From Agromyces kandeliae (GTDB taxonomy: Bacteria > Actinomycetota > Actinomycetes > Actinomycetales > Microbacteriaceae), in NCBI RefSeq assembly GCF_009674665.1, contig NZ_WKJD01000002.1, positions 62,001-126,000 of the forward strand: DNA of 64,000 nucleotides. Direction: 5' to 3'. Shown here piece after piece: positions 1 through 64,000 of the stretch (position 1 is its first letter; each line of letters begins with the position of its first letter). The position numbers and the translations under genes were made by a program. Below the pieces are notes generated by a model. It was not told the DNA's origin and made no database searches. It saw nothing but the letters and a program-made list of their open reading frames with translations.

Positions 1-183
1 CCGGAGGAGGTGAACGCCGTCGTCTACGCCACCGCCGGCTACGAGCAGAGCGTGCAGAACGCCGCACGGGTGAGCCTGTCGAGCGACAACGTGTTCGGCG
101 ACGACGGCGGCATCCACCAGATCGCCTCGATGTCGGGCTCGGTGTCGTCGGGCTACACGGCGGCGCTCACGATCGGGGTCTGA
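1..183 (+). CDS. C-terminal end of an unrecognised protein (partial)
   Basis: Frame 1 is open from the window edge to TGA at 181-183 and gives the last 60 residues of a protein. The tail is rich in Ser, Gly, Ala and Val (ends SGYTAALTIGV) with no Cys, which fits an exported or beta-rich domain, but I recognise no family. It is followed after 44 bp by the DNA ligase gene on the same strand. The start and most of the protein lie outside the window, so no function can be given. Confidence 0.6.
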   Translation, partial: PEEVNAVVYATAGYEQSVQNAARVSLSSDNVFGDDGGIHQIASMSGSVSSGYTAALTIGV

Positions 184-227
184 CCCGCAGCGCGGGCCAT
201 GTCGGCGGGCGGTGCGAGGATGATCGC

Positions 228-1772
228 GTGCTGCTCGACGAGGTCGTGACGACGGTCGAGCGGGTCGCATCCACGCGGTCGCGGCTCGCGAAGGTCGACG
301 CGCTCGCGGGCCTGCTCGCGGGGCTCGCTCCCGACGAGATCGTCCCCGCGGTCGGATTCCTCACCGCCAAGCCGCGGCAGGGCAGGGTCGGGGTCGGCTG
401 GCGCACGCTCCGGGGCGGGCTCGGCGACCCGGCGGGTGACGCGTCCCTGACGATCCACGACGTCGACGACGCGCTCGAGCGCCTCGCGGGCGCCGCGGGC
501 TCCGGCTCCGCCGCCGAGCGCGCCGCGGTGCTCGCGGACCTCGGTGCGCGCGCGACCGCCCGCGAGCAGGACTTCGTGTCGCGGGTGATCCTCGGAGAGC
601 TCCGCACCGGGGCGCTCGAGGGGGTCCTGACGGACGCGATCGCGCGCGCCGCCGAGCGGCCGGGCGACGTCGTGCGCCGCGCGGCGATGCTCTCGGGCGA
701 CCTCGGCGAGACGGCGCGCATCGCGCTCACGGGTGCGCCGGGCGACCTCGAGGCCGTCGGGCTGATGGTCGGCCGGCCGGTGCTCCCGATGCTCGCCGGG
801 ACCGCGCCGAGCGCCGCGGCCGCGCTGGAGCAGGCCGGTGAGGCATCCGTCGAGTTCAAGCTCGACGGGGCGCGCATCCAGGTGCACCGGGCCGGCGACG
901 ACGTCCGCGTCTTCACCAGGAACCTCGCCGACATCACGCACCGGGTGCCCGAGGTCGTCGACGTGGTCCGGGGCTTCCCTGCCCGCGAACTCATCCTCGA
1001 CGGTGAGACGCTCGCGCTCGACGAGGGCGGCGCGCCGCGCCCCTTCCAGGAGACGATGTCCCGGTTCGGCGCCGAGGCCGCACGCGAGGTGCAGCTGCAC
1101 CCGTGGTTCTTCGACGTGCTCCACGTCGACGGGCGCGACCTCATCGACGAGCCGCTCACCGCGCGACTCGCCGAGCTCGAGCGCGTCGCCGGGGAGCACC
1201 GCATCCCCGGCGAGGTGACCGACGATCCCGAGGTCGCCGAGCGCGTGGCGCGCGAGGCGCTCGCCGCCGGGCACGAGGGCGTGGTGGTGAAGGGCGTCGG
1301 CGCGCCCTACGCGGCGGGCCGCCGAGGCGCGAGCTGGATCAAGGTCAAGCCGGTGCTCACCTACGACCTCGTCGTGCTCGCTGCCGAGTGGGGCTCCGGC
1401 CGGCGGACCGGATGGCTGTCGAACCTCCACCTCGGCGCACGCGACCCGGCGGGTGAGTTCGGCGACCCCGATGGGTTCGTCATGGTCGGCAAGACGTTCA
1501 AGGGGCTCACCGACGAGCTCCTCAGGTTCCAGACGGAGCGATTCCCCGAGATCGAGACGCGCCGCACCGCGAGCACGGTGTTCGTCGAGCCGGTCACGGT
1601 GGTCGAGGTCGCGATCGACGGCGTGCAGCGCTCCAGCCGGTACCCGGGCGGCATCGCGCTGCGCTTCGCGCGCGTGAAGGGGTACCGTCCCGACAAGAGT
1701 TCGGGCGAGGCCGACACGATCCAGGCGCTGCGCGAGCTGCTGCGCGGCGGAGACGAAGGGGGAACGACATGA
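228..1772 (+). CDS. lig: ATP-dependent DNA ligase
   Basis: A 514-aa ATP-dependent DNA ligase, which seals nicks through a lysyl-AMP intermediate. The nucleotidyltransferase motif I is KLDG at about residue 211 (EFKLDGARIQVHR), followed by the adenylation-domain blocks FTRN, LDGE and EGVVVKG and the motif WIKVKP. An N-terminal alpha-helical DNA-binding domain of about 200 residues and a C-terminal OB-fold match the length and order of the LigB/archaeal-type single-subunit ligases (about 510 aa), and not the Ku-dependent LigD ligase, which has polymerase and nuclease domains. The GTG start at 228 is preceded by GAGGA at 215-220. The stop overlaps the next start by ATGA, so the VOC gene is translationally coupled. 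It is an accessory ligase; the essential NAD-dependent LigA would be elsewhere. Confidence 0.93.
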   Translation: MLLDEVVTTVERVASTRSRLAKVDALAGLLAGLAPDEIVPAVGFLTAKPRQGRVGVGWRTLRGGLGDPAGDASLTIHDVDDALERLAGAAGSGSAAERAAVLADLGARATAREQDFVSRVILGELRTGALEGVLTDAIARAAERPGDVVRRAAMLSGDLGETARIALTGAPGDLEAVGLMVGRPVLPMLAGTAPSAAAALEQAGEASVEFKLDGARIQVHRAGDDVRVFTRNLADITHRVPEVVDVVRGFPARELILDGETLALDEGGAPRPFQETMSRFGAEAAREVQLHPWFFDVLHVDGRDLIDEPLTARLAELERVAGEHRIPGEVTDDPEVAERVAREALAAGHEGVVVKGVGAPYAAGRRGASWIKVKPVLTYDLVVLAAEWGSGRRTGWLSNLHLGARDPAGEFGDPDGFVMVGKTFKGLTDELLRFQTERFPEIETRRTASTVFVEPVTVVEVAIDGVQRSSRYPGGIALRFARVKGYRPDKSSGEADTIQALRELLRGGDEGGTT

Positions 1773-2209
1773 CGGACGGCGCGGGCGCGGCGGGCGCGGC
1801 GGGCCCGGCCGGCGGCGGGCGGGTACGCCAGCTCCGACTCGTCGTCGAGGCCGAGGACTTCGACGCGGCGCTGACGTTCTTCCGCGATGTGCTCGGCATG
1901 CCCGAGCAGGAGTCCTACAGCGGTGATGACGGCGCCGAGGTCCGCATCCTCGACGCCGGACGGGCGACGCTCGAGCTGTCGAACCCGGCTCAGGTCCGGT
2001 ACATCGACCGCGTCGAGACCGACGGCGGCCGCAGCGACCGCATCAGGGTGGCGCTCGAGGTGGACGACACGTCGACCGTGACCGGCGAGCTCGTCGACGC
2101 GGGCGCCGAGCTCGAGGCATCCGCCCGCGAGACCCCCTGGCGCTCGGTGAACGCCCGGGTCCGGGCGCCGGCCGGCCTGCAGCTCACGATCTTCCAGGAG
2201 CTCGACTGA
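1769..2209 (+). CDS. VOC (glyoxalase/bleomycin-resistance fold) protein
   Basis: A 146-aa protein of the vicinal oxygen chelate superfamily. After a Gly/Ala-rich lead of about 20 residues it shows the VOC start (RQLRLVVEAEDFDAALTFFRDVLGMPE) and ends with the usual beta strand (LQLTIFQELD). The start overlaps the ligase stop by 4 bp, so the two genes are coupled, but I see no functional link. VOC proteins include dioxygenases, isomerases and drug-binding proteins, and the sequence does not decide which. It is convergent with the RibD-domain gene, 16 bp away. Confidence 0.8.
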   Translation: MTDGAGAAGAAGPAGGGRVRQLRLVVEAEDFDAALTFFRDVLGMPEQESYSGDDGAEVRILDAGRATLELSNPAQVRYIDRVETDGGRSDRIRVALEVDDTSTVTGELVDAGAELEASARETPWRSVNARVRAPAGLQLTIFQELD

Positions 2210-2225
2210 CCAGGGCCGGGCGCGG

Positions 2226-2843
2226 CTACCGGCCCTCTGGGTCCATGTCGATGCCCGTGACCGGGACCCCTGCGCGCTCGTAGACCAGTGAGATCGCGCC
2301 CTTCGGGAAGGCGACGGGCGGCTGGGCGAGCGTGAACGCCGCGGGGACGGTGCCCGTGTCGAACAGGCGCTTGCCGCTGCCGAACGCGATCGGGTACAGG
2401 TACAGGTTCAGTCGATCCACGAGGTCGGCGGCGAGCAGCGACCGGGCGAGGGCGCCGCTCCCGATCACGTGGATCTCGTCGAAGCGATCCGTGATCGCCG
2501 GGACCTCTGCCGCGACATCCGTCACGACGGTGGTGCCCGACCAGGTCGGATCGGTCAGTGTGCGCGACGCGACGAACTTCGGGACCGCATCGAACTTCGC
2601 GCCGATCGGGGTGTCGGCGTGCCGGGGCCAGTAGTCGGCGAAGATGTCGTACGTCCGGCGGCCGAGCATCAGGGCGTCGAGCCGGTCGATGCCGGCGCCG
2701 ATCACCTCGCCCGACGTCTCGTCGATGTAGGGCGCCTGCCATCCGCCGAACTCGAAGTCCCCGGAAGGGTCCTCCTCCGGGCTGCCCGGGGCCTGGTAGA
2801 CCCCGTCGAGCGTGATGAACAGGTCGACCGCGAGGATGCCCAT
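2226..2843 (-). CDS. Dihydrofolate reductase family (RibD C-terminal domain) protein
   Basis: A 205-aa stand-alone RibD C-terminal/DHFR-like fold, the NADPH-binding reductase domain of riboflavin biosynthesis that occurs in many uncharacterised actinobacterial oxidoreductases. Typical blocks are the N-terminal MGILAVDLFITLDGVYQAP, LGRRTYDIFADYW, and the glycine-rich IGSGALARSLL before NLYLYPIAFGSGKRLF. The start chosen is ATG at 2843 because GGAAGGAG lies just upstream; the frame stays open further upstream, but with no homology. The deaminase domain of true RibD is absent, so a role in riboflavin synthesis is unlikely. The substrate is unknown. Confidence 0.85.
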   Translation of the reverse strand: MGILAVDLFITLDGVYQAPGSPEEDPSGDFEFGGWQAPYIDETSGEVIGAGIDRLDALMLGRRTYDIFADYWPRHADTPIGAKFDAVPKFVASRTLTDPTWSGTTVVTDVAAEVPAITDRFDEIHVIGSGALARSLLAADLVDRLNLYLYPIAFGSGKRLFDTGTVPAAFTLAQPPVAFPKGAISLVYERAGVPVTGIDMDPEGR

Positions 2844-3003
2844 GGTCGTGCTCCTTCCCGCTGGACACGGTAGCCCTCGCGGTGGCGCCGGGTCGAGTGG
2901 GTGCGACGCCGGGCTCGTCCCCGAACTCGACCGGGTCGGCGGGTCGCCCCGCGGCGAGGCGCACGCGGCATCCGCCCAGACGTCCCCGCCTAGGGTGGAA
3001 CCC

Positions 3004-3627
3004 ATGCACCTCGCCCTCGTCCGCCACGGACAGACCGACTGGAACCTGCGCGGGCTCATGCAGGGCCGCACCGACATCCCGCTGAACGCCACCGGGCGGG
3101 CGCAGGCGGCGCAGGCCGCGCGCACGCTCGACCCGGCCGACTGGGACGTCGTCGTGAGCTCGACGCTCGGCCGCGCGCGCGAGACCGCCGCCATCCTCGC
3201 CGACGGGCTCGGCCTGCCGCTGGCGGGAGCGTACGAGGACCTCGTCGAGCAGGACTTCGGCGATGCCGAGGGCACGCTCGTCGCGCAGATCGACGAGCGG
3301 TGGCCCGGCAGGGAGTTCCCGGGCAAGGAGCCCGACGACGAGGTCGGCCCGCGCGGCGCGCGAGCGCTCGCGCGCATCTCCGTCGACCAGGACGGCGCGC
3401 GCGTGCTCGCCGTCGCGCACGGCACGCTGATCCGCCACGCGCTGGGCGAGCTCAGCGGCCACGAGGCGCACAGCTACCCCAAGCTCGACAACCTGTCGGT
3501 CTCCCGGCTCGAACGAGCGGATGCCGCGTGGCGCGTGCTGACCGTCGGGGGCACGTCGTTCGACGAGGTGCTCCCGTGGCTGCGCCGGGCCGGTGCGGGC
3601 GACGAGGAGCTGGTCCGCACCGCCTGA
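3004..3627 (+). CDS. Histidine phosphatase (phosphoglycerate mutase) family protein
   Basis: A 207-aa member of the histidine phosphatase superfamily. The catalytic phospho-acceptor is His8 in LVRHGQTDWN, a substrate-binding Arg lies in SSTLGRARETAAI, and the second catalytic His is in VLAVAHGTLIRHAL. Length and the small cap favour a broad-specificity phosphatase (GpgP/CobC-like) over a glycolytic mutase. The ATG at 3004 is taken because the family begins two to four residues before the first beta strand; the Shine-Dalgarno is weak (GGTGG). It lies divergent from the RibD-domain gene. The natural substrate cannot be read from the sequence. Confidence 0.88.
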   Translation: MHLALVRHGQTDWNLRGLMQGRTDIPLNATGRAQAAQAARTLDPADWDVVVSSTLGRARETAAILADGLGLPLAGAYEDLVEQDFGDAEGTLVAQIDERWPGREFPGKEPDDEVGPRGARALARISVDQDGARVLAVAHGTLIRHALGELSGHEAHSYPKLDNLSVSRLERADAAWRVLTVGGTSFDEVLPWLRRAGAGDEELVRTA

Positions 3628-3728
3628 GCGCCGGTCGCCGTGCGGCCGTGTTGCGATCTCGGAACGATCGTGCGACGGGCCGATGACGCCCCTCCCGGAG
3701 CCGGCCGCGCCGGACGTATGATCCGGAA

Positions 3729-4280
3729 ATGGAGGCACCGGGCAGCACCACCCTGGTCGTCGTGGGCGAGGAGTCGACCGCCGCGATCGGATCCCTCGCG
3801 GGGCTCGCGAACGTCGAGAGTGCCACCTTCGCGGAGATGACGGATGCCACCGACGCCGAGGTCGTCACCTGGTCGAGCACCTCGCACGCGCCGTTCGTCG
3901 TGCACGACCGCGATCCGCTCGGCCACGTGGCATCCGCCTGGGTCGAGTTCTACGACGAGCGATCGACGCTCGGCGTCCTGCAGCTCGAGATCGAGCAGGT
4001 GATCGATGCGGTCGCCCGGCACGAGCTCCGGGTGCCCGACTACTACGTCGTCCTCGAGCCCGAGGCGCTGCGCGGGACCTGGATGCACTGGTGGCTCGGC
4101 GTCGTCGCCGCGGCGTCCCCGAACCGCGTGCTGCCGTGGGAACCGGGTGATGCGCCCCTCGCCGGACTCATCCGTCGGCTGCCGACGGCTCGGGCGTGGC
4201 CCGAGGTGCACCGGTGGCTGCCGGGAGTGGTGCGGGCCGTGCCCGACCGCGTCGGGCCCGGCCTCCCCGGCGCAGCCTGA
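3729..4280 (+). CDS. Hypothetical protein
   Basis: A 183-aa protein with no signal peptide or clear membrane segment. It has a Trp-rich middle (GTWMHWWLGVVAAASPNRVLPWEPGD) and the recurring pattern DRDPLGHVASAWVEFYDE. I recognise no family; it looks like a soluble lineage-specific protein. Codon use is like the neighbours, and the ATG follows a purine-poor leader. It ends 15 bp from the end of the convergent sheath gene. Confidence 0.6.
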   Translation: MEAPGSTTLVVVGEESTAAIGSLAGLANVESATFAEMTDATDAEVVTWSSTSHAPFVVHDRDPLGHVASAWVEFYDERSTLGVLQLEIEQVIDAVARHELRVPDYYVVLEPEALRGTWMHWWLGVVAAASPNRVLPWEPGDAPLAGLIRRLPTARAWPEVHRWLPGVVRAVPDRVGPGLPGAA

Positions 4281-4295
4281 GTTCCGCGCGGCGGC

Positions 4296-5408
4296 TCAGT
4301 CGTGCGCGGGCAGTGCGTGCGCCCTGATGTGCAGGACCACGAACTCCGTAGGGCGGATCGGTGCGAACCCCACGAAGACCGGCAGGTCGCCCGCATCGAG
4401 GTCGCGCTGCGAGACCGTGTCTCGGTCGCACTTGACGAAGTACGCGCGATCGGGGGAGTTCCCCCGGAACGCGCCGACCCGGTACCGCTCGTGCAGGAAC
4501 GCCCCGACCGATTCGCGCACCTCCTCCCAGAGCGCCTCGCCGTTCGGCTCGAACCGGGTCCACTGCAGGCCCCGATCCAGGCTCTCCTCGAGGAAGAGCG
4601 CCGTGCGGCGCACCGGCACGTACTTCCAGACGCTCGCCGTCGCGTCAGCGCCCGCGAGGGTGCGCGCGCCCCAGACGACCGGCCCTCGCCCCGCGAACGT
4701 GCGCAACGTGCTGATGCCCGACGTGTTGAGCGAGTCGGCATCGCGGTTCCCGAGGTCGAACTCGAGGCCGTCGGCGCCGCGGACGTCCGCGTCGGTTCCC
4801 GCCGGTGCCGACCAGACGCCGTGCGACGCGTCGGTGCGCGCGAAGACGCCGGCCACCGCCGCCGAGGCGGCGAACGTCTCCACGGACCCGGCGCGCGACG
4901 GGTCCGGGCGACGCAGGCGCGGCGCGTACAGGGCGGCGTTGGCACTCGAGGTGCCGACCGCGGCCTCGGCGCCCGCAGAGATCGCGGCGCGGATCGCCTC
5001 GAGGCTGGTCCACGACGCGGGCGGGTCGACGAGCAGCATCGCCCGTCGGCGTTCGCAGAATGCGACCGCCTCCGCGACGACCTCGCGGGCGTCGGCGTGC
5101 GCCGCCGACTCGGCTGGGAGCACCAGCAGGTTGACGAGGTCGACCTGGTCGAGGGCTTCGAGGCCGAGCCGGACACCATCGATGCCGGCGTCGGCGACGC
5201 GCACCGCCACTGCCGAGACGCCGCCGTTGTCGAAGAACGAGCGCAGCGCGCGTCGCAACGGCGAGACGTGCAGGTCGCCCCAGATCGCATCCTCGTCGGC
5301 GGCCCGTCCGTCGACGTCGATGTCGACGGGCTCGTCGAACGGACCGTCCTCGGCGAGGCCGAAGAATGCCGTGTCGGCCGTTGCGACGCCCTCGATGGGT
5401 CGCGTCAT
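4296..5408 (-). CDS. Orphan contractile tail sheath protein, N-terminal arm missing
   Basis: A 370-aa homologue of the contractile tail sheath subunit of phages and extracellular contractile injection systems. It runs from the sheath's early block (RPIEGVATADTAFFGLAEDGPFDEPV) through RSFFDNGG and ALEALDQVDLVNLLVLP, CERRRAMLLVDPP and GVFARTDASHGVWSAPA, to the C-terminal VVWGARTLAG, VPVRRTALFLEESLDRGLQW, FEPNGEALWEEVRESVGAFL, AYFVKCDRDT and IRPTEFVVLHI. Complete sheaths start about 15-20 residues earlier with a PGVYVEE-type arm that links subunits; here Met lies 3 residues before RPIEGV, with a strong GGGAGGTGG ribosome site, and nothing sheath-like is encoded upstream. No tube, baseplate, spike or AAA gene is nearby. 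The function is unknown; it may be a domesticated sheath. Confidence 0.9.
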   Translation of the reverse strand: MTRPIEGVATADTAFFGLAEDGPFDEPVDIDVDGRAADEDAIWGDLHVSPLRRALRSFFDNGGVSAVAVRVADAGIDGVRLGLEALDQVDLVNLLVLPAESAAHADAREVVAEAVAFCERRRAMLLVDPPASWTSLEAIRAAISAGAEAAVGTSSANAALYAPRLRRPDPSRAGSVETFAASAAVAGVFARTDASHGVWSAPAGTDADVRGADGLEFDLGNRDADSLNTSGISTLRTFAGRGPVVWGARTLAGADATASVWKYVPVRRTALFLEESLDRGLQWTRFEPNGEALWEEVRESVGAFLHERYRVGAFRGNSPDRAYFVKCDRDTVSQRDLDAGDLPVFVGFAPIRPTEFVVLHIRAHALPAHD

Positions 5409-5457
5409 CGGCCCCACCTCCCGTGCCCGGTTGCATCGAGCGGATGCCTCGTGGCCG

Positions 5458-5486
5458 AGCCTCCTCCGGTCGGTCGCGGGTGTCAA
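5458..5486 (-). promoter_or_regulatory. Candidate sigma-A-type promoter of the sheath gene
   Basis: On the minus strand, TTGACA (5486-5481) and GAGGCT (5463-5458) are separated by 17 bp, about 50 bp before the sheath start. This suggests that the sheath gene has its own promoter instead of depending on the hydrolase gene 157 bp upstream. It was read by eye only; the -10 matches only the key A and T. Confidence 0.45.
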
Positions 5487-5565
5487 GGACGCCGATCGCG
5501 ACCGGTGTGCGGGGCGACGGCGTGCACTCGGAACGCCGCGCCATCCGGCGGGTCCGAGGTGGCGC

Positions 5566-6411
5566 TCAGGCCGCGGGACGCCCGGGTGCAGGCTGGGCCT
5601 CGGCGTGCTCGAGGGCCCACTCCAGTGCGAAGTCGGCGACCTCCTCCCATCCGTCCTGGCTGACGATGCGGTGCGTGCGCCCGGCGAACTCCCGGTGGTC
5701 GACGACGGCCGGGCTGCCCGTCCTGCGGTACTTCCGGACGATGGCGCGGCCGATGGCCGGCGGCACGACGTGGTCGATCTCGCCGCTGATGACGAGCAGC
5801 GGCGCACGGTCGGTGCGGCCGTAGTCGACGTGGGTGACGCCGCCCTTCTCGTTGATCGTGGAGGCCACGCCCTCGAAGAGGACCCGGTTGTACGAGTTGA
5901 CGGCGTACTCCTCCCAGATGCGGTCGGACGCCTCGCGGCTGAGGTCGTTGCCGAACGTGAAGTGGAAGTGGCCCTTGGAGATCGGCTTGGCGCCGTTGCG
6001 GTCGAACGGATTGGAGAGGATCGGGAAGCCGGTGCGGAGCGTCGCGGGCGGCAGGGTCGTGATGCCCGCCGTCTGGCCGGGCGTGACGCCGACGTAGGCG
6101 ATGCCGAGCCCGCGGTCGGCGAGCATCTGGGTGATGACGCCGCCGAACGAGTGGCCCATGATGATGGGCTTCCGCGGCAGCGCGCGGATGATCCGCTCGT
6201 AGTGGTCGGCGATCTGCTTCAGCCCGATGCCCTTCAGCGGTCCGGGGTTCGAGCGGATGTCGGCGACGGAGCGATCGTCGATGCCCGGCCAGCCGGGGAC
6301 GATGACGTCGTGGCCGAGTGAGCGGAACCGCTCGGCCCACGTGTCCCAGCTCTTCGGGGTCATCCAGAGACCGTGGATGAGGACGATCGGGGGCTTCGCG
6401 GCGGTGGTCAT
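5566..6411 (-). CDS. Alpha/beta hydrolase, TetR-controlled
   Basis: A 281-aa alpha/beta hydrolase. It has the oxyanion HG in LIHGLW (residues 13-14), the nucleophile elbow GHSFGG with Ser88, a late acid residue (SGEIDHVVPP) and a C-terminal His (FAGRTHRIVSQ). The family acts on esters, lactones or epoxides; the substrate is not evident. The start at 6411 has GGAGGAG close upstream. The gene is divergent from a TetR regulator, and a perfect palindrome sits between them, so it is probably repressed by that regulator and induced by its ligand. A detoxification role is an inference from this common pairing. Confidence 0.88.
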   Translation of the reverse strand: MTTAAKPPIVLIHGLWMTPKSWDTWAERFRSLGHDVIVPGWPGIDDRSVADIRSNPGPLKGIGLKQIADHYERIIRALPRKPIIMGHSFGGVITQMLADRGLGIAYVGVTPGQTAGITTLPPATLRTGFPILSNPFDRNGAKPISKGHFHFTFGNDLSREASDRIWEEYAVNSYNRVLFEGVASTINEKGGVTHVDYGRTDRAPLLVISGEIDHVVPPAIGRAIVRKYRRTGSPAVVDHREFAGRTHRIVSQDGWEEVADFALEWALEHAEAQPAPGRPAA

Positions 6412-6455
6412 GGTTCCTGCTCCTCCTGGCGGTGGTGTCGTGCGTTCCTGAGAGG

Positions 6456-6471
6456 TAGAACGATCGTTCTA
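6456..6471. promoter_or_regulatory. TetR operator 1 (perfect palindrome)
   Basis: TAGAACGATCGTTCTA is a perfect 16-bp palindrome, 45 bp before the hydrolase start and 82 bp before the tetR start. The position and form are typical of a TetR dimer site controlling the divergent pair. Confidence 0.75.
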
Positions 6472-6525
6472 TCTTGTTCTATTCCCAGAAGGTACGCCGT
6501 CGGTCGATCCGATGTCAAGCGAAAG

Positions 6526-6541
6526 GAGAAAGATCGTTCTA
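6526..6541. promoter_or_regulatory. TetR operator 2 over the tetR ribosome site
   Basis: GAGAAAGATCGTTCTA matches operator 1 at 14 of 16 positions and overlaps the AAGGAG ribosome-binding site of tetR, ending 12 bp before its ATG. Its placement suggests autorepression, with operator 1 serving the hydrolase. Confidence 0.65.
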
Positions 6542-6552
6542 TCATTTCGTTC

Positions 6553-7173
6553 ATGGCAGCACGAACGACCCCGGCCGGCACTTCGGTCGCGCGCGAGCGG
6601 CTCCTCGCGACCGCGAGCGCGCTCTTCTACCGCGAGGGCATCCACTCGGTCGGCGTCGACCGCATCGTCGGCGAGGCGGGCGTGACCCGTGCGACGTTCT
6701 ACCGGCACTTCCCGAGCAAGGAGGACCTCGTCGAGGCCTATCTCGGGGTCGAGGACGCGAACATCCGCGCGGCGTTCGATGCCGCCGAGGCGACGGGGGC
6801 GCCGCCGAGGGAACTCGTCGGACTCGTGATCGACGGACTCGCCGAAGACGTCGCGCGCCATCACACGCGTGGCTGCCCGTTCATCAACGCGGCGGCCGAG
6901 TACCCGGACGCCGACAGCGGCGTCCGCAGGGCCGTCGCGGCTCACCGGGAATGGTTCCGGTCCGAGCTCGAGCACGTCCTCGACGCGGCGGATGCGCCCG
7001 ACCCGCGCCTCGCCGCCGCGGAGCTCGTGCTCGTCCGCGACGCCGCGATGGTCGGCGGATACCTCGACGGGTGGGAGCGCGTGAGGCCGGCGTTCGTGGC
7101 ATCCGCCCACCGGGCGACCGGGCTGCCGCTGCCCCTGGCGTCTGCCGACGCCGTGTCGAGCCGCGACGGCTGA
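6553..7173 (+). CDS. TetR/AcrR family transcriptional regulator
   Basis: A 206-aa TetR regulator. The N-terminal helix-turn-helix is standard (LLATASALFYREGIHSVGVDRIVGEAGVTRATFYRHFPSKEDLVEAYL). The C-terminal ligand domain contains GCPFINAAAEYPD, typical of one large actinobacterial TetR subgroup. The ATG at 6553 follows AAAGGAG at 6522-6528, which is embedded in the second operator. It is divergent from the alpha/beta hydrolase and probably represses both itself and that gene. The inducer is unknown. Confidence 0.92.
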   Translation: MAARTTPAGTSVARERLLATASALFYREGIHSVGVDRIVGEAGVTRATFYRHFPSKEDLVEAYLGVEDANIRAAFDAAEATGAPPRELVGLVIDGLAEDVARHHTRGCPFINAAAEYPDADSGVRRAVAAHREWFRSELEHVLDAADAPDPRLAAAELVLVRDAAMVGGYLDGWERVRPAFVASAHRATGLPLPLASADAVSSRDG

Positions 7174-7188
7174 GGCGGCGAGCACGGC

Positions 7189-7220
7189 GAACGGCCCGCC
7201 TCGCGGGAGGCGGGCCGTTC
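7189..7220. terminator. Bidirectional terminator hairpin
   Basis: A perfect 14-bp stem (7189-7202 with 7207-7220) closes a GCGG loop between the convergent tetR and EEP genes. There is no U-tract, as is usual in high-GC actinobacteria. It can serve both directions. Confidence 0.8.
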
Positions 7221-7231
7221 GCGGTCCGGGA

Positions 7232-8503
7232 TCAGCCGCGCACGTGCACGTCGACCCACACGAGTCGGTGGTCGCTCGACGGGAACGGGAATGTGCCCGT
7301 GAGCGCCGACAGCGGGTCGGACGAGAGCGGCCAGAACACGCCCGCGTCGGCGACGCGGAGGTCCTTCGACGGCAGCACGTAGTCGGCCCGCAGGTTGCCG
7401 GGCGCCGGGTTGTCGTTGAAGTCTGCGGTGTCGAGCGACGGGTCGCCCTCGTGCGCCAGGTTCGCGCCGCCCTGCAGCTCGGCCGCCTCGGCCGCGCCCG
7501 CCGACATCGGCATCGGGTCGGTGATGCGCGGGTGGCCGAGGAGCTGGTGGATCGCGTCATCCGTCGAGTCCCCGTCGAGCGGGTCGGCGTTCTGGTCGCC
7601 GAGGATCACGAACGACGAGCCGGGCTTCAGCCCGCCGGACACCCCGGTGTCGTCGTAGATGTACGACGAGGCGGCACCCGGGCTCACGTAGTCGGCCCAG
7701 AAGCGGATCTCGTCGTGGTTGCGCGTGCCGTTGCGGTCCTCTGCGCCGTCGAACGTCGGCGGCGTCGGGTGCGACGCCAGCACGTGCACCGTGCGGTGGC
7801 CGATCTCGACCGGGACGTCCCAGTGCGACTTGCTCGAGAGGCGGAAGACGTCGAGCTCCTCGGGCGAGTACCAGTCGGCCGGCGCCTCGGTGCTCGGGTC
7901 GTCCGGCAGCAGTGCCCCCGGCATGTCCTTCCAGAGGAAGTGCTGGAAGGTCCGCACCGCCGACTCGTCGATCGGGTACTTCGAGAGCACGGCCATGCCG
8001 TACTGGCCGGGGAAGAAGCCGAAGCCGAACGCGTCGTCTCCGCCGCCGATCACGCCGTTGTTGTTGAGGTCGAATCCGCTCGGGACGCCCGTGTTCGACG
8101 GGGCCACGAACGCGTACGGGTACTCGACCGGGTCGGCGCCGCCCTGCGAGACCTCCAGGTAGTTGTCGCGGAACAGGTCGACCGCCACGCCGTCGGGCAC
8201 GTAGTCGAACTCGTTGAGGAGCACGATGTCGGGGTTCGTGCGCTGGATGATCTCGGCGACGGTCTTCGCCTGCGCGTTCGCGCCCGTCGAGAGGTCGGCG
8301 ACGAGCTGCCCCTCGAAGTTCCGGTTCAGCGAGAGGTTGTAGGTGGCGACGCGGACGGTGTCGGCGCGACCGGGTTCGCCGCCGGGGGCGGCGTGCGCCG
8401 GCGCGGCGACGACGGAGGCGCCCAGGGCGATCGCCGCGACCGATGCGGCGACGAGCGGGGTGCGGCGTGCGGTGCTGGGGCGATCGGGTCGACTCATGGA
8501 CAT
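7232..8503 (-). CDS. Secreted endonuclease/exonuclease/phosphatase (EEP) family protein
   Basis: A 423-aa exported EEP-fold phosphoesterase. A signal peptide (TPLVAASVAAIALGASVVAAPAHA, AHA cleavage) precedes the domain. The domain starts RVATYNLSLN and carries the catalytic Glu in DIVLLNEFDY, the D-N pair in ILGDQNADPLDGDS and the terminal SDH motif (PSSDHRLVWVDV). The FDLNNNGVIGGGDDAFGFGFFPGQYGMAVLSKYPI block is typical of the large actinobacterial secreted group. The start at 8503 is supported by GAGGAG upstream; an in-frame ATG at 8497 is possible. Extracellular nucleic acid or phosphate scavenging is likely but unproven. Confidence 0.9.
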   Translation of the reverse strand: MSMSRPDRPSTARRTPLVAASVAAIALGASVVAAPAHAAPGGEPGRADTVRVATYNLSLNRNFEGQLVADLSTGANAQAKTVAEIIQRTNPDIVLLNEFDYVPDGVAVDLFRDNYLEVSQGGADPVEYPYAFVAPSNTGVPSGFDLNNNGVIGGGDDAFGFGFFPGQYGMAVLSKYPIDESAVRTFQHFLWKDMPGALLPDDPSTEAPADWYSPEELDVFRLSSKSHWDVPVEIGHRTVHVLASHPTPPTFDGAEDRNGTRNHDEIRFWADYVSPGAASSYIYDDTGVSGGLKPGSSFVILGDQNADPLDGDSTDDAIHQLLGHPRITDPMPMSAGAAEAAELQGGANLAHEGDPSLDTADFNDNPAPGNLRADYVLPSKDLRVADAGVFWPLSSDPLSALTGTFPFPSSDHRLVWVDVHVRG

Positions 8504-8604
8504 GCGAGCTCCTCTGCTGGCGTTCGGATCCGCGCTCAGGCTAGGCCGCTCCGGTGACGTCCGGAAGAACCCTGCGCGAACGAGCAGCACGACCTCGGGT
8601 CTGC

Positions 8605-9345
8605 TCAGAGGTGCACCGGGGTCTCGACGAACGCGCGCATCACCGAGTCGTCGCCGCGCAGGTCGAATCGTCCCGCCCTCGCGTACGGGTCCGCGCGTTC
8701 CCACACGAGCAGCACGAGATCGCCGAGCGACGCGCGGACCGTCGCCGCGGGAGCGTGCCCGACGACCGGCCCGCGCTCGAGGACCCAGTCCGGCGACAGC
8801 CGCCATTCCGCGGGCGCGTCGGCTGCTGCGAGCACGAGGTCGCCGGGAAGTCCGCGGATGCCGCGCCTGCGGGCCTGCGGCATGAACACGTCCCCGAACT
8901 CGTCGATCACGTCGGCCGTTCCGCCGCCGCTCACCTCGGGCGGGAACGGCGGGTCCTCGTCGCGCGCCGTGCGGAGGTCCCACAGGTGCTTCGCCGCCTC
9001 GTGCGACATGCGGCGTCGCCAGAAGCCGGCTCGCCCGAGCTCGCCGAAGAGCACGGCGCACGGGCGGTCGGGGTCCGTGCGCTCGATCGCCTCGATCAGA
9101 CCGGCCGCCCCGGCGGTGAACCACGGGATCCGTTCCGCGTCGGCGGGTCGCCGGAACGCGGCGCGGTCGGCGGGAGCGCCGGTGCGCAGCACCTCGGCGG
9201 CCCAGCGCTGGATGTTCCCGAGATGGTCGATGATCCTGCCCGCGGTGGGCCAGGTCTCGGAACGGACGGGCGCCTCGGGATCGGTCTCGGCAGCCGTCGC
9301 CGTGAACGCCTCCACGGCGGCTCGGAGATCCGCGAGCGAGCCCAT
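8605..9345 (-). CDS. Mycothiol-dependent maleylpyruvate isomerase family (DinB fold) protein
   Basis: A 246-aa protein of the actinobacterial DinB/maleylpyruvate isomerase N-terminal family, which includes mycothiol-dependent transferases. The N-terminal four-helix domain shows WPTAGRIIDHLGNIQRWAAEVLR and RRMSHEAAKHLWDL, whose His residues usually bind the metal. A C-terminal SCP-like region ends the protein. The ATG at 9345 gives the usual family start. The substrate is not evident, and there is no aromatic-catabolism gene nearby. Confidence 0.8.
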   Translation of the reverse strand: MGSLADLRAAVEAFTATAAETDPEAPVRSETWPTAGRIIDHLGNIQRWAAEVLRTGAPADRAAFRRPADAERIPWFTAGAAGLIEAIERTDPDRPCAVLFGELGRAGFWRRRMSHEAAKHLWDLRTARDEDPPFPPEVSGGGTADVIDEFGDVFMPQARRRGIRGLPGDLVLAAADAPAEWRLSPDWVLERGPVVGHAPAATVRASLGDLVLLVWERADPYARAGRFDLRGDDSVMRAFVETPVHL

Positions 9346-9420
9346 GCCTCCATCATGCCCCGCCGAACGTCCGGTCCGCACTGACGGGTTCGGCGGCGCC
9401 GCCCGGAACCGGGCGACGGG

Positions 9421-10664
9421 TCAGGCCGCGCCGCGGGCCGTCGGCCCGAGGTCGAGCGCGCGCGCCCGGACCGCGGCGAGCGCGTGCGCGATCGCCCCGG
9501 TCGTCACGCAGCCCTCGCCGAGGGTCGAGATCCGGAGTTCGGGCGCGCTCGGATCGCCGCTCCCGTCGATCAGTCGGGCAGCGCCCTCGATGACCATCGG
9601 GAGGGACCGGCTGGCGCCGCCGCTGACGATGATGCGGTCGACGTCGAGGAGATCGCCGAGCACGAGGCACATGCGGGCGAGTCGCGACGCGAGCCGGTCG
9701 ACGATCTCGGCGGCGACGGGGTCTCCGGCCAGCGCGGCCGCGCCGACCTGCGCCTCGTCGATCGTCCGCGGGTCGAGCCGACCGAGCGCGCTGTCGGGCC
9801 CGACGCCGGAGCTCACGGCCTCCGAGGCCCATCGCCTGGCGAGCAGGGCGAGCCCGTCGGCCGAGCCCACGCCCTCGACGTGGTCGAGGAATCGGAGCTC
9901 GCCGGCTCCGCCGCGCCGGCCTCGGACGAGCCGGCCGTCGATCATGAGCCCGGCGCCGAGGCCCTCGCCGACGATGAGGGCGATGAAGGAGTCGACGTCG
10001 CGCCCGCCGCCGCCCGGGGCCGAACGCTCGGCGATGGCCGCGAGGTTCGCGTCGTTCTCGACGATGACGATCTCGGCGTCGTCTGCGAAGAGCCCGGCGT
10101 AGCCGGGATTGGTCAGGTTCCAGAACCAGTGCTCGGGCGGCGAGACGCCGCCGCCGTCGACCGGGGCAGGCACGGCGACCGCGATCGCGACGACGTCCTC
10201 GGCGGCGGATCCGGCGGCTCGCCGTGCCTCGTCCACGGTCGCCCGCGCGAGCGCGCGCCGCCCCTCGGCGTCGGCGAGCCGCTCCGTCCGGCCGGGACCG
10301 GCGGCGGGGATCGATGCGGTGCGCCGGGCGAGCGGAGTGCCGCGCAGGTCGGCCACGGTCGCGGCGATGTGGTCGTATCCGGCGTCGACGCCGACGACGA
10401 CCGCGGCGCGTTCCCGCAGCGAGTAGCGGCGGGCCGGCCGGCCCTTCGTGTAGGTCCCGAACGTGCGGGCGTCCTCGAGCTCGGTCAGCCAGCCCATGCG
10501 CACGAGTTCGTCGCAGAGCCCGATCACGGTCGACCGGGTGAGGCCGGTCTCGGTCATCACGTCGGCGGCCGTGAAGGCGCCGGTCTGCCACGCGTGCTCC
10601 AGGACCCGGCGCGCGTTGACGCGCCGCAGCACCTGGGGTGACGTCGCGACGTCGTTCTCGCCCA
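9421..10664 (-). CDS. ROK family transcriptional regulator of the alpha-glucoside operon
   Basis: A 414-aa NagC/XylR-type ROK regulator. The N-terminal winged helix is NARRVLEHAWQTGAFTAADVMTETGLTRSTVIGLCDELVRMGWL; the sugar-kinase-like domain has VVGVDAGYDHIAATVADLRG and LIVGEGLGAGLMIDGRLVRG. The CxCGxxGC zinc motif after GGAGE is missing (GGAGELRFLDHVEG), which happens in some ROK regulators and removes the kinase-like metal site. I chose ATG 10664, preceded by GGGAAAGG, over an in-frame ATG at 10695. It is divergent from the sugar ABC operon and an inverted repeat lies between them, so it is probably the operon's repressor, released by a glucoside or its product. Confidence 0.9.
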
Positions 10665-10710
10665 TGCCCTTGACCTTTCCCGATCCCTGAGCCATTATTT
10701 ACGACACAGA

Positions 10711-10733
10711 GTAAATCTACACCCTAGATTTAC
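10711..10733. promoter_or_regulatory. ROK operator
   Basis: GTAAATCTA and TAGATTTAC form a perfect 9-bp inverted repeat with a 5-bp CACCC spacer. It is AT-rich in a GC-rich region and lies midway between the divergent ROK and binding-protein genes. A second, partial half (GTCGTAAATAAT on the minus strand) lies just to its left. This is the obvious site for the ROK regulator. Confidence 0.75.
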
Positions 10734-10792
10734 TCCCGTCAGAGTCGACGCACCATCGCGTGCCGGCCACGAGATCCAAGGGGAGACGACAC

Positions 10793-12085
10793 GTGCCTCG
10801 TAACGCGACCACCAGACCCGCATCGGCCGGAGGCCGCTCGCGTGGCCGGGCGACGCGGGCCGCCGCCGCGGCCGTCGCCACGGCGTTCGCACTGGCCGGA
10901 TGCAGTACCGCCGGCGGCGGAACCTCCGACATCACGTTCCACATGTCGAAGCCGGAGGCGATCCCCTACTTCCAGGGCCTCGTCGATGACTTCAACGCCT
11001 CGCAGGACGAGGTCCGCGTCACCCTCGACACGGCCTCCAACCTCTCCGCAGGCTTCCTCCGCGGCAATCCGCCCGACGTCGGGCTGCTCAACTACAACTA
11101 CGAGATGGCCCGGTTCATGGAGCGCGGCGCGCTCTCCGACCTCTCCGACATGCCCGAGGCCGACCGGATCCGCCCCGAGGTGCAGGACCTGGTCGACCAG
11201 TACGCGACCTATCCCGGTCGGACGAGCGTGCTGCCCTACTCGGTCGCGGCCGCGTCGGTGATCTACAACGTGGAGATCTTCGAGGAGCACGGCATCGAGG
11301 TCCCGACGACGTGGGACGAGCTGATCGCGGTCTGCGACGAGCTCGAGGCCGCCGGCGTGACGCCGATCTACAGCACGTTCAAGGACCCGTGGACCCTCGG
11401 CCAGGGGCTCTTCGACTACTCCGTCGGCGGCTCGGTCGACGTCCCCGGGTTCCTCGAGCAGATGGACGAGATCGGCACCGAGGTCGGACCCGACTCGGCC
11501 GTCTCGTTCCAGAAGACCATCCTCGAGCCGAGCGAGCAGATGCGCCGGCTCGCGGAGTACTCGAACGACGACGCGGCGAGCCGCGGCTACGGCGACGGCA
11601 ACGTCGCCTTCGCCAACGGCGAGGCCGCCATGTACATGCAGGGCCCGTGGGCATTCGGCGAGATCGCGAAGACCGCGCCCGACCTCGAGCTCGCGACGTT
11701 CCCGCTGCCCTCGAGCGACGACCCCGACGACCTCAAGGTCCGGGTCAACCTCGACCTCGCCCTCTGGATCCCCGAGGCGAGCACCGAGCAGGAGGCCGCG
11801 CGGCAGTTCGTCTCGTACCTCATGCAGAAGGACGTCATGGACGAGTACAACGCCGCATTCCTCGGCTTCGGCACGACGACGGATGCCGCGCCGGTCACCG
11901 ACGAGCGCATCGTCCCGATGCAGGAGTACTACGACGCGGGTGCGTTCTACCAGGGCCTCTCCCGGTCGATCCCGCTCACCATCCCGATCGACAACTACAT
12001 CCAGACGATGGCGACCGGCGGCGACATCCCGGCGACGCTCGCGACCATCGACGCCGACTGGGCGCGACTCGCGCTGCGCGGCTGA
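10793..12085 (+). CDS. Sugar ABC transporter substrate-binding lipoprotein
   Basis: A 430-aa family 1 extracellular solute-binding protein. The lipobox LAGC anchors it after an Arg-rich, Ala-rich signal peptide. The body has the typical PYSVAAASVIYNVEIFEEHGIEVPTTWDELIAVCDEL and GEAAMYMQGPWAF blocks. The GTG start at 10793 is chosen because AAGGGGAG lies at 10778-10785. It is the first gene of an operon with two permeases and a GH13 alpha-glucosidase, so malto- or isomalto-oligosaccharides, trehalose or sucrose-type alpha-glucosides are likely ligands (inference from the GH13 gene). Confidence 0.92.
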   Translation: MPRNATTRPASAGGRSRGRATRAAAAAVATAFALAGCSTAGGGTSDITFHMSKPEAIPYFQGLVDDFNASQDEVRVTLDTASNLSAGFLRGNPPDVGLLNYNYEMARFMERGALSDLSDMPEADRIRPEVQDLVDQYATYPGRTSVLPYSVAAASVIYNVEIFEEHGIEVPTTWDELIAVCDELEAAGVTPIYSTFKDPWTLGQGLFDYSVGGSVDVPGFLEQMDEIGTEVGPDSAVSFQKTILEPSEQMRRLAEYSNDDAASRGYGDGNVAFANGEAAMYMQGPWAFGEIAKTAPDLELATFPLPSSDDPDDLKVRVNLDLALWIPEASTEQEAARQFVSYLMQKDVMDEYNAAFLGFGTTTDAAPVTDERIVPMQEYYDAGAFYQGLSRSIPLTIPIDNYIQTMATGGDIPATLATIDADWARLALRG

Positions 12086-12110
12086 CGGCGATTCGAAAGG
12101 ACACCCCGAC

Positions 12111-13076
12111 ATGAGCACACCCGTCACCACGGCCGCGGCATCCGCCGGCGCGCTCGTCGACGAGGCCGAGCACGGCAAGGTCGACCACCTCGCGGGCACC
12201 CGTCACGATCGGCGCGGTCGAACGCGCGTCGACCCGATCTACTACTGGTTCCTGGTCCCCACGCTCGTGATCTTCACGCTGGCGATCACGGTGCCGGCGG
12301 TGCTCGGCATCTTCTACTCGTTCACGAACTTCATCGGGTTCGGCGACTGGGAGTTCATCGGCTTCACGAACTACGTGGCCGCGTTCTCCGACCCCGCGAT
12401 CCTCGCGAGCTACGGCTTCACGTTCGGCTTCGCGATCGTGACCGTGCTGCTGGTGAACGTCATCGCGTTCCTGCTCGCCGTCGGCCTCACGGCGAAGATC
12501 AGGCTCAAGGCCGGGCTGCGCGCCGTGTTCGTGATCCCCATGGTGATCTCGGGCATCGTCATCGCCTACGTCTTCAACTTCCTCTTCTCCAACTCGGTGC
12601 CGGCGCTCGGCTCGTCGCTCGGGATCCCGTGGCTGTCCGAGTCGATCCTCGCCAACCCCGACCTCGCGTGGCTCTCGATCGTCATCGTCACCGCCTGGCA
12701 GACGATCCCGGCGACCCTGCTCATCTACATCGCGGGACTGCTCTCGATCCCCGGCGAGGTGTACGAGGCCGCCGACATCGACGGGGCGGGTGCGATGCGA
12801 CGGCTGTGGTCGGTCACCCTTCCGCTCGTCTCCGGGTACGTCGTGATCAACATGATCCTGGGGTTCAAGAACTACCTCAACGTGTACGACGTCATCATCG
12901 GCCTCACCAACGGCGGTCCGGGAACCTCCACCCGCAGCATCGCGATGACGATCTTCACCGGCTTCACGGGCGGCGACTACGCCTACCAGATGGCGAACGC
13001 GACGATGTTCTTCATCATCGCCGTCGCGATCTCGGTGCTCCAACTCCGAATCACCCGCGGAAAGGCGGCGATCTGA
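12111..13076 (+). CDS. Sugar ABC transporter permease (MalF-like)
   Basis: A 321-aa CUT1 permease with about six membrane segments after a 45-residue cytoplasmic lead. The EAA loop EVYEAADIDGAGAMRRLWSVTLPLV docks the ATPase. A GAAAGGA site precedes ATG 12111. It overlaps the next permease by one base (TGATG), which marks coupled translation. No ATPase gene is in the operon; a shared MsiK-like ATPase is the usual partner of such actinobacterial importers. Confidence 0.93.
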   Translation: MSTPVTTAAASAGALVDEAEHGKVDHLAGTRHDRRGRTRVDPIYYWFLVPTLVIFTLAITVPAVLGIFYSFTNFIGFGDWEFIGFTNYVAAFSDPAILASYGFTFGFAIVTVLLVNVIAFLLAVGLTAKIRLKAGLRAVFVIPMVISGIVIAYVFNFLFSNSVPALGSSLGIPWLSESILANPDLAWLSIVIVTAWQTIPATLLIYIAGLLSIPGEVYEAADIDGAGAMRRLWSVTLPLVSGYVVINMILGFKNYLNVYDVIIGLTNGGPGTSTRSIAMTIFTGFTGGDYAYQMANATMFFIIAVAISVLQLRITRGKAAI

Positions 13077-13996
13077 TGACCCAGACAGCAGCGAAGCGGA
13101 CCGCCGCTTCCGTCCGCCAGGCCACCGCCCGCAACGGCGCGCCGACCCCCGCGCGTCGGCGCGGGAAGGTCGGACAGGAGAAGACGAGCTGGACGACCAT
13201 GGTCATCCTGTTCCTCTGTGCCATCACCGTGATCCTGCCGCTCTACGTGACCATCTCGATGTCGCTGAAGTCGACCTCGCAGGCCGTCGACGGCAACGCC
13301 TTCTCACTGCCGGCGCCGATCGACTTCTCGGGGTTCGCCCAGGCGTGGGAGCTCACGAACTTCCCGGTCGCCTTCACGATCTCCCTGCTCGTGACCGCGG
13401 GCACGGTGGTGGGCACGGTCATCCTCGCGTCGCTCGCCTCGTACGCGATCGTGCGCAACTGGGACCGCCGGTTCTTCCGCTGGTCGTTCTTCTACCTGCT
13501 CGCGGCGATGTTCCTGCCGTTCCCGGTCGTCGCACTCCCGCAGATCCAGCTCACCGGCCTCACGGGGCTCGCGAACCCGGCCGGCGTCACGATCCTGCAC
13601 ATCATGTTCCAGCTCTCCTTCAGCATCCTGCTGTTCACGGCGTTCCTGCGCTCGATCCCGCTCGAACTCGAGGAGAGCGCCCGCATCGACGGCGCGACCA
13701 CCTGGCAGACCTTCCGGCAGCTGATCTTCCCGCTGCTCGCGCCGATGAGCGCCACCGTGGCGATCTTCGCCTTCCTGGCGTCGTGGAACGACTTCATGAT
13801 GCCGTCGCTGATCATCGCCGACTCCGCGCAGCAGACACTGCCGGTCGTGCAGTCGATCTTCCAGACGCAGTTCAGCAACAACTACAACGTGTCGTTCGCG
13901 TCGTACCTGATGGCCATGGCGCCCGCGATCGTCGTCTACCTGTTCACGCAGCGATGGGTCATGGAGGGCGTCACCCAGGGCGCCGTGAAGGGCTGA
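13076..13996 (+). CDS. Carbohydrate ABC transporter permease (MalG-like)
   Basis: A 306-aa CUT1 permease, partner of the previous gene. It has a cytoplasmic N-terminus of about 40 residues, then six membrane spans with the EAA loop ELEESARIDGATTWQTFRQLIFPLL. It ends with the family-typical QRWVMEGVTQGAVKG. The start codon shares its A with the preceding TGA. It lies 143 bp before the GH13 gene, with no promoter I can name in between. Confidence 0.93.
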   Translation: MTQTAAKRTAASVRQATARNGAPTPARRRGKVGQEKTSWTTMVILFLCAITVILPLYVTISMSLKSTSQAVDGNAFSLPAPIDFSGFAQAWELTNFPVAFTISLLVTAGTVVGTVILASLASYAIVRNWDRRFFRWSFFYLLAAMFLPFPVVALPQIQLTGLTGLANPAGVTILHIMFQLSFSILLFTAFLRSIPLELEESARIDGATTWQTFRQLIFPLLAPMSATVAIFAFLASWNDFMMPSLIIADSAQQTLPVVQSIFQTQFSNNYNVSFASYLMAMAPAIVVYLFTQRWVMEGVTQGAVKG

Positions 13997-14139
13997 CCGC
14001 ACGCGGTCGACCCGGGCCGCGGGCGTGGGCGCGAGCCCCGCCCGCTGCCCACGCGTGCGCCCGACGCCGCCATCACCGGCTCCACGACCTCGACCACCTC
14101 CACCCTCCATCCTCACTCCGGAAAGGACCTCCGCACCTC

Positions 14140-15804
14140 ATGAGCGACGTGCTCGCACGCCCCGACCTCCACCCGCTCCGCGACGACGCCGACTGGTGGC
14201 GCCAGGCCGCGGTCTACCAGATCTACCCGCGCAGCTTCGCGGACTCCGACGGCGACGGGATCGGCGACCTCAGGGGCATCCGCGCCCGCGTGCCGTACCT
14301 GCAGGGCCTCGGCATCGACGCCGTCTGGATGAGCCCGTTCTACCCGTCGGCGCTCGCCGACGGAGGGTACGACGTCGACGACTACCGCGACGTCGACCCC
14401 AGGCTCGGCACGCTCGCCGACTTCGACGACCTCGTCGCGGCGCTGCACGAGGCCGGCATCCGGGTGATCATCGACATCGTGCCGAACCACACGTCCGACC
14501 GGCACGAGTGGTTCCGCGAGGCCCTCGCCTCGCCGCGAGGCTCGGCCGCCCGAGCCCGCTACGTCTTCCGAGACGGGCTGGGGCCCGACGGATCACTGCC
14601 GCCGGCCGACTGGACGAGCGCGTTCGGCGGGCCCGCGTGGGAGGCCGTCGGCGACGGCCAGTGGTACCTGCACTACTTCGCAACCGAGCAGCCCGACCTC
14701 AACTGGGACAACCGGGAGGTGCGCGACGACTTCCTGCGCACACTGCGGTTCTGGTCGGATCGCGGCGTCGACGGGTTCCGCATCGACGTCGCGCACGGCC
14801 TCGCGAAGCGACTCGACGACGACCTGCCCGACCAGGCCACGCTCGATTCGCTGCCGCGCGACGGCGCCCACCCGCTGTGGGACCGCGACGAGGTGCACGA
14901 GATCTACGCCGAATGGCGTCGCGTGTTCGACGAGTACACGCCGCCGCGCACCGGGGTCGCGGAGGCGTGGGTCGAGTCGCACCGCCGGCCGCGGTACGCG
15001 AGCGTCGACGGGCTCGGGCAGGCGTTCAACTTCGACCTGCTCGAGGCGTCGTTCGACGCCGCCGAGTTCCGCCGCATCGTCGACGCCAACCTCGCGCTCG
15101 CAGCGGCATCGGGCTCGTCCACGACGTGGGTGCTCTCGAACCACGACGTGGTCCGGCATGCGACGCGCTACGGGCTCCCCGAGCCGTCGGCGCCCGGTGA
15201 GAAGCACGGCGCGGCGTGGCTGCTCTCGGGCGGGGCGACGCCTCCGCTCGACCGCGAGCGCGGCCTCCGCCGCGCCCGTGCGGCGACGCTCCTCGTGCTC
15301 GGCCTGCCCGGCTCCGCCTACCTGTACCAGGGCGAAGAGCTCGGGCTCCCCGAGGTGGCGGAGATCCCCGCGGCGGAGCGGCAGGATCCCGCGTACTTCC
15401 GCAATCCGGGTGTCGACATCGGCCGCGACGGATGCCGCGTGCCGCTGCCGTGGACGGCGGAGGGCGACTCCTTCGGCTTCGGCCCCGACGGTGCGCACCT
15501 GCCGCAGCCGGACTGGTTCGGCGAGTACGCGGCCGACGGGCAGGTCGACGACCCGACGTCGACCCTGTCGATGTACCGGCGCGCACTCGCGCTCCGCCAC
15601 GACCTCCAGGGGGCGGAGGAGCTCGAGTGGGTGCCGACCCCCGACCCGGACGTCGTGCACTTCCGCCGACCCGACGGCTGGGAGGTCGTGGCCAACTTCG
15701 GGACCGAGCCGGCGCCGCTGCCCGAGGGATCGGTGCTCGTCGCGAGCGGCGACCTCGTCGGCGACCGGCTGCCCGGCGAGACGACGGCCTGGCTGCGCCG
15801 CTGA
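14140..15804 (+). CDS. GH13 alpha-glucosidase
   Basis: A 554-aa glycoside hydrolase family 13 enzyme of the oligo-1,6-glucosidase/alpha-glucosidase type. Region I is DIVPNH, region II GFRIDVAHGL with the nucleophile Asp, region III GVAEAWVES with the acid/base Glu, and region IV LSNHDVVRH. The N-terminal AVYQIYPRSFADSDGDGIGDLRGI is diagnostic of this subgroup. No signal peptide is seen, so it works in the cytoplasm on sugars brought in by the three upstream genes. GAAAGGAC precedes the ATG. Exact linkage (alpha-1,4, alpha-1,6 or sucrose) is not decided by sequence alone. Confidence 0.93.
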   Translation: MSDVLARPDLHPLRDDADWWRQAAVYQIYPRSFADSDGDGIGDLRGIRARVPYLQGLGIDAVWMSPFYPSALADGGYDVDDYRDVDPRLGTLADFDDLVAALHEAGIRVIIDIVPNHTSDRHEWFREALASPRGSAARARYVFRDGLGPDGSLPPADWTSAFGGPAWEAVGDGQWYLHYFATEQPDLNWDNREVRDDFLRTLRFWSDRGVDGFRIDVAHGLAKRLDDDLPDQATLDSLPRDGAHPLWDRDEVHEIYAEWRRVFDEYTPPRTGVAEAWVESHRRPRYASVDGLGQAFNFDLLEASFDAAEFRRIVDANLALAAASGSSTTWVLSNHDVVRHATRYGLPEPSAPGEKHGAAWLLSGGATPPLDRERGLRRARAATLLVLGLPGSAYLYQGEELGLPEVAEIPAAERQDPAYFRNPGVDIGRDGCRVPLPWTAEGDSFGFGPDGAHLPQPDWFGEYAADGQVDDPTSTLSMYRRALALRHDLQGAEELEWVPTPDPDVVHFRRPDGWEVVANFGTEPAPLPEGSVLVASGDLVGDRLPGETTAWLRR

Positions 15805-15857
15805 GCGCCGGGCCCGCCGCTTGACGATCGGGGCGCCGCGTGGTCGCATGACCTGTG

Positions 15858-16463
15858 ATGGATGCCGCGCGGCCCCCGCTCATCACCGACGACGACCTCG
15901 ACGACCTCGAGCGCGAGGCCATCGGGCGCGTGCGCGGCCGCGTCCTCGAGATCGGTGCGGGCGAGGGCGAGAACTTCGGGGCGTTCGACACCCAGGTCGA
16001 CTGGGTCGGCCTCGAACCCGATGCCGAGCGCCGCGTCGAGCTCGCGCAGCGGGCACGCGCCTGGCAGCACCGCGGCGAGCCGCTCGACGCCGTCGCCGAG
16101 CACATCCCACTGCCGGACGCATCGGTCGACGCGGTCGTCGGCACCTACGTGCTGTGCTCGGTGACCGACCAGGCGCGCGCGCTCGCCGAGGTGCGGCGCG
16201 TGCTGCGTCCCGGTGGCACGGTCGTGTTCGTCGACCACGTCGTCGCACCGCCGGGCACGCTGAAGCGCGGCATCCAGCGTGCGGTCACGCCGTTCTCGCG
16301 ACGGTTCTGCCACGGATGCCACTGGGATCGCGACACCGGCGGTGCACTCGCCGCCGCGGGGTTCGAGGTCGACGAGGCTCGCCTCGTGCGGGTGCCCTCG
16401 TTCCCGTTCGGACCGACCCGCGTGCTCGTGTTCCGCGGACGCGCCCCGGGGGCGACCGGATGA
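15858..16463 (+). CDS. Class I SAM-dependent methyltransferase
   Basis: A 201-aa methyltransferase with motif I VLEIGAGEGENFGAF, the acidic ribose-binding end of strand 2 (GLEPD), and the Methyltransf_11 blocks LPDASVDAVVGTYVLCSV and EVRRVLRPGGTVVFVDHV. A HGCHWDRDTGGAL stretch resembles the methyltransferase-like METTL7 group. GTG 15855 directly precedes ATG 15858 and either can start. Its stop overlaps the sirtuin start by ATGA, so the two are coupled. The substrate is unknown. Confidence 0.85.
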   Translation: MDAARPPLITDDDLDDLEREAIGRVRGRVLEIGAGEGENFGAFDTQVDWVGLEPDAERRVELAQRARAWQHRGEPLDAVAEHIPLPDASVDAVVGTYVLCSVTDQARALAEVRRVLRPGGTVVFVDHVVAPPGTLKRGIQRAVTPFSRRFCHGCHWDRDTGGALAAAGFEVDEARLVRVPSFPFGPTRVLVFRGRAPGATG

Positions 16464-17179
16464 CACCCGGACTCGCCGGCGCTCCGCGCATCGTCGTGCT
16501 GACCGGCGCCGGGATCTCCGCCGAGAGCGGCGTGCCGACGTTCCGCGACGCGGGCGGACTCTGGGAGGGGCACCGCGTCGAGGACGTCGCGACCCCCGAG
16601 GCCTTCGAGCTCGACCCGGACACCGTGCAGCGCTTCTACGACGCCAGGCGCCACGCCGTGGCATCCGTCGCCCCGAACCCCGCGCACGCGGGGCTCGCCG
16701 CGCTCGAGCGCGAGCTCGGCGACGACCTGCTCGTCGTGACGCAGAACATCGACGACCTGCACGAGCGCGCCGGATCCGCTCGCGTGCTCCACATGCACGG
16801 CGAGCTCGGCCGGGTGCGCTGCGTCGCCTGCGAGGCGCGGAGCGATGCGCCGGGCGACCTGCTGCCGGGGCCGCCGTGCCCGGCATGCGGCGAGCGGATG
16901 CTCCGCCCCGACGTCGTCTGGTTCGGCGAGATGCCCTACGGTCTCGACGAGATCGACGTCGCGCTCGCCGCATGCGACGCGTTCGTCGCCATCGGCACGT
17001 CGGGCGCGGTGCATCCGGCGGCGGGATTCGTGCTCACCGCGTCGGCGTTCGGCGCGACGACGCTCGAGCTGAACCTCGCGGAGAGCGAGATCACGCCGTT
17101 CTTCGCCGAGTCGCGGCTCGGGCCCGCGAGCGTGCTGGTTCCCGAATGGGTCGGGGAGGTGCTCCGCGACGGGCACTGA
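16460..17179 (+). CDS. cobB: Sir2-type NAD-dependent protein deacylase
   Basis: A 239-aa sirtuin that removes acyl groups from lysines using NAD. Motifs are GAGISAESGVPTFRD (residues 17-30), TQNIDDLHERAG, the catalytic His113 in HMHGEL, and a zinc knuckle of Cys121, Cys124, Cys140 and Cys143. The Y-x-x-R pair at Tyr60/Arg63 (FYDARR) is the class III mark of SIRT5 and CobB, which prefer succinyl and malonyl lysine, so desuccinylase activity is likely beside deacetylation (family knowledge). It overlaps the methyltransferase gene by 4 bp. Confidence 0.92.
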   Translation: MTPGLAGAPRIVVLTGAGISAESGVPTFRDAGGLWEGHRVEDVATPEAFELDPDTVQRFYDARRHAVASVAPNPAHAGLAALERELGDDLLVVTQNIDDLHERAGSARVLHMHGELGRVRCVACEARSDAPGDLLPGPPCPACGERMLRPDVVWFGEMPYGLDEIDVALAACDAFVAIGTSGAVHPAAGFVLTASAFGATTLELNLAESEITPFFAESRLGPASVLVPEWVGEVLRDGH

Positions 17180-17416
17180 GGCGAACGACGACGGATGCCG
17201 CGGTGCGTGGGCAGCCGCCGCGACATCCGCCGCCGGGTCCTCCATCCCCGGCCGAGCGGTCGTGTCCCCCTCCGAGCGTTCGGCCGGATCCCGGCGGGGC
17301 CTCGCGCCGCGCCGTTGCCGCGAGCGACGTGACGCGACGCGAGGGTGACCCGCCATCACCTACTTCCGGCGGAGGCGGCGGAACGGATGCACCTGCAGGG
17401 AGAAATCCCGTGCACC

Positions 17417-17456
17417 GTCACCGTGCCGGCTCGTCCGTCACCGTGCCGGCTCGTCC
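17417..17456. repeat. 20-bp tandem duplication over a stop codon
   Basis: GTCACCGTGCCGGCTCGTCC occurs twice head to tail (17417-17436, 17437-17456). The copy nearer the EI24 gene holds its stop codon; the second copy repeats the last codons and stop downstream. The protein is unaffected. Confidence 0.9.
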
Positions 17457-18175
17457 GTCGCCGACCGCGCGAGCAGGGTCGCGCCCGCGACCGCGGCCGG
17501 CATCGTCGCCACCGCGCCGAACGGAACGAGGAAGCAGAGCTGCGTCGCGACGCCGAAGCCGAGGAACCGCCAGCGGTTGGCGCGGAGGAGTTCGCGTCGC
17601 TGCTCGAGCGGGATGCCGCGCGCGTCGAGCGCGCGAGCGGTGAGCTCGCGGGCCAGCAGTCGACCGGTGAGCACGGCTCCGAGGACGGCGGCCGCGAGGG
17701 CGCCGATCACGGGCAGGATGCCGACCAGTCCGACGAGGATCGCCGAGAGCAGGCCCTGCAGGACGAGCACGAGCGACCCGCGCACCCCGCTCCAGAACCC
17801 CGGGCCCTCGCCGGGCGGCAGCCCGCCGGCGTCGGTCTCGACGGCCGCCCAGATGCGCTCGTAGAACGGGTCGCCGACGATGAGCGTGAGCGCGGTGAAC
17901 GTCACGAACGCGAGCACCGCCGCCCCCGCGAACACCACGACCGCGACGACCGTGCGGAACGCCGTGCGCCAGAATTCCGCCCACACGTCGGCGAACGGCG
18001 TGGCGAGGTCGACGAGCCCCGGCAGGCCGATGCCGAGGGCGACGAGCCCCCAGACGAGCGCCGCGAACACGATCGCCGCGGGGACGAGTCCGAGGAGCAT
18101 CGCCCCCGGGTCGCGCCGCCAGAAGCCGAAGCCGCGGAGCAGCATCCGGGCGCCGTCGACGAGATCCTGCAGCAT
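17438..18175 (-). CDS. EI24 domain (CysZ-like) membrane protein
   Basis: A 245-aa integral membrane protein of the EI24/CysZ family (some members are sulfate permeases). It opens with MLQDLVDGARMLLRGFGFWRRDPGAMLLGLVPAAIVF, followed by several hydrophobic spans, and has the family block VGDPFYERIWAAVE and the late RRELLRANRWRFLGFGVATQLCFLVPFGAVATMPAAVAGATLLARS. The start at 18175 is the first Met that begins homology. The stop lies in the first copy of a 20-bp tandem duplication. No cys genes are nearby, so sulfate transport is not supported by context. Confidence 0.88.
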   Translation of the reverse strand: MLQDLVDGARMLLRGFGFWRRDPGAMLLGLVPAAIVFAALVWGLVALGIGLPGLVDLATPFADVWAEFWRTAFRTVVAVVVFAGAAVLAFVTFTALTLIVGDPFYERIWAAVETDAGGLPPGEGPGFWSGVRGSLVLVLQGLLSAILVGLVGILPVIGALAAAVLGAVLTGRLLARELTARALDARGIPLEQRRELLRANRWRFLGFGVATQLCFLVPFGAVATMPAAVAGATLLARSATDEPAR

Positions 18176-18344
18176 CGGGCCAGCATAGGTCGGGCGGACC
18201 GGTGCGACGCGGTGTTGCGCCGGCGTCACGCGCTCCCAGCCGACGGCGATATCGTCGGAGGCATCCGTTTCACGCCCGACGCGCGACCGCGCCGCCCGGC
18301 AGCCGGCCGCCGCCGGCATCCGTTGGAGAAGGACCCGACGCCCC

Positions 18345-19286
18345 ATGACCACGACCCCCACGACGTCCGCCCGCGCCGCCGAGTGGTGGAGGGCGCAGCG
18401 CACGCGCGTGCTGTGGGGGACCCTGATCGCGGTCGTCGCCTTCGTCGTCATCGTCGTGGTCGCCCGCCTCCTCCGCGGCATCCCCGCCGTCGAGGCGTTC
18501 ATCGACACGTACCCGGGCGTCGTCCCGCCGCCCGAGGGCACCCCGGTGGGCATCCCGTGGTGGCTCGGATGGCAGCACTTCCTCAACGCGTTCTTCCTCG
18601 TGCTGCTCGTGAAGACCGGGCTCGAGCTGCGCGGCAGGCGCCGGCCGCCCGGGTTCTGGACGCGCGACAACACGCGCTGGCCGCGCACGAGGCGGGCGCC
18701 CCGCCGGCTCGGCATCTGGCTCTGGTTCCACCTCTGGCTCGACGCGCTCTGGGTGCTCGTCGGCATCACGTACGTCGTGCTGCTGTTCGCGACCGGCCAG
18801 TGGCTCCGGATCGTGCCGACCGACTGGGCCGTGGTCCCCAACGCGGTCTCGGCCGCCCTGCAGTACGCGTCGCTCGAGTGGCCGACCGAGGACTCGTGGA
18901 TCGTCTACAACGCCCTCCAGCAGCTCGCCTACTTCTCGGTCGTCTTCATCGCGGCCCCGCTCGCCCTCGTCACCGGACTGAGGCTGTCGTCGATCTGGCC
19001 CGCCGAGGGCCGGTGGGCGTCGGCGAGGACCGAGCGGATGGCGCGTGCCGTGCACTACCCGGTGATGCTCTTCTTCCTCGCCTTCACCTTCGTGCACGTC
19101 GTGCTCGTGCTCTCGACCGGGGCGCTGCGGAAGCTGAACCAGATGTACGCGGCGCGCGACGCCGACGACTGGATCGGCTTCGCGATCTTCGCGCTGTCGG
19201 TCGTGGTGATGGTCGTCGCCTGGGTCGTCGCGACGCCGCCGCTGCTGAAGCGCATCGCGGCGAAGTCGGGGCGCGTGCAGGGCTGA
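18345..19286 (+). CDS. Cytochrome b/b6-domain membrane protein
   Basis: A 313-aa protein with about five to six hydrophobic spans, of the cytochrome b561/b6-like type found in actinobacteria. His residues in the spans GWQHFLNAFFLVLLV, LWFHLWLDALWVLVG, and VHYPVMLFFLAFTFVHVVLVLSTG could bind two haems. The usual partner, a molybdopterin-type or other dehydrogenase subunit, is not adjacent. It is followed by a DoxX-like gene 31 bp on. The electron donor is unknown. Confidence 0.75.
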   Translation: MTTTPTTSARAAEWWRAQRTRVLWGTLIAVVAFVVIVVVARLLRGIPAVEAFIDTYPGVVPPPEGTPVGIPWWLGWQHFLNAFFLVLLVKTGLELRGRRRPPGFWTRDNTRWPRTRRAPRRLGIWLWFHLWLDALWVLVGITYVVLLFATGQWLRIVPTDWAVVPNAVSAALQYASLEWPTEDSWIVYNALQQLAYFSVVFIAAPLALVTGLRLSSIWPAEGRWASARTERMARAVHYPVMLFFLAFTFVHVVLVLSTGALRKLNQMYAARDADDWIGFAIFALSVVVMVVAWVVATPPLLKRIAAKSGRVQG

Positions 19287-19317
19287 CGTCGTCGCACCCG
19301 CTCCGTAGGCTCGAGCC

Positions 19318-19728
19318 ATGACCCGGTCTGCTCCCGTGCCCCCCTCCACGCCCGCGCGGACCGCCGGGCGGTGGACCCTCGCGGCGTTCCTCGTCTTCGC
19401 CGGCGTCAGCCACCTGTTGTGGGCGCGGCGCGAGTTCCGGGCCCAGGTCCCGCCGTGGGTGCCCATGGACGCCGATGCGGTCGTCGTCGGCTCGGGCGTC
19501 GTCGAGGTCGGACTCGGCGCCGCGCTCGTCGCGCTCCCGAGGGAGCGGTCGCGCATCGGATGGATCGTCGCCGCGTTCTTCGCCGCGGTGTTCCCCGGCA
19601 ACATCGCGCAGTGGCGCGAACGGCGCGACGCGTTCGGGCTCACGACCGATCGCGCGCGGTTCGTCCGGCTGTGGTTCCAGCCGCTGCTCATCGCGCTCGC
19701 GCTCTGGTCGACCCGGGCGCGAGGCTGA
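19318..19728 (+). CDS. DoxX-like membrane protein
   Basis: A 136-aa four-span membrane protein of the DoxX-like family (RWTLAAFLVFAGVSHLLWARREFRAQVPPWVP, SGVVEVGLGAALVALP, FPGNIAQWRERRDAFGL). Family members are linked to membrane redox chemistry in some organisms, but most have no defined role. It sits between a cytochrome b-like gene and a 64-aa membrane peptide on the same strand, probably as one transcript. Confidence 0.85.
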   Translation: MTRSAPVPPSTPARTAGRWTLAAFLVFAGVSHLLWARREFRAQVPPWVPMDADAVVVGSGVVEVGLGAALVALPRERSRIGWIVAAFFAAVFPGNIAQWRERRDAFGLTTDRARFVRLWFQPLLIALALWSTRARG

Positions 19729-19741
19729 CTAGGCTCGAAGG

Positions 19742-19936
19742 ATGAGCCGCACCGTCTGGACCGTCCTCGGCGTCATCGCCGCCGTCGTGATCGCGTGGAT
19801 CCTCGTCGACGTCGTCTTCAGCGTCCTGTGGTTCGTCGTGAAGCTCGCGATCGTCGCGGTCGTCGCCGTCGTGGTCTTCTTCTGGCTCAGGTGGCTCGTG
19901 ACGCGTCGAGACGACCGCAAGGCGGTCGAGCGATAG
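19742..19936 (+). CDS. Small two-span membrane protein
   Basis: A 64-aa hydrophobic protein: two membrane helices (VWTVLGVIAAVVIAWILVDVVFSVLWF and VVKLAIVAVVAVVVFFWLRWLV) and a basic tail (TRRDDRKAVER). It starts 13 bp after the DoxX-like gene. This type of small protein is common in Microbacteriaceae and has no assigned function. Confidence 0.7.
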   Translation: MSRTVWTVLGVIAAVVIAWILVDVVFSVLWFVVKLAIVAVVAVVVFFWLRWLVTRRDDRKAVER

Positions 19937-19971
19937 CGGCCGTCGGCGCGACCGGTGCCGCTCCGGTCGAC

Positions 19972-20856
19972 GTGCCGTCTCCGCACGGCGGCGTCGTGCG
20001 CGCGTTCGACACCGGAGCGACACGCCCGGGGGCGCCGGTCGTGGTCTGGCATGCGGGGTCGCCGCACACCGGCGAGCCGCTCGAGCCGCTCGCCCGGGCG
20101 GCACGGGCCCGCGGCATCCGGCTCATCACGTTCGCACGCCCGGGCTACGGAGGCTCGACGTCGCGACCCGCCCGGGACGTGGCATCCGTCGCAGATGACG
20201 TCGCCGCGATCGCCGACGCGCTCGACGTCGATCGCTTCGCCGTCGTCGGGTACTCGGGTGGAGGGCCGCACGCGCTCGCGTGCGCCGCGCTCCTGCCCGA
20301 TCGCGTGACGGCGGCCGCGGTGCTGGCGAGCCCGGCGCCGTACGGGGGCGACGACGACTGGTTCGCCGGCATGCACGGGCCCGGCGCGCTGCGTGCTGCG
20401 GCCGCCTCGCGCGACGAGCGGATGCGGTTCGCCGAGACCGACGAATTCGACCCGGCGCAGTTCATCGACAGCGACTTCGCCGCGCTCGGCGGGGAATGGG
20501 GCGCGGTCGGCCGCGACGCCGGGCGCGCCGAGTCGGCGGGCCCGGGCGGACTGGTCGACGACGACGTGGCGTTCACGCGCGCGTGGGGCTTCGACCTCGC
20601 CGGGGTGCGCGTGCCCGTGCTGCTCGTGCAGGGCGAGCTCGACCGCGTGATCCCGCGGGCGCACGCCGTGCGCCTCGTCGCCGGCCTGCCGGACGCCCGG
20701 CTGTGGATGCGCCTCGACGACGGGCACGTCGCGGTGCTCGAGGTGGTGCCCGAGGTGCTGGACTGGCTGGTGGAGCGCTGGGGCTCGAATCCCGGGCCGC
20801 GCTCGTCGCCGGCCGAGCCGGGCGATGCCTCGGACGCCGACGCCACCGACGACTAG
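19972..20856 (+). CDS. Alpha/beta hydrolase
   Basis: A 294-aa alpha/beta hydrolase. The nucleophile elbow is GYSGGG, the oxyanion region VVWHAGSPHTG replaces the usual HG-G, the acid is in VQGELDRVIP and the late His in DDGHVAVLE. The start is uncertain: GTG 19972 begins the homology without a clear ribosome site, 35 bp after the previous stop. Its TAG stop overlaps that of the convergent PHP gene inside the palindrome CTAG. The substrate is unknown. Confidence 0.82.
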   Translation: MPSPHGGVVRAFDTGATRPGAPVVVWHAGSPHTGEPLEPLARAARARGIRLITFARPGYGGSTSRPARDVASVADDVAAIADALDVDRFAVVGYSGGGPHALACAALLPDRVTAAAVLASPAPYGGDDDWFAGMHGPGALRAAAASRDERMRFAETDEFDPAQFIDSDFAALGGEWGAVGRDAGRAESAGPGGLVDDDVAFTRAWGFDLAGVRVPVLLVQGELDRVIPRAHAVRLVAGLPDARLWMRLDDGHVAVLEVVPEVLDWLVERWGSNPGPRSSPAEPGDASDADATDD

Positions 20857-21923
20857 GGGGCGATCCGCTTCTTCGATCCCGCCCAGTCGACGAGGCGCTC
20901 GGCGTCCCAGGTCGTGACGATCCGTTCCGGCGGGATGCCGGCCGCCTCGGCGCGAGCGGCCCCGAGCGCGAGGAACCCGAAGTGGCCGGGCGCGTGCCCG
21001 TCGGTGTCGATCGAGAACCGGCAGCCGGCCCCGATCGCGATCGCGATGAGGTCGTCGGGCGGGTCCTGTCGCTCGGGCCGGGAGTTGATCTCGACCGCGA
21101 CGTCGTGCTCGGCGCATGCGGCGAACACGGCCTCGGCGTCGAACTCCGACTGCGGGCGGGTCCCGCGCGAGCCCTGCACGAGCCGGCCCGTGCAGTGCCC
21201 GAGCACGTTCATGCGCGGGTCGCGGATGGCACGGAGCATCCGCTTCGTCATCGCGTCGCGCGGCGCGCGCAGCTTCGAGTGCACGCTCGCGACCACCACG
21301 TCGAGGCGGTCGAGGAGGTCGGGACGCTGGTCGAGGACGCCGTCCTCGAGGATGTCGACCTCGATACCCGTGAGGATCCGCACGCCGAGGTCGCCGCGAT
21401 CGCGCGCGTCATGCGCGTCGTCGCGGTCGGGCTCAGGGAGACCCGCATTCAGCGCCCCGACGATCTCGAGCTGCGACTCGAGGCGTTCCGGGGAGAGGCC
21501 GTTCGCGACGCGCAGCGTCGGGGAGTGATCCGTGAGCGCGAAGTAGTCGAGGCCGGCGGATGCCGCGGCGCGCGCCATGGCCGCGATGCTCGTCGTGCCG
21601 TCCGACCAGTCCGAGTGCGCGTGCAGGTCGCCGCGGAGGAGCGCCCGCAGGCCCGTCCTCGCCTCGACGCCCGCCTTCTCGCGGAGGTCGGCGAGGTACC
21701 CGGGCACCTTCCCGTCGAGCGCCTCGACGATCACGCCGAGGCTCGAGTCGCCGATGCCGGGCGTCCGCTTCAACCTGCCGTCGGCGGCACGGGCGCGGAG
21801 CTCGTCGTCGGGCAGGGGGCCGATCACGCCCGCCGCGCGGCGGAACGCCTTGGCCTTGAACGGCGAGGCGAGCTGCACCTCGAGCAGTGACGCGATCTCC
21901 TCCAACGCCTGTACCGGGTCCAT
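20853..21923 (-). CDS. PHP-domain protein with Pol X-like helix-hairpin-helix N-terminus
   Basis: A 356-aa protein. Residues 1-95 resemble the N-terminal HhH region of bacterial family X polymerases (ALEEIASLLEVQLASPFKAKAFRRAAGVIG, LKRTPGIGDSSLGVIVEAL). The rest is a PHP phosphoesterase with the metal motifs DLHAHSDWSDGT, DYFALTDHS, GIEVDIL, VVASVHSK, GHCTGR, EINSRP and DTDGHAP. The polymerase palm of Pol X is absent. PHP domains of this type can be 3'-5' exonucleases or histidinol-phosphate-like phosphatases; a DNA role is favoured by the HhH part. It starts at ATG 21923. Confidence 0.88.
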   Translation of the reverse strand: MDPVQALEEIASLLEVQLASPFKAKAFRRAAGVIGPLPDDELRARAADGRLKRTPGIGDSSLGVIVEALDGKVPGYLADLREKAGVEARTGLRALLRGDLHAHSDWSDGTTSIAAMARAAASAGLDYFALTDHSPTLRVANGLSPERLESQLEIVGALNAGLPEPDRDDAHDARDRGDLGVRILTGIEVDILEDGVLDQRPDLLDRLDVVVASVHSKLRAPRDAMTKRMLRAIRDPRMNVLGHCTGRLVQGSRGTRPQSEFDAEAVFAACAEHDVAVEINSRPERQDPPDDLIAIAIGAGCRFSIDTDGHAPGHFGFLALGAARAEAAGIPPERIVTTWDAERLVDWAGSKKRIAP

Positions 21924-22062
21924 CGCTCCAGTCTGCCGCGTACGTGGCGCGACGTCGCGGCCCTCCCGCCGACGTTCGGGAGGACATTCCCGGCGACACG
22001 CCGTGCGCCGGGGTGGTCTCGGCGGCGCGGCGGTCGGAACTTCCTCCCGAACGCGCCGCCGA

Positions 22063-22125
22063 GCGGGCGCTCGGGCGCTCGCGCGAGCGAACGAGCGGAC
22101 GCGCGGGCGCTCGGGCGCTCGCGCG
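22063..22125. repeat. 23-bp direct repeats, 40-bp period
   Basis: An identical 23-base GC-only-plus-T string occurs at 22063-22085 and 22103-22125, in the 242-bp spacer between the PHP and VOC genes. The core GCGGGCGCTCGGGCGCTC is itself internally repetitive. There is no sign of an array or mobile element. Confidence 0.8.
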
Positions 22126-22165
22126 CCCGCGCGAGGTGCGGACCGCGGAGGAGCGCCGCCCCCCG

Positions 22166-22537
22166 TCAGCGGTGCTGGTCGACGAGCACGGGGTTGCCGT
22201 CGGGATCGACCACGATGAAGCTCCCGGGCCCCGAACCGCCCTCGTCGACCTCCGACACGAACTCGACACCGGCATCGCGGAGGGACCGCTGCAGTTCGCG
22301 CACGTCGGTGAACGGGTCGACCTCGGCCGCAGCCTGGTCCCAGCCCGGGTTGAAGGTCAGCAGGTTGCGTTCGAACATGCCCTGGAACAGTCCGATCACG
22401 TGCGAGCCGTTCCGGAGCATGAGCCAGCCCTGGTCGGGATCGCCGCCGAACGCCTCGAACCTGAGTCGCTCGTAGAACTCCCTCGAGGCGGCGAGGTCGC
22501 TGACGGCGAGGCTGACGGAGAACGCACCGAGGTCCAT
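22166..22537 (-). CDS. VOC (glyoxalase fold) protein
   Basis: A 123-aa VOC superfamily protein (MDLGAFSVSLAVSDLAASREFYERLRFEAFGGDPDQGWLMLRNG), ending with the canonical GSFIVVDPDGNPVLVDQHR. It is complete and of normal length for a single-domain member. It lies 41 bp downstream of the cyclase-family gene on the same strand, so it may be the last gene of that operon, or independent. Its substrate is unknown. Confidence 0.85.
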   Translation of the reverse strand: MDLGAFSVSLAVSDLAASREFYERLRFEAFGGDPDQGWLMLRNGSHVIGLFQGMFERNLLTFNPGWDQAAAEVDPFTDVRELQRSLRDAGVEFVSEVDEGGSGPGSFIVVDPDGNPVLVDQHR

Positions 22538-22578
22538 CGCCCCAGTCTGCTCGCGTTCGCGCTGCCGCGGTACCTTCG

Positions 22579-23226
22579 TCAGCCGTCGAAGGCGACCGCG
22601 CGCACGGGCGCGCCGTCGACGCCGAGCCGCAGCGGGAAGAACCCGACGCGCACCCGGTGCGGCAGGCCCTCGACGCCGGCGACGTTCTCGACGATCAGGT
22701 GGTCGGCCCCGAGGAGCACGTCGTGCACGGGGAAGGACGTCGTGCCCGCGGCATCCGTCGGGTCGGGGCTGAGCGTGTCGACCGCGAGCACGTGCACGCC
22801 CCGCGCGACGAGCTCGGCCGCGGCGGCCGGGTCGAGCGACGGATGCCGCAGCGCGCGCTCCTCGCCGAACCAGCGCCACCAGCCCGTGTCGACGACGACG
22901 ATCGGCGGCAGCGCGTCGGGCAGCACGCCTTCCGGGAGCGCTGCCGCGAGCTCGTCGAGCCCGTACGTCGCGTGGTCGGCGAGGCCCTCGAGGTGGAACA
23001 CGAGGGCCTCGCCGACGAGTTCGTCGAGCGCGACCTCGGCCATGGTCCGGCCGCCGCCGACGGTGTGCGCCGGCGCGTCGACGTGCGTCCCCGTGTGCGA
23101 CCCGAGCTCGAGGGCGGTGACGGCGGCGCCGTCGCGGTCGAGCTCGAGCGCGGGGGAGAGGTGCACCGACGGGTCGCCGGGGTAGACCGTCATGCCGTCG
23201 GCGATCGGGTGGCTGAGGTCGCGCAC
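22579..23226 (-). CDS. Cyclase family (kynurenine-formamidase-like) metal hydrolase
   Basis: A 215-aa member of the putative cyclase/kynurenine formamidase family. The metal motif is HTGTHVDAPAH, preceded by the typical start RDLSHPIADGMTVYPGDP, and a late Asp/Glu site follows (VLAVDTLSPDPTD). Members hydrolyse amide or formamide bonds, including cyclic imides and isatin. The likely start is GTG 23226, 5 bp after the NCS1 permease stop, which points to one transcript with it. In this setting it may open or deformylate a nitrogenous compound taken up by the permease (inference). Confidence 0.85.
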   Translation of the reverse strand: MRDLSHPIADGMTVYPGDPSVHLSPALELDRDGAAVTALELGSHTGTHVDAPAHTVGGGRTMAEVALDELVGEALVFHLEGLADHATYGLDELAAALPEGVLPDALPPIVVVDTGWWRWFGEERALRHPSLDPAAAAELVARGVHVLAVDTLSPDPTDAAGTTSFPVHDVLLGADHLIVENVAGVEGLPHRVRVGFFPLRLGVDGAPVRAVAFDG

Positions 23227-23231
23227 GGCGG

Positions 23232-24614
23232 TCAGGCGTCCGTCGTGACGGTCTCGCGCGAGAGGTGCTCGCTCGGCTGCGCTCCGTGCGCGGACCGCTC
23301 CCGCAGCGAGAGGAGCAGGTACAGGACGAACGTCAGCGCGAAGCCGGGGATCGTCGCGCCGATCGGCGTCGGCCAGATCCACGTCCAGAGGTACACCGCG
23401 ACCGCGCCGACGACCCAGGCGAGGACGGCGAGCCAGTTCACGCCCCCTCGGTACCAGTAGCGCCCGCCGCGGGCGTTCAGGATCTCGCGGGTGTACGAGC
23501 CGCGCTTGACGAGGTAGTAGTCGACGATCATGATCGCGAACACGGGGGCGAACAGCGCGCCGATCGTCACGAGGAACGTCGTGAACTGCTCCAGCAGTCC
23601 GAAGAAGGTCGAGCCGACGATCGAGACCAGGCCGAGGATGAGGGCCGTGGGCAGGAACTTCACCTTCGCGCCGGGCACGGCGTTCACGACCGACGTGACC
23701 ATGCCGTAGACGACCATCGTGTTCGTCGCCATGACCGAGGTGAAGATCACGACCGCGAGCGGCCAGCCGAAGGGCTCGACGATCGTCACCGGGTCGAAGG
23801 GGATCGCCTCGCCCCCCGAGAGCACGACGTACGAGATCGCGGTCGCGCCGAGCGACATCGCGATGATGGTCGAGAGGCTGTAGCCGACGCCCGAGCCGAT
23901 GATGCCGGCGCGGCTGGTCTTCGCGAAGCGGTTGAAGTCGGCCGAGAGCACCGTCCACGAGATCGCGGTCGCGATGACCACGTCGAGCACGAGGATCGGG
24001 GTGTAGCCGATCGACTCGTCGACGGGGATCGCCTGGAACTCGGCGGGCGTGAACGTCGTGAACGCGGCGATGAAGATGAACGCCATGATGGCGAGCATGA
24101 TGCCCGCGAGCCACGGCTCGATGCGCGCGATGCCCTCGTGGCCGAAGATGGCGAGGATCACGACGATCGTCTGGCAGACGACCGCCCAGATGACGGGGTT
24201 GGAGAATCCGGTCACCGATGCCACGAGGAAGTCGAGCGCGATGCCCGCGAGCATCGCCTGCACCCAGCTCCAGCCCATGAGGATCACGACGTTCGCGGAG
24301 ACGGGCAGCAGGCTGCCGCGCGTGCCGAACGGGCCGCGCGTGAGCGCCATGGTCGGCAGGCCCGTGCGGGTGCCGATGTTGCCGACCGTCACGAGCACGA
24401 CCGCGCCGGCGAGCGTGCCGACGATGATCAGCAGGATGGCGAGGCCGTAGTCGATGCCGGGCACGAACAGGGTGCCGGTGAGCAGGGTGGTCACGACGAG
24501 GTTCGCCGCGAGCCAGATCATGCCGATGCGCAGCAGCGAGAGGCTGCCGCGCACGGGGCCGGCGTCGTCGGAATTGCGTTCGAGGCGCTGCTCGAGGCGG
24601 GTGTGGAGCGACAT
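23232..24614 (-). CDS. NCS1 family nucleobase/hydantoin-type permease
   Basis: A 460-aa transporter of the nucleobase:cation symporter-1 family, with about 12 spans. Diagnostic blocks are GPFGTRGSLLPVSANVVILMGWSWVQAMLAG, VLSADFNRFAKTSRAGIIGSGVGYSLSTIIAMSLGA and the late FAPVFAIMIVDYYLVKRGSY. Family substrates are cytosine, purines, allantoin and hydantoins. GAGGAG precedes ATG 24614. It belongs to a minus-strand group: ureohydrolase, NTF2-like protein, this permease, cyclase-family hydrolase. Confidence 0.92.
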   Translation of the reverse strand: MSLHTRLEQRLERNSDDAGPVRGSLSLLRIGMIWLAANLVVTTLLTGTLFVPGIDYGLAILLIIVGTLAGAVVLVTVGNIGTRTGLPTMALTRGPFGTRGSLLPVSANVVILMGWSWVQAMLAGIALDFLVASVTGFSNPVIWAVVCQTIVVILAIFGHEGIARIEPWLAGIMLAIMAFIFIAAFTTFTPAEFQAIPVDESIGYTPILVLDVVIATAISWTVLSADFNRFAKTSRAGIIGSGVGYSLSTIIAMSLGATAISYVVLSGGEAIPFDPVTIVEPFGWPLAVVIFTSVMATNTMVVYGMVTSVVNAVPGAKVKFLPTALILGLVSIVGSTFFGLLEQFTTFLVTIGALFAPVFAIMIVDYYLVKRGSYTREILNARGGRYWYRGGVNWLAVLAWVVGAVAVYLWTWIWPTPIGATIPGFALTFVLYLLLSLRERSAHGAQPSEHLSRETVTTDA

Positions 24615-24640
24615 CACTGGTTCTCCTCGGGTGGGTGGGG

Positions 24641-25060
24641 TCAGGCGGCGGGGTCGCCGTCGGGCATGGGGGAGAGGTGCTCGTGCACGGCGATGAGGCC
24701 GCTGGCGGGATCGGTGCGGAACGCGATGGTCTCGCGCTCCCGATACGACTCGCGGCCGTCGGGCGTCTCGACGGTCGTCGCGACCGAGTGCGAGAGGATC
24801 GCGCCGCCCGGGAAGGCCTGGACGGCCCGGTCGGTCGAATCGCACGAGACGACGCGCCATCCGCCGCCGACCCACTCGTCCCAGAGCCGTTCGTAGGCGG
24901 CCCGGTCGTCGAGCCGCGCGGGCTCGGTGTGGAACACGAAGGTCGCATCCGGTGCGAACGTCGCGAAGTAGCGGTCGCGGTCGGTTGCGGCGAAGGCGTC
25001 GACGATGGCGGATGCCGCGGCCTCGACCTCCTCGGTGGTTGGGGTGTGGACGTCGGTCAT
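24641..25060 (-). CDS. NTF2/SnoaL-like (AtzH-type) protein
   Basis: A 139-aa cone-fold protein (EEVEAAASAIVDAFAATDRDRYFATFAPDATFVFHTEPARLDDRAAYERLWDEW, ending ETIAFRTDPASGLIAVHEHLSPMP). It resembles the DUF3225/DUF4440 groups that include AtzH, a helper subunit of amide hydrolysis in cyanuric acid breakdown; that likeness is suggestive only. GAAGGAG precedes the ATG. It lies between the ureohydrolase and the NCS1 permease, 26 bp from the latter, so the three are almost surely co-transcribed. Confidence 0.78.
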   Translation of the reverse strand: MTDVHTPTTEEVEAAASAIVDAFAATDRDRYFATFAPDATFVFHTEPARLDDRAAYERLWDEWVGGGWRVVSCDSTDRAVQAFPGGAILSHSVATTVETPDGRESYRERETIAFRTDPASGLIAVHEHLSPMPDGDPAA

Positions 25061-25128
25061 CCTGGGGCTCCTTCGCCGTGCGGGGACGTGGTGGGTGGTG
25101 GTGGGTGGTGCGGTGCCGGCTCGGCCGG

Positions 25129-26085
25129 TCAGTCGCGGGGCGCCATGGCGCTGATGAGCTCGTACGCGACGTGGCTCGCCGCGACGGCCGTGAGCTGGGC
25201 GTGGTCGTAGGCCGGCGCGACCTCGACGACGTCGGCGCCGACGATGTTCCGGTCGGCGAGGGCGCGCAGCATCCGCAGCAGTTCGCGGCTGGTGAGGCCG
25301 CCGGCCTCCGGCGTCCCGGTGCCGGGCGCGTGCGCGGGGTCGAGCACGTCGATGTCGATCGAGATGTAGAGCGGGGCGTCGCCGATGCGGGCGCGCATGC
25401 GCTCGATCGCACTCGCGACGCCGTGCTCCTCGAGGTGCTCGCTCGTGACGATCGAGAAGCCGAGGCGTGCGTCGTCCTCGAGGTCGCCCTTGGCGTAGAG
25501 CGGGCCGCGGATGCCGACGTGCATGCTCGCGGTGAGGTCGATGAGGCCCTCCTCGCTCGCTCGGCGGAACGGCGTGCCGTGCGTGGTGGGCGCGCCGAAG
25601 TACGTGTCCCAGGTGTCGAGGTGCGCGTCGAAGTGCAGCACCGCGACGGGGCCGTGCTGGGCGTGGATCGCGCGCAGCAGCGGGAGGGCGATCGTGTGAT
25701 CGCCGCCGATCGCGACGAGCTTCGTCGCGCGCTCCTGGAGCTGGCGCGCGCCGGCTTCGACCTGGCGGACGGCCTCGGCGATGTCGAACGGGTTCACGGC
25801 GAGGTCGCCCGCGTCGGCGACCTGCTGCGCACCGAACGGGAACACGTCCTGTGCCGGGTTGTACGGGCGGAGCAGGCGCGATGCCTCGCGGACGTGCGCG
25901 GGGCCGAAGCGGGCGCCCGGGCGGTAGCTCACGCCCGAGTCGAACGGGATCCCGACGACCGCGACATCCGCTCGTTCGACCTCGTCGAGTCGGGGCAGCC
26001 GGGCGAACGTGGCGATGCCGGCGAAGCGGGGGACGACGCTGGCGTCGACCGGGCCGATCGGCGCGGATTCGGTGGGGTGTTGCAT
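25129..26085 (-). CDS. Agmatinase/ureohydrolase family protein
   Basis: A 318-aa manganese ureohydrolase that splits urea from a guanidino compound. All metal-binding motifs are present: [23 protein letters not shown] and [23 protein letters not shown]. The family includes agmatinase, guanidinobutyrase, guanidinopropionase and proclavaminate amidinohydrolase. The N-terminus ([36 protein letters not shown]) is of the agmatinase group. ATG 26085 has GGAAG 8 bp upstream. Its neighbours, an NCS1 permease and a cyclase-type hydrolase, argue against a simple polyamine role. The substrate is open. Confidence 0.9.
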
Positions 26086-26200
26086 AATAGACAACTTCCG
26101 GTACTGTTGAGGAAACTTGCGGGACACGCTACGCCGACCGGCCCACTCGCGTCAAGGGCGACGGATGCCGCGCTCGCGCCACGAGACGAGAGGAGCCGAC

Positions 26201-26785
26201 GTGCGCCCCCTCCACCCCTCCGCCGACGTCGGCGGCACGCCCATCGGCGCGAAGCTCCGCAGTACGCGCATCGCGCAGGGCCTCACGCTCGCGCAGGTCG
26301 CCGAGGCGACGGGCCTCAGCAAGGGCTTCCTCAGCCGACTCGAGCGCGACGAGACCTCGCCGAGCGTCGCCACCCTCGTGCAGCTCTGCCAGGTGCTCTC
26401 GCTCCCGGTCGGCGCGCTCTTCGCCGAGCCCGAGATCCAGCACGTCCGCCGCGGGGATGCGCCCCGCATCAACCTCGGCGGCGTGCACGTCGAGGAGCAC
26501 CTCATGTCGCCGCGCGGCGAGGAGCGCGTGCAGCTGCTCCGATCGTCCCTCGAACCCGGCGCCCACGGCGGCACCGACCTCTACACCGTCAACTGCGACG
26601 TCGAGGTCATGCACGTGATCTCCGGAACCGTCACCGTCCGCTTCGCCGACCGCACCGTGCGGCTCGAATCCGGCGACGCGCTCACCTTCCCCGGGCGGGA
26701 GCCGCACACGTGGACCGCGGACGACGACGCGCCGGCCGAGGTGGCCTGGGTCCTCGTGCCGGCGCCGTGGAGCGGCTCCGCCTGA
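26201..26785 (+). CDS. XRE-family regulator with C-terminal cupin domain
   Basis: A 194-aa regulator: an XRE helix-turn-helix (GAKLRSTRIAQGLTLAQVAEATGLSKGFLSRLERDETSPSVATLVQLCQVLSLPVGALF) followed by a cupin sensor (EVMHVISGTVTVRFADRTVRLESGDALTFPGREPHTW). Relatives such as PuuR control polyamine and amine use. GTG 26201 is chosen because GAGAGGAG lies directly upstream. It is divergent from the ureohydrolase operon with a 115-bp shared control region, so it probably governs that operon and senses its substrate through the cupin. Confidence 0.9.
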   Translation: MRPLHPSADVGGTPIGAKLRSTRIAQGLTLAQVAEATGLSKGFLSRLERDETSPSVATLVQLCQVLSLPVGALFAEPEIQHVRRGDAPRINLGGVHVEEHLMSPRGEERVQLLRSSLEPGAHGGTDLYTVNCDVEVMHVISGTVTVRFADRTVRLESGDALTFPGREPHTWTADDDAPAEVAWVLVPAPWSGSA

Positions 26786-26790
26786 CGTAC

Positions 26791-26812
26791 GACGGATGCC
26801 GCGGCATCCGTC
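26791..26812. repeat. 22-bp perfect palindrome after the XRE-cupin gene
   Basis: A palindrome made of GACGGATGCCG and its exact complement lies 5 bp after the XRE-cupin stop. It consists of two back-to-back copies of the GGATGCC word that is over-used throughout the window. With no loop it would be a poor terminator unless the centre opens. Confidence 0.7.
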
Positions 26813-26874
26813 GGCTCTCGGACGCACCGGGTCAAGGCCTGTGCCCCCGCGCGTGCCGCGCCTAGGGTCGAGCC

Positions 26875-28065
26875 ATGGTCCTCCGACGCCGACCCGCACG
26901 CGATCCCGACCCCGGTCCGCCCACGGACCCCGAACGGGCGCGCGGCGGCGCGGGCGGGCCGATCTGGAACGACCGGCTCGGCCGGTGGTCGATCCGCAGC
27001 CTCCAGGTGCTCATCGTCATCGCGCTCGGGGCGCTCGCGGTCTGGGCGCTCACCCGGGTCACCCTCATCGTGATCCCCGTCCTCATCGCGCTCATCCTCG
27101 CGGCGGCGGCGAGCCCGCTGATCGCGTGGCTCCGCCGCGGGATGCCGCCCATCCTCGCCGCGTGGACGGCGCTCCTCGGCGGCATCCTCGTGCTCGGCGG
27201 GATCGTCACGGCCATCGTGTTCGCCGTGCGCTCGCAGTGGGACGACCTCGCGGACTCGGCGGTCGCGGGCTTCGAGGACCTCGTCGACTGGGTCCAGACC
27301 CTGCCCATCCCGGTCGACCAGGCGCAGCTCGACGAGTGGCGCGACGGCATCCTCGACTTCGTCACGAGCGCGGAGTTCGGCCAGAGCGCATTGACCGGCG
27401 TGTCGCAGGCGACGGAGTTCGTCACCGGCCTCGTGCTGATGCTCGTCGTGCTGTTCTTCTTCCTCAAGGACGGCGATCGGATCTGGGCGTTCTTCATGCG
27501 GCCGTTCACGGGCGAGCGCCTCGAGCGCGGACGCCGCGTCGGCGAGACGTCGGTCAAGGTCCTGGGCGGCTACATCCGCGGCACCGCCATCGTCGCCTTC
27601 GTCGATGCGGTCGCGATCGGGATCGGGCTCGCGATCCTGCAGGTGCCGCTCGCGCTGCCGCTCGCGGTCATCGTGTTCCTCACGGCGTTCATCCCGCTCG
27701 TCGGGGCGACGGTCGCCGGCATCCTCGCCGCCCTCGTCGCACTCGTGGCGAACGGCCCGATCGTCGCCCTCATCGTCGTCGCGATCGTGATCGCCGTGAA
27801 CCAGCTCGAGGGCGACCTGCTCCAGCCCGTGGTCATGGCCCAGTCGCTCAAGCTGCACCCGCTCGTCGTCCTCATCGCCCTCACCGCGGGCACGATCCTC
27901 GGCGGCATCGCCGGGGCCGTGCTCGCCGTGCCGCTCACGGCGGTCGGCTGGGCGATCGTGAAGGTGTGGGATGCGCCCGATCCATCCCTCGACGAGCGCA
28001 AGCACCTGCACCTCCGGCGCCGGAGGCCGGCCGCCGGCGAGTCGAGCCCGGCGCCGACGGCGTGA
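26875..28065 (+). CDS. AI-2E family transporter
   Basis: A 396-aa membrane protein of the AI-2E (PerM/TqsA) family, with about eight spans: two at the start (residues 45-110), then a long amphipathic stretch, then the conserved block GGYIRGTAIVAFVDAVAIGIGLAILQVPLALPLAVIVFLTAFIPLVGATVAG and VIAVNQLEGDLLQPVVMAQSLKLHPLVVLIAL. Despite the name, most members are not autoinducer exporters; some are Na+/H+ antiporters. It has a basic C-terminal tail (KHLHLRRRRPAAGE). A second member lies at 54640-55773. Confidence 0.9.
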   Translation: MVLRRRPARDPDPGPPTDPERARGGAGGPIWNDRLGRWSIRSLQVLIVIALGALAVWALTRVTLIVIPVLIALILAAAASPLIAWLRRGMPPILAAWTALLGGILVLGGIVTAIVFAVRSQWDDLADSAVAGFEDLVDWVQTLPIPVDQAQLDEWRDGILDFVTSAEFGQSALTGVSQATEFVTGLVLMLVVLFFFLKDGDRIWAFFMRPFTGERLERGRRVGETSVKVLGGYIRGTAIVAFVDAVAIGIGLAILQVPLALPLAVIVFLTAFIPLVGATVAGILAALVALVANGPIVALIVVAIVIAVNQLEGDLLQPVVMAQSLKLHPLVVLIALTAGTILGGIAGAVLAVPLTAVGWAIVKVWDAPDPSLDERKHLHLRRRRPAAGESSPAPTA

Positions 28066-28104
28066 GCCGCGGCATCCGCGCGGTGCGCCGTCCGGACGGC
28101 CGCG

Positions 28105-28566
28105 CTACGCCTCGCCCTCGAGCCGATCGAGCGCCGCGACCTGCCCCTTGACCAGGAGCGCGCGCGCCTCGTCGACCGGGACCCAGCGGGCGTCGTCGAT
28201 CTCGGGGAACGTCTCGGTCCGTCCCGATCGCAGCGGCCACTCCAGCTCGAAGGTGCCGGGGCGGAGCTCGTCGAGCTCGAAGCCCGGCGCCTCGCCCGCG
28301 AAGACGTGCAGCACCTTCTTGGCCGACGCCCGGACGGTGCCGAGGTCGACGTAGTCGACGTCGGGCGCGGGCACTCCGACCTCCTCGGCGAACTCGCGGA
28401 ACGCCGCGTCCCGCGGGTCCTCGCCGGGGTCGATGATGCCCTTGGGCATCGACCAGGCGCGCTCGTGCCGACCGGCCCAGAACGGCCCGCCCATGTGCGC
28501 GATGAAGACCTCGAGTCCGGGCGTGCGGCGGTGGAGCAGCACCCCGGCGCTCCGCAGCGTCGTCAT
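28105..28566 (-). CDS. Nudix hydrolase
   Basis: A 153-aa Nudix protein with the full box GIIDPGEDPRDAAFREFAEEVGV. It opens with SAGVLLHRRTPGLEVFIAHMGGPFWAGRHERAWSMPKG, which is the layout of the NTP pyrophosphohydrolase/diadenosine polyphosphate hydrolase-like actinobacterial group. It follows a 35-aa membrane-peptide gene on the same strand, 37 bp upstream. The substrate is not determined. Confidence 0.9.
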   Translation of the reverse strand: MTTLRSAGVLLHRRTPGLEVFIAHMGGPFWAGRHERAWSMPKGIIDPGEDPRDAAFREFAEEVGVPAPDVDYVDLGTVRASAKKVLHVFAGEAPGFELDELRPGTFELEWPLRSGRTETFPEIDDARWVPVDEARALLVKGQVAALDRLEGEA

Positions 28567-28603
28567 CGGCGCGTCGGCGCCCCGGGGACGGCGTCGTGGG
28601 GCG

Positions 28604-28711
28604 TCACTGCTTCGGTGCGCGCGCGAACACCCACAGGCAGGCCGCGAGGCCGACCCCGCCGACCGCCATGATCCCGAAGATGGCCCCCCAGAGCACCGTT
28701 TCGACCGACAT
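28604..28711 (-). CDS. 35-aa single-span membrane peptide
   Basis: This short ORF encodes 35 residues. It has a very good ribosome site (GGAGGTG, 4 bases before the ATG), one hydrophobic span (VLWGAIFGIMAVGGVGLAACLWVFA) and a short basic end (RAPKQ). It occupies the space before the Nudix gene in the same direction. The start signal and membrane-like composition support a real gene; there is no family I can name. Confidence 0.6.
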   Translation of the reverse strand: MSVETVLWGAIFGIMAVGGVGLAACLWVFARAPKQ

Positions 28712-28851
28712 GCGCACCTCCGTGTGTCCGTTCCCTCATTCTGGCCCGCGGACGGACGTGCGCGCCAGCATCCGCCCGACCGGGATCCGACGGTGGTCCG
28801 CCGAGGGATCCCTCGGTAGCGTTGAGGTGTCGAACGGCGAGGAGGCTGGTC

Positions 28852-29493
28852 ATGGCGAAGGTGCTGGTCATCGGTGGTCACGGACGGGTCGCGTTGCAGC
28901 TCGCACGGATCCTCGCGGACCGCGGCGACGAGGTCGACTCGGTCATCCGCAATCCCGAGCACGCCGAGGAGGTCGGCGCGACCGGAGCGAACCCGGTCGT
29001 GGCGGACGTCGAGTCCCTCGACGTCGCGGGGCTCGCCGAGCTGATCGCAGGGCACGACGCGGTCGTCTGGTCGGCGGGCGCAGGCGGCGGCGACCCGGCG
29101 CGCACGCGCGCGGTCGACCACGACGCGGCGGTCCGCTCGATGGACGCCGCGGCGCAGGCGGGCGTCAGCCGATACGTGATGGTGTCGTACTTCGGGTCGC
29201 GCGTCGACCACCGGGTGCCAGCCGACAGCGCGTTCCGCCACTACGCCGACGCGAAGGCCGATGCCGACGAGCACCTCCGCGCGTCGGGGCTCGACTACAC
29301 CATCCTCGGGCCGTCCACGCTCGCCGACGGACCCGGCACGGGGAGCATCGACGCGACCGCCGAACAGAGCTCCGACGTGGATCGGGCCGACGTCGCGGCG
29401 ACCGTCGCCGCGACGCTCGTCGAACCGGCGACGGTCGGCCGCACCATCCGGTTCAACCGCGGAGCGACGCCGATCGCCGACGCGCTGCGCTGA
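28852..29493 (+). CDS. NAD(P)-binding atypical SDR protein
   Basis: A 213-aa Rossmann protein of the NAD(P)H-binding atypical short-chain dehydrogenase group (YwnB/BVR-B-like). The nucleotide motif is VIGGHGRVALQLARILADRG; then VVWSAGAGGGDP, VSRYVMVSYFGSR and HYADAKADADEHLRASGLDYTILGPSTLADGPGTG. The Tyr-x-x-x-Lys pair is present as HYADAK. The start is ATG 28852 after GAGGAGG. The substrate is unknown. A 13-bp tandem repeat starts in its last codons and runs past the stop. Confidence 0.85.
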   Translation: MAKVLVIGGHGRVALQLARILADRGDEVDSVIRNPEHAEEVGATGANPVVADVESLDVAGLAELIAGHDAVVWSAGAGGGDPARTRAVDHDAAVRSMDAAAQAGVSRYVMVSYFGSRVDHRVPADSAFRHYADAKADADEHLRASGLDYTILGPSTLADGPGTGSIDATAEQSSDVDRADVAATVAATLVEPATVGRTIRFNRGATPIADALR

Positions 29494-29525
29494 CGCGCTG
29501 CGCTGACGCGCTGCGCTGACGCGCT
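29479..29525. repeat. 13-bp tandem repeat over a stop codon
   Basis: GACGCGCTGCGCT is present in three exact copies (29479-29491, 29492-29504, 29505-29517) plus the first eight bases of a fourth. The first copy encodes the last residues and leads into the stop of the SDR gene; the others lie beyond it. Confidence 0.9.
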
Positions 29526-29566
29526 CGTGCGTCGCTCGCGCACGCGCGGGTTCCGGATGCGCGGGC

Positions 29567-30589
29567 TCAGGCGGAGCCGCGCCAGACGATGTCGCAGTCG
29601 AGTCGCACCTCGGTCGCCGGCTCGTCGCCGCGGAGGCGCGCGAGCACGAGGCGGGCCGCCTCGGCGCCGAGTCCGGCGGCGGGCTGACGCACCGTCGAGA
29701 GCGCGGGCGTCGTGCGCTGCGCCCAGGCGCTGTCGTCGAACCCGACCACGCCGATGTCGTCGGGCACGCTGCGCCCCGACTCCTTGATCGCCTCGATCGC
29801 GCCCGCTGCGACCGCGTCGGATGCCGCGAAGACGCCGTCGAGGTCGGGGGCGCGATCGAGCAGCCGCCGCATGCCGTCGCGACCGGCGGAGTACGAGTAG
29901 AGCGGCACGGGTTCGACGAGGGCTTCGTCGAACGCGTCGCCGAGCGCCTCCCGGAAGCCCGAGAGCCGGTCGGCGCCGGAGTCGCGGTCGAGCGCCGCGG
30001 CGATCATCCCGATGCGGCGGCGCCCCGTCTCCATCAGCCTGCGGGTGATGGACGCGGCGGCGCCGACGTTGTCGATGACGACGAACGAGGCGGAGCCCGC
30101 GGCTCCCGGCGGGTGGCCGACGTACGCGGCGGGGAGTCGGAGTCGGTCGACCACTCGGGTGACCGGATCGTCGGCGCGCGCCGAGACGATGATCACGCCG
30201 TCGACGAGCCCGCCGGAGAGGTATCGCGCGACCCGATCCGTGTCGCGCTCGGTGTCGACGATCAGCACGGCCATCTGGTGGTCGGCCTCCGACAGCCGGG
30301 TGTTGGCGCCGAGCAGGATCTCGCCGATGTTCGGGTCCTCGACGAACAGGGAGTGGGGCTCGTGGACGATGAAGCCGACGGCCTGGGTGCGCTGCATGAC
30401 GAGGTTGCGCGCCGCCGTGTTCGGCACGTACCCGACCTTCGCGATCGCCGCCTCGATCGCCTCGCGCGCGGCCGCGGAGACGTAGCGCTCGCCGTTGACG
30501 TACCGGCTCACGGTGCCGCGCGAGACGCCTGCCTCGAGGGCGACGTCGTGCACGGTGGCCCGCTTGGAGCGCGTCGGCTTCGTCGTCAT
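29567..30589 (-). CDS. LacI family regulator of the galactoside operon
   Basis: A 340-aa LacI-type repressor. The DNA-binding head is ATVHDVALEAGVSRGTVSRYVNGERYVSAAAREAIEAAIAKVGYVPNTAARNL, with the hinge just after. The body is a periplasmic-binding-protein-like sugar sensor (GFIVHEPHSLFVEDPNIGEILLGANTRL, IGVVGFDDSAWAQRTTPALSTVRQP). ATG 30589 is taken as start because it lies about eight residues before the head, but no strong ribosome site is seen. It is divergent from GH42 and two operator copies lie between them, so it probably represses that operon until a galactoside binds. Confidence 0.92.
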   Translation of the reverse strand: MTTKPTRSKRATVHDVALEAGVSRGTVSRYVNGERYVSAAAREAIEAAIAKVGYVPNTAARNLVMQRTQAVGFIVHEPHSLFVEDPNIGEILLGANTRLSEADHQMAVLIVDTERDTDRVARYLSGGLVDGVIIVSARADDPVTRVVDRLRLPAAYVGHPPGAAGSASFVVIDNVGAAASITRRLMETGRRRIGMIAAALDRDSGADRLSGFREALGDAFDEALVEPVPLYSYSAGRDGMRRLLDRAPDLDGVFAASDAVAAGAIEAIKESGRSVPDDIGVVGFDDSAWAQRTTPALSTVRQPAAGLGAEAARLVLARLRGDEPATEVRLDCDIVWRGSA

Positions 30590-30615
30590 GCGACTCACTG
30601 TAGCGCTGAGGGGTG

Positions 30616-30644
30616 TTGACATCGGGGAGGCGGCGAGCCACTCT
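30616..30644 (+). promoter_or_regulatory. Candidate promoter of the galactoside operon
   Basis: TTGACA at 30616-30621 and a weak -10 CACTCT at 30639-30644 are separated by 17 bp. The first LacI operator begins inside this -10, which would let the repressor block polymerase. Confidence 0.45.
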
Positions 30645-30659
30645 GTGTACGTTCACAGA
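30642..30659. promoter_or_regulatory. LacI-type operator 1
   Basis: TCTGTGTACGTTCACAGA is an imperfect 18-bp palindrome with the central CG of LacI sites. It differs at one base from operator 2, 46 bp downstream. Confidence 0.8.
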
Positions 30660-30687
30660 AATCGCCTCGATGACTCGCTCGGCCAGA

Positions 30688-30705
30688 TCTGTGCACGTTC
30701 ACAGA
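30688..30705. promoter_or_regulatory. LacI-type operator 2
   Basis: TCTGTGCACGTTCACAGA has the same arms as operator 1 and lies 25 bp before the GH42 start. Two sites on roughly the same face of the helix would suit a tetramer or cooperative dimers. Confidence 0.8.
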
Positions 30706-30730
30706 ATCAACGACGATCACCGGGAGCACC

Positions 30731-32800
30731 GTGGACCACCCCGCGACGACGCTGGCGCCGATCCCGCCGCTGCAGGCCGAGCCTGCACCCGCCGCCGCCC
30801 GCCCCCGCTTCCAGCACCAGGGCATCGCGTTCGGATGCGACTACAACCCCGAGCAGTGGGAACCGGCCGTCTGGCGCGAGGACGTCGCGCTGATGCGCGA
30901 TGCGGGGGTCGACCTCGTCGCGATCAACGTCTTCGGCTGGGCCGCCCTCCAGGGCCCCGACGGTGCCTTGGACTTCGCCGCGCTCGACGAGGTGATCGAG
31001 CTGCTCCACGCCGCAGGCATCCGGGTCAACCTCGGCACCGGCACCTCGTCGCCGCCGCCGTGGCTCACCGCGCGCCACCCCGAGATCCTCCCCGTCGTGG
31101 AGGACGGCACCACCCGGTACCCCGGCGGGCGACAGGCATGGTGCCCGAGCTCCCCGGTCTTCCGCCGGTACGCGCTCGCGCTCGTCGAGGCGGTCGCCGA
31201 GCGCTACGGCGAGCACCCGGCCGTCGAGCTCTGGCACGTGTCCAACGAGCTCGGATGCCACAACGCCCTGTGCCACTGCGACGAGAGCACTCTGGCGTTC
31301 CGGCGCTGGCTGCGCGCTCGATACGGCACCATCGACGAGCTCAACCGGGCGTGGGGCACGAGCTTCTGGAGCCAGCGCTACACCGACTGGGACGAGATCC
31401 TCACGCCGAGGCTCACGATCTCCAGCCGCAACCCCGGGCAGGTGCTCGACTTCCACCGATTCGGCTCCGACGAACTGCTGGACCACTACCGCGCCGAGGC
31501 CGACGCGATCCGCCGGCACAGCGCCCTGCCGATCACGACGAACTTCATGGTCACCGCGCACATCCGCGACCTCGACTACTGGTCGTGGGCGCCCGAGATG
31601 GACGTGATCGCGAACGACCACTACCTCGACCACCGCCTGAGCGAGCCCCGGGGCGAACTCGCCTTCGCGGCCGACCTCACCCGCGGCCTCGCGGGCGGCG
31701 AGCCGTGGCTGCTCATGGAGCACTCGACGGGCTCGGTCAACTGGCAGCCCGTGAACCTCGCGAAGGAGCCGGGCCAACTGCTCCGCAACTCGCTGTCGCA
31801 CGTCGCACGCGGCGCCGACGCGGTGTGCTTCTTCCAGTGGCGCGCCTCGCTGCAGGGCTCCGAGAAGTTCCACTCGGCGCTCGTCCCGCACGCCGGCACC
31901 GACACCGACCTGTGGCGCGAGGTCGTCGAGCTCGGGCGGATCGTCGGCGCACTCGACGAGGTGGCCGGCACGCGCGTGCACGCCGACGTGGCGCTGCTGT
32001 TCTCGTGGGAGTCCTGGTGGGCCTCCGACGCCGAGAACCGCCCCACGCACGCCATCGAGTACCTCGACCAGGTGCACGCCCTCCACGGAGCGCTCCACGA
32101 CCTCGGCGTCACCGTCGACGTCGTCCGCCCGGGCGCCGACCTCGCGGGCTACCGGCTCGTCGTGGCCCCGGGCCTCTACCTCGTCTCCGATGCGGATGCC
32201 GCAGCGCTCGACGAGGCCGTGGCATCCGGCACCCACGCCCTCGTGACCTTCTACAGCGGCATCGTCGACGAGCACGACCGCGTGCGCCCCGGCGGCTACC
32301 CCGGCGCGTGGCGCGACCTGCTCGGCGTGCGCGTCGAGGAGTTCGCGCCGGTGCTGCCCGGCACGCCGATCGCCCTCGAGTCCGGCGCCGCCGCGACGCT
32401 GTGGGCCGAGCGGCTCGAGGCGACGGATGCCGCGGTGCTCGACCGGTTCGCCGACGGGCCCGCCGCCGGTCGACCCGCCGTGACCCGCCGTGCGGGCGCC
32501 GACGGCGCCGGCGACGCGTGGTACGTCGGGACGATGCTCGGGCGCGACGACCTGCGATCCCTCGTCGGGCGAGCGCTCGAGGGCGCGGGGGTGGCACCCG
32601 TGCCCGGCGCATCCGCCGAGGTCGAGGTGACCCGCCGATCCGCCGACGGACGGGCGTACCTGTTCGTCGTCAACCACGGAGCCGACGACGCCGACGTCGA
32701 CGTTCACGGCACCGAGCTCGTGACCGGATCCGTCGTCGACGGGCGCCTCTCGGTGCCCGGCGGCACGGTCCGCGTGATCAGAGAGGAGGGAGCGGCATGA
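30731..32800 (+). CDS. GH42 beta-galactosidase
   Basis: A 689-aa glycoside hydrolase family 42 beta-galactosidase. The start FGCDYNPEQWEPAVWREDVALMRDAGVDLVAINVFGWA is diagnostic. The acid/base Glu is in WHVSNELGCHNALCHCDEST (with Cys ligands of the GH42 zinc site) and the nucleophile Glu in LLMEHSTGSVNWQ. A trimerisation domain follows from about residue 395 (HADVALLFSWESWWASD), then a C-terminal beta domain. No signal peptide: it acts inside the cell on transported galactosides. GTG 30731 follows CGGGAG. Family members often prefer galacto-oligosaccharides to lactose. Confidence 0.94.
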   Translation: MDHPATTLAPIPPLQAEPAPAAARPRFQHQGIAFGCDYNPEQWEPAVWREDVALMRDAGVDLVAINVFGWAALQGPDGALDFAALDEVIELLHAAGIRVNLGTGTSSPPPWLTARHPEILPVVEDGTTRYPGGRQAWCPSSPVFRRYALALVEAVAERYGEHPAVELWHVSNELGCHNALCHCDESTLAFRRWLRARYGTIDELNRAWGTSFWSQRYTDWDEILTPRLTISSRNPGQVLDFHRFGSDELLDHYRAEADAIRRHSALPITTNFMVTAHIRDLDYWSWAPEMDVIANDHYLDHRLSEPRGELAFAADLTRGLAGGEPWLLMEHSTGSVNWQPVNLAKEPGQLLRNSLSHVARGADAVCFFQWRASLQGSEKFHSALVPHAGTDTDLWREVVELGRIVGALDEVAGTRVHADVALLFSWESWWASDAENRPTHAIEYLDQVHALHGALHDLGVTVDVVRPGADLAGYRLVVAPGLYLVSDADAAALDEAVASGTHALVTFYSGIVDEHDRVRPGGYPGAWRDLLGVRVEEFAPVLPGTPIALESGAAATLWAERLEATDAAVLDRFADGPAAGRPAVTRRAGADGAGDAWYVGTMLGRDDLRSLVGRALEGAGVAPVPGASAEVEVTRRSADGRAYLFVVNHGADDADVDVHGTELVTGSVVDGRLSVPGGTVRVIREEGAA

Positions 32801-33747
32801 CCGCACCCATGACCACCCCGACCGGCGTGCGCACCGCAGCGCGCGGCGGTGCCGGGACGACCCGGACGGCCAGGCGCCGCCGGGTGCAGCATCCCTGGGC
32901 GATCGTCGCGTTCGTCGCGCCGTTCGCGGCGATGTTCGCGCTGTTCTACCTCGTGCCGATCGGCGTGGCGATCTGGCAGTCGATGCTCGTCGTCGAGCGC
33001 GAGGGCACCTACGGCGCCGCGACGGAGGTCTTCGGAGGCTTCCAGCAGTACGCGCTCGTGTTCCAGAACGAGGCGTTCTGGTCCTCGGTCGGCCGGGTCC
33101 TGCTCTTCGGCGTCGTCCAGGTGCCGGTCATGCTCGGGCTCGCGCTGCTGTTCGCGCTCCTGCTCGACTCTCCGCTGGTCCGCGGCAAGAAGTTCTTCCG
33201 GCTCGCCTTCTTCGCCCCGTACGCGGTGCCGGGCGTCATCGCGGCGATCATGTGGGGCTTCCTCTACTCGCCGAACCTCTCGCCGTTCGAGGCGCTCACG
33301 AGCCGCGTCGACCTGCTCTCCGCCGACTTCGTCCTCTGGGCCATCGCGAACGTCGTGACGTGGGTGTTCGTCGGCTACAACATGCTGATCATCTACTCGA
33401 CCCTGCTGGCCATCCCGCAGGAGGTCTACGAGGCCGCCCGCATCGACGGCGCGGGCCAGGCCCGCATCGCCTGGTCGATCAAGATCCCGCTCGTGCGCCC
33501 GGCGCTCGTGCTCACCGCGGTGCTGTCGATCATCGGCACGCTCCAGCTGCTCGCCGAGCCGCAGACCTTCCGGTCGTTCAGCTCGGCCGTCACGAGCACC
33601 TACACGCCGAACATGACGATCTACGCGACGAGCGCGGTTCCGAACGTGTCGCTCGCCGCGGCGTTCTCGGTCGTGCTCGCACTGGCGACGTTCATCCTCT
33701 CGTTCGCATTCCTGCGATTCGCCCGACGGAAGGGGGTGGACGCATGA
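32797..33747 (+). CDS. Sugar ABC transporter permease 1 (galactoside)
   Basis: A 316-aa CUT1 permease with a basic cytoplasmic lead of about 45 residues (RTARRRRVQHPW), then six spans. The ATPase-docking EAA loop is EVYEAARIDGAGQARIAWSIKIPLVRP. GAGGAGGG precedes ATG 32797, which overlaps the GH42 stop by ATGA. The ATPase is not encoded here. It works with the next two genes. Confidence 0.93.
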   Translation: MTAPMTTPTGVRTAARGGAGTTRTARRRRVQHPWAIVAFVAPFAAMFALFYLVPIGVAIWQSMLVVEREGTYGAATEVFGGFQQYALVFQNEAFWSSVGRVLLFGVVQVPVMLGLALLFALLLDSPLVRGKKFFRLAFFAPYAVPGVIAAIMWGFLYSPNLSPFEALTSRVDLLSADFVLWAIANVVTWVFVGYNMLIIYSTLLAIPQEVYEAARIDGAGQARIAWSIKIPLVRPALVLTAVLSIIGTLQLLAEPQTFRSFSSAVTSTYTPNMTIYATSAVPNVSLAAAFSVVLALATFILSFAFLRFARRKGVDA

Positions 33748-34691
33748 GCACCGCCATCGAACCCGAGGCCACCTCGGCCTCGCCCGCGGTGAACCCCCGC
33801 GGAATCGGGCGGCGCGGCGACGCCCACCCCGGTGCCACCCGCGGACGCGGTCCCCGCGAGAGCCTGTTCTCGCGCACGGGCGCCATGATCGTGATGGCCG
33901 TCTTCACGTTCTACTTCCTGGTGCCAATCTGGTGGCTGCTCGTGGCCTCGACGAAGGACCGCGGTCAGCTCTTCAGCACCAACCCCCTCTGGTTCGCCGA
34001 CTTCCAGCTGTTCGAGAACATCGGCGCGCTGTTCGACTACCGGAACGGCGTCTACCTGCGGTGGATCCTCAACAGCCTGCTCTACGCCGGGCTCGGAGCG
34101 GTCGTCGCGACGGTGCTCGCGGCCATGTGCGGGTACGCCCTCGCGAAGTACCGCTTCCCGGGTCGCGAGACGATCTTCAACGTGGTGCTCGGCGGCGTGC
34201 TCGTGCCGGCCACCGCGCTCGCACTGCCGCTGTTCCTGCTGTTCAGCCGCGTGCAGCTCACCGACACGTTCTGGGCGGTGTTCCTGCCGAGCGTCGTGAG
34301 CCCGTTCGGCGTCTACCTCTCGCGGGTGTTCGCCGAGGCATCCGTGCCCGACGAACTGCTCGAGGCGAGCCGGCTGGATGGCGCTGGGGAGCTCCGCACG
34401 TTCTTCACCGTGTCGATCCGGCTCATGTTCCCCGCGCTCGTGACCGTGTTCCTGTTCCAGTTCGTCACCATCTGGAACAACTTCTTCCTGCCGCTCATCA
34501 TGCTGCGCAGCGAGGAGCTGTTCCCGGTCACCTACGGCCTCTACGCGTGGAACTCGACCATCAACCAGTTCCCCGAGCTGCGCACGTACGTGCTCGTCGG
34601 CTCGCTGCTCTCGATCATCCCGTTGATCATCACGTTCCTGCTGCTTCAGCGCTACTGGCGCACGGGCCTCGGCTCCGGCTCCCTGAAGTAG
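33744..34691 (+). CDS. Carbohydrate ABC transporter permease 2 (galactoside)
   Basis: A 315-aa CUT1 permease, the second subunit of the galactoside importer. After a 45-residue cytoplasmic lead there are six spans. The EAA loop is ELLEASRLDGAGELRTFFTVSIRLMFPAL. It overlaps its partner by ATGA and ends 52 bp before the binding-protein gene. Confidence 0.93.
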   Translation: MSTAIEPEATSASPAVNPRGIGRRGDAHPGATRGRGPRESLFSRTGAMIVMAVFTFYFLVPIWWLLVASTKDRGQLFSTNPLWFADFQLFENIGALFDYRNGVYLRWILNSLLYAGLGAVVATVLAAMCGYALAKYRFPGRETIFNVVLGGVLVPATALALPLFLLFSRVQLTDTFWAVFLPSVVSPFGVYLSRVFAEASVPDELLEASRLDGAGELRTFFTVSIRLMFPALVTVFLFQFVTIWNNFFLPLIMLRSEELFPVTYGLYAWNSTINQFPELRTYVLVGSLLSIIPLIITFLLLQRYWRTGLGSGSLK

Positions 34692-34743
34692 GCACCCCGC
34701 CCGGAGGCATCCGGGTGCACACCCCCACCGAGAAGAGGAAACC

Positions 34744-36072
34744 ATGCGACACACGAAACGAGCGGTCACCGCAGCCCTGCTCACCTCCGCCGCACTCGCG
34801 CTGACCGGATGCGCCGCAGGCGACGCGTCGTCGAGCGGCGACGCCGCCTCGTGCGAGCCCGCCGGCGAGGACGTCACGCTCGAGTTCACCAGCTGGATCC
34901 CGGGCATCGAGGACGCCGTCGCGGCCTGGAACGACGAGAACCCCGACATCCAGGTCGAGGTGCAGACCGGTCCGAACGGCAACTCGGGCACCTACCAGAA
35001 CTTCTTCAACCAGCTCGAGGCCGGCAATGCGCCCGACCTCGGCCAGATCGAGTACGACGCCCTGCCGAACTTCCGCGTGCAGGACGGCCTCGAGAACCTC
35101 GCCGTGTGCGAGGACGTCGTGGCTGCGCAGGACCAGTTCCTCGACTGGACGTGGGGCCAGGTCTCGCTCGGCACCGATGACGAGGCCTACGGGATCCCGC
35201 AGGACCAGGGCCCGATGGCGCTGTTCTACCGCAGCGACCTTTTCGAGCAGAACGGCATCGACGTGCCGACCACGTGGGACGAGTACCGCACGGCCGCGGA
35301 GGCGATCCGCGAGCAGGGCGGCTACATCACGAACTTCTCGCAGACCGACATCAACCAGTTCGCCGGCTTCGTCTGGCAGGCCGGCGGCGAGTGGTTCGCC
35401 AACGACGGCGACGCGTGGGACGTCGAGCTGACGAGCGACGCCTCGGTCCAGGTCGCCGAGTACTGGCAGGACCTCATCGAGAACGACCTCGTCTCGACCT
35501 ACCCCGCGTGGACCGACGAGTGGAACAACGCCTACAACTCGGGCGAGGTCTGGACCTGGAACTCCGCCGTCTGGGGCGCCAACTCGATCGCATCGGGTGC
35601 GCCCGACACCGCCGGGAACTGGTCGGTCGCGCTCGCCCCGCAGTGGGCGTCGGGCGACGCCGCCGCCGGCAACTGGGGCGGCTCGTCGATCGCGGTCTTC
35701 AAGGGCACCGACCACCTCTACGAGGCGGCGAAGTTCGCGCTCTGGCTGAACACCTCGGATGAGGCGCTCACCATCCTCAACGAGCAGGCCGCGATCTACC
35801 CGGCCACGAAGGCCGGCCTCGAGCTGCCCACCCTCACCGCGGGCGTCGAGTTCTACGGCGGCCAGGCGATCTACGACGTGTTCGCCGAGGCGTCGACGCA
35901 GGTCGACCCCGACTTCGTGTGGGGCCCGACGATGACGCAGGTGTACGCCGACGTCTCCGACGGGTTCAAGGGCGCCGCCTCCGGCAGCAGCACGCTCGTG
36001 GAAGCGCTCGAGAAGGGGCAGGCGTCGACCATCGATGCGCTCGAGGCCCAGTCCATCCCGGTCGCGGAGTAA
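34744..36072 (+). CDS. Sugar ABC transporter substrate-binding lipoprotein (galactoside)
   Basis: A 442-aa family 1 solute-binding lipoprotein: signal MRHTKRAVTAALLTSAALALTGC with lipobox LTGC, then TLEFTSWIPGIEDAVAAWNDENPDIQVEVQTGPNG. Many Trp residues (WQAGGEWFANDGDAWDVE, WTWNSAVWGAN) line what is probably the sugar cleft. It sits between the permeases and a GH36 alpha-galactosidase. With GH42 in the same operon, the ligand likely carries both alpha- and beta-galactosyl residues or the operon serves mixed galactosides. Confidence 0.93.
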   Translation: MRHTKRAVTAALLTSAALALTGCAAGDASSSGDAASCEPAGEDVTLEFTSWIPGIEDAVAAWNDENPDIQVEVQTGPNGNSGTYQNFFNQLEAGNAPDLGQIEYDALPNFRVQDGLENLAVCEDVVAAQDQFLDWTWGQVSLGTDDEAYGIPQDQGPMALFYRSDLFEQNGIDVPTTWDEYRTAAEAIREQGGYITNFSQTDINQFAGFVWQAGGEWFANDGDAWDVELTSDASVQVAEYWQDLIENDLVSTYPAWTDEWNNAYNSGEVWTWNSAVWGANSIASGAPDTAGNWSVALAPQWASGDAAAGNWGGSSIAVFKGTDHLYEAAKFALWLNTSDEALTILNEQAAIYPATKAGLELPTLTAGVEFYGGQAIYDVFAEASTQVDPDFVWGPTMTQVYADVSDGFKGAASGSSTLVEALEKGQASTIDALEAQSIPVAE

Positions 36073-36081
36073 CCTCACGCC

Positions 36082-38274
36082 GTGATCCATCACCTCCGTG
36101 CCGCGGGCGTCAGCCTCATCGTCGACGCCCGCGGCGCGGCCGTGCCCGCGGTGCTGCACTGGGGGAGCGACCTCGGAGCGCTCGCGCCGGATGCGCTCGG
36201 CGCGCTCGCCGCAGCGTCCGTGCCGGCCGTTCCGCCGTCGTCGATCGACACCCCGCTTCGGCTCAGCCTCGTCCCCACCATCGGCGAGGGCTGGTCCGGG
36301 CGACCGGGCGTGCAGTTCGCCCGCGACCCTGCCGCGGCGGACGGCCCGCTCGGGGCGGACGCGCTCCGCGCGCCCCGGTTCCGGCTTGACGCCGACTCGG
36401 TCGCGGCGCATTCGTCGACCGATGCCGCGGGCGGCACGATCACCTTCGAGGTCGTCGACGACGACGCCCGCGTGGCCGTCTCGTCGCGGCTCGAGCTCAC
36501 GCCCGAGGGCGTGCTGCGGATCCGGCATCGCGTGGCCAACCGCGGCGAAGGCCCGCTCGCCGTCGCACGGCTCGCGACGATCCTCCCCGTGCCCGCCAGG
36601 GCGAGCGAGCTGCTCGACTTCAGCGGGCTCTGGGCGCGGGAGCGGCGCCCGATCCGCCGATCGCTCGACCACGGGGTGCACGCCCGCGAGTCCCGACACG
36701 GTCGCGGCGGGCACGACGACGCGTTCCTGCTCGTCGTCGGCACGCCCGGCTTCGGGTTCGGGCACGGCGAGGCGTGGGCGACGCACGTCGCATGGTCGGG
36801 CGACACCGAGGCCTGGGCGGAGCGCAGCGCGCTCGGCGCGGCGACGCTCGGCGGTGGCGAACTGCTCGCCCCGGGCGAGGTGGTCCTCGGGCCCGGCGAG
36901 GCGACGACCTCGCCGTGGGTCGTCGCCGTGCACTCGACGACGGGCCTCGACGGCCTCTCCGATCGCCTGCACCCGTGGATCCGCTCCTGGTCGACGATCG
37001 CGGGGCGCCCGCGCCCGGTCACCCTCAACACCTGGGAGGCGGTCTACTTCGACCAGTCGCTCGAGCGGCTGGAACCGCTCATCGACGCCGCCCGGCGGGT
37101 CGGCGTCGAGCGGTTCGTGCTCGACGACGGATGGTTCCTCGGGCGGCGCGACGATCGCCGCGCGCTCGGCGACTGGACGGTCGACCCGTCGGTCTGGCCC
37201 GACGGGCTCGGGCCGCTCATCGAGCGGGTCGCGTCGGCGGGCATGGAGTTCGGCCTGTGGGTCGAGCCCGAGATGGTCAGCGCCGACTCGGAGGTCGCCC
37301 GCGCGCATCCGGACTGGGTGCTCGGCCGACCGGGCGACCCCGAATGGCGCTGGCAGCGCGTGCTCGACCTGACCGCCCCCGGCGCGGCCGACCACGTGTT
37401 CGCGGCGCTCGACGCGCTGCTCGCGGCGCACGACATCCGCTACCTGAAGTGGGACCACAACCGCGACCTGCTCGGCGGTTCGGCGCACGCGCAGACCACC
37501 GCCCTCTACGCGCTCATCGACCGGCTGCGGGCGGCGCACCCCGGCGTCGAGATCGAGTCGTGCGCATCCGGCGGGGCGCGCATCGACCTCGGCATCCTGG
37601 AGCGCACGGACCGGGTCTGGACGAGCGACACGAACGATCCGCTGGAGCGCCAGCCGATCCAGCGGTACACGGGGGTGCTGGTGCCGCCCGAGTACCTTGG
37701 ATCCCACCTCGGCGCCGAACGCGCGCATACGACGGGGCGCGCGTCCGACCTCTCCTTCCGGCTCGCGACGGCGCTGTTCGGCAGCGCGGGCATCGAGTGG
37801 AACCTCGCGACGGCGACCGATGCGGAGCTCGACGCGGTGGCCGCGTGGACCGCGACCCATCGCCGGCTCCGCAGCCTGCTGCACGGCGGCCGCGTGGTCC
37901 GCGCGGATGCCGCCGATCCCGCCCAGGTCGTGCACGGCGTCGTCGCGCCCGACCGCCGCCACGCCGTCGTGTCGATCGCCGTCGTCGGCACGCCAGTCGC
38001 CGCGCTGCCGCCGGCCGTGCGGATGCCGGGGCTCGACCCCGACGCCGAGTACCTCGTGCGGCGCGTCGACCTCGGGCCCGTCCGGACGATACAGGACACC
38101 GACCCGCCGTGGTTCGCGGACGGCGCGGTCCGCCTGCCCGGACGCGTGCTCGCCGAGGTCGGGCTGCCGATGCCGCTGCTCGCCCCGGAGCAGGCGCTCG
38201 TGCTCGAGCTCGTGGCCGACCGAGTCGATCGGTCCGCCCGCGGGGCTGACGGCGACGCCCCCGCTGCGGGATGA
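36082..38274 (+). CDS. GH36 alpha-galactosidase
   Basis: A 730-aa glycoside hydrolase family 36 alpha-galactosidase. The N-terminal beta-supersandwich spans about 330 residues; the TIM barrel begins LNTWEAVYFDQSLERL and contains VLDDGWFLGRRDD, the nucleophile in YLKWDHNRD and the acid/base in WTSDTNDP, with the substrate-binding CASGGARID. No signal peptide. GTG 36082 is 9 bp after the binding-protein stop. It would release galactose from raffinose-type sugars or galactomannan oligomers inside the cell. Confidence 0.94.
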   Translation: MIHHLRAAGVSLIVDARGAAVPAVLHWGSDLGALAPDALGALAAASVPAVPPSSIDTPLRLSLVPTIGEGWSGRPGVQFARDPAAADGPLGADALRAPRFRLDADSVAAHSSTDAAGGTITFEVVDDDARVAVSSRLELTPEGVLRIRHRVANRGEGPLAVARLATILPVPARASELLDFSGLWARERRPIRRSLDHGVHARESRHGRGGHDDAFLLVVGTPGFGFGHGEAWATHVAWSGDTEAWAERSALGAATLGGGELLAPGEVVLGPGEATTSPWVVAVHSTTGLDGLSDRLHPWIRSWSTIAGRPRPVTLNTWEAVYFDQSLERLEPLIDAARRVGVERFVLDDGWFLGRRDDRRALGDWTVDPSVWPDGLGPLIERVASAGMEFGLWVEPEMVSADSEVARAHPDWVLGRPGDPEWRWQRVLDLTAPGAADHVFAALDALLAAHDIRYLKWDHNRDLLGGSAHAQTTALYALIDRLRAAHPGVEIESCASGGARIDLGILERTDRVWTSDTNDPLERQPIQRYTGVLVPPEYLGSHLGAERAHTTGRASDLSFRLATALFGSAGIEWNLATATDAELDAVAAWTATHRRLRSLLHGGRVVRADAADPAQVVHGVVAPDRRHAVVSIAVVGTPVAALPPAVRMPGLDPDAEYLVRRVDLGPVRTIQDTDPPWFADGAVRLPGRVLAEVGLPMPLLAPEQALVLELVADRVDRSARGADGDAPAAG

Positions 38275-38281
38275 TCGGGGC

Positions 38282-39043
38282 ATGACCCTCCCCGTCCCCG
38301 GAGTTCCCGGCGAGTCCGACCAGCCCGGCGGCGACACGTATGCCGCGCTGCTCGTGCCGGCCTCGGCGGCATCGCGCGACGCCGTGCAGGCGGCGCTCCA
38401 GGAGTTCGCGTTCACGGGGTGGCTCGCACCCCCGTCGGTCGGCTGGGTCGTCGCGATCGCGGTGCCCGGCGATCGCGCGGTCGCGGCGGGCCGCCGCGGC
38501 GTGCTCGACGCGGGCGCCGCGATCGCCGAGTCACTGCAGGCTCCCGCGTTCGCGCTGCGCGTCCTCGTGGACCGCCAGCTCGTGCTCGCCGCGTGGGACG
38601 GCCGCGACGAGCTCGGTCGCTACTCGAGCGATCCGTCGCGCGAGCCCGGCGCTGACGAGGAGGTGCTCGACCAGCCCTTCGGCGCCGAGCACGCCGCGGC
38701 GTTCGCGGCCGCGGCCGGCGAGCCGGACGCGGCGGAGGAGCTGGAGGCGGTGCTCGCGGAGACGCTCGACCCCGACAGCGTGTTCGAGTCGGAGCGCCTC
38801 GCGCGCGTGCTGGGCATCCTCGGGATGCCCGGGTGGATCGTCGCGTCGGCCTCGCTGCCGAAGGACGTCCCCACCGGTCCCGCCGCCCGAGAGTTCGTCC
38901 GTCTCGGCGCGGGTGCGGCCGGGGCGTCGGGCATCGTGCGCGGGTGGATGACCGCGCGGGTGCGGAGCCGCACGACGCCGCCACCCGCGCTCGCCGACCC
39001 CCCTCGGGCGGACGATCCCGGCATCGACCCCTGGCTGCTCTGA
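38282..39043 (+). CDS. Hypothetical protein
   Basis: A 253-aa soluble, Ala-rich acidic protein starting 7 bp after GH36. I see no signal peptide, spans or known motif. The middle (FALRVLVDRQLVLAAWDGRDELGRYSSDPS) and the GILGMPGWIVASASLPKDVP stretch look like a globular alpha/beta domain. Its position suggests co-transcription with GH36, but it reads like a lineage-specific protein and not a sugar enzyme. Confidence 0.65.
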   Translation: MTLPVPGVPGESDQPGGDTYAALLVPASAASRDAVQAALQEFAFTGWLAPPSVGWVVAIAVPGDRAVAAGRRGVLDAGAAIAESLQAPAFALRVLVDRQLVLAAWDGRDELGRYSSDPSREPGADEEVLDQPFGAEHAAAFAAAAGEPDAAEELEAVLAETLDPDSVFESERLARVLGILGMPGWIVASASLPKDVPTGPAAREFVRLGAGAAGASGIVRGWMTARVRSRTTPPPALADPPRADDPGIDPWLL

Positions 39044-39154
39044 GACGCCGATCCCGCCCGGCCGGTCGGACACGCACGACGGGGCTGGCCGTCCGGGCAG
39101 CGCGGGAGTAGCATCGCCCGCACCTGCCGGTCGGAACCGCCTGAGGAGGTCGCC

Positions 39155-39457
39155 GTGAGCATGACCCTCGACGAACTGCCCGCCGTCACCGAGTGCTCGG
39201 TGTCCGGGTGTTCCTACAACGACCACTCCCATTGCCATGCCGCCGCGGTCACGATCGCGGGCAGCGTCGGCGACGCCGAGTGCGCGACGTTCATCCCGCT
39301 CGGCACCAAGGGCGGCCTCGACAAGGTCGTGACGCACGTCGGCGCGTGCCAGCGGTCCGAGTGCGTGCACAACGAGGCGCTCGAGTGCACCGCGACGGCG
39401 GTGCGCGTCGGGCCGGGGGCGGTCGACGCCGACTGCCTCACGTACGAGACGGCGTAG
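39155..39457 (+). CDS. DUF1540 double-domain Cys-rich protein
   Basis: A 100-aa protein made of two DUF1540 units, each with a Cys set: CSVSGCSYNDHSHCHAAAVTI...DAECATF and CQRSECVHNEALECTATAVRVG...DADCLTY. The eight Cys residues probably bind metal (zinc) in each unit. GTG 39155 is supported by GAGGAGGT 5 bases upstream; an ATG follows at 39161. DUF1540 proteins are small, of unknown role, and common in Gram-positive bacteria. It lies 95 bp before the ClgR/PopR-like regulator. Confidence 0.85.
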   Translation: MSMTLDELPAVTECSVSGCSYNDHSHCHAAAVTIAGSVGDAECATFIPLGTKGGLDKVVTHVGACQRSECVHNEALECTATAVRVGPGAVDADCLTYETA

Positions 39458-39552
39458 GCGCCTCACCCCTCGCTGCGCGACGCGCGGCGACGCTGTTCTG
39501 CTGAGAGCGGATCGCCCTGTCGTGCGCGCGGCCGCGTGCGTAGCCTCGGCTC

Positions 39553-40008
39553 ATGGGCGAGACGATCGAGTTCCCTGGTGCCGCTGCCGGTCGGGCGCGA
39601 GGGACGAGGCCGCTGTGGCGCGATGTGCTCGGCGACGTGCTCCGGGACGAGCGCCGCGAGCAGGAGCGCATCCTGACCGAGGTCGCCCGAACGGCGGGCG
39701 TGTCGCCGCAGTACCTGTCCGAGGTCGAGCGGGGCCGGAAGGAGGCCTCGTCCGAGGTGCTCGGCGCGGTCGCCGACGCGCTCGGCCTGGAGCTCGTCGA
39801 CGTCGTGGGCCGGGTCGCCGGCCGACTCGCGGTGCGCGGGCCCGTGCGGGGCGAGCACCGGCACAGCGCTCCCGCCGGGACGGCCCTCCCCGTCGCGCCG
39901 GTCGCACCGGTCGCACCGGTCGCACCCGACCCCCGGGCCGCACATGCCACCCTCGCCGCCCTCGTCACCCCGATCGCCCCCGTCGACGCCTACCTCCTCG
40001 TCGCCTGA
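39553..40008 (+). CDS. ClgR/PopR-like XRE regulator
   Basis: A 151-aa regulator whose first 90 residues match the actinobacterial ClgR/PopR group: [65 protein letters not shown]. ClgR and PopR activate clp protease genes and are themselves Clp substrates, often through C-terminal residues (family knowledge); here the end is DAYLLVA, with a hydrophobic, Ala-terminated tail that fits such a degron. Residues about 114-125 are a VAP triplet run from a 9-bp DNA repeat. It is convergent with the clpP pair, its likely target. Confidence 0.85.
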
Positions 40009-40034
40009 CGCCTCGCCCCCGTCACCCGGTCCGC

Positions 40035-40090
40035 CGAGATGACGCGAATCGCGCTCGCCGGGCGCCGGAAGCGCCGTTCGCGTCATCTCG
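40035..40090. terminator. Two-level hairpin between regulator and clpP genes
   Basis: A perfect 14-bp outer stem (40035-40048 with 40077-40090) encloses an inner GGCGC/GCGCC stem (40061-40065 with 40071-40075). It fills the gap between the convergent regulator and clpP genes and probably ends transcription both ways. Confidence 0.7.
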
Positions 40091-40104
40091 ACGCCCCGGG
40101 TGGG

Positions 40105-40713
40105 TCAGGCCGGGGCAGGGACCGCGACGTGCGCGGCGAGCACGTGGTCGGCGAGGCCGTAGTCGACCGCCGCCTGCGCCGGGAGGATCAGGTCGCGGTC
40201 GGTGTCCACGCGGATGGCCTGCGGCGAACGCCCGGTGTCGGCGGCGAGCGCCGCCTCGAGTTCCGCGCGGACGCGGAGCACCTCGTCGGCGTGCAGGATC
40301 AGGTCGGGCACGGTGCCGCGGCCCTGGGTGGACGGCTGGTGCAGCGTCACGGTGCTGTGCGGGAGCATCGAGCGCCGGCCGGGTGCGCCGCCCGCGAGCA
40401 GCACCGCGGCCGGACCGCCGGCGCGTCCCACGCACGTCGTCGCGACATCCGGCCTGATGTGCCGCATCGTGTCGTACACCGCGAGTGCCGCGCTCGGCGA
40501 GCCGCCGGGCGAGTTCACGTAGAGGCTGATCGGCGACTCGCTCGAGTCGGAGGCCAGGTGGAGGAGCTGCGCGATCAGGACGTTCGCGACGCCGTCGTCG
40601 ATCTCGGTGCCGAGGTAGACGATGCGCTCGGAGAGCAGCCGACTGTACACGTCGAGCGAGCGCTCGACGCCGCCGCGCTTCTCGACCACGTAGGGGATCG
40701 TGTAGGAGGTCAT
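40105..40713 (-). CDS. clpP: ClpP-family subunit lacking the catalytic serine
   Basis: A 202-aa ClpP homologue in which the nucleophile is lost. Active ClpP reads G-x-A-A-S; this protein has GRAGGP, with Gly100 in the Ser position. His125 (LHQPS) and Asp174 (TDRD) remain, as do the oligomerisation blocks (VNSPGGSPSAALAVYDTMRHI). It should fold and join a ring but not cut peptides, like ClpR of plants and cyanobacteria. It overlaps the active clpP by ATGA and is translated second. It probably forms a mixed barrel with that subunit and regulates or docks an ATPase partner. Confidence 0.9.
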   Translation of the reverse strand: MTSYTIPYVVEKRGGVERSLDVYSRLLSERIVYLGTEIDDGVANVLIAQLLHLASDSSESPISLYVNSPGGSPSAALAVYDTMRHIRPDVATTCVGRAGGPAAVLLAGGAPGRRSMLPHSTVTLHQPSTQGRGTVPDLILHADEVLRVRAELEAALAADTGRSPQAIRVDTDRDLILPAQAAVDYGLADHVLAAHVAVPAPA

Positions 40714-41333
40714 GCCGACACCCCCAGGCCCGCGACGGCGCGCGGCTCGAGCGGGAACAGCTCGTCGAGCCGCTCGGTCACGTGGTCGATGAACCCGTAG
40801 TCGACGGCGGCGTCGGCGGTGTACCAGCGGTCGCGGAGCGAGTCCTCGCGGACGCGCTCGACGGGTCGGCCGGTGTAGCGCGCGATCAGGCCGAGGACGG
40901 TGTCGCGCGTGTGCCGGAGGTCGTCGGCCTGGAGCTCGACGTCGACCGCCGTGCCGCCGATCCCCGCGGAGCCCTGGTGCAGCAGGATCCGCGAGTGGGG
41001 GAGCGCCGCGCGCTTGCCGGGCGTGCCGGCGGTGAGCAGGAACTGCCCGGCGCTCGCGGCCATGCCGATCGCGATCGTGGCGACGTCGTTCGGGATCGCG
41101 CGCATCACGTCGTGGATCGCGAGCATCGCGGGAACCGACCCGCCTGGCGAGTTCACCCAGAAGCGGATGTCGCGACGCGGGTCGTCGGCGGCGAGCGCGA
41201 CGAGCTGCGCGCAGATGCGGTTGCCGCCGGCCTGGTCGAGCTCGTCGCCGAGCACGATGATGCGCTCGTGGAAGAGCCGCCTGGCCAGTTCGGCGTCGAT
41301 GGGCTGGACGGGTGGGGTCTCTCGATCGGTCAT
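40710..41333 (-). CDS. clpP: ATP-dependent Clp protease proteolytic subunit (active)
   Basis: A 207-aa ClpP with an intact triad: Ser94 (GMAASAG), His119 (LLHQGSAG) and Asp168 (LRDRW). The N-terminal loop region is short (PVQPIDAELARRLFHERIIVLG). Since actinobacteria carry a housekeeping clpP1-clpP2 pair next to clpX and tig, and those genes are absent here, this looks like an accessory pair similar to Streptomyces clpP3-clpP4 under PopR. No ribosome site is seen; CAGGCT at 41345-41340, six bases before the ATG, would suit a leaderless transcript. Confidence 0.93.
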   Translation of the reverse strand: MTDRETPPVQPIDAELARRLFHERIIVLGDELDQAGGNRICAQLVALAADDPRRDIRFWVNSPGGSVPAMLAIHDVMRAIPNDVATIAIGMAASAGQFLLTAGTPGKRAALPHSRILLHQGSAGIGGTAVDVELQADDLRHTRDTVLGLIARYTGRPVERVREDSLRDRWYTADAAVDYGFIDHVTERLDELFPLEPRAVAGLGVSA

Positions 41334-41376
41334 GCGCCCAGCCTGCGCCGCGCGGCGCGGCGGTGGGGCGGATGCG

Positions 41377-41404
41377 GCTCACGGCAGCGCTGCTCACGGC
41401 AGCG
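41377..41404. repeat. 13-bp direct repeat in the clpP/cyclase control region
   Basis: GCTCACGGCAGCG occurs at 41377-41389 and 41392-41404, flanking the palindrome GCAGCGCTGC (41384-41393). It lies between the divergent clpP operon and cyclase gene, about 45-70 bp before clpP, where an activator such as the ClgR/PopR-like protein could bind. Confidence 0.5.
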
Positions 41405-41464
41405 TGCGGGGTCGTGGCCTAGATTGAGTTCACGGGAGGCATCCCCCGATGCGAAGGAGGCATC

Positions 41465-41548
41465 GTGTTCCTCGACATCCACGCGGTGCGATGCTCCGTG
41501 CGCGTGGATGCGTCCGCCGCCGAGCACGGTCCGGTGACGCGGCGATGA
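41465..41548 (+). CDS. 27-codon leader ORF coupled to the cyclase gene
   Basis: A short ORF starts at GTG 41465 behind a strong AAGGAGG (41454-41460). It encodes MFLDIHAVRCSVRVDASAAEHGPVTRR and stops with TGA overlapping the ATG of the cyclase gene (ATGA). The cyclase gene has no ribosome site of its own, so ribosomes finishing this ORF would start it. The peptide is too short for a domain and is likely a regulatory leader. Confidence 0.6.
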   Translation: MFLDIHAVRCSVRVDASAAEHGPVTRR

Positions 41549-44500
41549 ATCCCTCCGCCGCCGATGCATCGGACACCGACACGACCGGTGTGCTCCAGCC
41601 CTACGTGCCGCGCCTCGTGCGCTACTGGGACGAGGAGACGCCGGGGCGATTGCACCAGGCGGTCGAGGGCACCATGGTGCTCGTCGACATCTCGGGCTTC
41701 ACGCGCATGTCCGAGCGCCTCGCCCGGCACGGCAACGTCGGTGCCGAGGAGGTCACGGAGGTGATCGACGGCACCTTCGATCGACTCCTCCCGGCCGCCT
41801 ACGCGTTCGGCGCCAACCTGCTGAAGTTCGGCGGCGACGCGCAGCTGCTGCTCTTCACCGGCGAGGACCACCACCTGCGTGCGGCGGCCGCGGCCCACGA
41901 CATGCGCGCCGAGCTGCGCCGGATCGACGGGTTCGCGACGAGCGCGGGCACGGTGTCGCTGCGGATGTCGGTGGGGATCCACAGCGGTACGTTCGACTTC
42001 TTCCTCGTCGGCGGGTCGCACCGCGAGTTCATCGTCGCGGGCCCGGCCGCGACGCGCACCGTGCAGATGGAGGGCGCCGCCTCGGCCTCCCAGATCATGC
42101 TCAGCCCGGAGACCGCGGGACTGCTGCCCCGTGCGTGCGTCGGCGCCGCCCGGGGGCCCGGCCGGCTGCTGAGGCGGGCCCCGCACGTCGAGCAGTCGGG
42201 GTTCCTCGCAGCCCGGACCCCGACGGTCGACCTCGAGCAGTTCATCCCCGTCGGACTCCGGCAGACGCTGCTGAGCGGCACCATCGATCCGGAGCACCGG
42301 CCGGCCGCCATCGCATTCCTGCACTACGTCGACTTCGACCGATTGGTCGCCGACGACCCGGACCACGCCGCCTCGGTCCTCGACGAGCTGGTCACCGAAG
42401 TCCAGCAGCACGCCGACGCGCACGGCGTGACGTTCCTCGCCACCGACATCGCCCCAGACGGCGGCAAGATCATCCTCACGGCCGGCGTGCCCGACACCGC
42501 CGGCAACAACGAGGAGCAGATGCTCCTCGCCGCCCGGGACATCCGCGTCGGCGCACCCGCCGAGTTGCCGGTGCAGATCGGCATCAGCTGGGGACACGTC
42601 TTCGCGGGAGCGGTCGGGCCCGCCTACCGGCGCACGTACACGATCATGGGCGACGCGGTGAACCTCGCCGCCCGCATCATGGACAAGGCGCCCCTCGGCG
42701 AGGTGTACGCCACGCGAGACGTGGTGGACGGGTCGCGGACGACCTTCGAGGTCCGCGCGCCCGAGCCGTTCACGGTCAAGGGCAAGCAGAAGCCGATCCA
42801 GGCACTTTCGGTCGGCGACCCCGAGGGCAGCCGCATCGCGGGGCGGGCCGCGAGCACGCCCCTGGTCGGCCGCGATGCGGAACTCGCGCTCCTCACCGGT
42901 GCGTGGGCCGACGCGCGAGCGGGCCGCGGCGGGGTCGTGGACGTCACCGCCGACGTCGGGATGGGCAAGTCCCGGCTCCTGCACGAACTGCTCGAGACGA
43001 CGCAACCGGATCGCGTGATCACCGCCGAGTGCCGGCTCTACCAGACCGCGACGCCGTACTTCCCGTTCCGCACCCTGCTCCGATCGGCCTGGGGGCTCGA
43101 GGGCCTCGATCCCGAGGCGACCGCGGACGCCCTCGCCGAACTCGTGCGGACACGCGCCCCCGACCTCCTGCCGTGGCTGGCCCTGATCGCCACGCCGCTC
43201 GGGCTCACGCTGCCCGAGTCGCCCGAGGTCGCCCAGCTGGACGACCAGTTCCGTCCGCAGCGCACGCGCTCCGCGGTGTCGACGCTCCTCCGCGCCACCA
43301 ACGATCGGCCCACCCTCTTCCTCATCGAGGAGGGGCAGTGGATGGACGAGGCATCCGGGGAACTGCTCACGGCGCTCATCTCGGGGATCGAGCCCATGCC
43401 CTGGCTGATCATCGTCAGTCGCCAGCCCGGCGGCCAGGGCTACGTCCCGGTCGACAGCGCGGTGGTCACGCACGTCGAACTCCAGCCGCTCGACATCGCC
43501 CATGCGAGGGAGCTCATCCAGCGTGCCACCGCCGGCACCCCGCTGCTGCCCAGCCAGGTGGACACGCTCGCCGCGCGGGCCGAGGGCAGCCCGCTGTTCC
43601 TGCTCGAACTGCTCCAGGTCCTGCGTGCGGATGCCGCGGTCGACTACCTCCCGCAATCCGTCGAGGGCCTCATCGGCGCTCGCATCGACCGACTCCCGCC
43701 CGCCGACCGGAACCTCCTCAGACGTCTCGCGGTGCTGGGCACCGGCTTCCGGCAGGAGCACATCCCGGCCGTCCTCGGCAGCGCCGCGGCGGAGCCGAGC
43801 CGCCAGGTGAAGACGCTGCGGCGCCTCGGCGGCTTCCTCTCCGTCGACGCGAGCGGGTGGGTGCAGTTCCAGCACAGCCTGATCCGGGACGTCGCGTACG
43901 CCGGCCTGCCGTTCAAGACCCGCCGGGAACTGCACGCGCACGTGGGCGACGCCATCGCCGGGTCGTCCGCTGATCATCCCTCGGGCCAGGTGGAGCTCCT
44001 GTCGATCCACTACTCCGAGGCGCATCGGTGGCCGGAGGCGTGGGCGTCCTCGCGCGAGGCGGGGGAACGCGCCAAGGAGATCTACGCGAACCTCGAAGCC
44101 GCGACCTTCTACCGGCGCGCCCTGAACGCCTCGCGGTACGTGCCGGATCTCGCGCCGGCGCAGGTCGCCGACGTCTCGGAGGCCCTCGGCGACGTGCTCG
44201 AGCTGGCCGGCCTCTTCGAGCAGTCCGTCGAGGCGTACCGGCAGGCGTCCCGCCTCGTCCGGGAGGATCCCATCCGCTCCGCCGACGTCCTGCTCAAGCG
44301 AGCCCGCGCGCGGGCGCGCACGGGGTCCTACGTCACCGCCTATCGAGACCTCACGATCGGTCGCCACCTCGTCGCGGAGATCGGGAGCGCCGAGGCGCTC
44401 CGTGCGACCGCCCGGCTGAACGCCCTGAACGCCCAGATCCGGCAGCTGCAGGAGCACATGCCCGCCGCGGTGCGCCTCGCCGAGCAGGCGATGGTGGAGG

Positions 44501-45369
44501 CCGAGGCGTCGGGCGAGCGGGAGGCCCTGGCACGTTCGTACCAGGTGCTCGACGCGGCGTACGTGATGCTGGGGCAGTCCTCGAAGGCGGTCTACGGCGA
44601 GCGCGCCCTCGCGATCTACGAGGAACTCGGCGACCTGCCCGGCACGGCGGTCGTGACGAACAACCTCGGGGGACAGGCGTACTGGCAGGGGAAGTGGGAG
44701 GACGCCGTGGGGTTCTACGCCCGCGCCCGGGACGCGTTCCTCCGTGCCGGGAACGAGGCGGAGGCGGCGACCTGCGGTGCGAACATCGGCGAGGTGCTCG
44801 TCAGCCAGGCGAGGTTCGACGAGGCCGAGGACGTGCTCGTCCCCTCGGTTCGCGTGCTGCGCGCGCACGGCCTGGTGGATGCCGCGATCTTCGCCGAGAT
44901 CCAGCTGGCGCGGTTGCAGCTGCTCCGGGGCGACGACGGGGCGATGGAGCGCATGGTCGTCATTCGCGCCGAGGCGGTGCGGACCGGGCAGGTCCAGTCG
45001 GCGATCGAGGCCGGGATCCTCGTCGCACATGGGCTCGTGCTCGCCGGGAGGCCGGAGGACGCGCTCGACACGCTGGCCGAGACCGAGCACGGGGCCGGCG
45101 GCGAGGCCGAGCTCTACGGCAGCACCATCGCGCGGACGCGGGCACTGGCACTGGCCGCGCTCGGTCGCACTGCGGAGGCCCGCGAGGCGGTCTCAGGCGG
45201 GCTGGCCCAGGCACGCGAGCAGGGTCTGGCCTTCGAGGTGGCCCAGCTCCAGCTCATCGAGGCCGACCTCATCGAGGACCCGGCGGCGGCGGAGCCGATC
45301 CGCGCCGAGGCGGAGCGACTCCTCGGTGAGCTCGGCGTGGTGAGCACCACGCCGAACCTCCGGGGGTGA
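41545..45369 (+). CDS. Double nucleotidyl-cyclase / AAA ATPase / TPR protein
   Basis: A 1274-aa signalling protein. Domains: a class III cyclase domain (about residues 42-190, metal Asp48 in VDISGF and Asp98 in KFGGDAQ); a second, degenerate cyclase domain (about 250-400, LHYVDFDRLV, DGGKIIL, GPAYRRTYTIMGDAVNLAARIM); an ATPase with Walker A VGMGKSRLL near residue 470 (PLVGRDAELALL before it); and a C-terminal TPR array (about 830-1270). The layout is that of the mycobacterial-type cyclase-AAA-TPR regulators but without a C-terminal HTH. The second domain lacks a clear metal pair, so only the first is likely active. Start ATG 41545 is coupled to a leader ORF. Substrate ATP or GTP is not decided. 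Confidence 0.92.
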   Translation: MNPSAADASDTDTTGVLQPYVPRLVRYWDEETPGRLHQAVEGTMVLVDISGFTRMSERLARHGNVGAEEVTEVIDGTFDRLLPAAYAFGANLLKFGGDAQLLLFTGEDHHLRAAAAAHDMRAELRRIDGFATSAGTVSLRMSVGIHSGTFDFFLVGGSHREFIVAGPAATRTVQMEGAASASQIMLSPETAGLLPRACVGAARGPGRLLRRAPHVEQSGFLAARTPTVDLEQFIPVGLRQTLLSGTIDPEHRPAAIAFLHYVDFDRLVADDPDHAASVLDELVTEVQQHADAHGVTFLATDIAPDGGKIILTAGVPDTAGNNEEQMLLAARDIRVGAPAELPVQIGISWGHVFAGAVGPAYRRTYTIMGDAVNLAARIMDKAPLGEVYATRDVVDGSRTTFEVRAPEPFTVKGKQKPIQALSVGDPEGSRIAGRAASTPLVGRDAELALLTGAWADARAGRGGVVDVTADVGMGKSRLLHELLETTQPDRVITAECRLYQTATPYFPFRTLLRSAWGLEGLDPEATADALAELVRTRAPDLLPWLALIATPLGLTLPESPEVAQLDDQFRPQRTRSAVSTLLRATNDRPTLFLIEEGQWMDEASGELLTALISGIEPMPWLIIVSRQPGGQGYVPVDSAVVTHVELQPLDIAHARELIQRATAGTPLLPSQVDTLAARAEGSPLFLLELLQVLRADAAVDYLPQSVEGLIGARIDRLPPADRNLLRRLAVLGTGFRQEHIPAVLGSAAAEPSRQVKTLRRLGGFLSVDASGWVQFQHSLIRDVAYAGLPFKTRRELHAHVGDAIAGSSADHPSGQVELLSIHYSEAHRWPEAWASSREAGERAKEIYANLEAATFYRRALNASRYVPDLAPAQVADVSEALGDVLELAGLFEQSVEAYRQASRLVREDPIRSADVLLKRARARARTGSYVTAYRDLTIGRHLVAEIGSAEALRATARLNALNAQIRQLQEHMPAAVRLAEQAMVEAEASGEREALARSYQVLDAAYVMLGQSSKAVYGERALAIYEELGDLPGTAVVTNNLGGQAYWQGKWEDAVGFYARARDAFLRAGNEAEAATCGANIGEVLVSQARFDEAEDVLVPSVRVLRAHGLVDAAIFAEIQLARLQLLRGDDGAMERMVVIRAEAVRTGQVQSAIEAGILVAHGLVLAGRPEDALDTLAETEHGAGGEAELYGSTIARTRALALAALGRTAEAREAVSGGLAQAREQGLAFEVAQLQLIEADLIEDPAAAEPIRAEAERLLGELGVVSTTPNLRG

Positions 45370-45387
45370 CCCGTCCGGCCGGACCGG

Positions 45388-46605
45388 TCAGCGCATCTTC
45401 GGGTCGCCGATTCCGACGACGTCCCATGCGGTGCGCGTCTGCGTCGCTGAGTAGATCGTGGTGCCCTCCGAGACGATGCACCAGGTGTGACCGGTCGGGA
45501 TCACCGAGGTGTCGATCGAGCCGGGCGAATCCGGTGTCGCGAACGGGTCGCCGGTGCACCAGGGCATGTAGACGAAGTCCAGCGGGCCGTCGTCGTCCTG
45601 GTCGTACTCCAGGTGGCTCGTGAACGGGTTGGACGAGTTCTGCGGAGCGAACTTCACCGTGCCCCGGTACGCGGCGGGCTGCGGGGGATCGACGTCGACC
45701 GGCACGAAGCTGAGCGTGCCCGCCCCGACATCGGCGGTGAGCGTGTAGGGCTTGAGCACGCAGTCGGATCCGTCGGTGTTCTCGAGTCGCGTGAACGTGC
45801 CGTAGACGGTGCCCTGATCGATCGTCGCGGTGCTGTTCTCCGCGGTGCACCCGAGCTCGCCGGTGAACCCCTCGAGCGTGAAGATCGTGTCGAACGCCGG
45901 GTCGTTGCCGAAGTCGGAGCTGCCCTCGAGCGACATCTCGCCGCTCAGCGGGGCGAAGGTCACGGCATCGAACGACCCCGACGGCTCGATCGTCAGGTAG
46001 CAGTTGTCGAGCGGGCCGGCATCCGGACCCGCGTCGGAGGCGTTGCGGCAATTGGCGATCGGCTGTGCGGCGGTCGCGGTCGCGGTGAACGGCGCGGTCG
46101 TGCTGCCGTCGACGCCCTCCCCTGGCACGATGCCGCCACCGGCGCGGACCTGGAAGGTGTCGACCTCGGTGCCTGCCTTCGACACGATGACGTCGACCTG
46201 GACGGAGCCCTTGAACTCGAGGTCGAGCGAGGCGAACACGGCATCGGGTACGCCCTCGAGGCTCACCGTCAGGTCCTCGGTGGCATCGACGCGAGAGCAC
46301 GGCACTCCCGTGGAGCCGCCCGACTTGATGCCGATCGACCCGTCCTTCATGCCGGGACCCTGGTCGCTGCCGCCGATGGCGGCGAGCGGGCCGTTCACCG
46401 TGATCCGGCAGTTCTTCTGGGCCGTGATGGTCTGGGTGATCGGATCGCCGTCGTTGCTGTACACGAATCGGGTGCCGTCGCTGCCGAGATGCAGCCGGAG
46501 CGTCTCGTCGCCGGTGCCGGCAGCGCTCAACGCCGTCGCCCCGATTCCGAGCATGAGTGCCGCGGAAACCGCCGCAACCGTACCAAGTGATCGAACCACG
46601 TTCAT
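45388..46605 (-). CDS. Secreted protein of unknown function
   Basis: A 405-aa exported protein: signal peptide MNVVRSLGTVAAVSAALMLGIGATALSAAG, then a beta-rich, acidic body with eight Cys residues that could form four disulfides (KNCRIT, VPCSRV, NCRN, NCYL, GCTAE, SDCVLK, PWCTG, TWCIVS). The end (GHTWCIVSEGTTIYSATQTRTAWDVVGIGDPKMR) is well ordered. No sorting signal or lipobox. GGGAGG precedes ATG 46605. I recognise no family; it may be an extracellular or surface protein with Ig-like or beta-sandwich domains. Confidence 0.75.
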   Translation of the reverse strand: MNVVRSLGTVAAVSAALMLGIGATALSAAGTGDETLRLHLGSDGTRFVYSNDGDPITQTITAQKNCRITVNGPLAAIGGSDQGPGMKDGSIGIKSGGSTGVPCSRVDATEDLTVSLEGVPDAVFASLDLEFKGSVQVDVIVSKAGTEVDTFQVRAGGGIVPGEGVDGSTTAPFTATATAAQPIANCRNASDAGPDAGPLDNCYLTIEPSGSFDAVTFAPLSGEMSLEGSSDFGNDPAFDTIFTLEGFTGELGCTAENSTATIDQGTVYGTFTRLENTDGSDCVLKPYTLTADVGAGTLSFVPVDVDPPQPAAYRGTVKFAPQNSSNPFTSHLEYDQDDDGPLDFVYMPWCTGDPFATPDSPGSIDTSVIPTGHTWCIVSEGTTIYSATQTRTAWDVVGIGDPKMR

Positions 46606-46742
46606 CGGGGCCTCCCGAGCACAGGTGATCCGGGGGGCCGTGGGCCGTCCCTCGGGTCAGGATGCTGCTCATGCTAGCGACGCGCGTTCCTGGCCACGAC
46701 CCTCGTACGGGGGCGCTCCGCCGAGCCCGGCGACGGCGCTGC

Positions 46743-47264
46743 TCAGCCGGCGCGTGCGATCGCGGGGCCCTCGCTGAACTGGCAGGCGGTGGCGGTGAGC
46801 CGCTCGTCGGGATCGAGGCGACCGAGCACCGCGCCGGCGATCTCGTAGAGCTGCCTCAGCTGCTCGGGCGAGAGCGCGTCCAGCACGTACTGGCGCACGG
46901 TCTCGACGTGGCCGGGTGCCGCGTCGTCGATGAGCTCGAGCCCGGCGTCGGTGATCGTGGCGTTGGTCGCGCGGCGATCGGTCGGGCAGGGGAACCGACG
47001 GATCAGCCCGCGTTCCTCGAGTCGACGTGCGACGTGGGAGAGCCGAGGGAGCGTGGCGTTCGTGCGCGCGGCGAGCGCCGTCATCCGCATCGTCCGCTCC
47101 GGGGCGGCGGCGAGCGCCATCAGCGCGGCGTACTCGAAGTGGGTGAGCTGCACGTCCTGCAGGAGCTGCTGGTCGAGCACGCCGGGGAGGAGTTCGGTGA
47201 GCGCGACGAGACGCACCCAGGCGGCCGATTCCTCGGTGTCGAGCCAGCGCGTGTCATCCGTCAT
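46743..47264 (-). CDS. MarR family regulator
   Basis: A 173-aa MarR regulator with the winged helix MRMTALAARTNATLPRLSHVARRLEERGLIRRFPCPTDRRATNATITDAG. The Cys in the wing (FPCPTDRR) and another near the end (TACQF) could sense oxidants, but this is a guess. ATG 47264 has a weak GGAG. It is divergent from the F420-reductase-like gene, with three TTGTCG half-sites around that gene's promoter. Confidence 0.9.
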   Translation of the reverse strand: MTDDTRWLDTEESAAWVRLVALTELLPGVLDQQLLQDVQLTHFEYAALMALAAAPERTMRMTALAARTNATLPRLSHVARRLEERGLIRRFPCPTDRRATNATITDAGLELIDDAAPGHVETVRQYVLDALSPEQLRQLYEIAGAVLGRLDPDERLTATACQFSEGPAIARAG

Positions 47265-47271
47265 GACTCCA

Positions 47272-47329
47272 TTGTCGCACATTGGTTGACACGACAACTG
47301 ATTTGCCCTATCGTGTTGGTTGTCGCAAC
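47272..47329. promoter_or_regulatory. Promoter and MarR half-sites before the F420-reductase-like gene
   Basis: TTGACA (47286-47291) and TATCGT (47309-47314) are 17 bp apart and point to the plus-strand gene. TTGTCG half-sites lie at 47272-47277 and 47320-47325, and CGACAA at 47292-47297; the last extends to GTTGTCGCAAC (47319-47329). A MarR dimer here would cover the promoter. Confidence 0.65.
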
Positions 47330-47363
47330 AAGTAAACGCGTCGGATGGCGCGGGAAGGACATC

Positions 47364-47939
47364 ATGACGACCGTCAGCATCATCGGGAACGGCAACATGG
47401 GCACCGCCATCGGCGGCATCGTGGCGGCCGGGGGCAACACCGTCGAGTACGTGGGTCGCGACGCGGCCGAGCCGGTCTCGGGCGACATCGTCGTCCTCGC
47501 CGTCCCCTACCCCGCCGTCGCCGAGATCATCGAGGCGCGGCGCGAGCAGCTCGCCGGCAAGGTCGTGGTCGACATCACGAACCCCCTGAACTTCGAGACC
47601 TTCGACTCCCTCGTGGTCCCGGCAGACGGGTCGGCCGCCGCGGTGATCGCCGCGGCGCTGCCCGAGTCGCGCGTGCTCAAGGCCTTCAACACGAACTTCG
47701 CCGCCACGCTCGCCGCGAAGACCGTCGGGGGCGCCCAGCCCACGACCGTCCTGGTCGCCGGCGACGACGAGCTGGCCAAGCGGGCACTCCTCGACGTCGT
47801 CCGCGCCGGAGGAGTGAACGCGGTCGACGCGGGCGCGCTGTCGCGCGCACGCGAGCTCGAGTCGGTCGGGTTCCTGCAGCTCACGCTCGCCGTCCAGGAG
47901 AAGGTCGGCTGGAACGCGGGCGTCGCCCTCGTCGCCTGA
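47364..47939 (+). CDS. NADPH-dependent F420 reductase-like protein
   Basis: A 191-aa Rossmann protein of the F420:NADP oxidoreductase-like group. MTTVSIIGNGNMGTAIGGIVAAGGNTVEYVGRD is the dinucleotide motif, followed by VVLAVPYPAVAEII, DITNPLNFETFDSLVVPADGSAAAVIAAALPESRVLKAFNTNFAATLA. Related proteins are NADP-dependent but many do not use F420. GGGAAGGA precedes the ATG. The MarR neighbour probably controls it. Confidence 0.82.
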   Translation: MTTVSIIGNGNMGTAIGGIVAAGGNTVEYVGRDAAEPVSGDIVVLAVPYPAVAEIIEARREQLAGKVVVDITNPLNFETFDSLVVPADGSAAAVIAAALPESRVLKAFNTNFAATLAAKTVGGAQPTTVLVAGDDELAKRALLDVVRAGGVNAVDAGALSRARELESVGFLQLTLAVQEKVGWNAGVALVA

Positions 47940-47953
47940 CCCGCACCGCCCGT

Positions 47954-47987
47954 GCAGCGCCCCGGAGCCTCGGCCCCGGGGCGCTGC
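47954..47987 (+). terminator. Terminator hairpin
   Basis: A perfect 12-bp stem (47954-47965 with 47976-47987) and 10-base loop follow the F420-reductase-like stop by 14 bp. Confidence 0.75.
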
Positions 47988-48111
47988 TGCGCGCCGTCCC
48001 ACCACGCCGCCGCAACCCGTTGACTCGCCCCGGCTCCGGGAGGAACGTTGAGGTGACGGACCGCGATGCGCGACCGCGATCCGGCGCAGCACCAGCCGGG
48101 AGGAGAACGAC

Positions 48112-48405
48112 ATGAACGGCGACCCGCTGAACCCGTGGGAGGCGAAGGACCGACTCGGACCCGCCGGGGACCTCAACCCCGACAGCCCCGACCTCACCGG
48201 CACGATCAACACGGTCGGCCTCGGGGCCGCGTTCCCCGGCGACCGCGCGGCGGAGCGCGAGGCCGAGGACGCCGAGCAGACGGCCGCCGGCGGTGTCGGC
48301 GACACCGGCCCGGAGCCCGCCCCGGATGCCGACGACCTCGAGGCCGACAACGAGGTCGAGGAGGAGATGATCGAGACCGTCGACCCCGCGAATCCCCCCG
48401 ACTGA
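48112..48405 (+). CDS. Small acidic hypothetical protein
   Basis: A 97-aa protein with very many Asp and Glu and few basic residues (GDRAAEREAEDAEQTAAGG, DADDLEADNEVEEEMIETVDPANPPD). It is probably disordered. GGGAGGAG just before ATG 48112 supports a real gene. Such acidic peptides are common in Microbacteriaceae; no function is known. Confidence 0.7.
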   Translation: MNGDPLNPWEAKDRLGPAGDLNPDSPDLTGTINTVGLGAAFPGDRAAEREAEDAEQTAAGGVGDTGPEPAPDADDLEADNEVEEEMIETVDPANPPD

Positions 48406-48454
48406 GGGGCCGTTCGGCCCGGGTCGCCGCGCCCGTGCGGGCTAGCGTGACGAC

Positions 48455-50011
48455 GTGGACTGGTCCGCCTGGTTCGCCTGGTTCGACGCCCGCGATGCCG
48501 ACCTCGCGCGCGAGGTCCTCCAGCGCGGCATCGCCGCGCTCTTCCTGGTCGCCTTCCTCTCGACGCTGAACCAGTTCCGCCCGTTGCTCGGGGAGCACGG
48601 CCTCCTACCGGTTCCGAGCCTGTTGCGTGCGGTCGACGACGCGGAGCGGCGCGTCCGCGAGCGCGCCGAGCGCGCCGGCGAGCCGGTCGGGCGGCTGACG
48701 CGCACCCGCCGACGCGGGTTCCTCGGTCCGACGATCTTCCGACGGTGGGCCTACAGCGACTCCCGGCTGGTCGCCGTCTGCGCCGTCGGCATGGTGCTCG
48801 CGGCATCCGTCGTCGTCGGCCTGCCGCAGCTCGGCCCGCCCTGGGTGCCGATGCTCGCCTTCCTCGCGATGTGGTCGCTCTACCTCTCGATCGTGAGCGT
48901 CGGCCAGACGTTCTACGGCTTCGGGTGGGAGATGCTGCTCTGCGAGGCCGGGTTCCTCGTCGCGTTCCTCGGGTCTCGGGAGGTGCCCCCGCCGCTCCCG
49001 ACCATCGTGCTCGTCTGGTGGCTCGTGTTCCGGCTCGAGTTCGGCGCGGGCATGATCAAGATCCGCGGCGATCGGGCGTGGCGCGACCTCACCGCCCTCT
49101 ACTACCACCACGAGACGCAGCCGATGCCCGGGCCGCTCAGCCGGCAGGCGCACCTCCTGCCGAGGTGGTTCCACCGGCTCGAGGTGGTGGGGAACCACAC
49201 GGCCCAGCTGGTCGTGCCCTTCCTGCTGTTCGCACCGCAGCCCGTGCGCACGATCGCGGCCGCGATCGTCATCGGCACGCAGCTGTGGCTCGTGATCACC
49301 GGGAACTTCGCATGGCTGAACTGGATCACGATCGTGCTCGCCTTCGGGGCGGTCGGCGACGGAGCCGTGCAATGGGTCCTGCCCTGGCTCCCGCTCGACG
49401 CGATCGAGGCGCCGGCGGATGCCGCGAGCCCGCCGTGGTGGATCGCGATCGTGCTGCTCGTCACCGCGTTCGTCCTCTGGCTCAGCCGCCATCCGCTCAG
49501 GAACCTGTTCTCGAAGCGGCAGCTGATGAACGCGAGCTTCGACCGGTACATGCTGGTCAACGCATACGGCGCCTTCGGGTCGGTGACCAGGCAGCGGGTC
49601 GAGGTCGTGGTCGAGGGCACGAGGGACGACCCGCGGGACCCGGCCGCGGAGTGGTCGGAATACGGCTTCAAGGGCAAGCCCGGCGATGCGAGGCGGATCC
49701 CGCGCCAGTTCGCGCCGTACCACCTGCGGCTCGACTGGCTCATGTGGTTCCTCCCGCTCGGCCGCCTCGAGGAGCCGTGGTTCCTCAGGTTCCTCGAGCG
49801 GCTGCTCGAGGCGGATGCCGCCACGCTGCGCCTGCTCGCGCACGACCCCTTCGGCGGCGAGCGACCGCGGTCGGTCCGGGCCCGCACCGAGCTCTACCGC
49901 TTCAGCACACGAGACGAGCATCGCCGCACCCGGCAGGTCTGGATGCGCCACCCGCTCGGGACCGCGATCCCGCCGCTCTCGCTCGACGGCGAGGTGCGCG
50001 ATCTCGACTGA
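48455..50011 (+). CDS. Lipase maturation factor family membrane protein
   Basis: A 518-aa membrane protein of the lipase maturation factor family (LMF1/2-like), known in animals as an endoplasmic reticulum lipase chaperone. Typical blocks are FLVAFLSTLNQFRPLLGEHGLLPVPSLL, VGQTFYGFGWEMLLCEAGFLVAFLG, GAGMIKIRGDRAWRDLTALYYHHETQPMPGPLS and the late TRQRVEVVVEGTRDDPRDPAAEWSEYGFKGKPGDARRIPRQFAPYHLRLDWLMWF. The bacterial role is unknown, and no lipase gene is adjacent. GTG 48455 is the start. Confidence 0.92.
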   Translation: MDWSAWFAWFDARDADLAREVLQRGIAALFLVAFLSTLNQFRPLLGEHGLLPVPSLLRAVDDAERRVRERAERAGEPVGRLTRTRRRGFLGPTIFRRWAYSDSRLVAVCAVGMVLAASVVVGLPQLGPPWVPMLAFLAMWSLYLSIVSVGQTFYGFGWEMLLCEAGFLVAFLGSREVPPPLPTIVLVWWLVFRLEFGAGMIKIRGDRAWRDLTALYYHHETQPMPGPLSRQAHLLPRWFHRLEVVGNHTAQLVVPFLLFAPQPVRTIAAAIVIGTQLWLVITGNFAWLNWITIVLAFGAVGDGAVQWVLPWLPLDAIEAPADAASPPWWIAIVLLVTAFVLWLSRHPLRNLFSKRQLMNASFDRYMLVNAYGAFGSVTRQRVEVVVEGTRDDPRDPAAEWSEYGFKGKPGDARRIPRQFAPYHLRLDWLMWFLPLGRLEEPWFLRFLERLLEADAATLRLLAHDPFGGERPRSVRARTELYRFSTRDEHRRTRQVWMRHPLGTAIPPLSLDGEVRDLD

Positions 50012-50064
50012 CTCCCATGCGCCACCCGGCATAGACTCGGCCGCGGTTCGGCGAGAATGGGCGC

Positions 50065-50871
50065 ATGGACTTCTCCCTCGAGTTCACGCCCGACCTGTTG
50101 GCCGTGTTCCTGACCCTGTTCGTGCTCGAAGTCGTGCTCGGCGTCGACAACGTGATCTTCATCTCGATCCTCGCCGCGAAGCTGCCGGTCGAGCAGCAGG
50201 CGCGGGCGCGGAACCTCGGGCTCACGCTCGCCATGCTCATGCGCGTGGGCCTCGTCTTCGCGGCCGGCTGGATCATCACGCTGAAGGAGGACCTCTTCAC
50301 CCTCTGGGGGATGGGCTTCTCCGGCCGCGACCTGATCCTCATCGCGGGCGGCGTCTTCCTGGTCTACAAGGCCGTCTCGGAGATCCACCACAAGCTCGAG
50401 GGCGACGAGGAGCACACGACCGGAGCCGGCACGGCGACCTTCGGTGCCGTGATCGCCCAGATCCTCGCGCTCGACGTCGTGTTCTCCCTGGACTCCGTGA
50501 TCACGGCGGTCGGCATGACCGAGAACATGATCGTCATCATCACGGTCGTGGTGCTCTCGTTCGGCATCATGCTGTTCGCGGCGCGCTACATCTTCGCGTT
50601 CGTCAACCGGCACCCCACGGTGAAGATGCTCGCCCTGTCGTTCCTCCTGCTCATCGGCGTGTTCCTCGTCGCGGACGGCTTCGGCGTCAAGATCGACAAG
50701 GCCCTGATCTACGTGCCGATGGCCTTCGCCATCTTCGTCGAGGCGCTGAACCTCGCCGCCGCGGCGCGCAGGCGCACGCGCGCGGGCGAGAAGCCGGCGG
50801 AGCCGGTGCACCTGCACCAGCAGTACGTCGACGACACCGGCACGGCCCTGGAGCCGGCCTCCCGGGACTGA
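50065..50871 (+). CDS. TerC family integral membrane protein
   Basis: A 268-aa membrane protein of the TerC family with seven or so spans. The acidic ion-coordinating motifs are VLEVVLGVDNVIFISILAAKLP and ILALDVVFSLDSVITAVGMT, followed by RYIFAFVNRHPTVKMLALSFLLLIGVFLVADG. Members export manganese or metal and are tied to metal stress and secreted-protein metallation. The 53-bp gap upstream leaves no space for a manganese riboswitch; TAGACT at 50032-50037 is a possible -10. Confidence 0.92.
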   Translation: MDFSLEFTPDLLAVFLTLFVLEVVLGVDNVIFISILAAKLPVEQQARARNLGLTLAMLMRVGLVFAAGWIITLKEDLFTLWGMGFSGRDLILIAGGVFLVYKAVSEIHHKLEGDEEHTTGAGTATFGAVIAQILALDVVFSLDSVITAVGMTENMIVIITVVVLSFGIMLFAARYIFAFVNRHPTVKMLALSFLLLIGVFLVADGFGVKIDKALIYVPMAFAIFVEALNLAAAARRRTRAGEKPAEPVHLHQQYVDDTGTALEPASRD

Positions 50872-50881
50872 GCCGCGCGCG

Positions 50882-51685
50882 TCAGGCGCCGCGAAGGTAG
50901 TCGAGCTGCGCCCTGACGGATGCCTCGGCGGCGCCGCGCACGGCGGGGTCGACATCGGCGTACACCGCGTCGGTGACGGCTTCGGCGCTCGCGGCGTCAC
51001 CGAGACGCGCGAGTGCGGCGCGCACCTGGTCGAGTCGTTCGGCGCGGTGCGCGAGGTAGGCGTCGCAGATCGCGGCGAGGTCGGGGAGCGCCGGCCCGTG
51101 ACCGGGCAGCACCACGACGGGACCCGACGTGGTGGCGGCGGCGATGCCGATCGTCAGCAGCCGGTCGAGCGCGTCGAGGTACGGGCCCAGCGCGCCGTCG
51201 GGATGGGCGATGATCGTGGTGCCGCGCCCGAGCACCGTGTCGCCCGTGAGGACGCCGAGGGGTTCGCCGCCCTCGCCCCGGAGGACGATGCACATCGAGT
51301 CGGAGGTGTGGCCGGGCGTGGCCAGGATCTCGAGTCGGAATCCGCCCGCGACGATGACCTCGCCGTCGGCCAGGGGGTCCGCACCGCGGCACCAGGCCGG
51401 GTCGATCGCGCGCACGGGTGCTCCGGTGAGCTCGGCGAACGCGTCGACCGCCTCGGTGTGGTCGGGATGGCGATGCGTGATGAGCACCAGTGCGACGCCG
51501 CCCCCGGCGAGGCGGGCGAGGTGCTCGGCATCCGCCGGCCCCGGGTCGACGACGACGGAGCCCGCCGCGCCCTCGGCGCGGAGGACCCACGAGTTCGTGC
51601 CGTCGAGCGTCATCGGCCCCGGATTGGGTGCGCGGACGAGGGTGACGCCGTCGGGGAGCGGGGGAGCTTCGGCGGTCTCGGCCAT
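50882..51685 (-). CDS. MBL-fold metallo-hydrolase (LACTB2-like)
   Basis: A 267-aa metallo-beta-lactamase-fold hydrolase. Metal motifs are HRHPDH, the distal His in ATPGHTSDSM, and GDTVLG, with a final PGHGPALPD. The start PNPGPMTLDGTNSWVL and a C-terminal winged-helix-like tail (HRAERLDQVRAALARLG onward) are as in the LACTB2/ribonuclease-like group. TACACT six bases before ATG 51685 suits a leaderless transcript. The substrate is unknown. Confidence 0.9.
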   Translation of the reverse strand: MAETAEAPPLPDGVTLVRAPNPGPMTLDGTNSWVLRAEGAAGSVVVDPGPADAEHLARLAGGGVALVLITHRHPDHTEAVDAFAELTGAPVRAIDPAWCRGADPLADGEVIVAGGFRLEILATPGHTSDSMCIVLRGEGGEPLGVLTGDTVLGRGTTIIAHPDGALGPYLDALDRLLTIGIAAATTSGPVVVLPGHGPALPDLAAICDAYLAHRAERLDQVRAALARLGDAASAEAVTDAVYADVDPAVRGAAEASVRAQLDYLRGA

Positions 51686-51691
51686 GTCCGA

Positions 51692-51713
51692 AGTGTAGCC
51701 ACCCGCGTATCCT
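51692..51713. promoter_or_regulatory. Back-to-back leaderless promoters
   Basis: The 35-bp gap between MBL and Nudix genes holds two -10 elements: TACACT on the minus strand (51697-51692), 6 bases from the MBL ATG, and TATCCT on the plus strand (51708-51713), 7 bases from the Nudix ATG. Both genes lack a ribosome site. Confidence 0.6.
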
Positions 51714-51720
51714 GTTCGGC

Positions 51721-52440
51721 ATGCACGTCGAGGTGGATTCCGATGGCGAACCGACCGTCGGGTCGGCCGCGACCGTGGTGATCCTGCGCCAGGGCGCGCG
51801 CGGGGTCGAGGTGCTCCTCGGGGAGCGGACGCACCGCGGATCGTTCGCCGGGGCATGGGTGTTCCCCGGGGGTGCGGTCGACGAGTCGGATGCCGCGGGC
51901 GATCCGATCGACTCCGCGTCGGCGGCGAGGCGGGCCGCCGTGCGGGAGACCCTCGAGGAGGTCGGCCTGGAGCTCGTCGCCGAGGATCTCGTCGAGTTCG
52001 CGCTCTGGAGCCCGCCGAAGGGGGTGCCGAAGCGGATGCGCACGCGGTTCTTCGCGGCGCGTGCGCCGGTGCCTTCGCCCGAGATCAGGCTGGCGGCCGA
52101 CGAACTGGTCCAGGCGGAGTGGCTCACGCCGACCGAGGCGCTCGAGCACCACGCCGACGGAGCGATGACGCTCTTCCCGCCGACCTGGGTCACGCTGCAC
52201 GAGCTCCGGACCGCGCCCGACGTGGACACGGCGATCGCGATGCTCGACGCGCACGAACTGCGCGCGTACGTCGGGCGGTTCGACGACGACCGGACGACGC
52301 TCTACTGGCAGGAGGACGAGCACTTCCACACCGACGACCGCGCGCATCGGGCCGTGCCCGACGATGGGCCGGACGCCGACGGTCCTCGCCATCGGCTGAT
52401 GATGGACCGCCTGCCCTGGGTGTACCTGCACTCGTTCTGA
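51721..52440 (+). CDS. Nudix hydrolase
   Basis: A 239-aa Nudix protein. The box is split by a short insertion: GGAVDESDAAGDPIDSASAARRAAVRETLEEVGLEL. The WVFPGGAVD start and the C-terminal 90 residues (FPPTWVTLHELRTAPDVDTAI) place it in the NUDT19/RppH-distant actinobacterial group that may hydrolyse CoA derivatives. It is probably leaderless. The substrate is inferred only at family level. Confidence 0.88.
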   Translation: MHVEVDSDGEPTVGSAATVVILRQGARGVEVLLGERTHRGSFAGAWVFPGGAVDESDAAGDPIDSASAARRAAVRETLEEVGLELVAEDLVEFALWSPPKGVPKRMRTRFFAARAPVPSPEIRLAADELVQAEWLTPTEALEHHADGAMTLFPPTWVTLHELRTAPDVDTAIAMLDAHELRAYVGRFDDDRTTLYWQEDEHFHTDDRAHRAVPDDGPDADGPRHRLMMDRLPWVYLHSF

Positions 52441-52483
52441 CGATCGTGCGGTGACGGGGACGGATGGTCGCTCGGGACCTTCG

Positions 52484-52517
52484 CTAGAGAATCTAGTATC
52501 AAGGTCATGTAGTATCA
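52484..52517. promoter_or_regulatory. Candidate MarR autoregulatory site
   Basis: A perfect CTAGA-GAA-TCTAG palindrome (52484-52496) runs into two direct TAGTATCA copies (52494-52501, 52510-52517) spaced 16 bp, just before the MarR ATG at 52523. Confidence 0.55.
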
Positions 52518-52522
52518 GCTGG

Positions 52523-53080
52523 ATGTCTGACAAGCGATCATCGGGGTACTGGTATTCCGCCGATCGCACCCGACGAGGGGTCGCGGTCCTGAACGCGCTG
52601 CGCGACTATCGCGCGGCCGAGGCGGCGATGCGTCGCCGCACGCGATCGGCGATGCGGATGGGCGAGACCGACCTGCTCGCCATCCGCTACCTGCTGAAGC
52701 GCGAGGGCGAGGGGCGATCGGTGAGCCCCAAGGACCTGGCCGCCCACCTGGGGATCTCGTCCGCATCGACGACCGTCCTCATCGATCGCCTGGTGCGCAG
52801 CGGGCACGTCGAGCGGAGGCCGCATCCCACGGATCGGCGTGCGCTCGTCATCGCGCCCACGATCGCGAGCGACGACGAGGTCCGGGCGACGCTCGGCGAG
52901 ATGCACCGGCGGATGATCGACGTCGCAGAGGGCCTCGGCAAGGACGAAGCGGTCGTCGTCCTCGAGTTCCTCGACTCCATGCGCGATGCGGTGGACAGCG
53001 TTCAGGACGCGGCCGGCGACGAGGCCCCTGCGGCGCAGGTGACCGCGATCGATGCCGCCAGGAGCGCCACCGGATCCTGA
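52523..53080 (+). CDS. MarR family regulator
   Basis: A 185-aa MarR regulator. The winged helix is KREGEGRSVSPKDLAAHLGISSASTTVLIDRLVRSGHVERRPHPTDRRALVIAPT. The N-terminus (SSGYWYSADRTRRGVAVLNALRDYRAAEAAMRRRT) is typical of actinobacterial homologues. ATG 52523 is chosen as the first Met that begins homology. CTAG-type palindromes occur upstream of it and of the next gene, so it may control both. Confidence 0.9.
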   Translation: MSDKRSSGYWYSADRTRRGVAVLNALRDYRAAEAAMRRRTRSAMRMGETDLLAIRYLLKREGEGRSVSPKDLAAHLGISSASTTVLIDRLVRSGHVERRPHPTDRRALVIAPTIASDDEVRATLGEMHRRMIDVAEGLGKDEAVVVLEFLDSMRDAVDSVQDAAGDEAPAAQVTAIDAARSATGS

Positions 53081-53172
53081 CCCGTCGAAGACGACGACGT
53101 TTCTCCGCCTTGTCAAGCCTCCCAGCCGGAATTGTTGCGCGAGACCCCGTCGCTGATACTTCTCAGAAGGAG

Positions 53173-53204
53173 TTGTCCGGCGAGATGCTAGTTAGATAAA
53201 CTAG
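53173..53204. promoter_or_regulatory. Promoter with overlapping CTAG palindrome before the kinase gene
   Basis: CTAGTT-AGATA-AACTAG (53188-53204) is a perfect 6-bp inverted repeat. It covers a possible -10 GATAAA (53195-53200), 16 bp from TTGTCC (53173-53178). The CTAG ends resemble the site before the MarR gene. Confidence 0.5.
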
Positions 53205-53259
53205 CGAAAATCGCCACAACACATGAAGCGGCCGCACGGCCGAGGAGAAGAGGCCGCGA

Positions 53260-54516
53260 ATGCACGGGTCTGCACCCATCGACGGCCCCGCCTCGCCGCC
53301 GGGCCCGGGTCCGGCCGGCATGCCCGGCGTCGGCGTCCGCACCGACCCGACCCGTCGCACCGATCCCGCGACTCGCACCGATCCGGGGCAGGCAGCGTAC
53401 GGCGACCCGAGCCTCCGCACCGACCCGGGCGCGATGCCCGTCGTGCCGTCCGTGACCCCGAGGCCGGCTCCGGCCCCCGGATACGACGCGCCGGCACCGC
53501 AGGAGCCCGAGCCTTCCGCCGACTCCGCGCCGCGGTACGAGTTCCTCGAGCACATCGGTTCCGGCGGCATGGCCGACGTCTACCGTGCGCGCGACAACGA
53601 ACTCGGCCGCCACGTCGCCGTCAAGCTCTTCCGCGAGACCGAGGAGACGGTCGCCGACCAGCAGCGACGCGAGCGCGAGATCAACCTCCTGAGCGGCTTG
53701 ACCCACGTGGGGCTCGTGCCCGTCCACGACGCCGGGCGCCTCATGCACGCGGGCATCGAGCGTCGGTACCTCGTGATGGAGCTCATCGACGGGCTCTCGC
53801 TCGCGCACCGCATCGCCGAGGGGCCGATCAAGCCGCGCCAGGTCGCCGACATCGGCGCGCAGGTCGCCGACGTCCTCAGCTACGTCCACGGACGCGGCGT
53901 GATCCACCGCGACATCAAGCCCGAGAACATCCTCATCAGCGAGGTCCCCACCTTCGGGTACACGTTGATGACCCGACTCGCCGACTTCGGCGTCGCGCAG
54001 TTCGTCGACGGGACGAGGCTCACCGGTCACGGCACCATCATGGGCACCGCCGCCTACATCTCGCCCGAGCAGGCGCGGGGCGAGGAGGTCACCGCGGCCA
54101 CCGACATCTACTCGCTCGGACTCGTGCTGCTCGAGGCGCTCAAGGGCGAACGCGAGTACACGGGCACGCCCATCGAGGCCGCGCTCGCACGGCTGCACCG
54201 CCCGCCCGCCATCCCCGAGGACCTCAGCGCCGAGTGGCGCTCGATCCTCGGCGCGATGACCGCGGACGATCCTGCCGTGCGCCCGAACGCGCACGACGTC
54301 GCGAGCACCATGCGCGACCTCATCCGCCTCATGATCCTCCAGACGCAGGTGCGGAAGGGGCGCGTCCCCGTCTGGGCCCGTGCGAGCGGGAATGCGGACG
54401 ACGGCGCCGACCGGCGGCGCCGGCACGCGGGCATGGTCGGCATGGTGCTCGGCGTGCTCGGCGTCGGCATCGCGATCGCCGTCGGCATCGCGGCGGGCAC
54501 CGGACTGATCGGGTAG
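53260..54516 (+). CDS. Membrane-anchored Ser/Thr protein kinase
   Basis: A 418-aa Hanks-type kinase. A proline-rich, disordered head (residues 1-90) contains four RTDP repeats. The kinase domain has the glycine loop GSGGMADVY, AVKLF Lys, HRDIKPEN, ADFG and GTAAYISPEQ. It is followed by a basic linker and one C-terminal span (GMVGMVLGVLGVGIAIAVGIAAGTGLIG), so the kinase faces the cytoplasm with no extracellular sensor. AGGAGAAGAGG precedes the ATG. The Thr-rich head could be an autophosphorylation or FHA-docking site. Confidence 0.93.
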   Translation: MHGSAPIDGPASPPGPGPAGMPGVGVRTDPTRRTDPATRTDPGQAAYGDPSLRTDPGAMPVVPSVTPRPAPAPGYDAPAPQEPEPSADSAPRYEFLEHIGSGGMADVYRARDNELGRHVAVKLFRETEETVADQQRREREINLLSGLTHVGLVPVHDAGRLMHAGIERRYLVMELIDGLSLAHRIAEGPIKPRQVADIGAQVADVLSYVHGRGVIHRDIKPENILISEVPTFGYTLMTRLADFGVAQFVDGTRLTGHGTIMGTAAYISPEQARGEEVTAATDIYSLGLVLLEALKGEREYTGTPIEAALARLHRPPAIPEDLSAEWRSILGAMTADDPAVRPNAHDVASTMRDLIRLMILQTQVRKGRVPVWARASGNADDGADRRRRHAGMVGMVLGVLGVGIAIAVGIAAGTGLIG

Positions 54517-54639
54517 CCGGGGTGGCGATCTCTCCGATCCGCAGGGCGATGCCGCGGGCGGCGGCAGGGGGGCTCTCGGCGCGCCGCGTCGCGGCGTGCC
54601 GACCGCGCCCGCGCGGGTCCCGGGCGTAGCGTCGCAGCC

Positions 54640-55773
54640 ATGTGGAGACGCGTGGCCGGTGCCATCCGCAATCCCGAGCCGACCGTGCAGGCGGAGGTGA
54701 CGGCCGATCAGGATCCGAGCGCGCCGGAAGTGCGCGTCCGGGCCTTCCGGATCGGCTTCGTCGGCGCGATCGGCGTCCTGCTGGCCCTGTTCGTCGGCGG
54801 CATCGTCGGCCAGCTCAGCACCGTCATCCTCTACATCGCGCTCGCGCTCTTCCTGGCGCTCGGCCTCGACCCCATCGTGAGCTGGCTCCAGCGCCGGGGG
54901 ATGCCGCGGTGGGTCGCGATCCTCATCGTGTTCGCGTTCGTCATCGGCATCTTCATCGGCCTGATCGCCACCATCGTGCCGATCGTCGTCACGCAGATCA
55001 CCGAGGTCGTCACCAACTGGGAGCAGATCGTCGCGGACTTCCAGGACAGCGACCTCGTCGCCTGGATCGGCTCGATCACCGGCAGCACCACCTGGCTCTC
55101 GGACTCGATCGCCGCCATCGGCGACTGGTTCGCCGACCCGGCCAACATCGGGGCGCTCACGGGCGGCATCCTCGCGGTCGGCGCCGGCATCGCCGGGGGA
55201 TTCACGGGCGCGACGATCGTGCTGATCCTCACCCTGTACTTCCTCGCCTCGCTCGACGCCATGAAGCGCTACGCGTCGCGCTTCGTCCCGGCGTCGTCGC
55301 GCAACGGGTTCGTCGACGTCTCGCAGGAGATCACCGGGTCGGTCGGTCGCTACGTCATCGGGCAGATCAGCCTCGCCTCGGTGAATGCGGTGCTCAGCCT
55401 CGTCTTCCTCACGATCATCGGCGCGCCCGCGCCGATCCTGCTCGCCTTCCTCGCGTTCCTCGGCTCGCTGGTGCCGCTCGTCGGAACGCTCACCGGCGCG
55501 ATCATCATCTCGCTGATCTGCCTCGCGGCCTCGCCCGCGACGGGCCTGGCCGCGGCGATCTACTACCTCGTCTACATGCAGCTCGAGGCGTACGTGCTCA
55601 GTCCGCGGATCATGAGCCGTGCGGTCGCGGTGCCGGGCGCGCTCGTCGTGATCGCGGCGGTCGCCGGCGGCACGCTGGGCGGTGTGCTCGGCGCGCTCGT
55701 CGCGATCCCGGTCGCCGCGTCGCTGATCATCATCGTGGAGAAGGTGATCTTCCCGCGGCAGGACGCCGCGTGA
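54640..55773 (+). CDS. AI-2E family transporter (second copy)
   Basis: A 377-aa AI-2E/PerM-type membrane protein: paired N-terminal spans, an amphipathic middle (VVTNWEQIVADFQDSDLVAWIGSITGSTTWLSDS), and the C-terminal block VGRYVIGQISLASVNAVLSLVFLTIIGAPAPILLAFLAFLGSLVPLVGTLTG, YYLVYMQLEAYVLSPRIMSRAVAVPGALVVIAAVAGGTLGGVLGALVAIPVAASLIIIVEKV. It differs clearly from the copy at 26875-28065. It ends 4 bp from the convergent eis gene. The transported substrate is unknown. Confidence 0.9.
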   Translation: MWRRVAGAIRNPEPTVQAEVTADQDPSAPEVRVRAFRIGFVGAIGVLLALFVGGIVGQLSTVILYIALALFLALGLDPIVSWLQRRGMPRWVAILIVFAFVIGIFIGLIATIVPIVVTQITEVVTNWEQIVADFQDSDLVAWIGSITGSTTWLSDSIAAIGDWFADPANIGALTGGILAVGAGIAGGFTGATIVLILTLYFLASLDAMKRYASRFVPASSRNGFVDVSQEITGSVGRYVIGQISLASVNAVLSLVFLTIIGAPAPILLAFLAFLGSLVPLVGTLTGAIIISLICLAASPATGLAAAIYYLVYMQLEAYVLSPRIMSRAVAVPGALVVIAAVAGGTLGGVLGALVAIPVAASLIIIVEKVIFPRQDAA

Positions 55774-55777
55774 ACGG

Positions 55778-57205
55778 TCAGAACCAGATGCTGAGGTGCG
55801 GTGCCCGCGTCGAGGCGAACATGCGGTCGGCGAGATCGAGCGCGCCGTTCGAGGAAGCCGTGATCCGGCCGGCGCGCGCGAGGACCGAGGGACGCACGCC
55901 GCCGAGGTAGATCGAGGCGAGGTCGCGCACGTCGAGCTTCAGCGATCTCGGCTCCGCGGCGCGAGCGGCGGAACGGGAACCCGAGGCCTCGGCGCCCGCG
56001 GCCCGGGCGCGGGAGCGCTCGCGCTTCGGCGCGGCGGACGTGCCCGAGGCGCCGGCGCCATCCGTCGACCCGTCCGAGCGGGGGACGTGCACGACCGCGC
56101 GGCCGTCGGCCGAGGCGAGCAGCGTGTAGCGGCCCGCGGCGTAGCCGAGCGGGTCCGCGATGTCGAGCACGAGCTCGCCCGCGGCACCGTAGCGGCGGGC
56201 GCCGAGCGCCGCGGCCGCGTCGACGATGCGCACCCAGAGGTGATCGGACTCCTCGGTGACCCGCACCGCGCGCGGGTCCTCGAGGAGCCACTCGATCGGC
56301 TCGTCGACCGAGCGCAGTCGGCCGCGGACGCCGGTGACGAAGTCCTGTTCGACGAGCACCCGCCAGAGCGCGCGCTCGGCGTCGTCGGTCGCCGCGGCGA
56401 GCACGTCGAACTCGGCCCAGCCGGGCTCGTTCGGTTCGCGGGTCACCCGGAAGGCGGCGAAGCCCTGGGGCTGGCCGTGCTCGTCGTCGTAGCGGATGGC
56501 GCGCAGCGCGCGCGACGAGTCGGACTCCGGATCGACGAGACCGAGCATCCGGTCGAGGATCCCGGACCACCGGTCGATCTCGCCGGGGGTCCGCGCGACG
56601 GCACGGCGCGAGATCGCCGCAGCCGTCTCCCGCAGCGATGCCGGCTCGACGAAGTGCACGCGTCCCGGTGCGCTCGGCCCGATCCATCGCGCACGACGCC
56701 GATCGATCTCGATGGTGGCGGCTCGTGCGGCCGGAGCATAGCCGTAGCGGCCGTAGATGGTCGCCTCGGTGGCGGTGAGCATCGCCACGGCCGCGCCGGC
56801 CTGCTTCGCAGCGCGCAGCTCGGCCTCCATCATCGCGCGGGCGATCCCGCGACGCCGGTGCGTGGGGGAGACCGTGACCGAGCTCACCGCCCAGCCGTCG
56901 ACGCTCCGCCCCCCGGGCACGCTGAGACCGGTCGGCCAGCTCGAGACCGTGGCGACCGGAACGATCGGGTCGGGGACGCCGGAGTCGAAGACGCCGTGCA
57001 GACGGCGCTCGCCCATGACCCGCCGCTCGTAGTCGCGCGTCACCTCGCGCGGGCGGGCGTGGTGGAACCCGCGGTGATCGGCGTCGATCCAGCCGTCGAG
57101 CGACGCGAGGTCGGAGGGGTCGATCAGGCGGTAGTCGAGTCCCTTCGACGAGAGCGCCGCCTGGGCATCGGGATCGACCGGGATGGAGCGGGGTTCGAAC
57201 GACAC
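55778..57205 (-). CDS. eis: Eis-type GNAT N-acetyltransferase
   Basis: A 475-aa Eis-like acetyltransferase. The first GNAT domain has VSSVTVSPTHRRRGIARAMMEAELRAAKQAGAAVAMLTATEATIYGRYGYAPA, with the R-R-x-G-I/R acetyl-CoA loop; a second GNAT-like domain and an SCP2-type domain follow. The protein ends in Phe, whose carboxylate is the general acid/base of the Eis active site (family knowledge). An Ala/Ser/Arg-rich stretch of about 50 residues interrupts the C-terminal domain. Eis acetylates aminoglycosides and peptides at several amines. It follows the pentose permease on the same strand. Confidence 0.88.
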   Translation of the reverse strand: MSFEPRSIPVDPDAQAALSSKGLDYRLIDPSDLASLDGWIDADHRGFHHARPREVTRDYERRVMGERRLHGVFDSGVPDPIVPVATVSSWPTGLSVPGGRSVDGWAVSSVTVSPTHRRRGIARAMMEAELRAAKQAGAAVAMLTATEATIYGRYGYAPAARAATIEIDRRRARWIGPSAPGRVHFVEPASLRETAAAISRRAVARTPGEIDRWSGILDRMLGLVDPESDSSRALRAIRYDDEHGQPQGFAAFRVTREPNEPGWAEFDVLAAATDDAERALWRVLVEQDFVTGVRGRLRSVDEPIEWLLEDPRAVRVTEESDHLWVRIVDAAAALGARRYGAAGELVLDIADPLGYAAGRYTLLASADGRAVVHVPRSDGSTDGAGASGTSAAPKRERSRARAAGAEASGSRSAARAAEPRSLKLDVRDLASIYLGGVRPSVLARAGRITASSNGALDLADRMFASTRAPHLSIWF

Positions 57206-57268
57206 CGATCCAGCCTACCGAGGCTCGCTCGGCCGGAGCTGAGGGGGCCGACCCCCCGGAGTCCGTCG

Positions 57269-58558
57269 TCAGGTTCTCATGAGGCTCCCGCCGGAGCGGA
57301 CTCGCGACACGGCGTCGACGGTGGCGGCGAGGATGAGGACCCCGCCGGTGACCATGAGGTTGACGCCGGCTCCGAGGTTCAGCAGCCCGAGGCCGTTGGT
57401 GATGACCGCGATCACGAGTGCGCCGATCGCGGCGTGGAGCAGGCGTCCGCGGCCGCCGAAGAGGCTCACGCCGCCCACGACGGCCGCGGCGACACCGGAG
57501 AGCACGATCTCGCGACCGGCCGCGGCATCGACCGAGCCCACCTTGCTGATCGAGAACAGCCCAGAGACGACGGCGAGCGTCGAGCAGACGATGAACGCCG
57601 TCCACCTGATCAGCATGACCTTGACGCCAGAGCGGCGTGCCGCCTCGGCGTTGCCGCCGATCGCGTACAGGTAGCGCCCGAACCGGGTGCGGTCGAGCAC
57701 GAACGTGCCGATCCAGAGGATCACGAGCACGATGGGCACGACGATGGGCACGCCCTCGACGACGCCGACCGACTGCCCGCGATTGCGGCTGAGCACCGCG
57801 ACGGCGGCGCCGCCGATCACCGCGATCACGCCGAGCTTGATCCAGACGAGCGAGATGGTGCGGTTGGGCACCCCGGCGCGGGTGCGGCGGGCGCGGTCCC
57901 AGAACGACATGCCCGCCGAGATCAGCAGGATGACGCCGAGCATCGCCCAGCCGGCCCACACGGGCATGTTCGAGTTCTGGATGTCGCGGATCTCGGGGAT
58001 CTGCACCCGGTAGAGACCGCCCGACCCGATGATCAGCAGGGTCAGGCCCTGGTACCCGAGGAACAGGCCCAGTGTGACGACGAACGACGGGATCCCGACT
58101 CGCGCCACGAAGAAGCCGATGAACGTACCGGTGAGGATGCCGGCCGCGAACGCGATGACGAGCGCCAGGATCCACGGCACCGCGTGCACGTTGACGAGCA
58201 CGATGAACAGGGCCATCGTCATGCCGCTGGTCACGCCCGCCGACAGGTCGATCTCGCCGAGCAGGAGCACGAACACGAGCGCCATCCCGAGCATGACGAG
58301 CGTCGCCGCCTGGGTCAGGAGATTGGCGAAGTTGCGTTCCGTGAGGAAGAACGGGCTCAGGAAGCTGAACAGGATCGTGAGCACGACCAGCCCGGCCACC
58401 GCGGGCAGGGCGCCCATGTCGCCGTGCTGCAGGCGTTGGACGTACGCCCGTGCCTGATCGCCGATCGTGCCCTCCTGGCCGCTGCCGATGAGCTCGACGT
58501 CGTGGACGCTCGTGTCCGGTGCCGGACCGGTCGTCGACGGGGTCTTCTGCGTGCTCAT
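57269..58558 (-). CDS. Pentose-type ABC transporter permease
   Basis: A 429-aa CUT2 permease (XylH/RbsC family). It has a long cytoplasmic lead (about 50 residues), ten or so spans, and blocks GEIDLSAGVTSGMTMALFIV, GRYLYAIGGNAEAARRSGVKV and GVAAAVVGGVSLFGGRGRLLHAAIGALVIAVITNGLGLL. The 429-aa length and central insert fit XylH. It overlaps the ATPase gene by ATGA and ends the importer operon. Confidence 0.93.
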   Translation of the reverse strand: MSTQKTPSTTGPAPDTSVHDVELIGSGQEGTIGDQARAYVQRLQHGDMGALPAVAGLVVLTILFSFLSPFFLTERNFANLLTQAATLVMLGMALVFVLLLGEIDLSAGVTSGMTMALFIVLVNVHAVPWILALVIAFAAGILTGTFIGFFVARVGIPSFVVTLGLFLGYQGLTLLIIGSGGLYRVQIPEIRDIQNSNMPVWAGWAMLGVILLISAGMSFWDRARRTRAGVPNRTISLVWIKLGVIAVIGGAAVAVLSRNRGQSVGVVEGVPIVVPIVLVILWIGTFVLDRTRFGRYLYAIGGNAEAARRSGVKVMLIRWTAFIVCSTLAVVSGLFSISKVGSVDAAAGREIVLSGVAAAVVGGVSLFGGRGRLLHAAIGALVIAVITNGLGLLNLGAGVNLMVTGGVLILAATVDAVSRVRSGGSLMRT

Positions 58559-59307
58559 GCCGTCGCCTCCTGCTGGACCTTCGCACCGGTGATGTAGCCC
58601 ACGACGTCGTCGCGCGTGGTCTCGCTCGCATCGAGGTGCGCGACCATCTGGCCGAGGTAGAGGACGTCGATGTGGTCGGCGACCTCGAACACGTCGGCGA
58701 GGTTGTGGCTGATCAGGATGACGGCCACGCCCTGCTCGGCGAGGCGACTGACCAGGTGCAGCACCTGCTCGGTCTGCGCGACGCCGAGCGCGGCCGTCGG
58801 CTCGTCGAGGATCACGAGGCGCGCGTTCTTCAGCACCGCGCGGGCGATGGCCACCGTCTGCCGCTGCCCGCCGGAGAGGCTCGACACCTTCTGCCGCACC
58901 GACTTCACGGTGCGCACCGACAGCGAGCGGAGCGTGTCGGAGGCGTCCTTCTCCATGCGGCCCTCGTCGAACGTGCCGAACTCGGTCTCCTCCCGGCCGA
59001 GGAACATGTTCTGCACGATGTCGAGGTTGTCGCAGAGCGCGAGGTCCTGGTAGACGACCTCGATGCCCAGGCGCGCGGCCTCGCGCGGCGAATGGAGTGC
59101 GACGGGCTTGCCGTCGAACTTGACGACGCCGCCGTCGTAGGGCTGCACACCGGCGAGCCCCTTGATCAGGGTCGACTTGCCGGCCCCGTTGTCGCCGACC
59201 AGCGCGGTGACCTTGCCCGGATAGGCCCTGAGGTCGACCCCCTTCAGCACGCTGACCGGGCCGAAGCTCTTCATGATCCCGCTGAGTTCGATGAGTGGCG
59301 CGTCCAT
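58555..59307 (-). CDS. Pentose-type ABC transporter ATP-binding protein
   Basis: A 250-aa single-domain ATPase with Walker A GDNGAGKST, signature LSGGQRQ, Walker B LVILDEPTAALG and H-loop ISHNLADVFEVAD. It has one nucleotide domain where RbsA/XylG of enteric bacteria have two, so it acts as a homodimer. Unlike the two CUT1 loci in this window, this importer brings its own ATPase. It lies downstream of the binding protein, after a strong hairpin. Confidence 0.93.
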   Translation of the reverse strand: MDAPLIELSGIMKSFGPVSVLKGVDLRAYPGKVTALVGDNGAGKSTLIKGLAGVQPYDGGVVKFDGKPVALHSPREAARLGIEVVYQDLALCDNLDIVQNMFLGREETEFGTFDEGRMEKDASDTLRSLSVRTVKSVRQKVSSLSGGQRQTVAIARAVLKNARLVILDEPTAALGVAQTEQVLHLVSRLAEQGVAVILISHNLADVFEVADHIDVLYLGQMVAHLDASETTRDDVVGYITGAKVQQEATA

Positions 59308-59380
59308 GGCGTTCCTTCCGACATCGTCGTCGTCGCTCCCAGCGTGGCACGTGCGGCGGTTCGCCGGGAAGGGGAATCGG

Positions 59381-59415
59381 GGCCCGGGTCGCGGCGACGT
59401 GCCGCGACCCGGGCC
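59381..59415 (-). terminator. Intra-operon hairpin after the binding-protein gene
   Basis: A perfect 15-bp GC-rich stem (59381-59395 with 59401-59415) and 5-base loop lie between the binding-protein and ATPase genes. It would cut expression of downstream genes and protect the 3' end of the binding-protein message, which is needed in excess. Confidence 0.8.
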
Positions 59416-59454
59416 TCCGTGGTGCGACGGGCTAGTGCCCGGCGCGACCCGTGA

Positions 59455-60525
59455 TCACTCGATGCCGTACTCGGCGCACTTGGCCTCGACCTCGCCCTGG
59501 CAGAGCTCGGCCGGGTCGGCGTCGCCGGCCTCGACGACGGTGATGACCTCCTCGGGTCCGACGAGCTCCGGGGTGACCGCGATGTAGGGCGTGCCGTACG
59601 GGTCCACCAGGTCCGGCTCGGCCGGGGTCTCGCCGTTCAGCAGCTGCACCGCGAGCTCGACCGCGGCCTCGGCCTCGAGCGCGACCGGCTTGTACACCGT
59701 CGCGGTCTGCTTGCCGAGCAGCACGTTCTGCAGGCCCGCGATCGACGCGTCCTGACCGGACACCGGCACGACGAGGTTGTTCTTGTCGAGGATCGTGATC
59801 ACGCCGGCGGCGTTGGTGTCGTTCGCGACCCACACGGCGTCGACCTTGCCGTCGAGCGAGGTCAGCGCCTGCTCGAAGTTGGTCGCCGACTTGTCGCCGT
59901 CCCACACGCCCGGCGGCTCGGCGGCCGGCGTGATGCCCTCGGCCTCCATCACCTCGACCGCGCCTTCCTTGAACATCGCGGCGTTGTTGTCCGACGGGTC
60001 TCCGCCCATGTACACGACGATCGCCTCGGCCGGGTCCTTGCCCGCGTCCGCGAGTCCGTTGAGGATCGACTGGCCCTCGAGCCGGCCGACCTCGACGTTG
60101 TCGAACGACACGTAGTAGTCGGCGCCCTCGATCGAGCGGTCGTACGCGATCACCGGGATGCCCTCGGCCGACGCCTGCTCGGCCACCGCCGCGCCCGCGC
60201 CGTTGTAGTCGACGAGGATCATCACGCCGCAGCCCTTGCTGAGCTGCTGGTCCGCGATCGTGGCGTACATGCTCGTGTCGCCCTGGGCGTTCTGGATGTC
60301 GGTCTCGAAGCCGGCCTCCGACAGGCCCTCCTCGAGGTACTTCCGGTCGAAGTTCTCCCACCGCGGCGATGATGCGGCGTCGGGCAGGATGACGCAGGCG
60401 CGGGCCGCCGCAGCGTCGCCGCCGTCGGAACCGCCGCCACCGGAATCGCCGCTCGAACAGGCCGCCAGGAGCAGCGCTGAGGCGCCTGCGACCGCGACGG
60501 CGGAGACCAAGGATGTCGTTCTCAT
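59455..60525 (-). CDS. Pentose-type sugar-binding lipoprotein (XylF/ChvE-like)
   Basis: A 356-aa family 2 periplasmic-type binding protein: signal with lipobox LAAC, then a Ser/Gly linker, then RACVILPDAASSPRWENFDRKYLEEGLSEAGFETDIQNAQGDTSMYATIADQQLSKGCGVMILVDYNGAGAAVAEQASAEGIPVIAYDRSIEGADYYVSFDNVEVGRLEG, which fits XylF/ChvE. The own ribosome site AAGGGGAG lies inside the coupled 24-codon leader ORF. With GH51 nearby, arabinose, xylose or short pentose oligomers are likely ligands (inference). Confidence 0.93.
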   Translation of the reverse strand: MRTTSLVSAVAVAGASALLLAACSSGDSGGGGSDGGDAAAARACVILPDAASSPRWENFDRKYLEEGLSEAGFETDIQNAQGDTSMYATIADQQLSKGCGVMILVDYNGAGAAVAEQASAEGIPVIAYDRSIEGADYYVSFDNVEVGRLEGQSILNGLADAGKDPAEAIVVYMGGDPSDNNAAMFKEGAVEVMEAEGITPAAEPPGVWDGDKSATNFEQALTSLDGKVDAVWVANDTNAAGVITILDKNNLVVPVSGQDASIAGLQNVLLGKQTATVYKPVALEAEAAVELAVQLLNGETPAEPDLVDPYGTPYIAVTPELVGPEEVITVVEAGDADPAELCQGEVEAKCAEYGIE

Positions 60526-60596
60526 GTCTCTCCCCTTGCAAGGTGAGGTCGACCCCTCCGGGTGCCACCGTCATCGTCGGCGGTGGCATGGGCCAT
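60522..60596 (-). CDS. 24-codon leader ORF coupled to the binding-protein gene
   Basis: ATG 60596 follows AAGGAGG by three bases. The ORF encodes MAHATADDDGGTRRGRPHLARGET and its TGA overlaps the ATG of the binding protein (ATGA). The gene after it also has its own ribosome site within this ORF. The layout is the same as before the cyclase gene. The peptide is likely a leader and not a functional protein. Confidence 0.55.
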   Translation of the reverse strand: MAHATADDDGGTRRGRPHLARGET

Positions 60597-60619
60597 GTTC
60601 CTCCTTAACGCTGGAGTCC

Positions 60620-60678
60620 CCAACAAATGTTGGTAACGCTTCCGTAACTCCCTCCGATCATGGGAGAGAGCGCTCCCA
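60620..60678. promoter_or_regulatory. Operator-like palindromes between importer and exporter genes
   Basis: CCAACA-AA-TGTTGG (60620-60633) is perfect. TGGGAG-N6-CTCCCA (60661-60678) has the outer arms of CelR/LacI-type sites. Both lie in the shared control region of the divergent pentose importer and ABC exporter; no matching regulator is in the window. Confidence 0.6.
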
Positions 60679-60727
60679 GCGGACGCGCGGCATGGCGGCG
60701 GACGACGATCGACGCCAGAATGGACGA

Positions 60728-62497
60728 ATGCATGGGCAAGCGCTTTCCCGAATCGAGCACGCCATCGACGGTCGACGACCGGGACGCTCCGTGCTGCGTC
60801 TGCTCGGCATGCACCGGCGCCGGGTCGCGGCATCCGTCTTCTTCTTCGCCCTCAAGGACACGCCGCTGTGGCTCATGCCCGCGGTCACCGCGCAGATCAT
60901 CGACGTGGTCGTCGCCGGTGGGCCGCTGCGCGAGCTCGCCCTGTGGGCGGGCATCGCGATCATCGCGCTCCTGCAGAACTACCCGAACCACGTGATGTAC
61001 ACGAAGCTCTTCATGGGCGCCGTGCGCGACGTCGGCCGGGATCTCCGCAACGCGCTCGCCGCCCGGCTCCAGGCCCTGTCGATCGGCTTCCACACGCGCT
61101 CGAATTCGGCGATCGTACAGACCAAGGTCGTGCGCGACGTCGAGAACATCGAGGTCATGCTGCAGCAGACCGCGCACCCGTTGCTCTCGGCGACCATGGT
61201 GCTCCTCGGCGCCATCGTGATGACCGCGGTCAACGTCCCGCAGTTCCTGCCGGTCTACGCGCTCGCGATCCCGCTGGCCGTGCTGCTCCGCGCCATCCTG
61301 AACCGACGCAGCCGCGTGCGCAACGAGCGGTTCCGGCTCGAGGTCGAGCAGTTCTCCGCACGCGTCGGCGAGATGGCGACGCTGCTGCCCATCACCCGGG
61401 CCCACGGGCTCGAGCACGTCGCGGTCGACCGGGTCGCGATCGGTGCCGAGGGCGTGCGATCCGCCGGCCTCCGCCTCGACCTGCTGAACGGGCGCTTCGC
61501 CTCGCTGTCATGGGTGACCCTGCAACTGCTGGGGGTCGGATGCCTCGTGCTCGCCGCCTGGATCTCGATCGCCGGATGGCTGCCGATCACGGCGGGGCAG
61601 GTGGTGCTGCTGAGCTCGTACTTCGCGCTGCTCACCTCCGCGGCGACCGGGCTGCTCATGCTGCTCCCGATCGTCGCCCGCGGCACGGAGTCGATCCGAT
61701 CGATCGCCGAGGTGCTGCAGGAGCCCGACCTCGAATTCAACGAGGGCAAGCGGGCCGTGGAGCACGTGGTCGGCGGCATCCGCCTCGACGGGGCCGAGGT
61801 GCGGTACGAGTTCGGCGAGCCTCCCGCGCTCGACGGCGTCGACCTCGAGATCCGCCCGGGCGAGACCGTCGCGTTCGTCGGCTCGTCGGGGTCCGGCAAG
61901 TCGACGCTGCTGAACCTCGTGCTGGGATTCCTCCGACCCACGCGCGGGCGCGTGCTGCTCGACGGCGTCGACATGGAGGAGCTCGACCTCCGCACCTTCC
62001 GCCGCTTCGTGTCGGTCGTCCCGCAGGAGTCGGTGCTCTTCGAGGGCACCATCCGCGACAACATCGTCTACGGCCTCGGCGAGGTCTCCGACGAGCGCGT
62101 GCTCACGGCGCTGCGCGACGCGAACGCCCTCGAGATCGTCGAGGCGCAGCCCGACGGGTGGGACACCGTCGTCGGCGAACGCGGTGCACGGCTGTCGGGC
62201 GGCCAGCGACAGCGCCTGTCGATCGCCAGGGCGCTCGTGCGCGATCCGCGCGTGCTGCTGCTCGACGAGGCGACGAGCGCGCTCGACCCGGCCTCCGAGG
62301 CGAAGGTGCGCGACGCGCTCGGGCGGCTCATGGGCGGCCGGACCACGCTCGTCGTCGCGCATCGGCTGTCGACCATCCGCTCGGCCGACCGGATCGTCGT
62401 GCTCGAGCGGGGCCGTGTCGTCGAGGTCGGGTCGCACGACGAGCTCGTCGCCCGCGGCGGGCGATACGCCGAGCTGCACCGGGTGCAGTCGGCGTAG
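60728..62497 (+). CDS. ABC exporter-type half-transporter (ATPase-permease fusion)
   Basis: A 589-aa type IV ABC half-transporter: six spans (from FFFALKDTPLWLMPAVTAQIIDVVV) then an ATPase with Walker A VGSSGSGKSTL, Q-loop VPQES, signature LSGGQRQR, Walker B VLLLDEATSALDP and H-loop VAHRLST. Start ATG 60728 is a choice between 60692, 60728 and 60809; none has a good ribosome site. A LacI-like palindrome lies at its 5' end. It is divergent from the pentose importer and convergent with GH51, a setting that points to a sugar-linked role. Confidence 0.9.
   Translation: MHGQALSRIEHAIDGRRPGRSVLRLLGMHRRRVAASVFFFALKDTPLWLMPAVTAQIIDVVVAGGPLRELALWAGIAIIALLQNYPNHVMYTKLFMGAVRDVGRDLRNALAARLQALSIGFHTRSNSAIVQTKVVRDVENIEVMLQQTAHPLLSATMVLLGAIVMTAVNVPQFLPVYALAIPLAVLLRAILNRRSRVRNERFRLEVEQFSARVGEMATLLPITRAHGLEHVAVDRVAIGAEGVRSAGLRLDLLNGRFASLSWVTLQLLGVGCLVLAAWISIAGWLPITAGQVVLLSSYFALLTSAATGLLMLLPIVARGTESIRSIAEVLQEPDLEFNEGKRAVEHVVGGIRLDGAEVRYEFGEPPALDGVDLEIRPGETVAFVGSSGSGKSTLLNLVLGFLRPTRGRVLLDGVDMEELDLRTFRRFVSVVPQESVLFEGTIRDNIVYGLGEVSDERVLTALRDANALEIVEAQPDGWDTVVGERGARLSGGQRQRLSIARALVRDPRVLLLDEATSALDPASEAKVRDALGRLMGGRTTLVVAHRLSTIRSADRIVVLERGRVVEVGSHDELVARGGRYAELHRVQSA
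60734..60749. promoter_or_regulatory. LacI-type operator at the exporter 5' end
   Basis: GGGCAAGCGCTTTCCC is palindromic except for one pair and has the CG centre of LacI-family sites. It lies just inside the chosen start of the exporter gene; if translation starts at 60809 it is in the leader. Confidence 0.6.
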
Positions 62498-62648
62498 CGC
62501 CCGCCGCGGTCAGGCGACGGGCGCGTGAATCGAAGGAGATCCGCCGGCGCGGACGGCGTGTCGGACCGGGCGGCCGGCGTGTCGCGCGAGGACTCCTTCG
62601 ACCCGAACGACGACGCCGGGGAGGGACGGGCGGCTCGGCGGCTCTCGC
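62498..62648. other. Convergent spacer, exporter/GH51
   Basis: A 151-bp gap between convergent genes. It has an 8-bp inverted repeat CGAAGGAG/CTCCTTCG (62531-62538, 62593-62600) with a GC-rich 54-base interior, possibly a long terminator. I see no gene in it. Confidence 0.4.
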
Positions 62649-64000
62649 CTACGCGAGTCGGGCCGCGAGGCGCACCAGGGCCCACGACTCCGGCGGAAGC
62701 GGCACGGTCGTCGTATCGCCTGCGGTCGAGACGCCCCCGAGCGGGCGCGGTGCGGCGGCCGCGCCGCGTGCGGCGAGGTCGGCCGCGGCATCCGTCGACG
62801 ACGCCCCTCGCACGTTGTCGTCGGCGACGACGACGCATGCCTCGACGAGGGCCGCGTCGGCGAACCCGAGGTGCCGGACCGCCGCGTCGACCGGCTCGGC
62901 GGTGCGGTTCACGAGGATCGCGACGAGCGAGCCCGCCTCCGCGTCCCACGTCAGGGTGGCGGAGACGCCGGCGACCTCGCCGTGCTTGTCGGTCGCGAGC
63001 GCAGGCCCCTCGACGCGGGCGTCGAGCGTCACGCCGCGCGCGTGCGCGGCGGTGAGCGCGATCGGATGGAACGTGGTCTGCTTCCACGCGGCGCCGCCCG
63101 GCTCGGTGAGCATCGGTGCGATCACGTTCACGAGCTGCGCCAGGCACGCCACCGCCACGCGATCGGCGTTGCGGACCAGCGTCGCGAGCAGGTCGCCCGC
63201 GACGACCGCGTCGAGGCCCGAGTACACGTCCTCGATGAGCCGCGGCTCCTCGAGGAGGGCGAGGTTGTCCTCGCCCGGGAACTCCGAGATGTACCAGACG
63301 TTCCACTCGTCGACCGACAGCTTCAGACGCTTGGTCGAGTGGCGGCGTGCGGCCACCGCATCGGCCGTCGCGACGACCTCGTGCATGAAGGCCTCGAAGG
63401 ATGCCGCGGAGCCGAGGAAGGACGCCCGGTCGCCGCCCTGCTCCTGGTAGTACGCGTGCACCGAGATGTAGTCGACGTCGTCGAACGTGTGCTCGAGGAC
63501 CACGCGCTCCCACTCGCCGAACGTCGGCATCTCGCGGGACGACGACCCGCACACCACGAACTCGATCGACGGGTCGACCCGCCGCATGGCCTGCGCGGCC
63601 TGGCTCGCGAGCTTGCCGTAGTCCTCGGCGGTCTTGTGCCCGATCTGCCACGGACCGTCCATCTCGTTGCCGAGGCACCAGAGCTTCACGGCGTAGGGCT
63701 CCTCGGCGCCGTTCGCACGGCGGCGGTCGCTCCACGAGGTGCCGCCGGGCACGTTGCAGTACTCGACGAGGTTCGCCGCGGCATCCGCCCCCCTCGTGCC
63801 CAGGTTCACCGCCATCATCGGCTCGACGTCGGCCCTGCGCGCCCAGCGCATGAACTCGTCGGTGCCGAACAGGTTCGGCTCGATCGTGCGCCACGCCAGG
63901 TCGATGCGGGTCGGGCGCTCCTCGACGGGGCCGACGCCGTCCTCCCAGAAGTAGTTCGAGACGAAGTTGCCGCCCGGGTAGCGCACGAGGCTGGTCCCGA
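62649..64000 (-). CDS. GH51 alpha-L-arabinofuranosidase (partial)
   Basis: The last 450 residues of a GH51 arabinofuranosidase; the 5' end lies beyond the window. It begins in the TIM barrel (SLVRYPGGNFVSNYFWEDGVGP). The acid/base Glu is in WCLGNEMDGPWQ and the nucleophile Glu in LSVDEWNVWY. The C-terminal beta domain starts near TTFHPIALTAAHARGVTL. The part seen is intracellular in type. It would free arabinose from arabinan or arabinoxylan oligomers and so feeds the pentose theme of the neighbouring importer. Confidence 0.94.
   Translation of the reverse strand, partial: GTSLVRYPGGNFVSNYFWEDGVGPVEERPTRIDLAWRTIEPNLFGTDEFMRWARRADVEPMMAVNLGTRGADAAANLVEYCNVPGGTSWSDRRRANGAEEPYAVKLWCLGNEMDGPWQIGHKTAEDYGKLASQAAQAMRRVDPSIEFVVCGSSSREMPTFGEWERVVLEHTFDDVDYISVHAYYQEQGGDRASFLGSAASFEAFMHEVVATADAVAARRHSTKRLKLSVDEWNVWYISEFPGEDNLALLEEPRLIEDVYSGLDAVVAGDLLATLVRNADRVAVACLAQLVNVIAPMLTEPGGAAWKQTTFHPIALTAAHARGVTLDARVEGPALATDKHGEVAGVSATLTWDAEAGSLVAILVNRTAEPVDAAVRHLGFADAALVEACVVVADDNVRGASSTDAAADLAARGAAAAPRPLGGVSTAGDTTTVPLPPESWALVRLAARLA

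Follow-up and report, generated by a model that had tools for sequence, protein, structure and literature searches.

Contractile machines are the setting in which sheath proteins are known. According to the available part of PMC10329688, the subunits of the extended E217 sheath are joined only by a C-terminal hairpin and by N- and C-terminal arms. The N-arm comes from the subunit above and contributes one strand to a four-stranded sheet, and the C-arm strand comes from a neighbor that is slightly above and rotated. The arms of the Milano sheath are likewise described as forming the mesh (PMC10811340). The unassembled diffocin sheath CD1363 is a stable monomer with its C-terminal strand folded back (PMC6088184), and the accounts available describe some purified prophage sheaths from working machines as remaining monomeric. 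Since sheaths of working machines can be monomeric when purified, a monomer alone is no proof of a new role. For the solitary sheath protein described here, we favor, on balance, the reading that it is a sheath core that has been exapted and has ceased to build a contractile sheath.

The original prediction placed a sheath protein without its N-terminal arm in the window (the whole 64-kb stretch of DNA that was analyzed), and the open reading frame, the domain matches, and the alignment with 8bky all agree with it. The frame lies exactly where predicted, starts with ATG, and encodes 370 amino acids followed by a stop codon; its product begins MTRPIEGV. The product matched PF04984 (Phage_sheath_1; E = 1.6e-17, 64.3 bits against a curated cut-off of 31.4), PF17482 (Phage_sheath_1C; E = 1.5e-6, 28.6 bits against 26.9), and the PHROG "tail sheath" profile (E = 2.4e-48). 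Its best match in a PDB sequence search was the Streptomyces coelicolor sheath (8bky; 199.6 bits). None of the NCBIfam models matched it, and a search of the protein (P0001) with the PADLOC models gave 0 families at an E value of 0.01, that is, no match to a known anti-phage defence protein. By these matches, the orphan is a true sheath protein. The features of the locus are listed in Table 1.

Table 1. Features at the orphan sheath locus, with positions in the window
Feature	Position	Strand	Remark
Orphan arm-less mini-sheath gene, 370 aa (Phage_sheath_1 + Phage_sheath_1C)	4296..5408	-	Domain, PDB, and model matches
C-terminal strand and tail, residues 355-367	4308..4346	-	Strand kept; Q363/G366/Q367 motif replaced
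Helix 291-310	4479..4538	-	Presumed from its position to be equivalent to the tube-attachment helix of other sheaths
Ribosome-binding site GGGAGGTGG	5414..5422	-	Read from the sequence
Conserved promoter-like element TTGACA-N17-GAGGCT	5458..5486	-	78 to 50 bases ahead of the start codon
Upstream neighbor, alpha/beta hydrolase (ordinary; outside the feature)	5566..6411	-	
Downstream convergent neighbor, 183 aa (outside the feature)	3729..4280	+	No Pfam, PADLOC, or NCBIfam match

The gene is shared by relatives. Full-length orthologues (group A) were found in 9 of 60 Agromyces genomes, including the genome under study, and G021 carries a fragment of 126 codons at the start of a contig, so that nine further Agromyces genomes have the orphan (eight full-length copies and one cut by the contig end). 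It is absent from the other 50 genomes. Four further Agromyces genomes contain an orphan sheath that is free of the insertion but armed (group B; L068, L069, L070, and L071). In these the SPGVFVREV arm is kept, the insertion is absent, and the genomes have no tube match; genes for a P-type ATPase and a molybdopterin oxidoreductase lie nearby (assigned to families in L069, with homologues in all four). Among the 30 Agromyces genomes with a PF04984 match, orphans are the only sheath matches in 11.

The PGVY-type N-terminal arm, which inserts into the handshake sheet of a neighbor, is absent from the orphan, whose chain begins at the post-arm linker. Residue 2 pairs with residue 18 of the S. coelicolor sheath 8bky (Cis2) in the sequence alignment, residue 1 pairs with residue 17 of Cis2 in the structure alignment of the predicted model, and I5 aligns with I21 of Cis2. 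As the linker directly behind the Cis2 arm is described as I21-G25 (PMC10066040), the start of the orphan lies no more than a few residues from the point at which the arm passes into the linker. An upstream start encoding the arm was not found, and no arm-like motif was detected in the three forward frames of the 600 bases upstream of the start in the 11 orphan loci tested. In seven of the nine group-A proteins, RPIE follows the chosen start by no more than two or three residues. The G044 orthologue has 17 residues ahead of RPIE, without an arm motif, and the G058 orthologue has 22, ending GPFEEIASGA, which look like a worn arm. A PGVY-like motif was seen in 52 of the 61 sheath rows whose N-terminus was long enough, indicating that the motif is common but not universal. 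Group B and the orphan of G1159 (see below) are still armed, indicating that solitude does not require loss of the arm.

An AlphaFold model from a 68-row alignment, in which only two rows were group-A proteins and the remainder were other sheaths, reached a pLDDT of 92 and a pTM of 0.91. It has the two-domain sheath wall fold with the core intact; the chain begins past the position of the Cis2 arm, as the original prediction led one to expect. A model from 16 rows was set aside (pLDDT 64.7, poor C-terminal half). The closest structures are sheaths, with 9gts from S. coelicolor at Z 37.1 (rmsd 2.1, 326 aligned; Foldseek E = 1.1e-29). The alignment with assembled sheaths mostly stops at residue 352, whereas that with three crystals of free sheath proteins (6gkw, 3lml, and 3hxl) extends to 363-366. 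The model thus suggests that the C-terminal strand is folded back on its own chain, as in diffocin CD1363, but AlphaFold might fold this strand back for any sheath monomer, so that the folded-back strand is weak evidence.

The orphans were compared with 16 armed sheaths of a type that we call second-type CIS sheaths; this set was chosen by us and leaves out the Streptomyces-type rows L039, L041, L044, L047, and L049, as well as L046, for which no start was located. The armed set has 103 invariant positions. At 57 of these, every one of the nine group-A proteins has the armed residue, and at 10 not one does, namely K200, T220, G225, L257, I297 (changed to V), L299, N343, Q363, G366, and Q367. 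Group B retains K200 and partly N343 and is without L299, Q363, G366, and Q367. The tail motif of the C-arm, Q..GQ (Q363, G366, Q367), was therefore found in 16/16 armed relatives and 0/9 group-A proteins. The C-terminal strand of group A (EF, then mostly V, I, or L) and the acceptor hairpin are retained, with N343 the hairpin position among the ten lost. L299, also present in all 16 armed relatives, is replaced by E in the orphan, and the remaining group-A orthologues have E, K, D, or R at this position; it falls in the helix presumed to correspond to the tube-attachment helix that is named for other sheaths in the available parts of PMC6088184 and PMC8894135. In a broader set of sheaths, Q363 occurred in 49 of 66 rows, G366 in 40, and L299, evidently not a general feature, in 22. 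The changed positions in the C-arm and the helix could reflect drift away from the CIS type picked for comparison.

These residues bear directly on a second reading, in which the orphan forms a single ring or a short non-contractile oligomer. Its C-terminal strand would still be donated to a neighbor, and there would be no links between rings because the N-arm is missing. The retention of the C-terminal strand and the acceptor hairpin in group A fits this, as does the geometry described for E217, in which the C-arm strand comes from a near-level neighbor and the N-arm from the subunit above (PMC10329688). The Q..GQ tail motif and N343 of the hairpin are, however, replaced in all nine group-A proteins, and we regard a ring as possible but doubtful.

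The original prediction also included a clean ribosome-binding site and a probable promoter of the gene's own. The ribosome-binding site, GGGAGGTGG, was seen ahead of the start codon, and purine-rich stretches precede the starts of most orthologues. A simple sigma-70 scan found no promoter upstream of the orphan, but aligning the upstream regions of the orthologues revealed the sequence CTTGACR..GAGGCT, which supports the predicted promoter. TTGACR-N17-GAGGCT is exact, 72 to 78 bases before the start, in seven of the nine group-A orthologues. G044 has a variant with N18 spacing and CAGGCT, the element was not found upstream of the G007 orthologue, and it is not common to the group-B starts. 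A scan of Agromyces stretches totaling 1.04 million strand-bases gave no exact match besides the seven orthologue copies; a looser N16-18 pattern gave four matches in the whole genome under study, and a reversed control gave one. Judged from the element, transcription probably starts about 40 bases ahead of the ATG, which would leave no room for an arm. The orphan is probably transcribed separately. The neighbors tested encode an alpha/beta hydrolase, an epoxide hydrolase, EI24, and a member of the endonuclease/phosphatase family, in an order that varies between genomes, and neither a shared operon nor a conserved partner adjoining the orphans was found. Because the neighbors are ordinary and the gene order varies, no partner is claimed. 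No neighbor is conserved well enough to hint at a partner or a process.

With 17 injection-system proteins as queries, the window and the preceding 40 kb of the contig yielded the sheath itself but no homologue of a tube, spike, baseplate, or AAA protein, so that neither a normal cluster within a few kilobases nor any of the partner genes said to be missing from the vicinity came to light. Tube, spike, baseplate, AAA, and eCIS_core genes forming one cluster were not found around the orphan. Nor was any other injection-system homologue detected up to about 9 kb from the 13 full-length orphans of Agromyces groups A and B. Positions 30113-30619 (+) of the window weakly resemble the eCIS_core protein encoded in the genome's cluster elsewhere (E = 1.7e-4); no Pfam family matched there, and the resemblance possibly reflects composition only.

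The search of the whole genome for contractile-injection genes, which had been proposed as a check, revealed a full injection-system cluster on another contig (C22:113530-131213). This cluster encodes two tube proteins, a CIS_tube/LysM protein, a spike-type protein (Phage_base_V and GPD), Baseplate_J, AAA, and eCIS_core proteins, and a sheath of 522 amino acids with a normal arm. The orphan shares about 39% identity with the C22 sheath, and the two fall in different parts of the sheath tree.

Tube proteins (PF06841) were matched in 20 of the 60 Agromyces genomes. Among the ten carriers of the orphan, two tubes and a sheath of normal length were matched in each of G000, G052, and G021, and the cluster proved complete in G000 and, by homology, in G052. 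G044 has a single lone tube, and no PF06841 match was found in the remaining six (G030, G036, G020, G013, G007, and G058) or in the four group-B carriers. The lone tube of G044 is an open frame with its own ribosome-binding site (L109:9794-10216, +), and its surroundings resemble, by eye, the genes beside the C22 cluster (sheath and tube families searched genome-wide). Tube and normal-length sheath matches occurred together in 3 of 10 carriers and 16 of 50 noncarriers (Fisher P = 1.0); with group B counted as carriers, the proportions were 3/14 and 16/46 (P = 0.51).

These counts do not support, as the general role of the protein, the suggestion in the original prediction of a decoy for, or a regulator of, a system encoded elsewhere in the genome: there is no association with the cell's own cluster (P = 1.0), and in 6 of 10 carriers the tube search gave no match. 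As a decoy or dominant-negative subunit acting on contractile tails, whether of the cell's own system or of an incoming phage, the orphan would accept arms, donate no N-arm, and end or misdirect assembly. The model shows an intact core, arms donated in the direction described for E217 would make an arm-less subunit a dead end (PMC10329688), and three carriers do have tube and normal-length sheath matches. However, the orphan differs in sheath type from the cell's own cluster, it has no PADLOC match, and residues in the interface region are changed rather than kept. The phage matches reach at most 34% identity over 57% of the protein (best 12 of 91 records). A decoy role is therefore considered improbable.

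A tree of 55 sheaths (548 columns; G733 was dropped for too few columns) placed group A, group B, and the orphan of G681 in one clade with a support of 98/95. This clade is one branch of an unresolved fork that includes the second-type CIS sheaths (100/100). Group A alone had a support of 97/90 and group A with group B 88/84. The orphan of G061 branches with another sheath type. G681, G061, and G036:C4, among others, are on long branches, so that their exact places are unsure. The G021 fragment was excluded from the tree and from the selection and residue counts. All nine full-length group-A copies are open frames without stops. The dN/dS ratios of nine pairs ranged from 0.16 to 0.54, all below 1: five group-A pairs gave 0.22 to 0.36, the most distant pair (G000 and G058) gave 0.54, and three group-B pairs gave 0.16 to 0.42. 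These results show that the orphan gene is under purifying selection.

Such values are hard to reconcile with a dispensable remnant of a lost cluster that is on its way out. The patchy presence (10 of 60 genomes) would suit a remnant, as would the tube left alone in G044, in a region that by eye is like the flank of the C22 cluster. Against it stand the open frames of all nine full-length copies, dN/dS below 1 in all nine pairs, the promoter-like element kept in 7 of 9, and the orphan of an order-mate within the clade, making a remnant very improbable. The orphan is neither a lone oddity nor a ruin; it belongs to a conserved arm-less sheath branch, mostly in genomes in which no tube gene was found. 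That it is a specialized sheath subunit, supplied in trans to one end of the sheath made by the cell's own cluster, is hardly credible: several different sheath proteins do occur in some injection systems (the Afp2-4 and Pvc2-4 chains in the PDB; three adjacent genes in the available part of PMC9230969), but six of ten carriers have no tube match and one more has only the lone tube, the orphan is missing from 16 of the 19 Agromyces genomes in which a tube and a normal-length sheath were both matched, and the presumed tube-helix position and the C-arm motif are changed.

Exaptation of the sheath core is thus the reading that we develop here. It starts from what the data establish about the gene, its conservation and selection, the conserved promoter-like element, its solitude, the fold predicted for its product, and the loss of both the arm and the C-arm motif. 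An arm-less sheath kept under selection, mostly in species in which no tube was found, has probably been put to some other use. A sheath gene of the type present in Streptomyces and in the Microbacteriaceae genome of L117 may have ended up alone in an ancestor. In the orphan lineage the insertion domain on the surface would have been lost, and so would the N-terminal arm in the Agromyces line examined; from then on the sheath core would have been passed down as an independent gene under a promoter of its own. Lack of the N-arm removes one of the strands by which subunits are interlaced, and an interlinked contractile sheath would therefore not form. The protein is most likely located in the cytoplasm, either as a soluble monomer with its C-terminal strand folded back or as a small oligomer formed by C-strand exchange, and may act as a binding or scaffold protein for something other than a tube.

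It seems somewhat more probable than not that the orphan represents a conserved family of free-standing sheath proteins that lack the arm and function apart from any injection machine, under their own promoter, in tube-less bacteria. The original expectation that the protein is domesticated and unlikely to polymerize as a normal sheath has gained from the nine additional carriers, the purifying selection, the promoter-like element, and the changes in the arm, the C-arm, and the helix. Similar losses may have occurred more than once: in Agromyces group A, in G061 with its other sheath type, and possibly in G681.

Beyond the genus survey, matches were obtained in 8 of 398 genomes of a family sample and 52 of 396 of an order sample, both of which include some Agromyces. 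Most of these matches cover only the part behind the insertion and lie in longer frames, as judged by frame length and matched range. In a class sample, 63 of 394 genomes had matches. Outside the order, the insertion-free matches examined were G1159 and G1115, and in the latter only the sheath was found in 14 kb. No orphan of this kind was among the best 20 of 122 plasmid records or the best 12 of 91 phage records. The short matches G561:C18, G479:C56, and G476:C49 proved to be armed sheaths within clusters, and a match on a Paracoccus plasmid (H1), the one plasmid record inspected in its surroundings, is annotated beside tail and baseplate genes; these candidates were rejected as orphans.

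Several other solitary or unusual genes were seen during these searches. G061 has an arm-less orphan of another sheath type in a genome without a tube match (L118:9260-10438, +); the gene upstream of it presumably encodes an S-adenosylhomocysteine hydrolase, to judge by its sequence. G681 has an arm-less orphan in the clade of groups A and B, also in a genome without a tube match (L151:8851-10071, +), and its stop codon overlaps the GTG start of a gene for a PALP/CBS-domain enzyme. A short armed orphan sheath occurs in G1159 (L265:9284-10432, +), where no other injection gene was found within about 9 kb and another sheath match lies elsewhere in the genome. A further armed, insertion-free orphan in G036 (L073:8983-10182, +) is convergent with the gene for a DUF4062-nSTAND1-HEAT protein, which has a weak PADLOC match (PDC-S60). 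Besides the usual injection cluster, the genome of G012 has another of a different type at C39 (L074). In G451, a protein of 305 amino acids (L152:9387-10304, -) is a fusion of a YCII-related domain (PF03795, 25.2 bits against 24) and PF17482 (2e-15), and a lone tube lies on C4 (L267:9393-9860; only sheaths and tubes were searched).

A sheath without an arm that is under selection in tube-less genomes would mean that the sheath core is useful apart from contraction. Together with the YCII-sheath C-domain fusion and the lone tubes, repeated losses of this kind would mean that single parts of contractile machines are a recurrent raw material for new cellular proteins. The orphan also offers a natural arm-less variant for testing the role of the N-arm. 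Annotation will probably give such genes no other name than phage tail sheath, the name borne by related plasmid genes. This would hide them, and they could mislead surveys of injection systems that count sheath genes. In the literature searched, no paper on an orphan, solitary, or exapted sheath of this kind was among the titles listed (in one search the best 15 of 27); most subscription papers were outside its coverage, and this is not proof of absence. Titles listed for Agromyces or Microbacteriaceae with a sheath or injection system likewise included none on such a protein.

The closest armed relatives found are the second-type CIS sheaths of Streptomyces and Kitasatospora (L037-L050) and of another member of the Microbacteriaceae (L117). 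They share 46 to 51% identity with the orphan in the best segment (49% for the L117 genome). With the arm and the insertion, both of which the orphan lacks, they are 530 to 642 amino acids long in the Streptomyces-type rows extracted and 550 in L117, whose sheath gene adjoins a tube gene, unlike the orphan. A predicted one-domain sheath of 321 amino acids from Bathyarchaeota, as described in the available part of PMC9230969, lacks about 30 N-terminal residues present in a phage sheath; it is given there only as a structure model, and the account does not mention solitude, conservation, or loss of an arm. CD1363 (PDB 6gkw) is a two-domain sheath like the orphan, whose model aligned with it over residues 1 to 363. 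In contrast to the orphan, CD1363 keeps an N-terminal segment, helical in the monomer, and has a partner tube, CD1364, according to the part of PMC6088184 available. Cis2, the sheath of the cytoplasmic injection system of S. coelicolor (8bky, 8bl4, 9gts, and 9gtp; described in the available part of PMC10066040), has the wall domains and the post-arm linker in common with the orphan. Cis2 has in addition residues 1-16 (the arm), a flexible third domain, and a full system, whereas the orphan has neither arm nor third domain and no adjoining partners.
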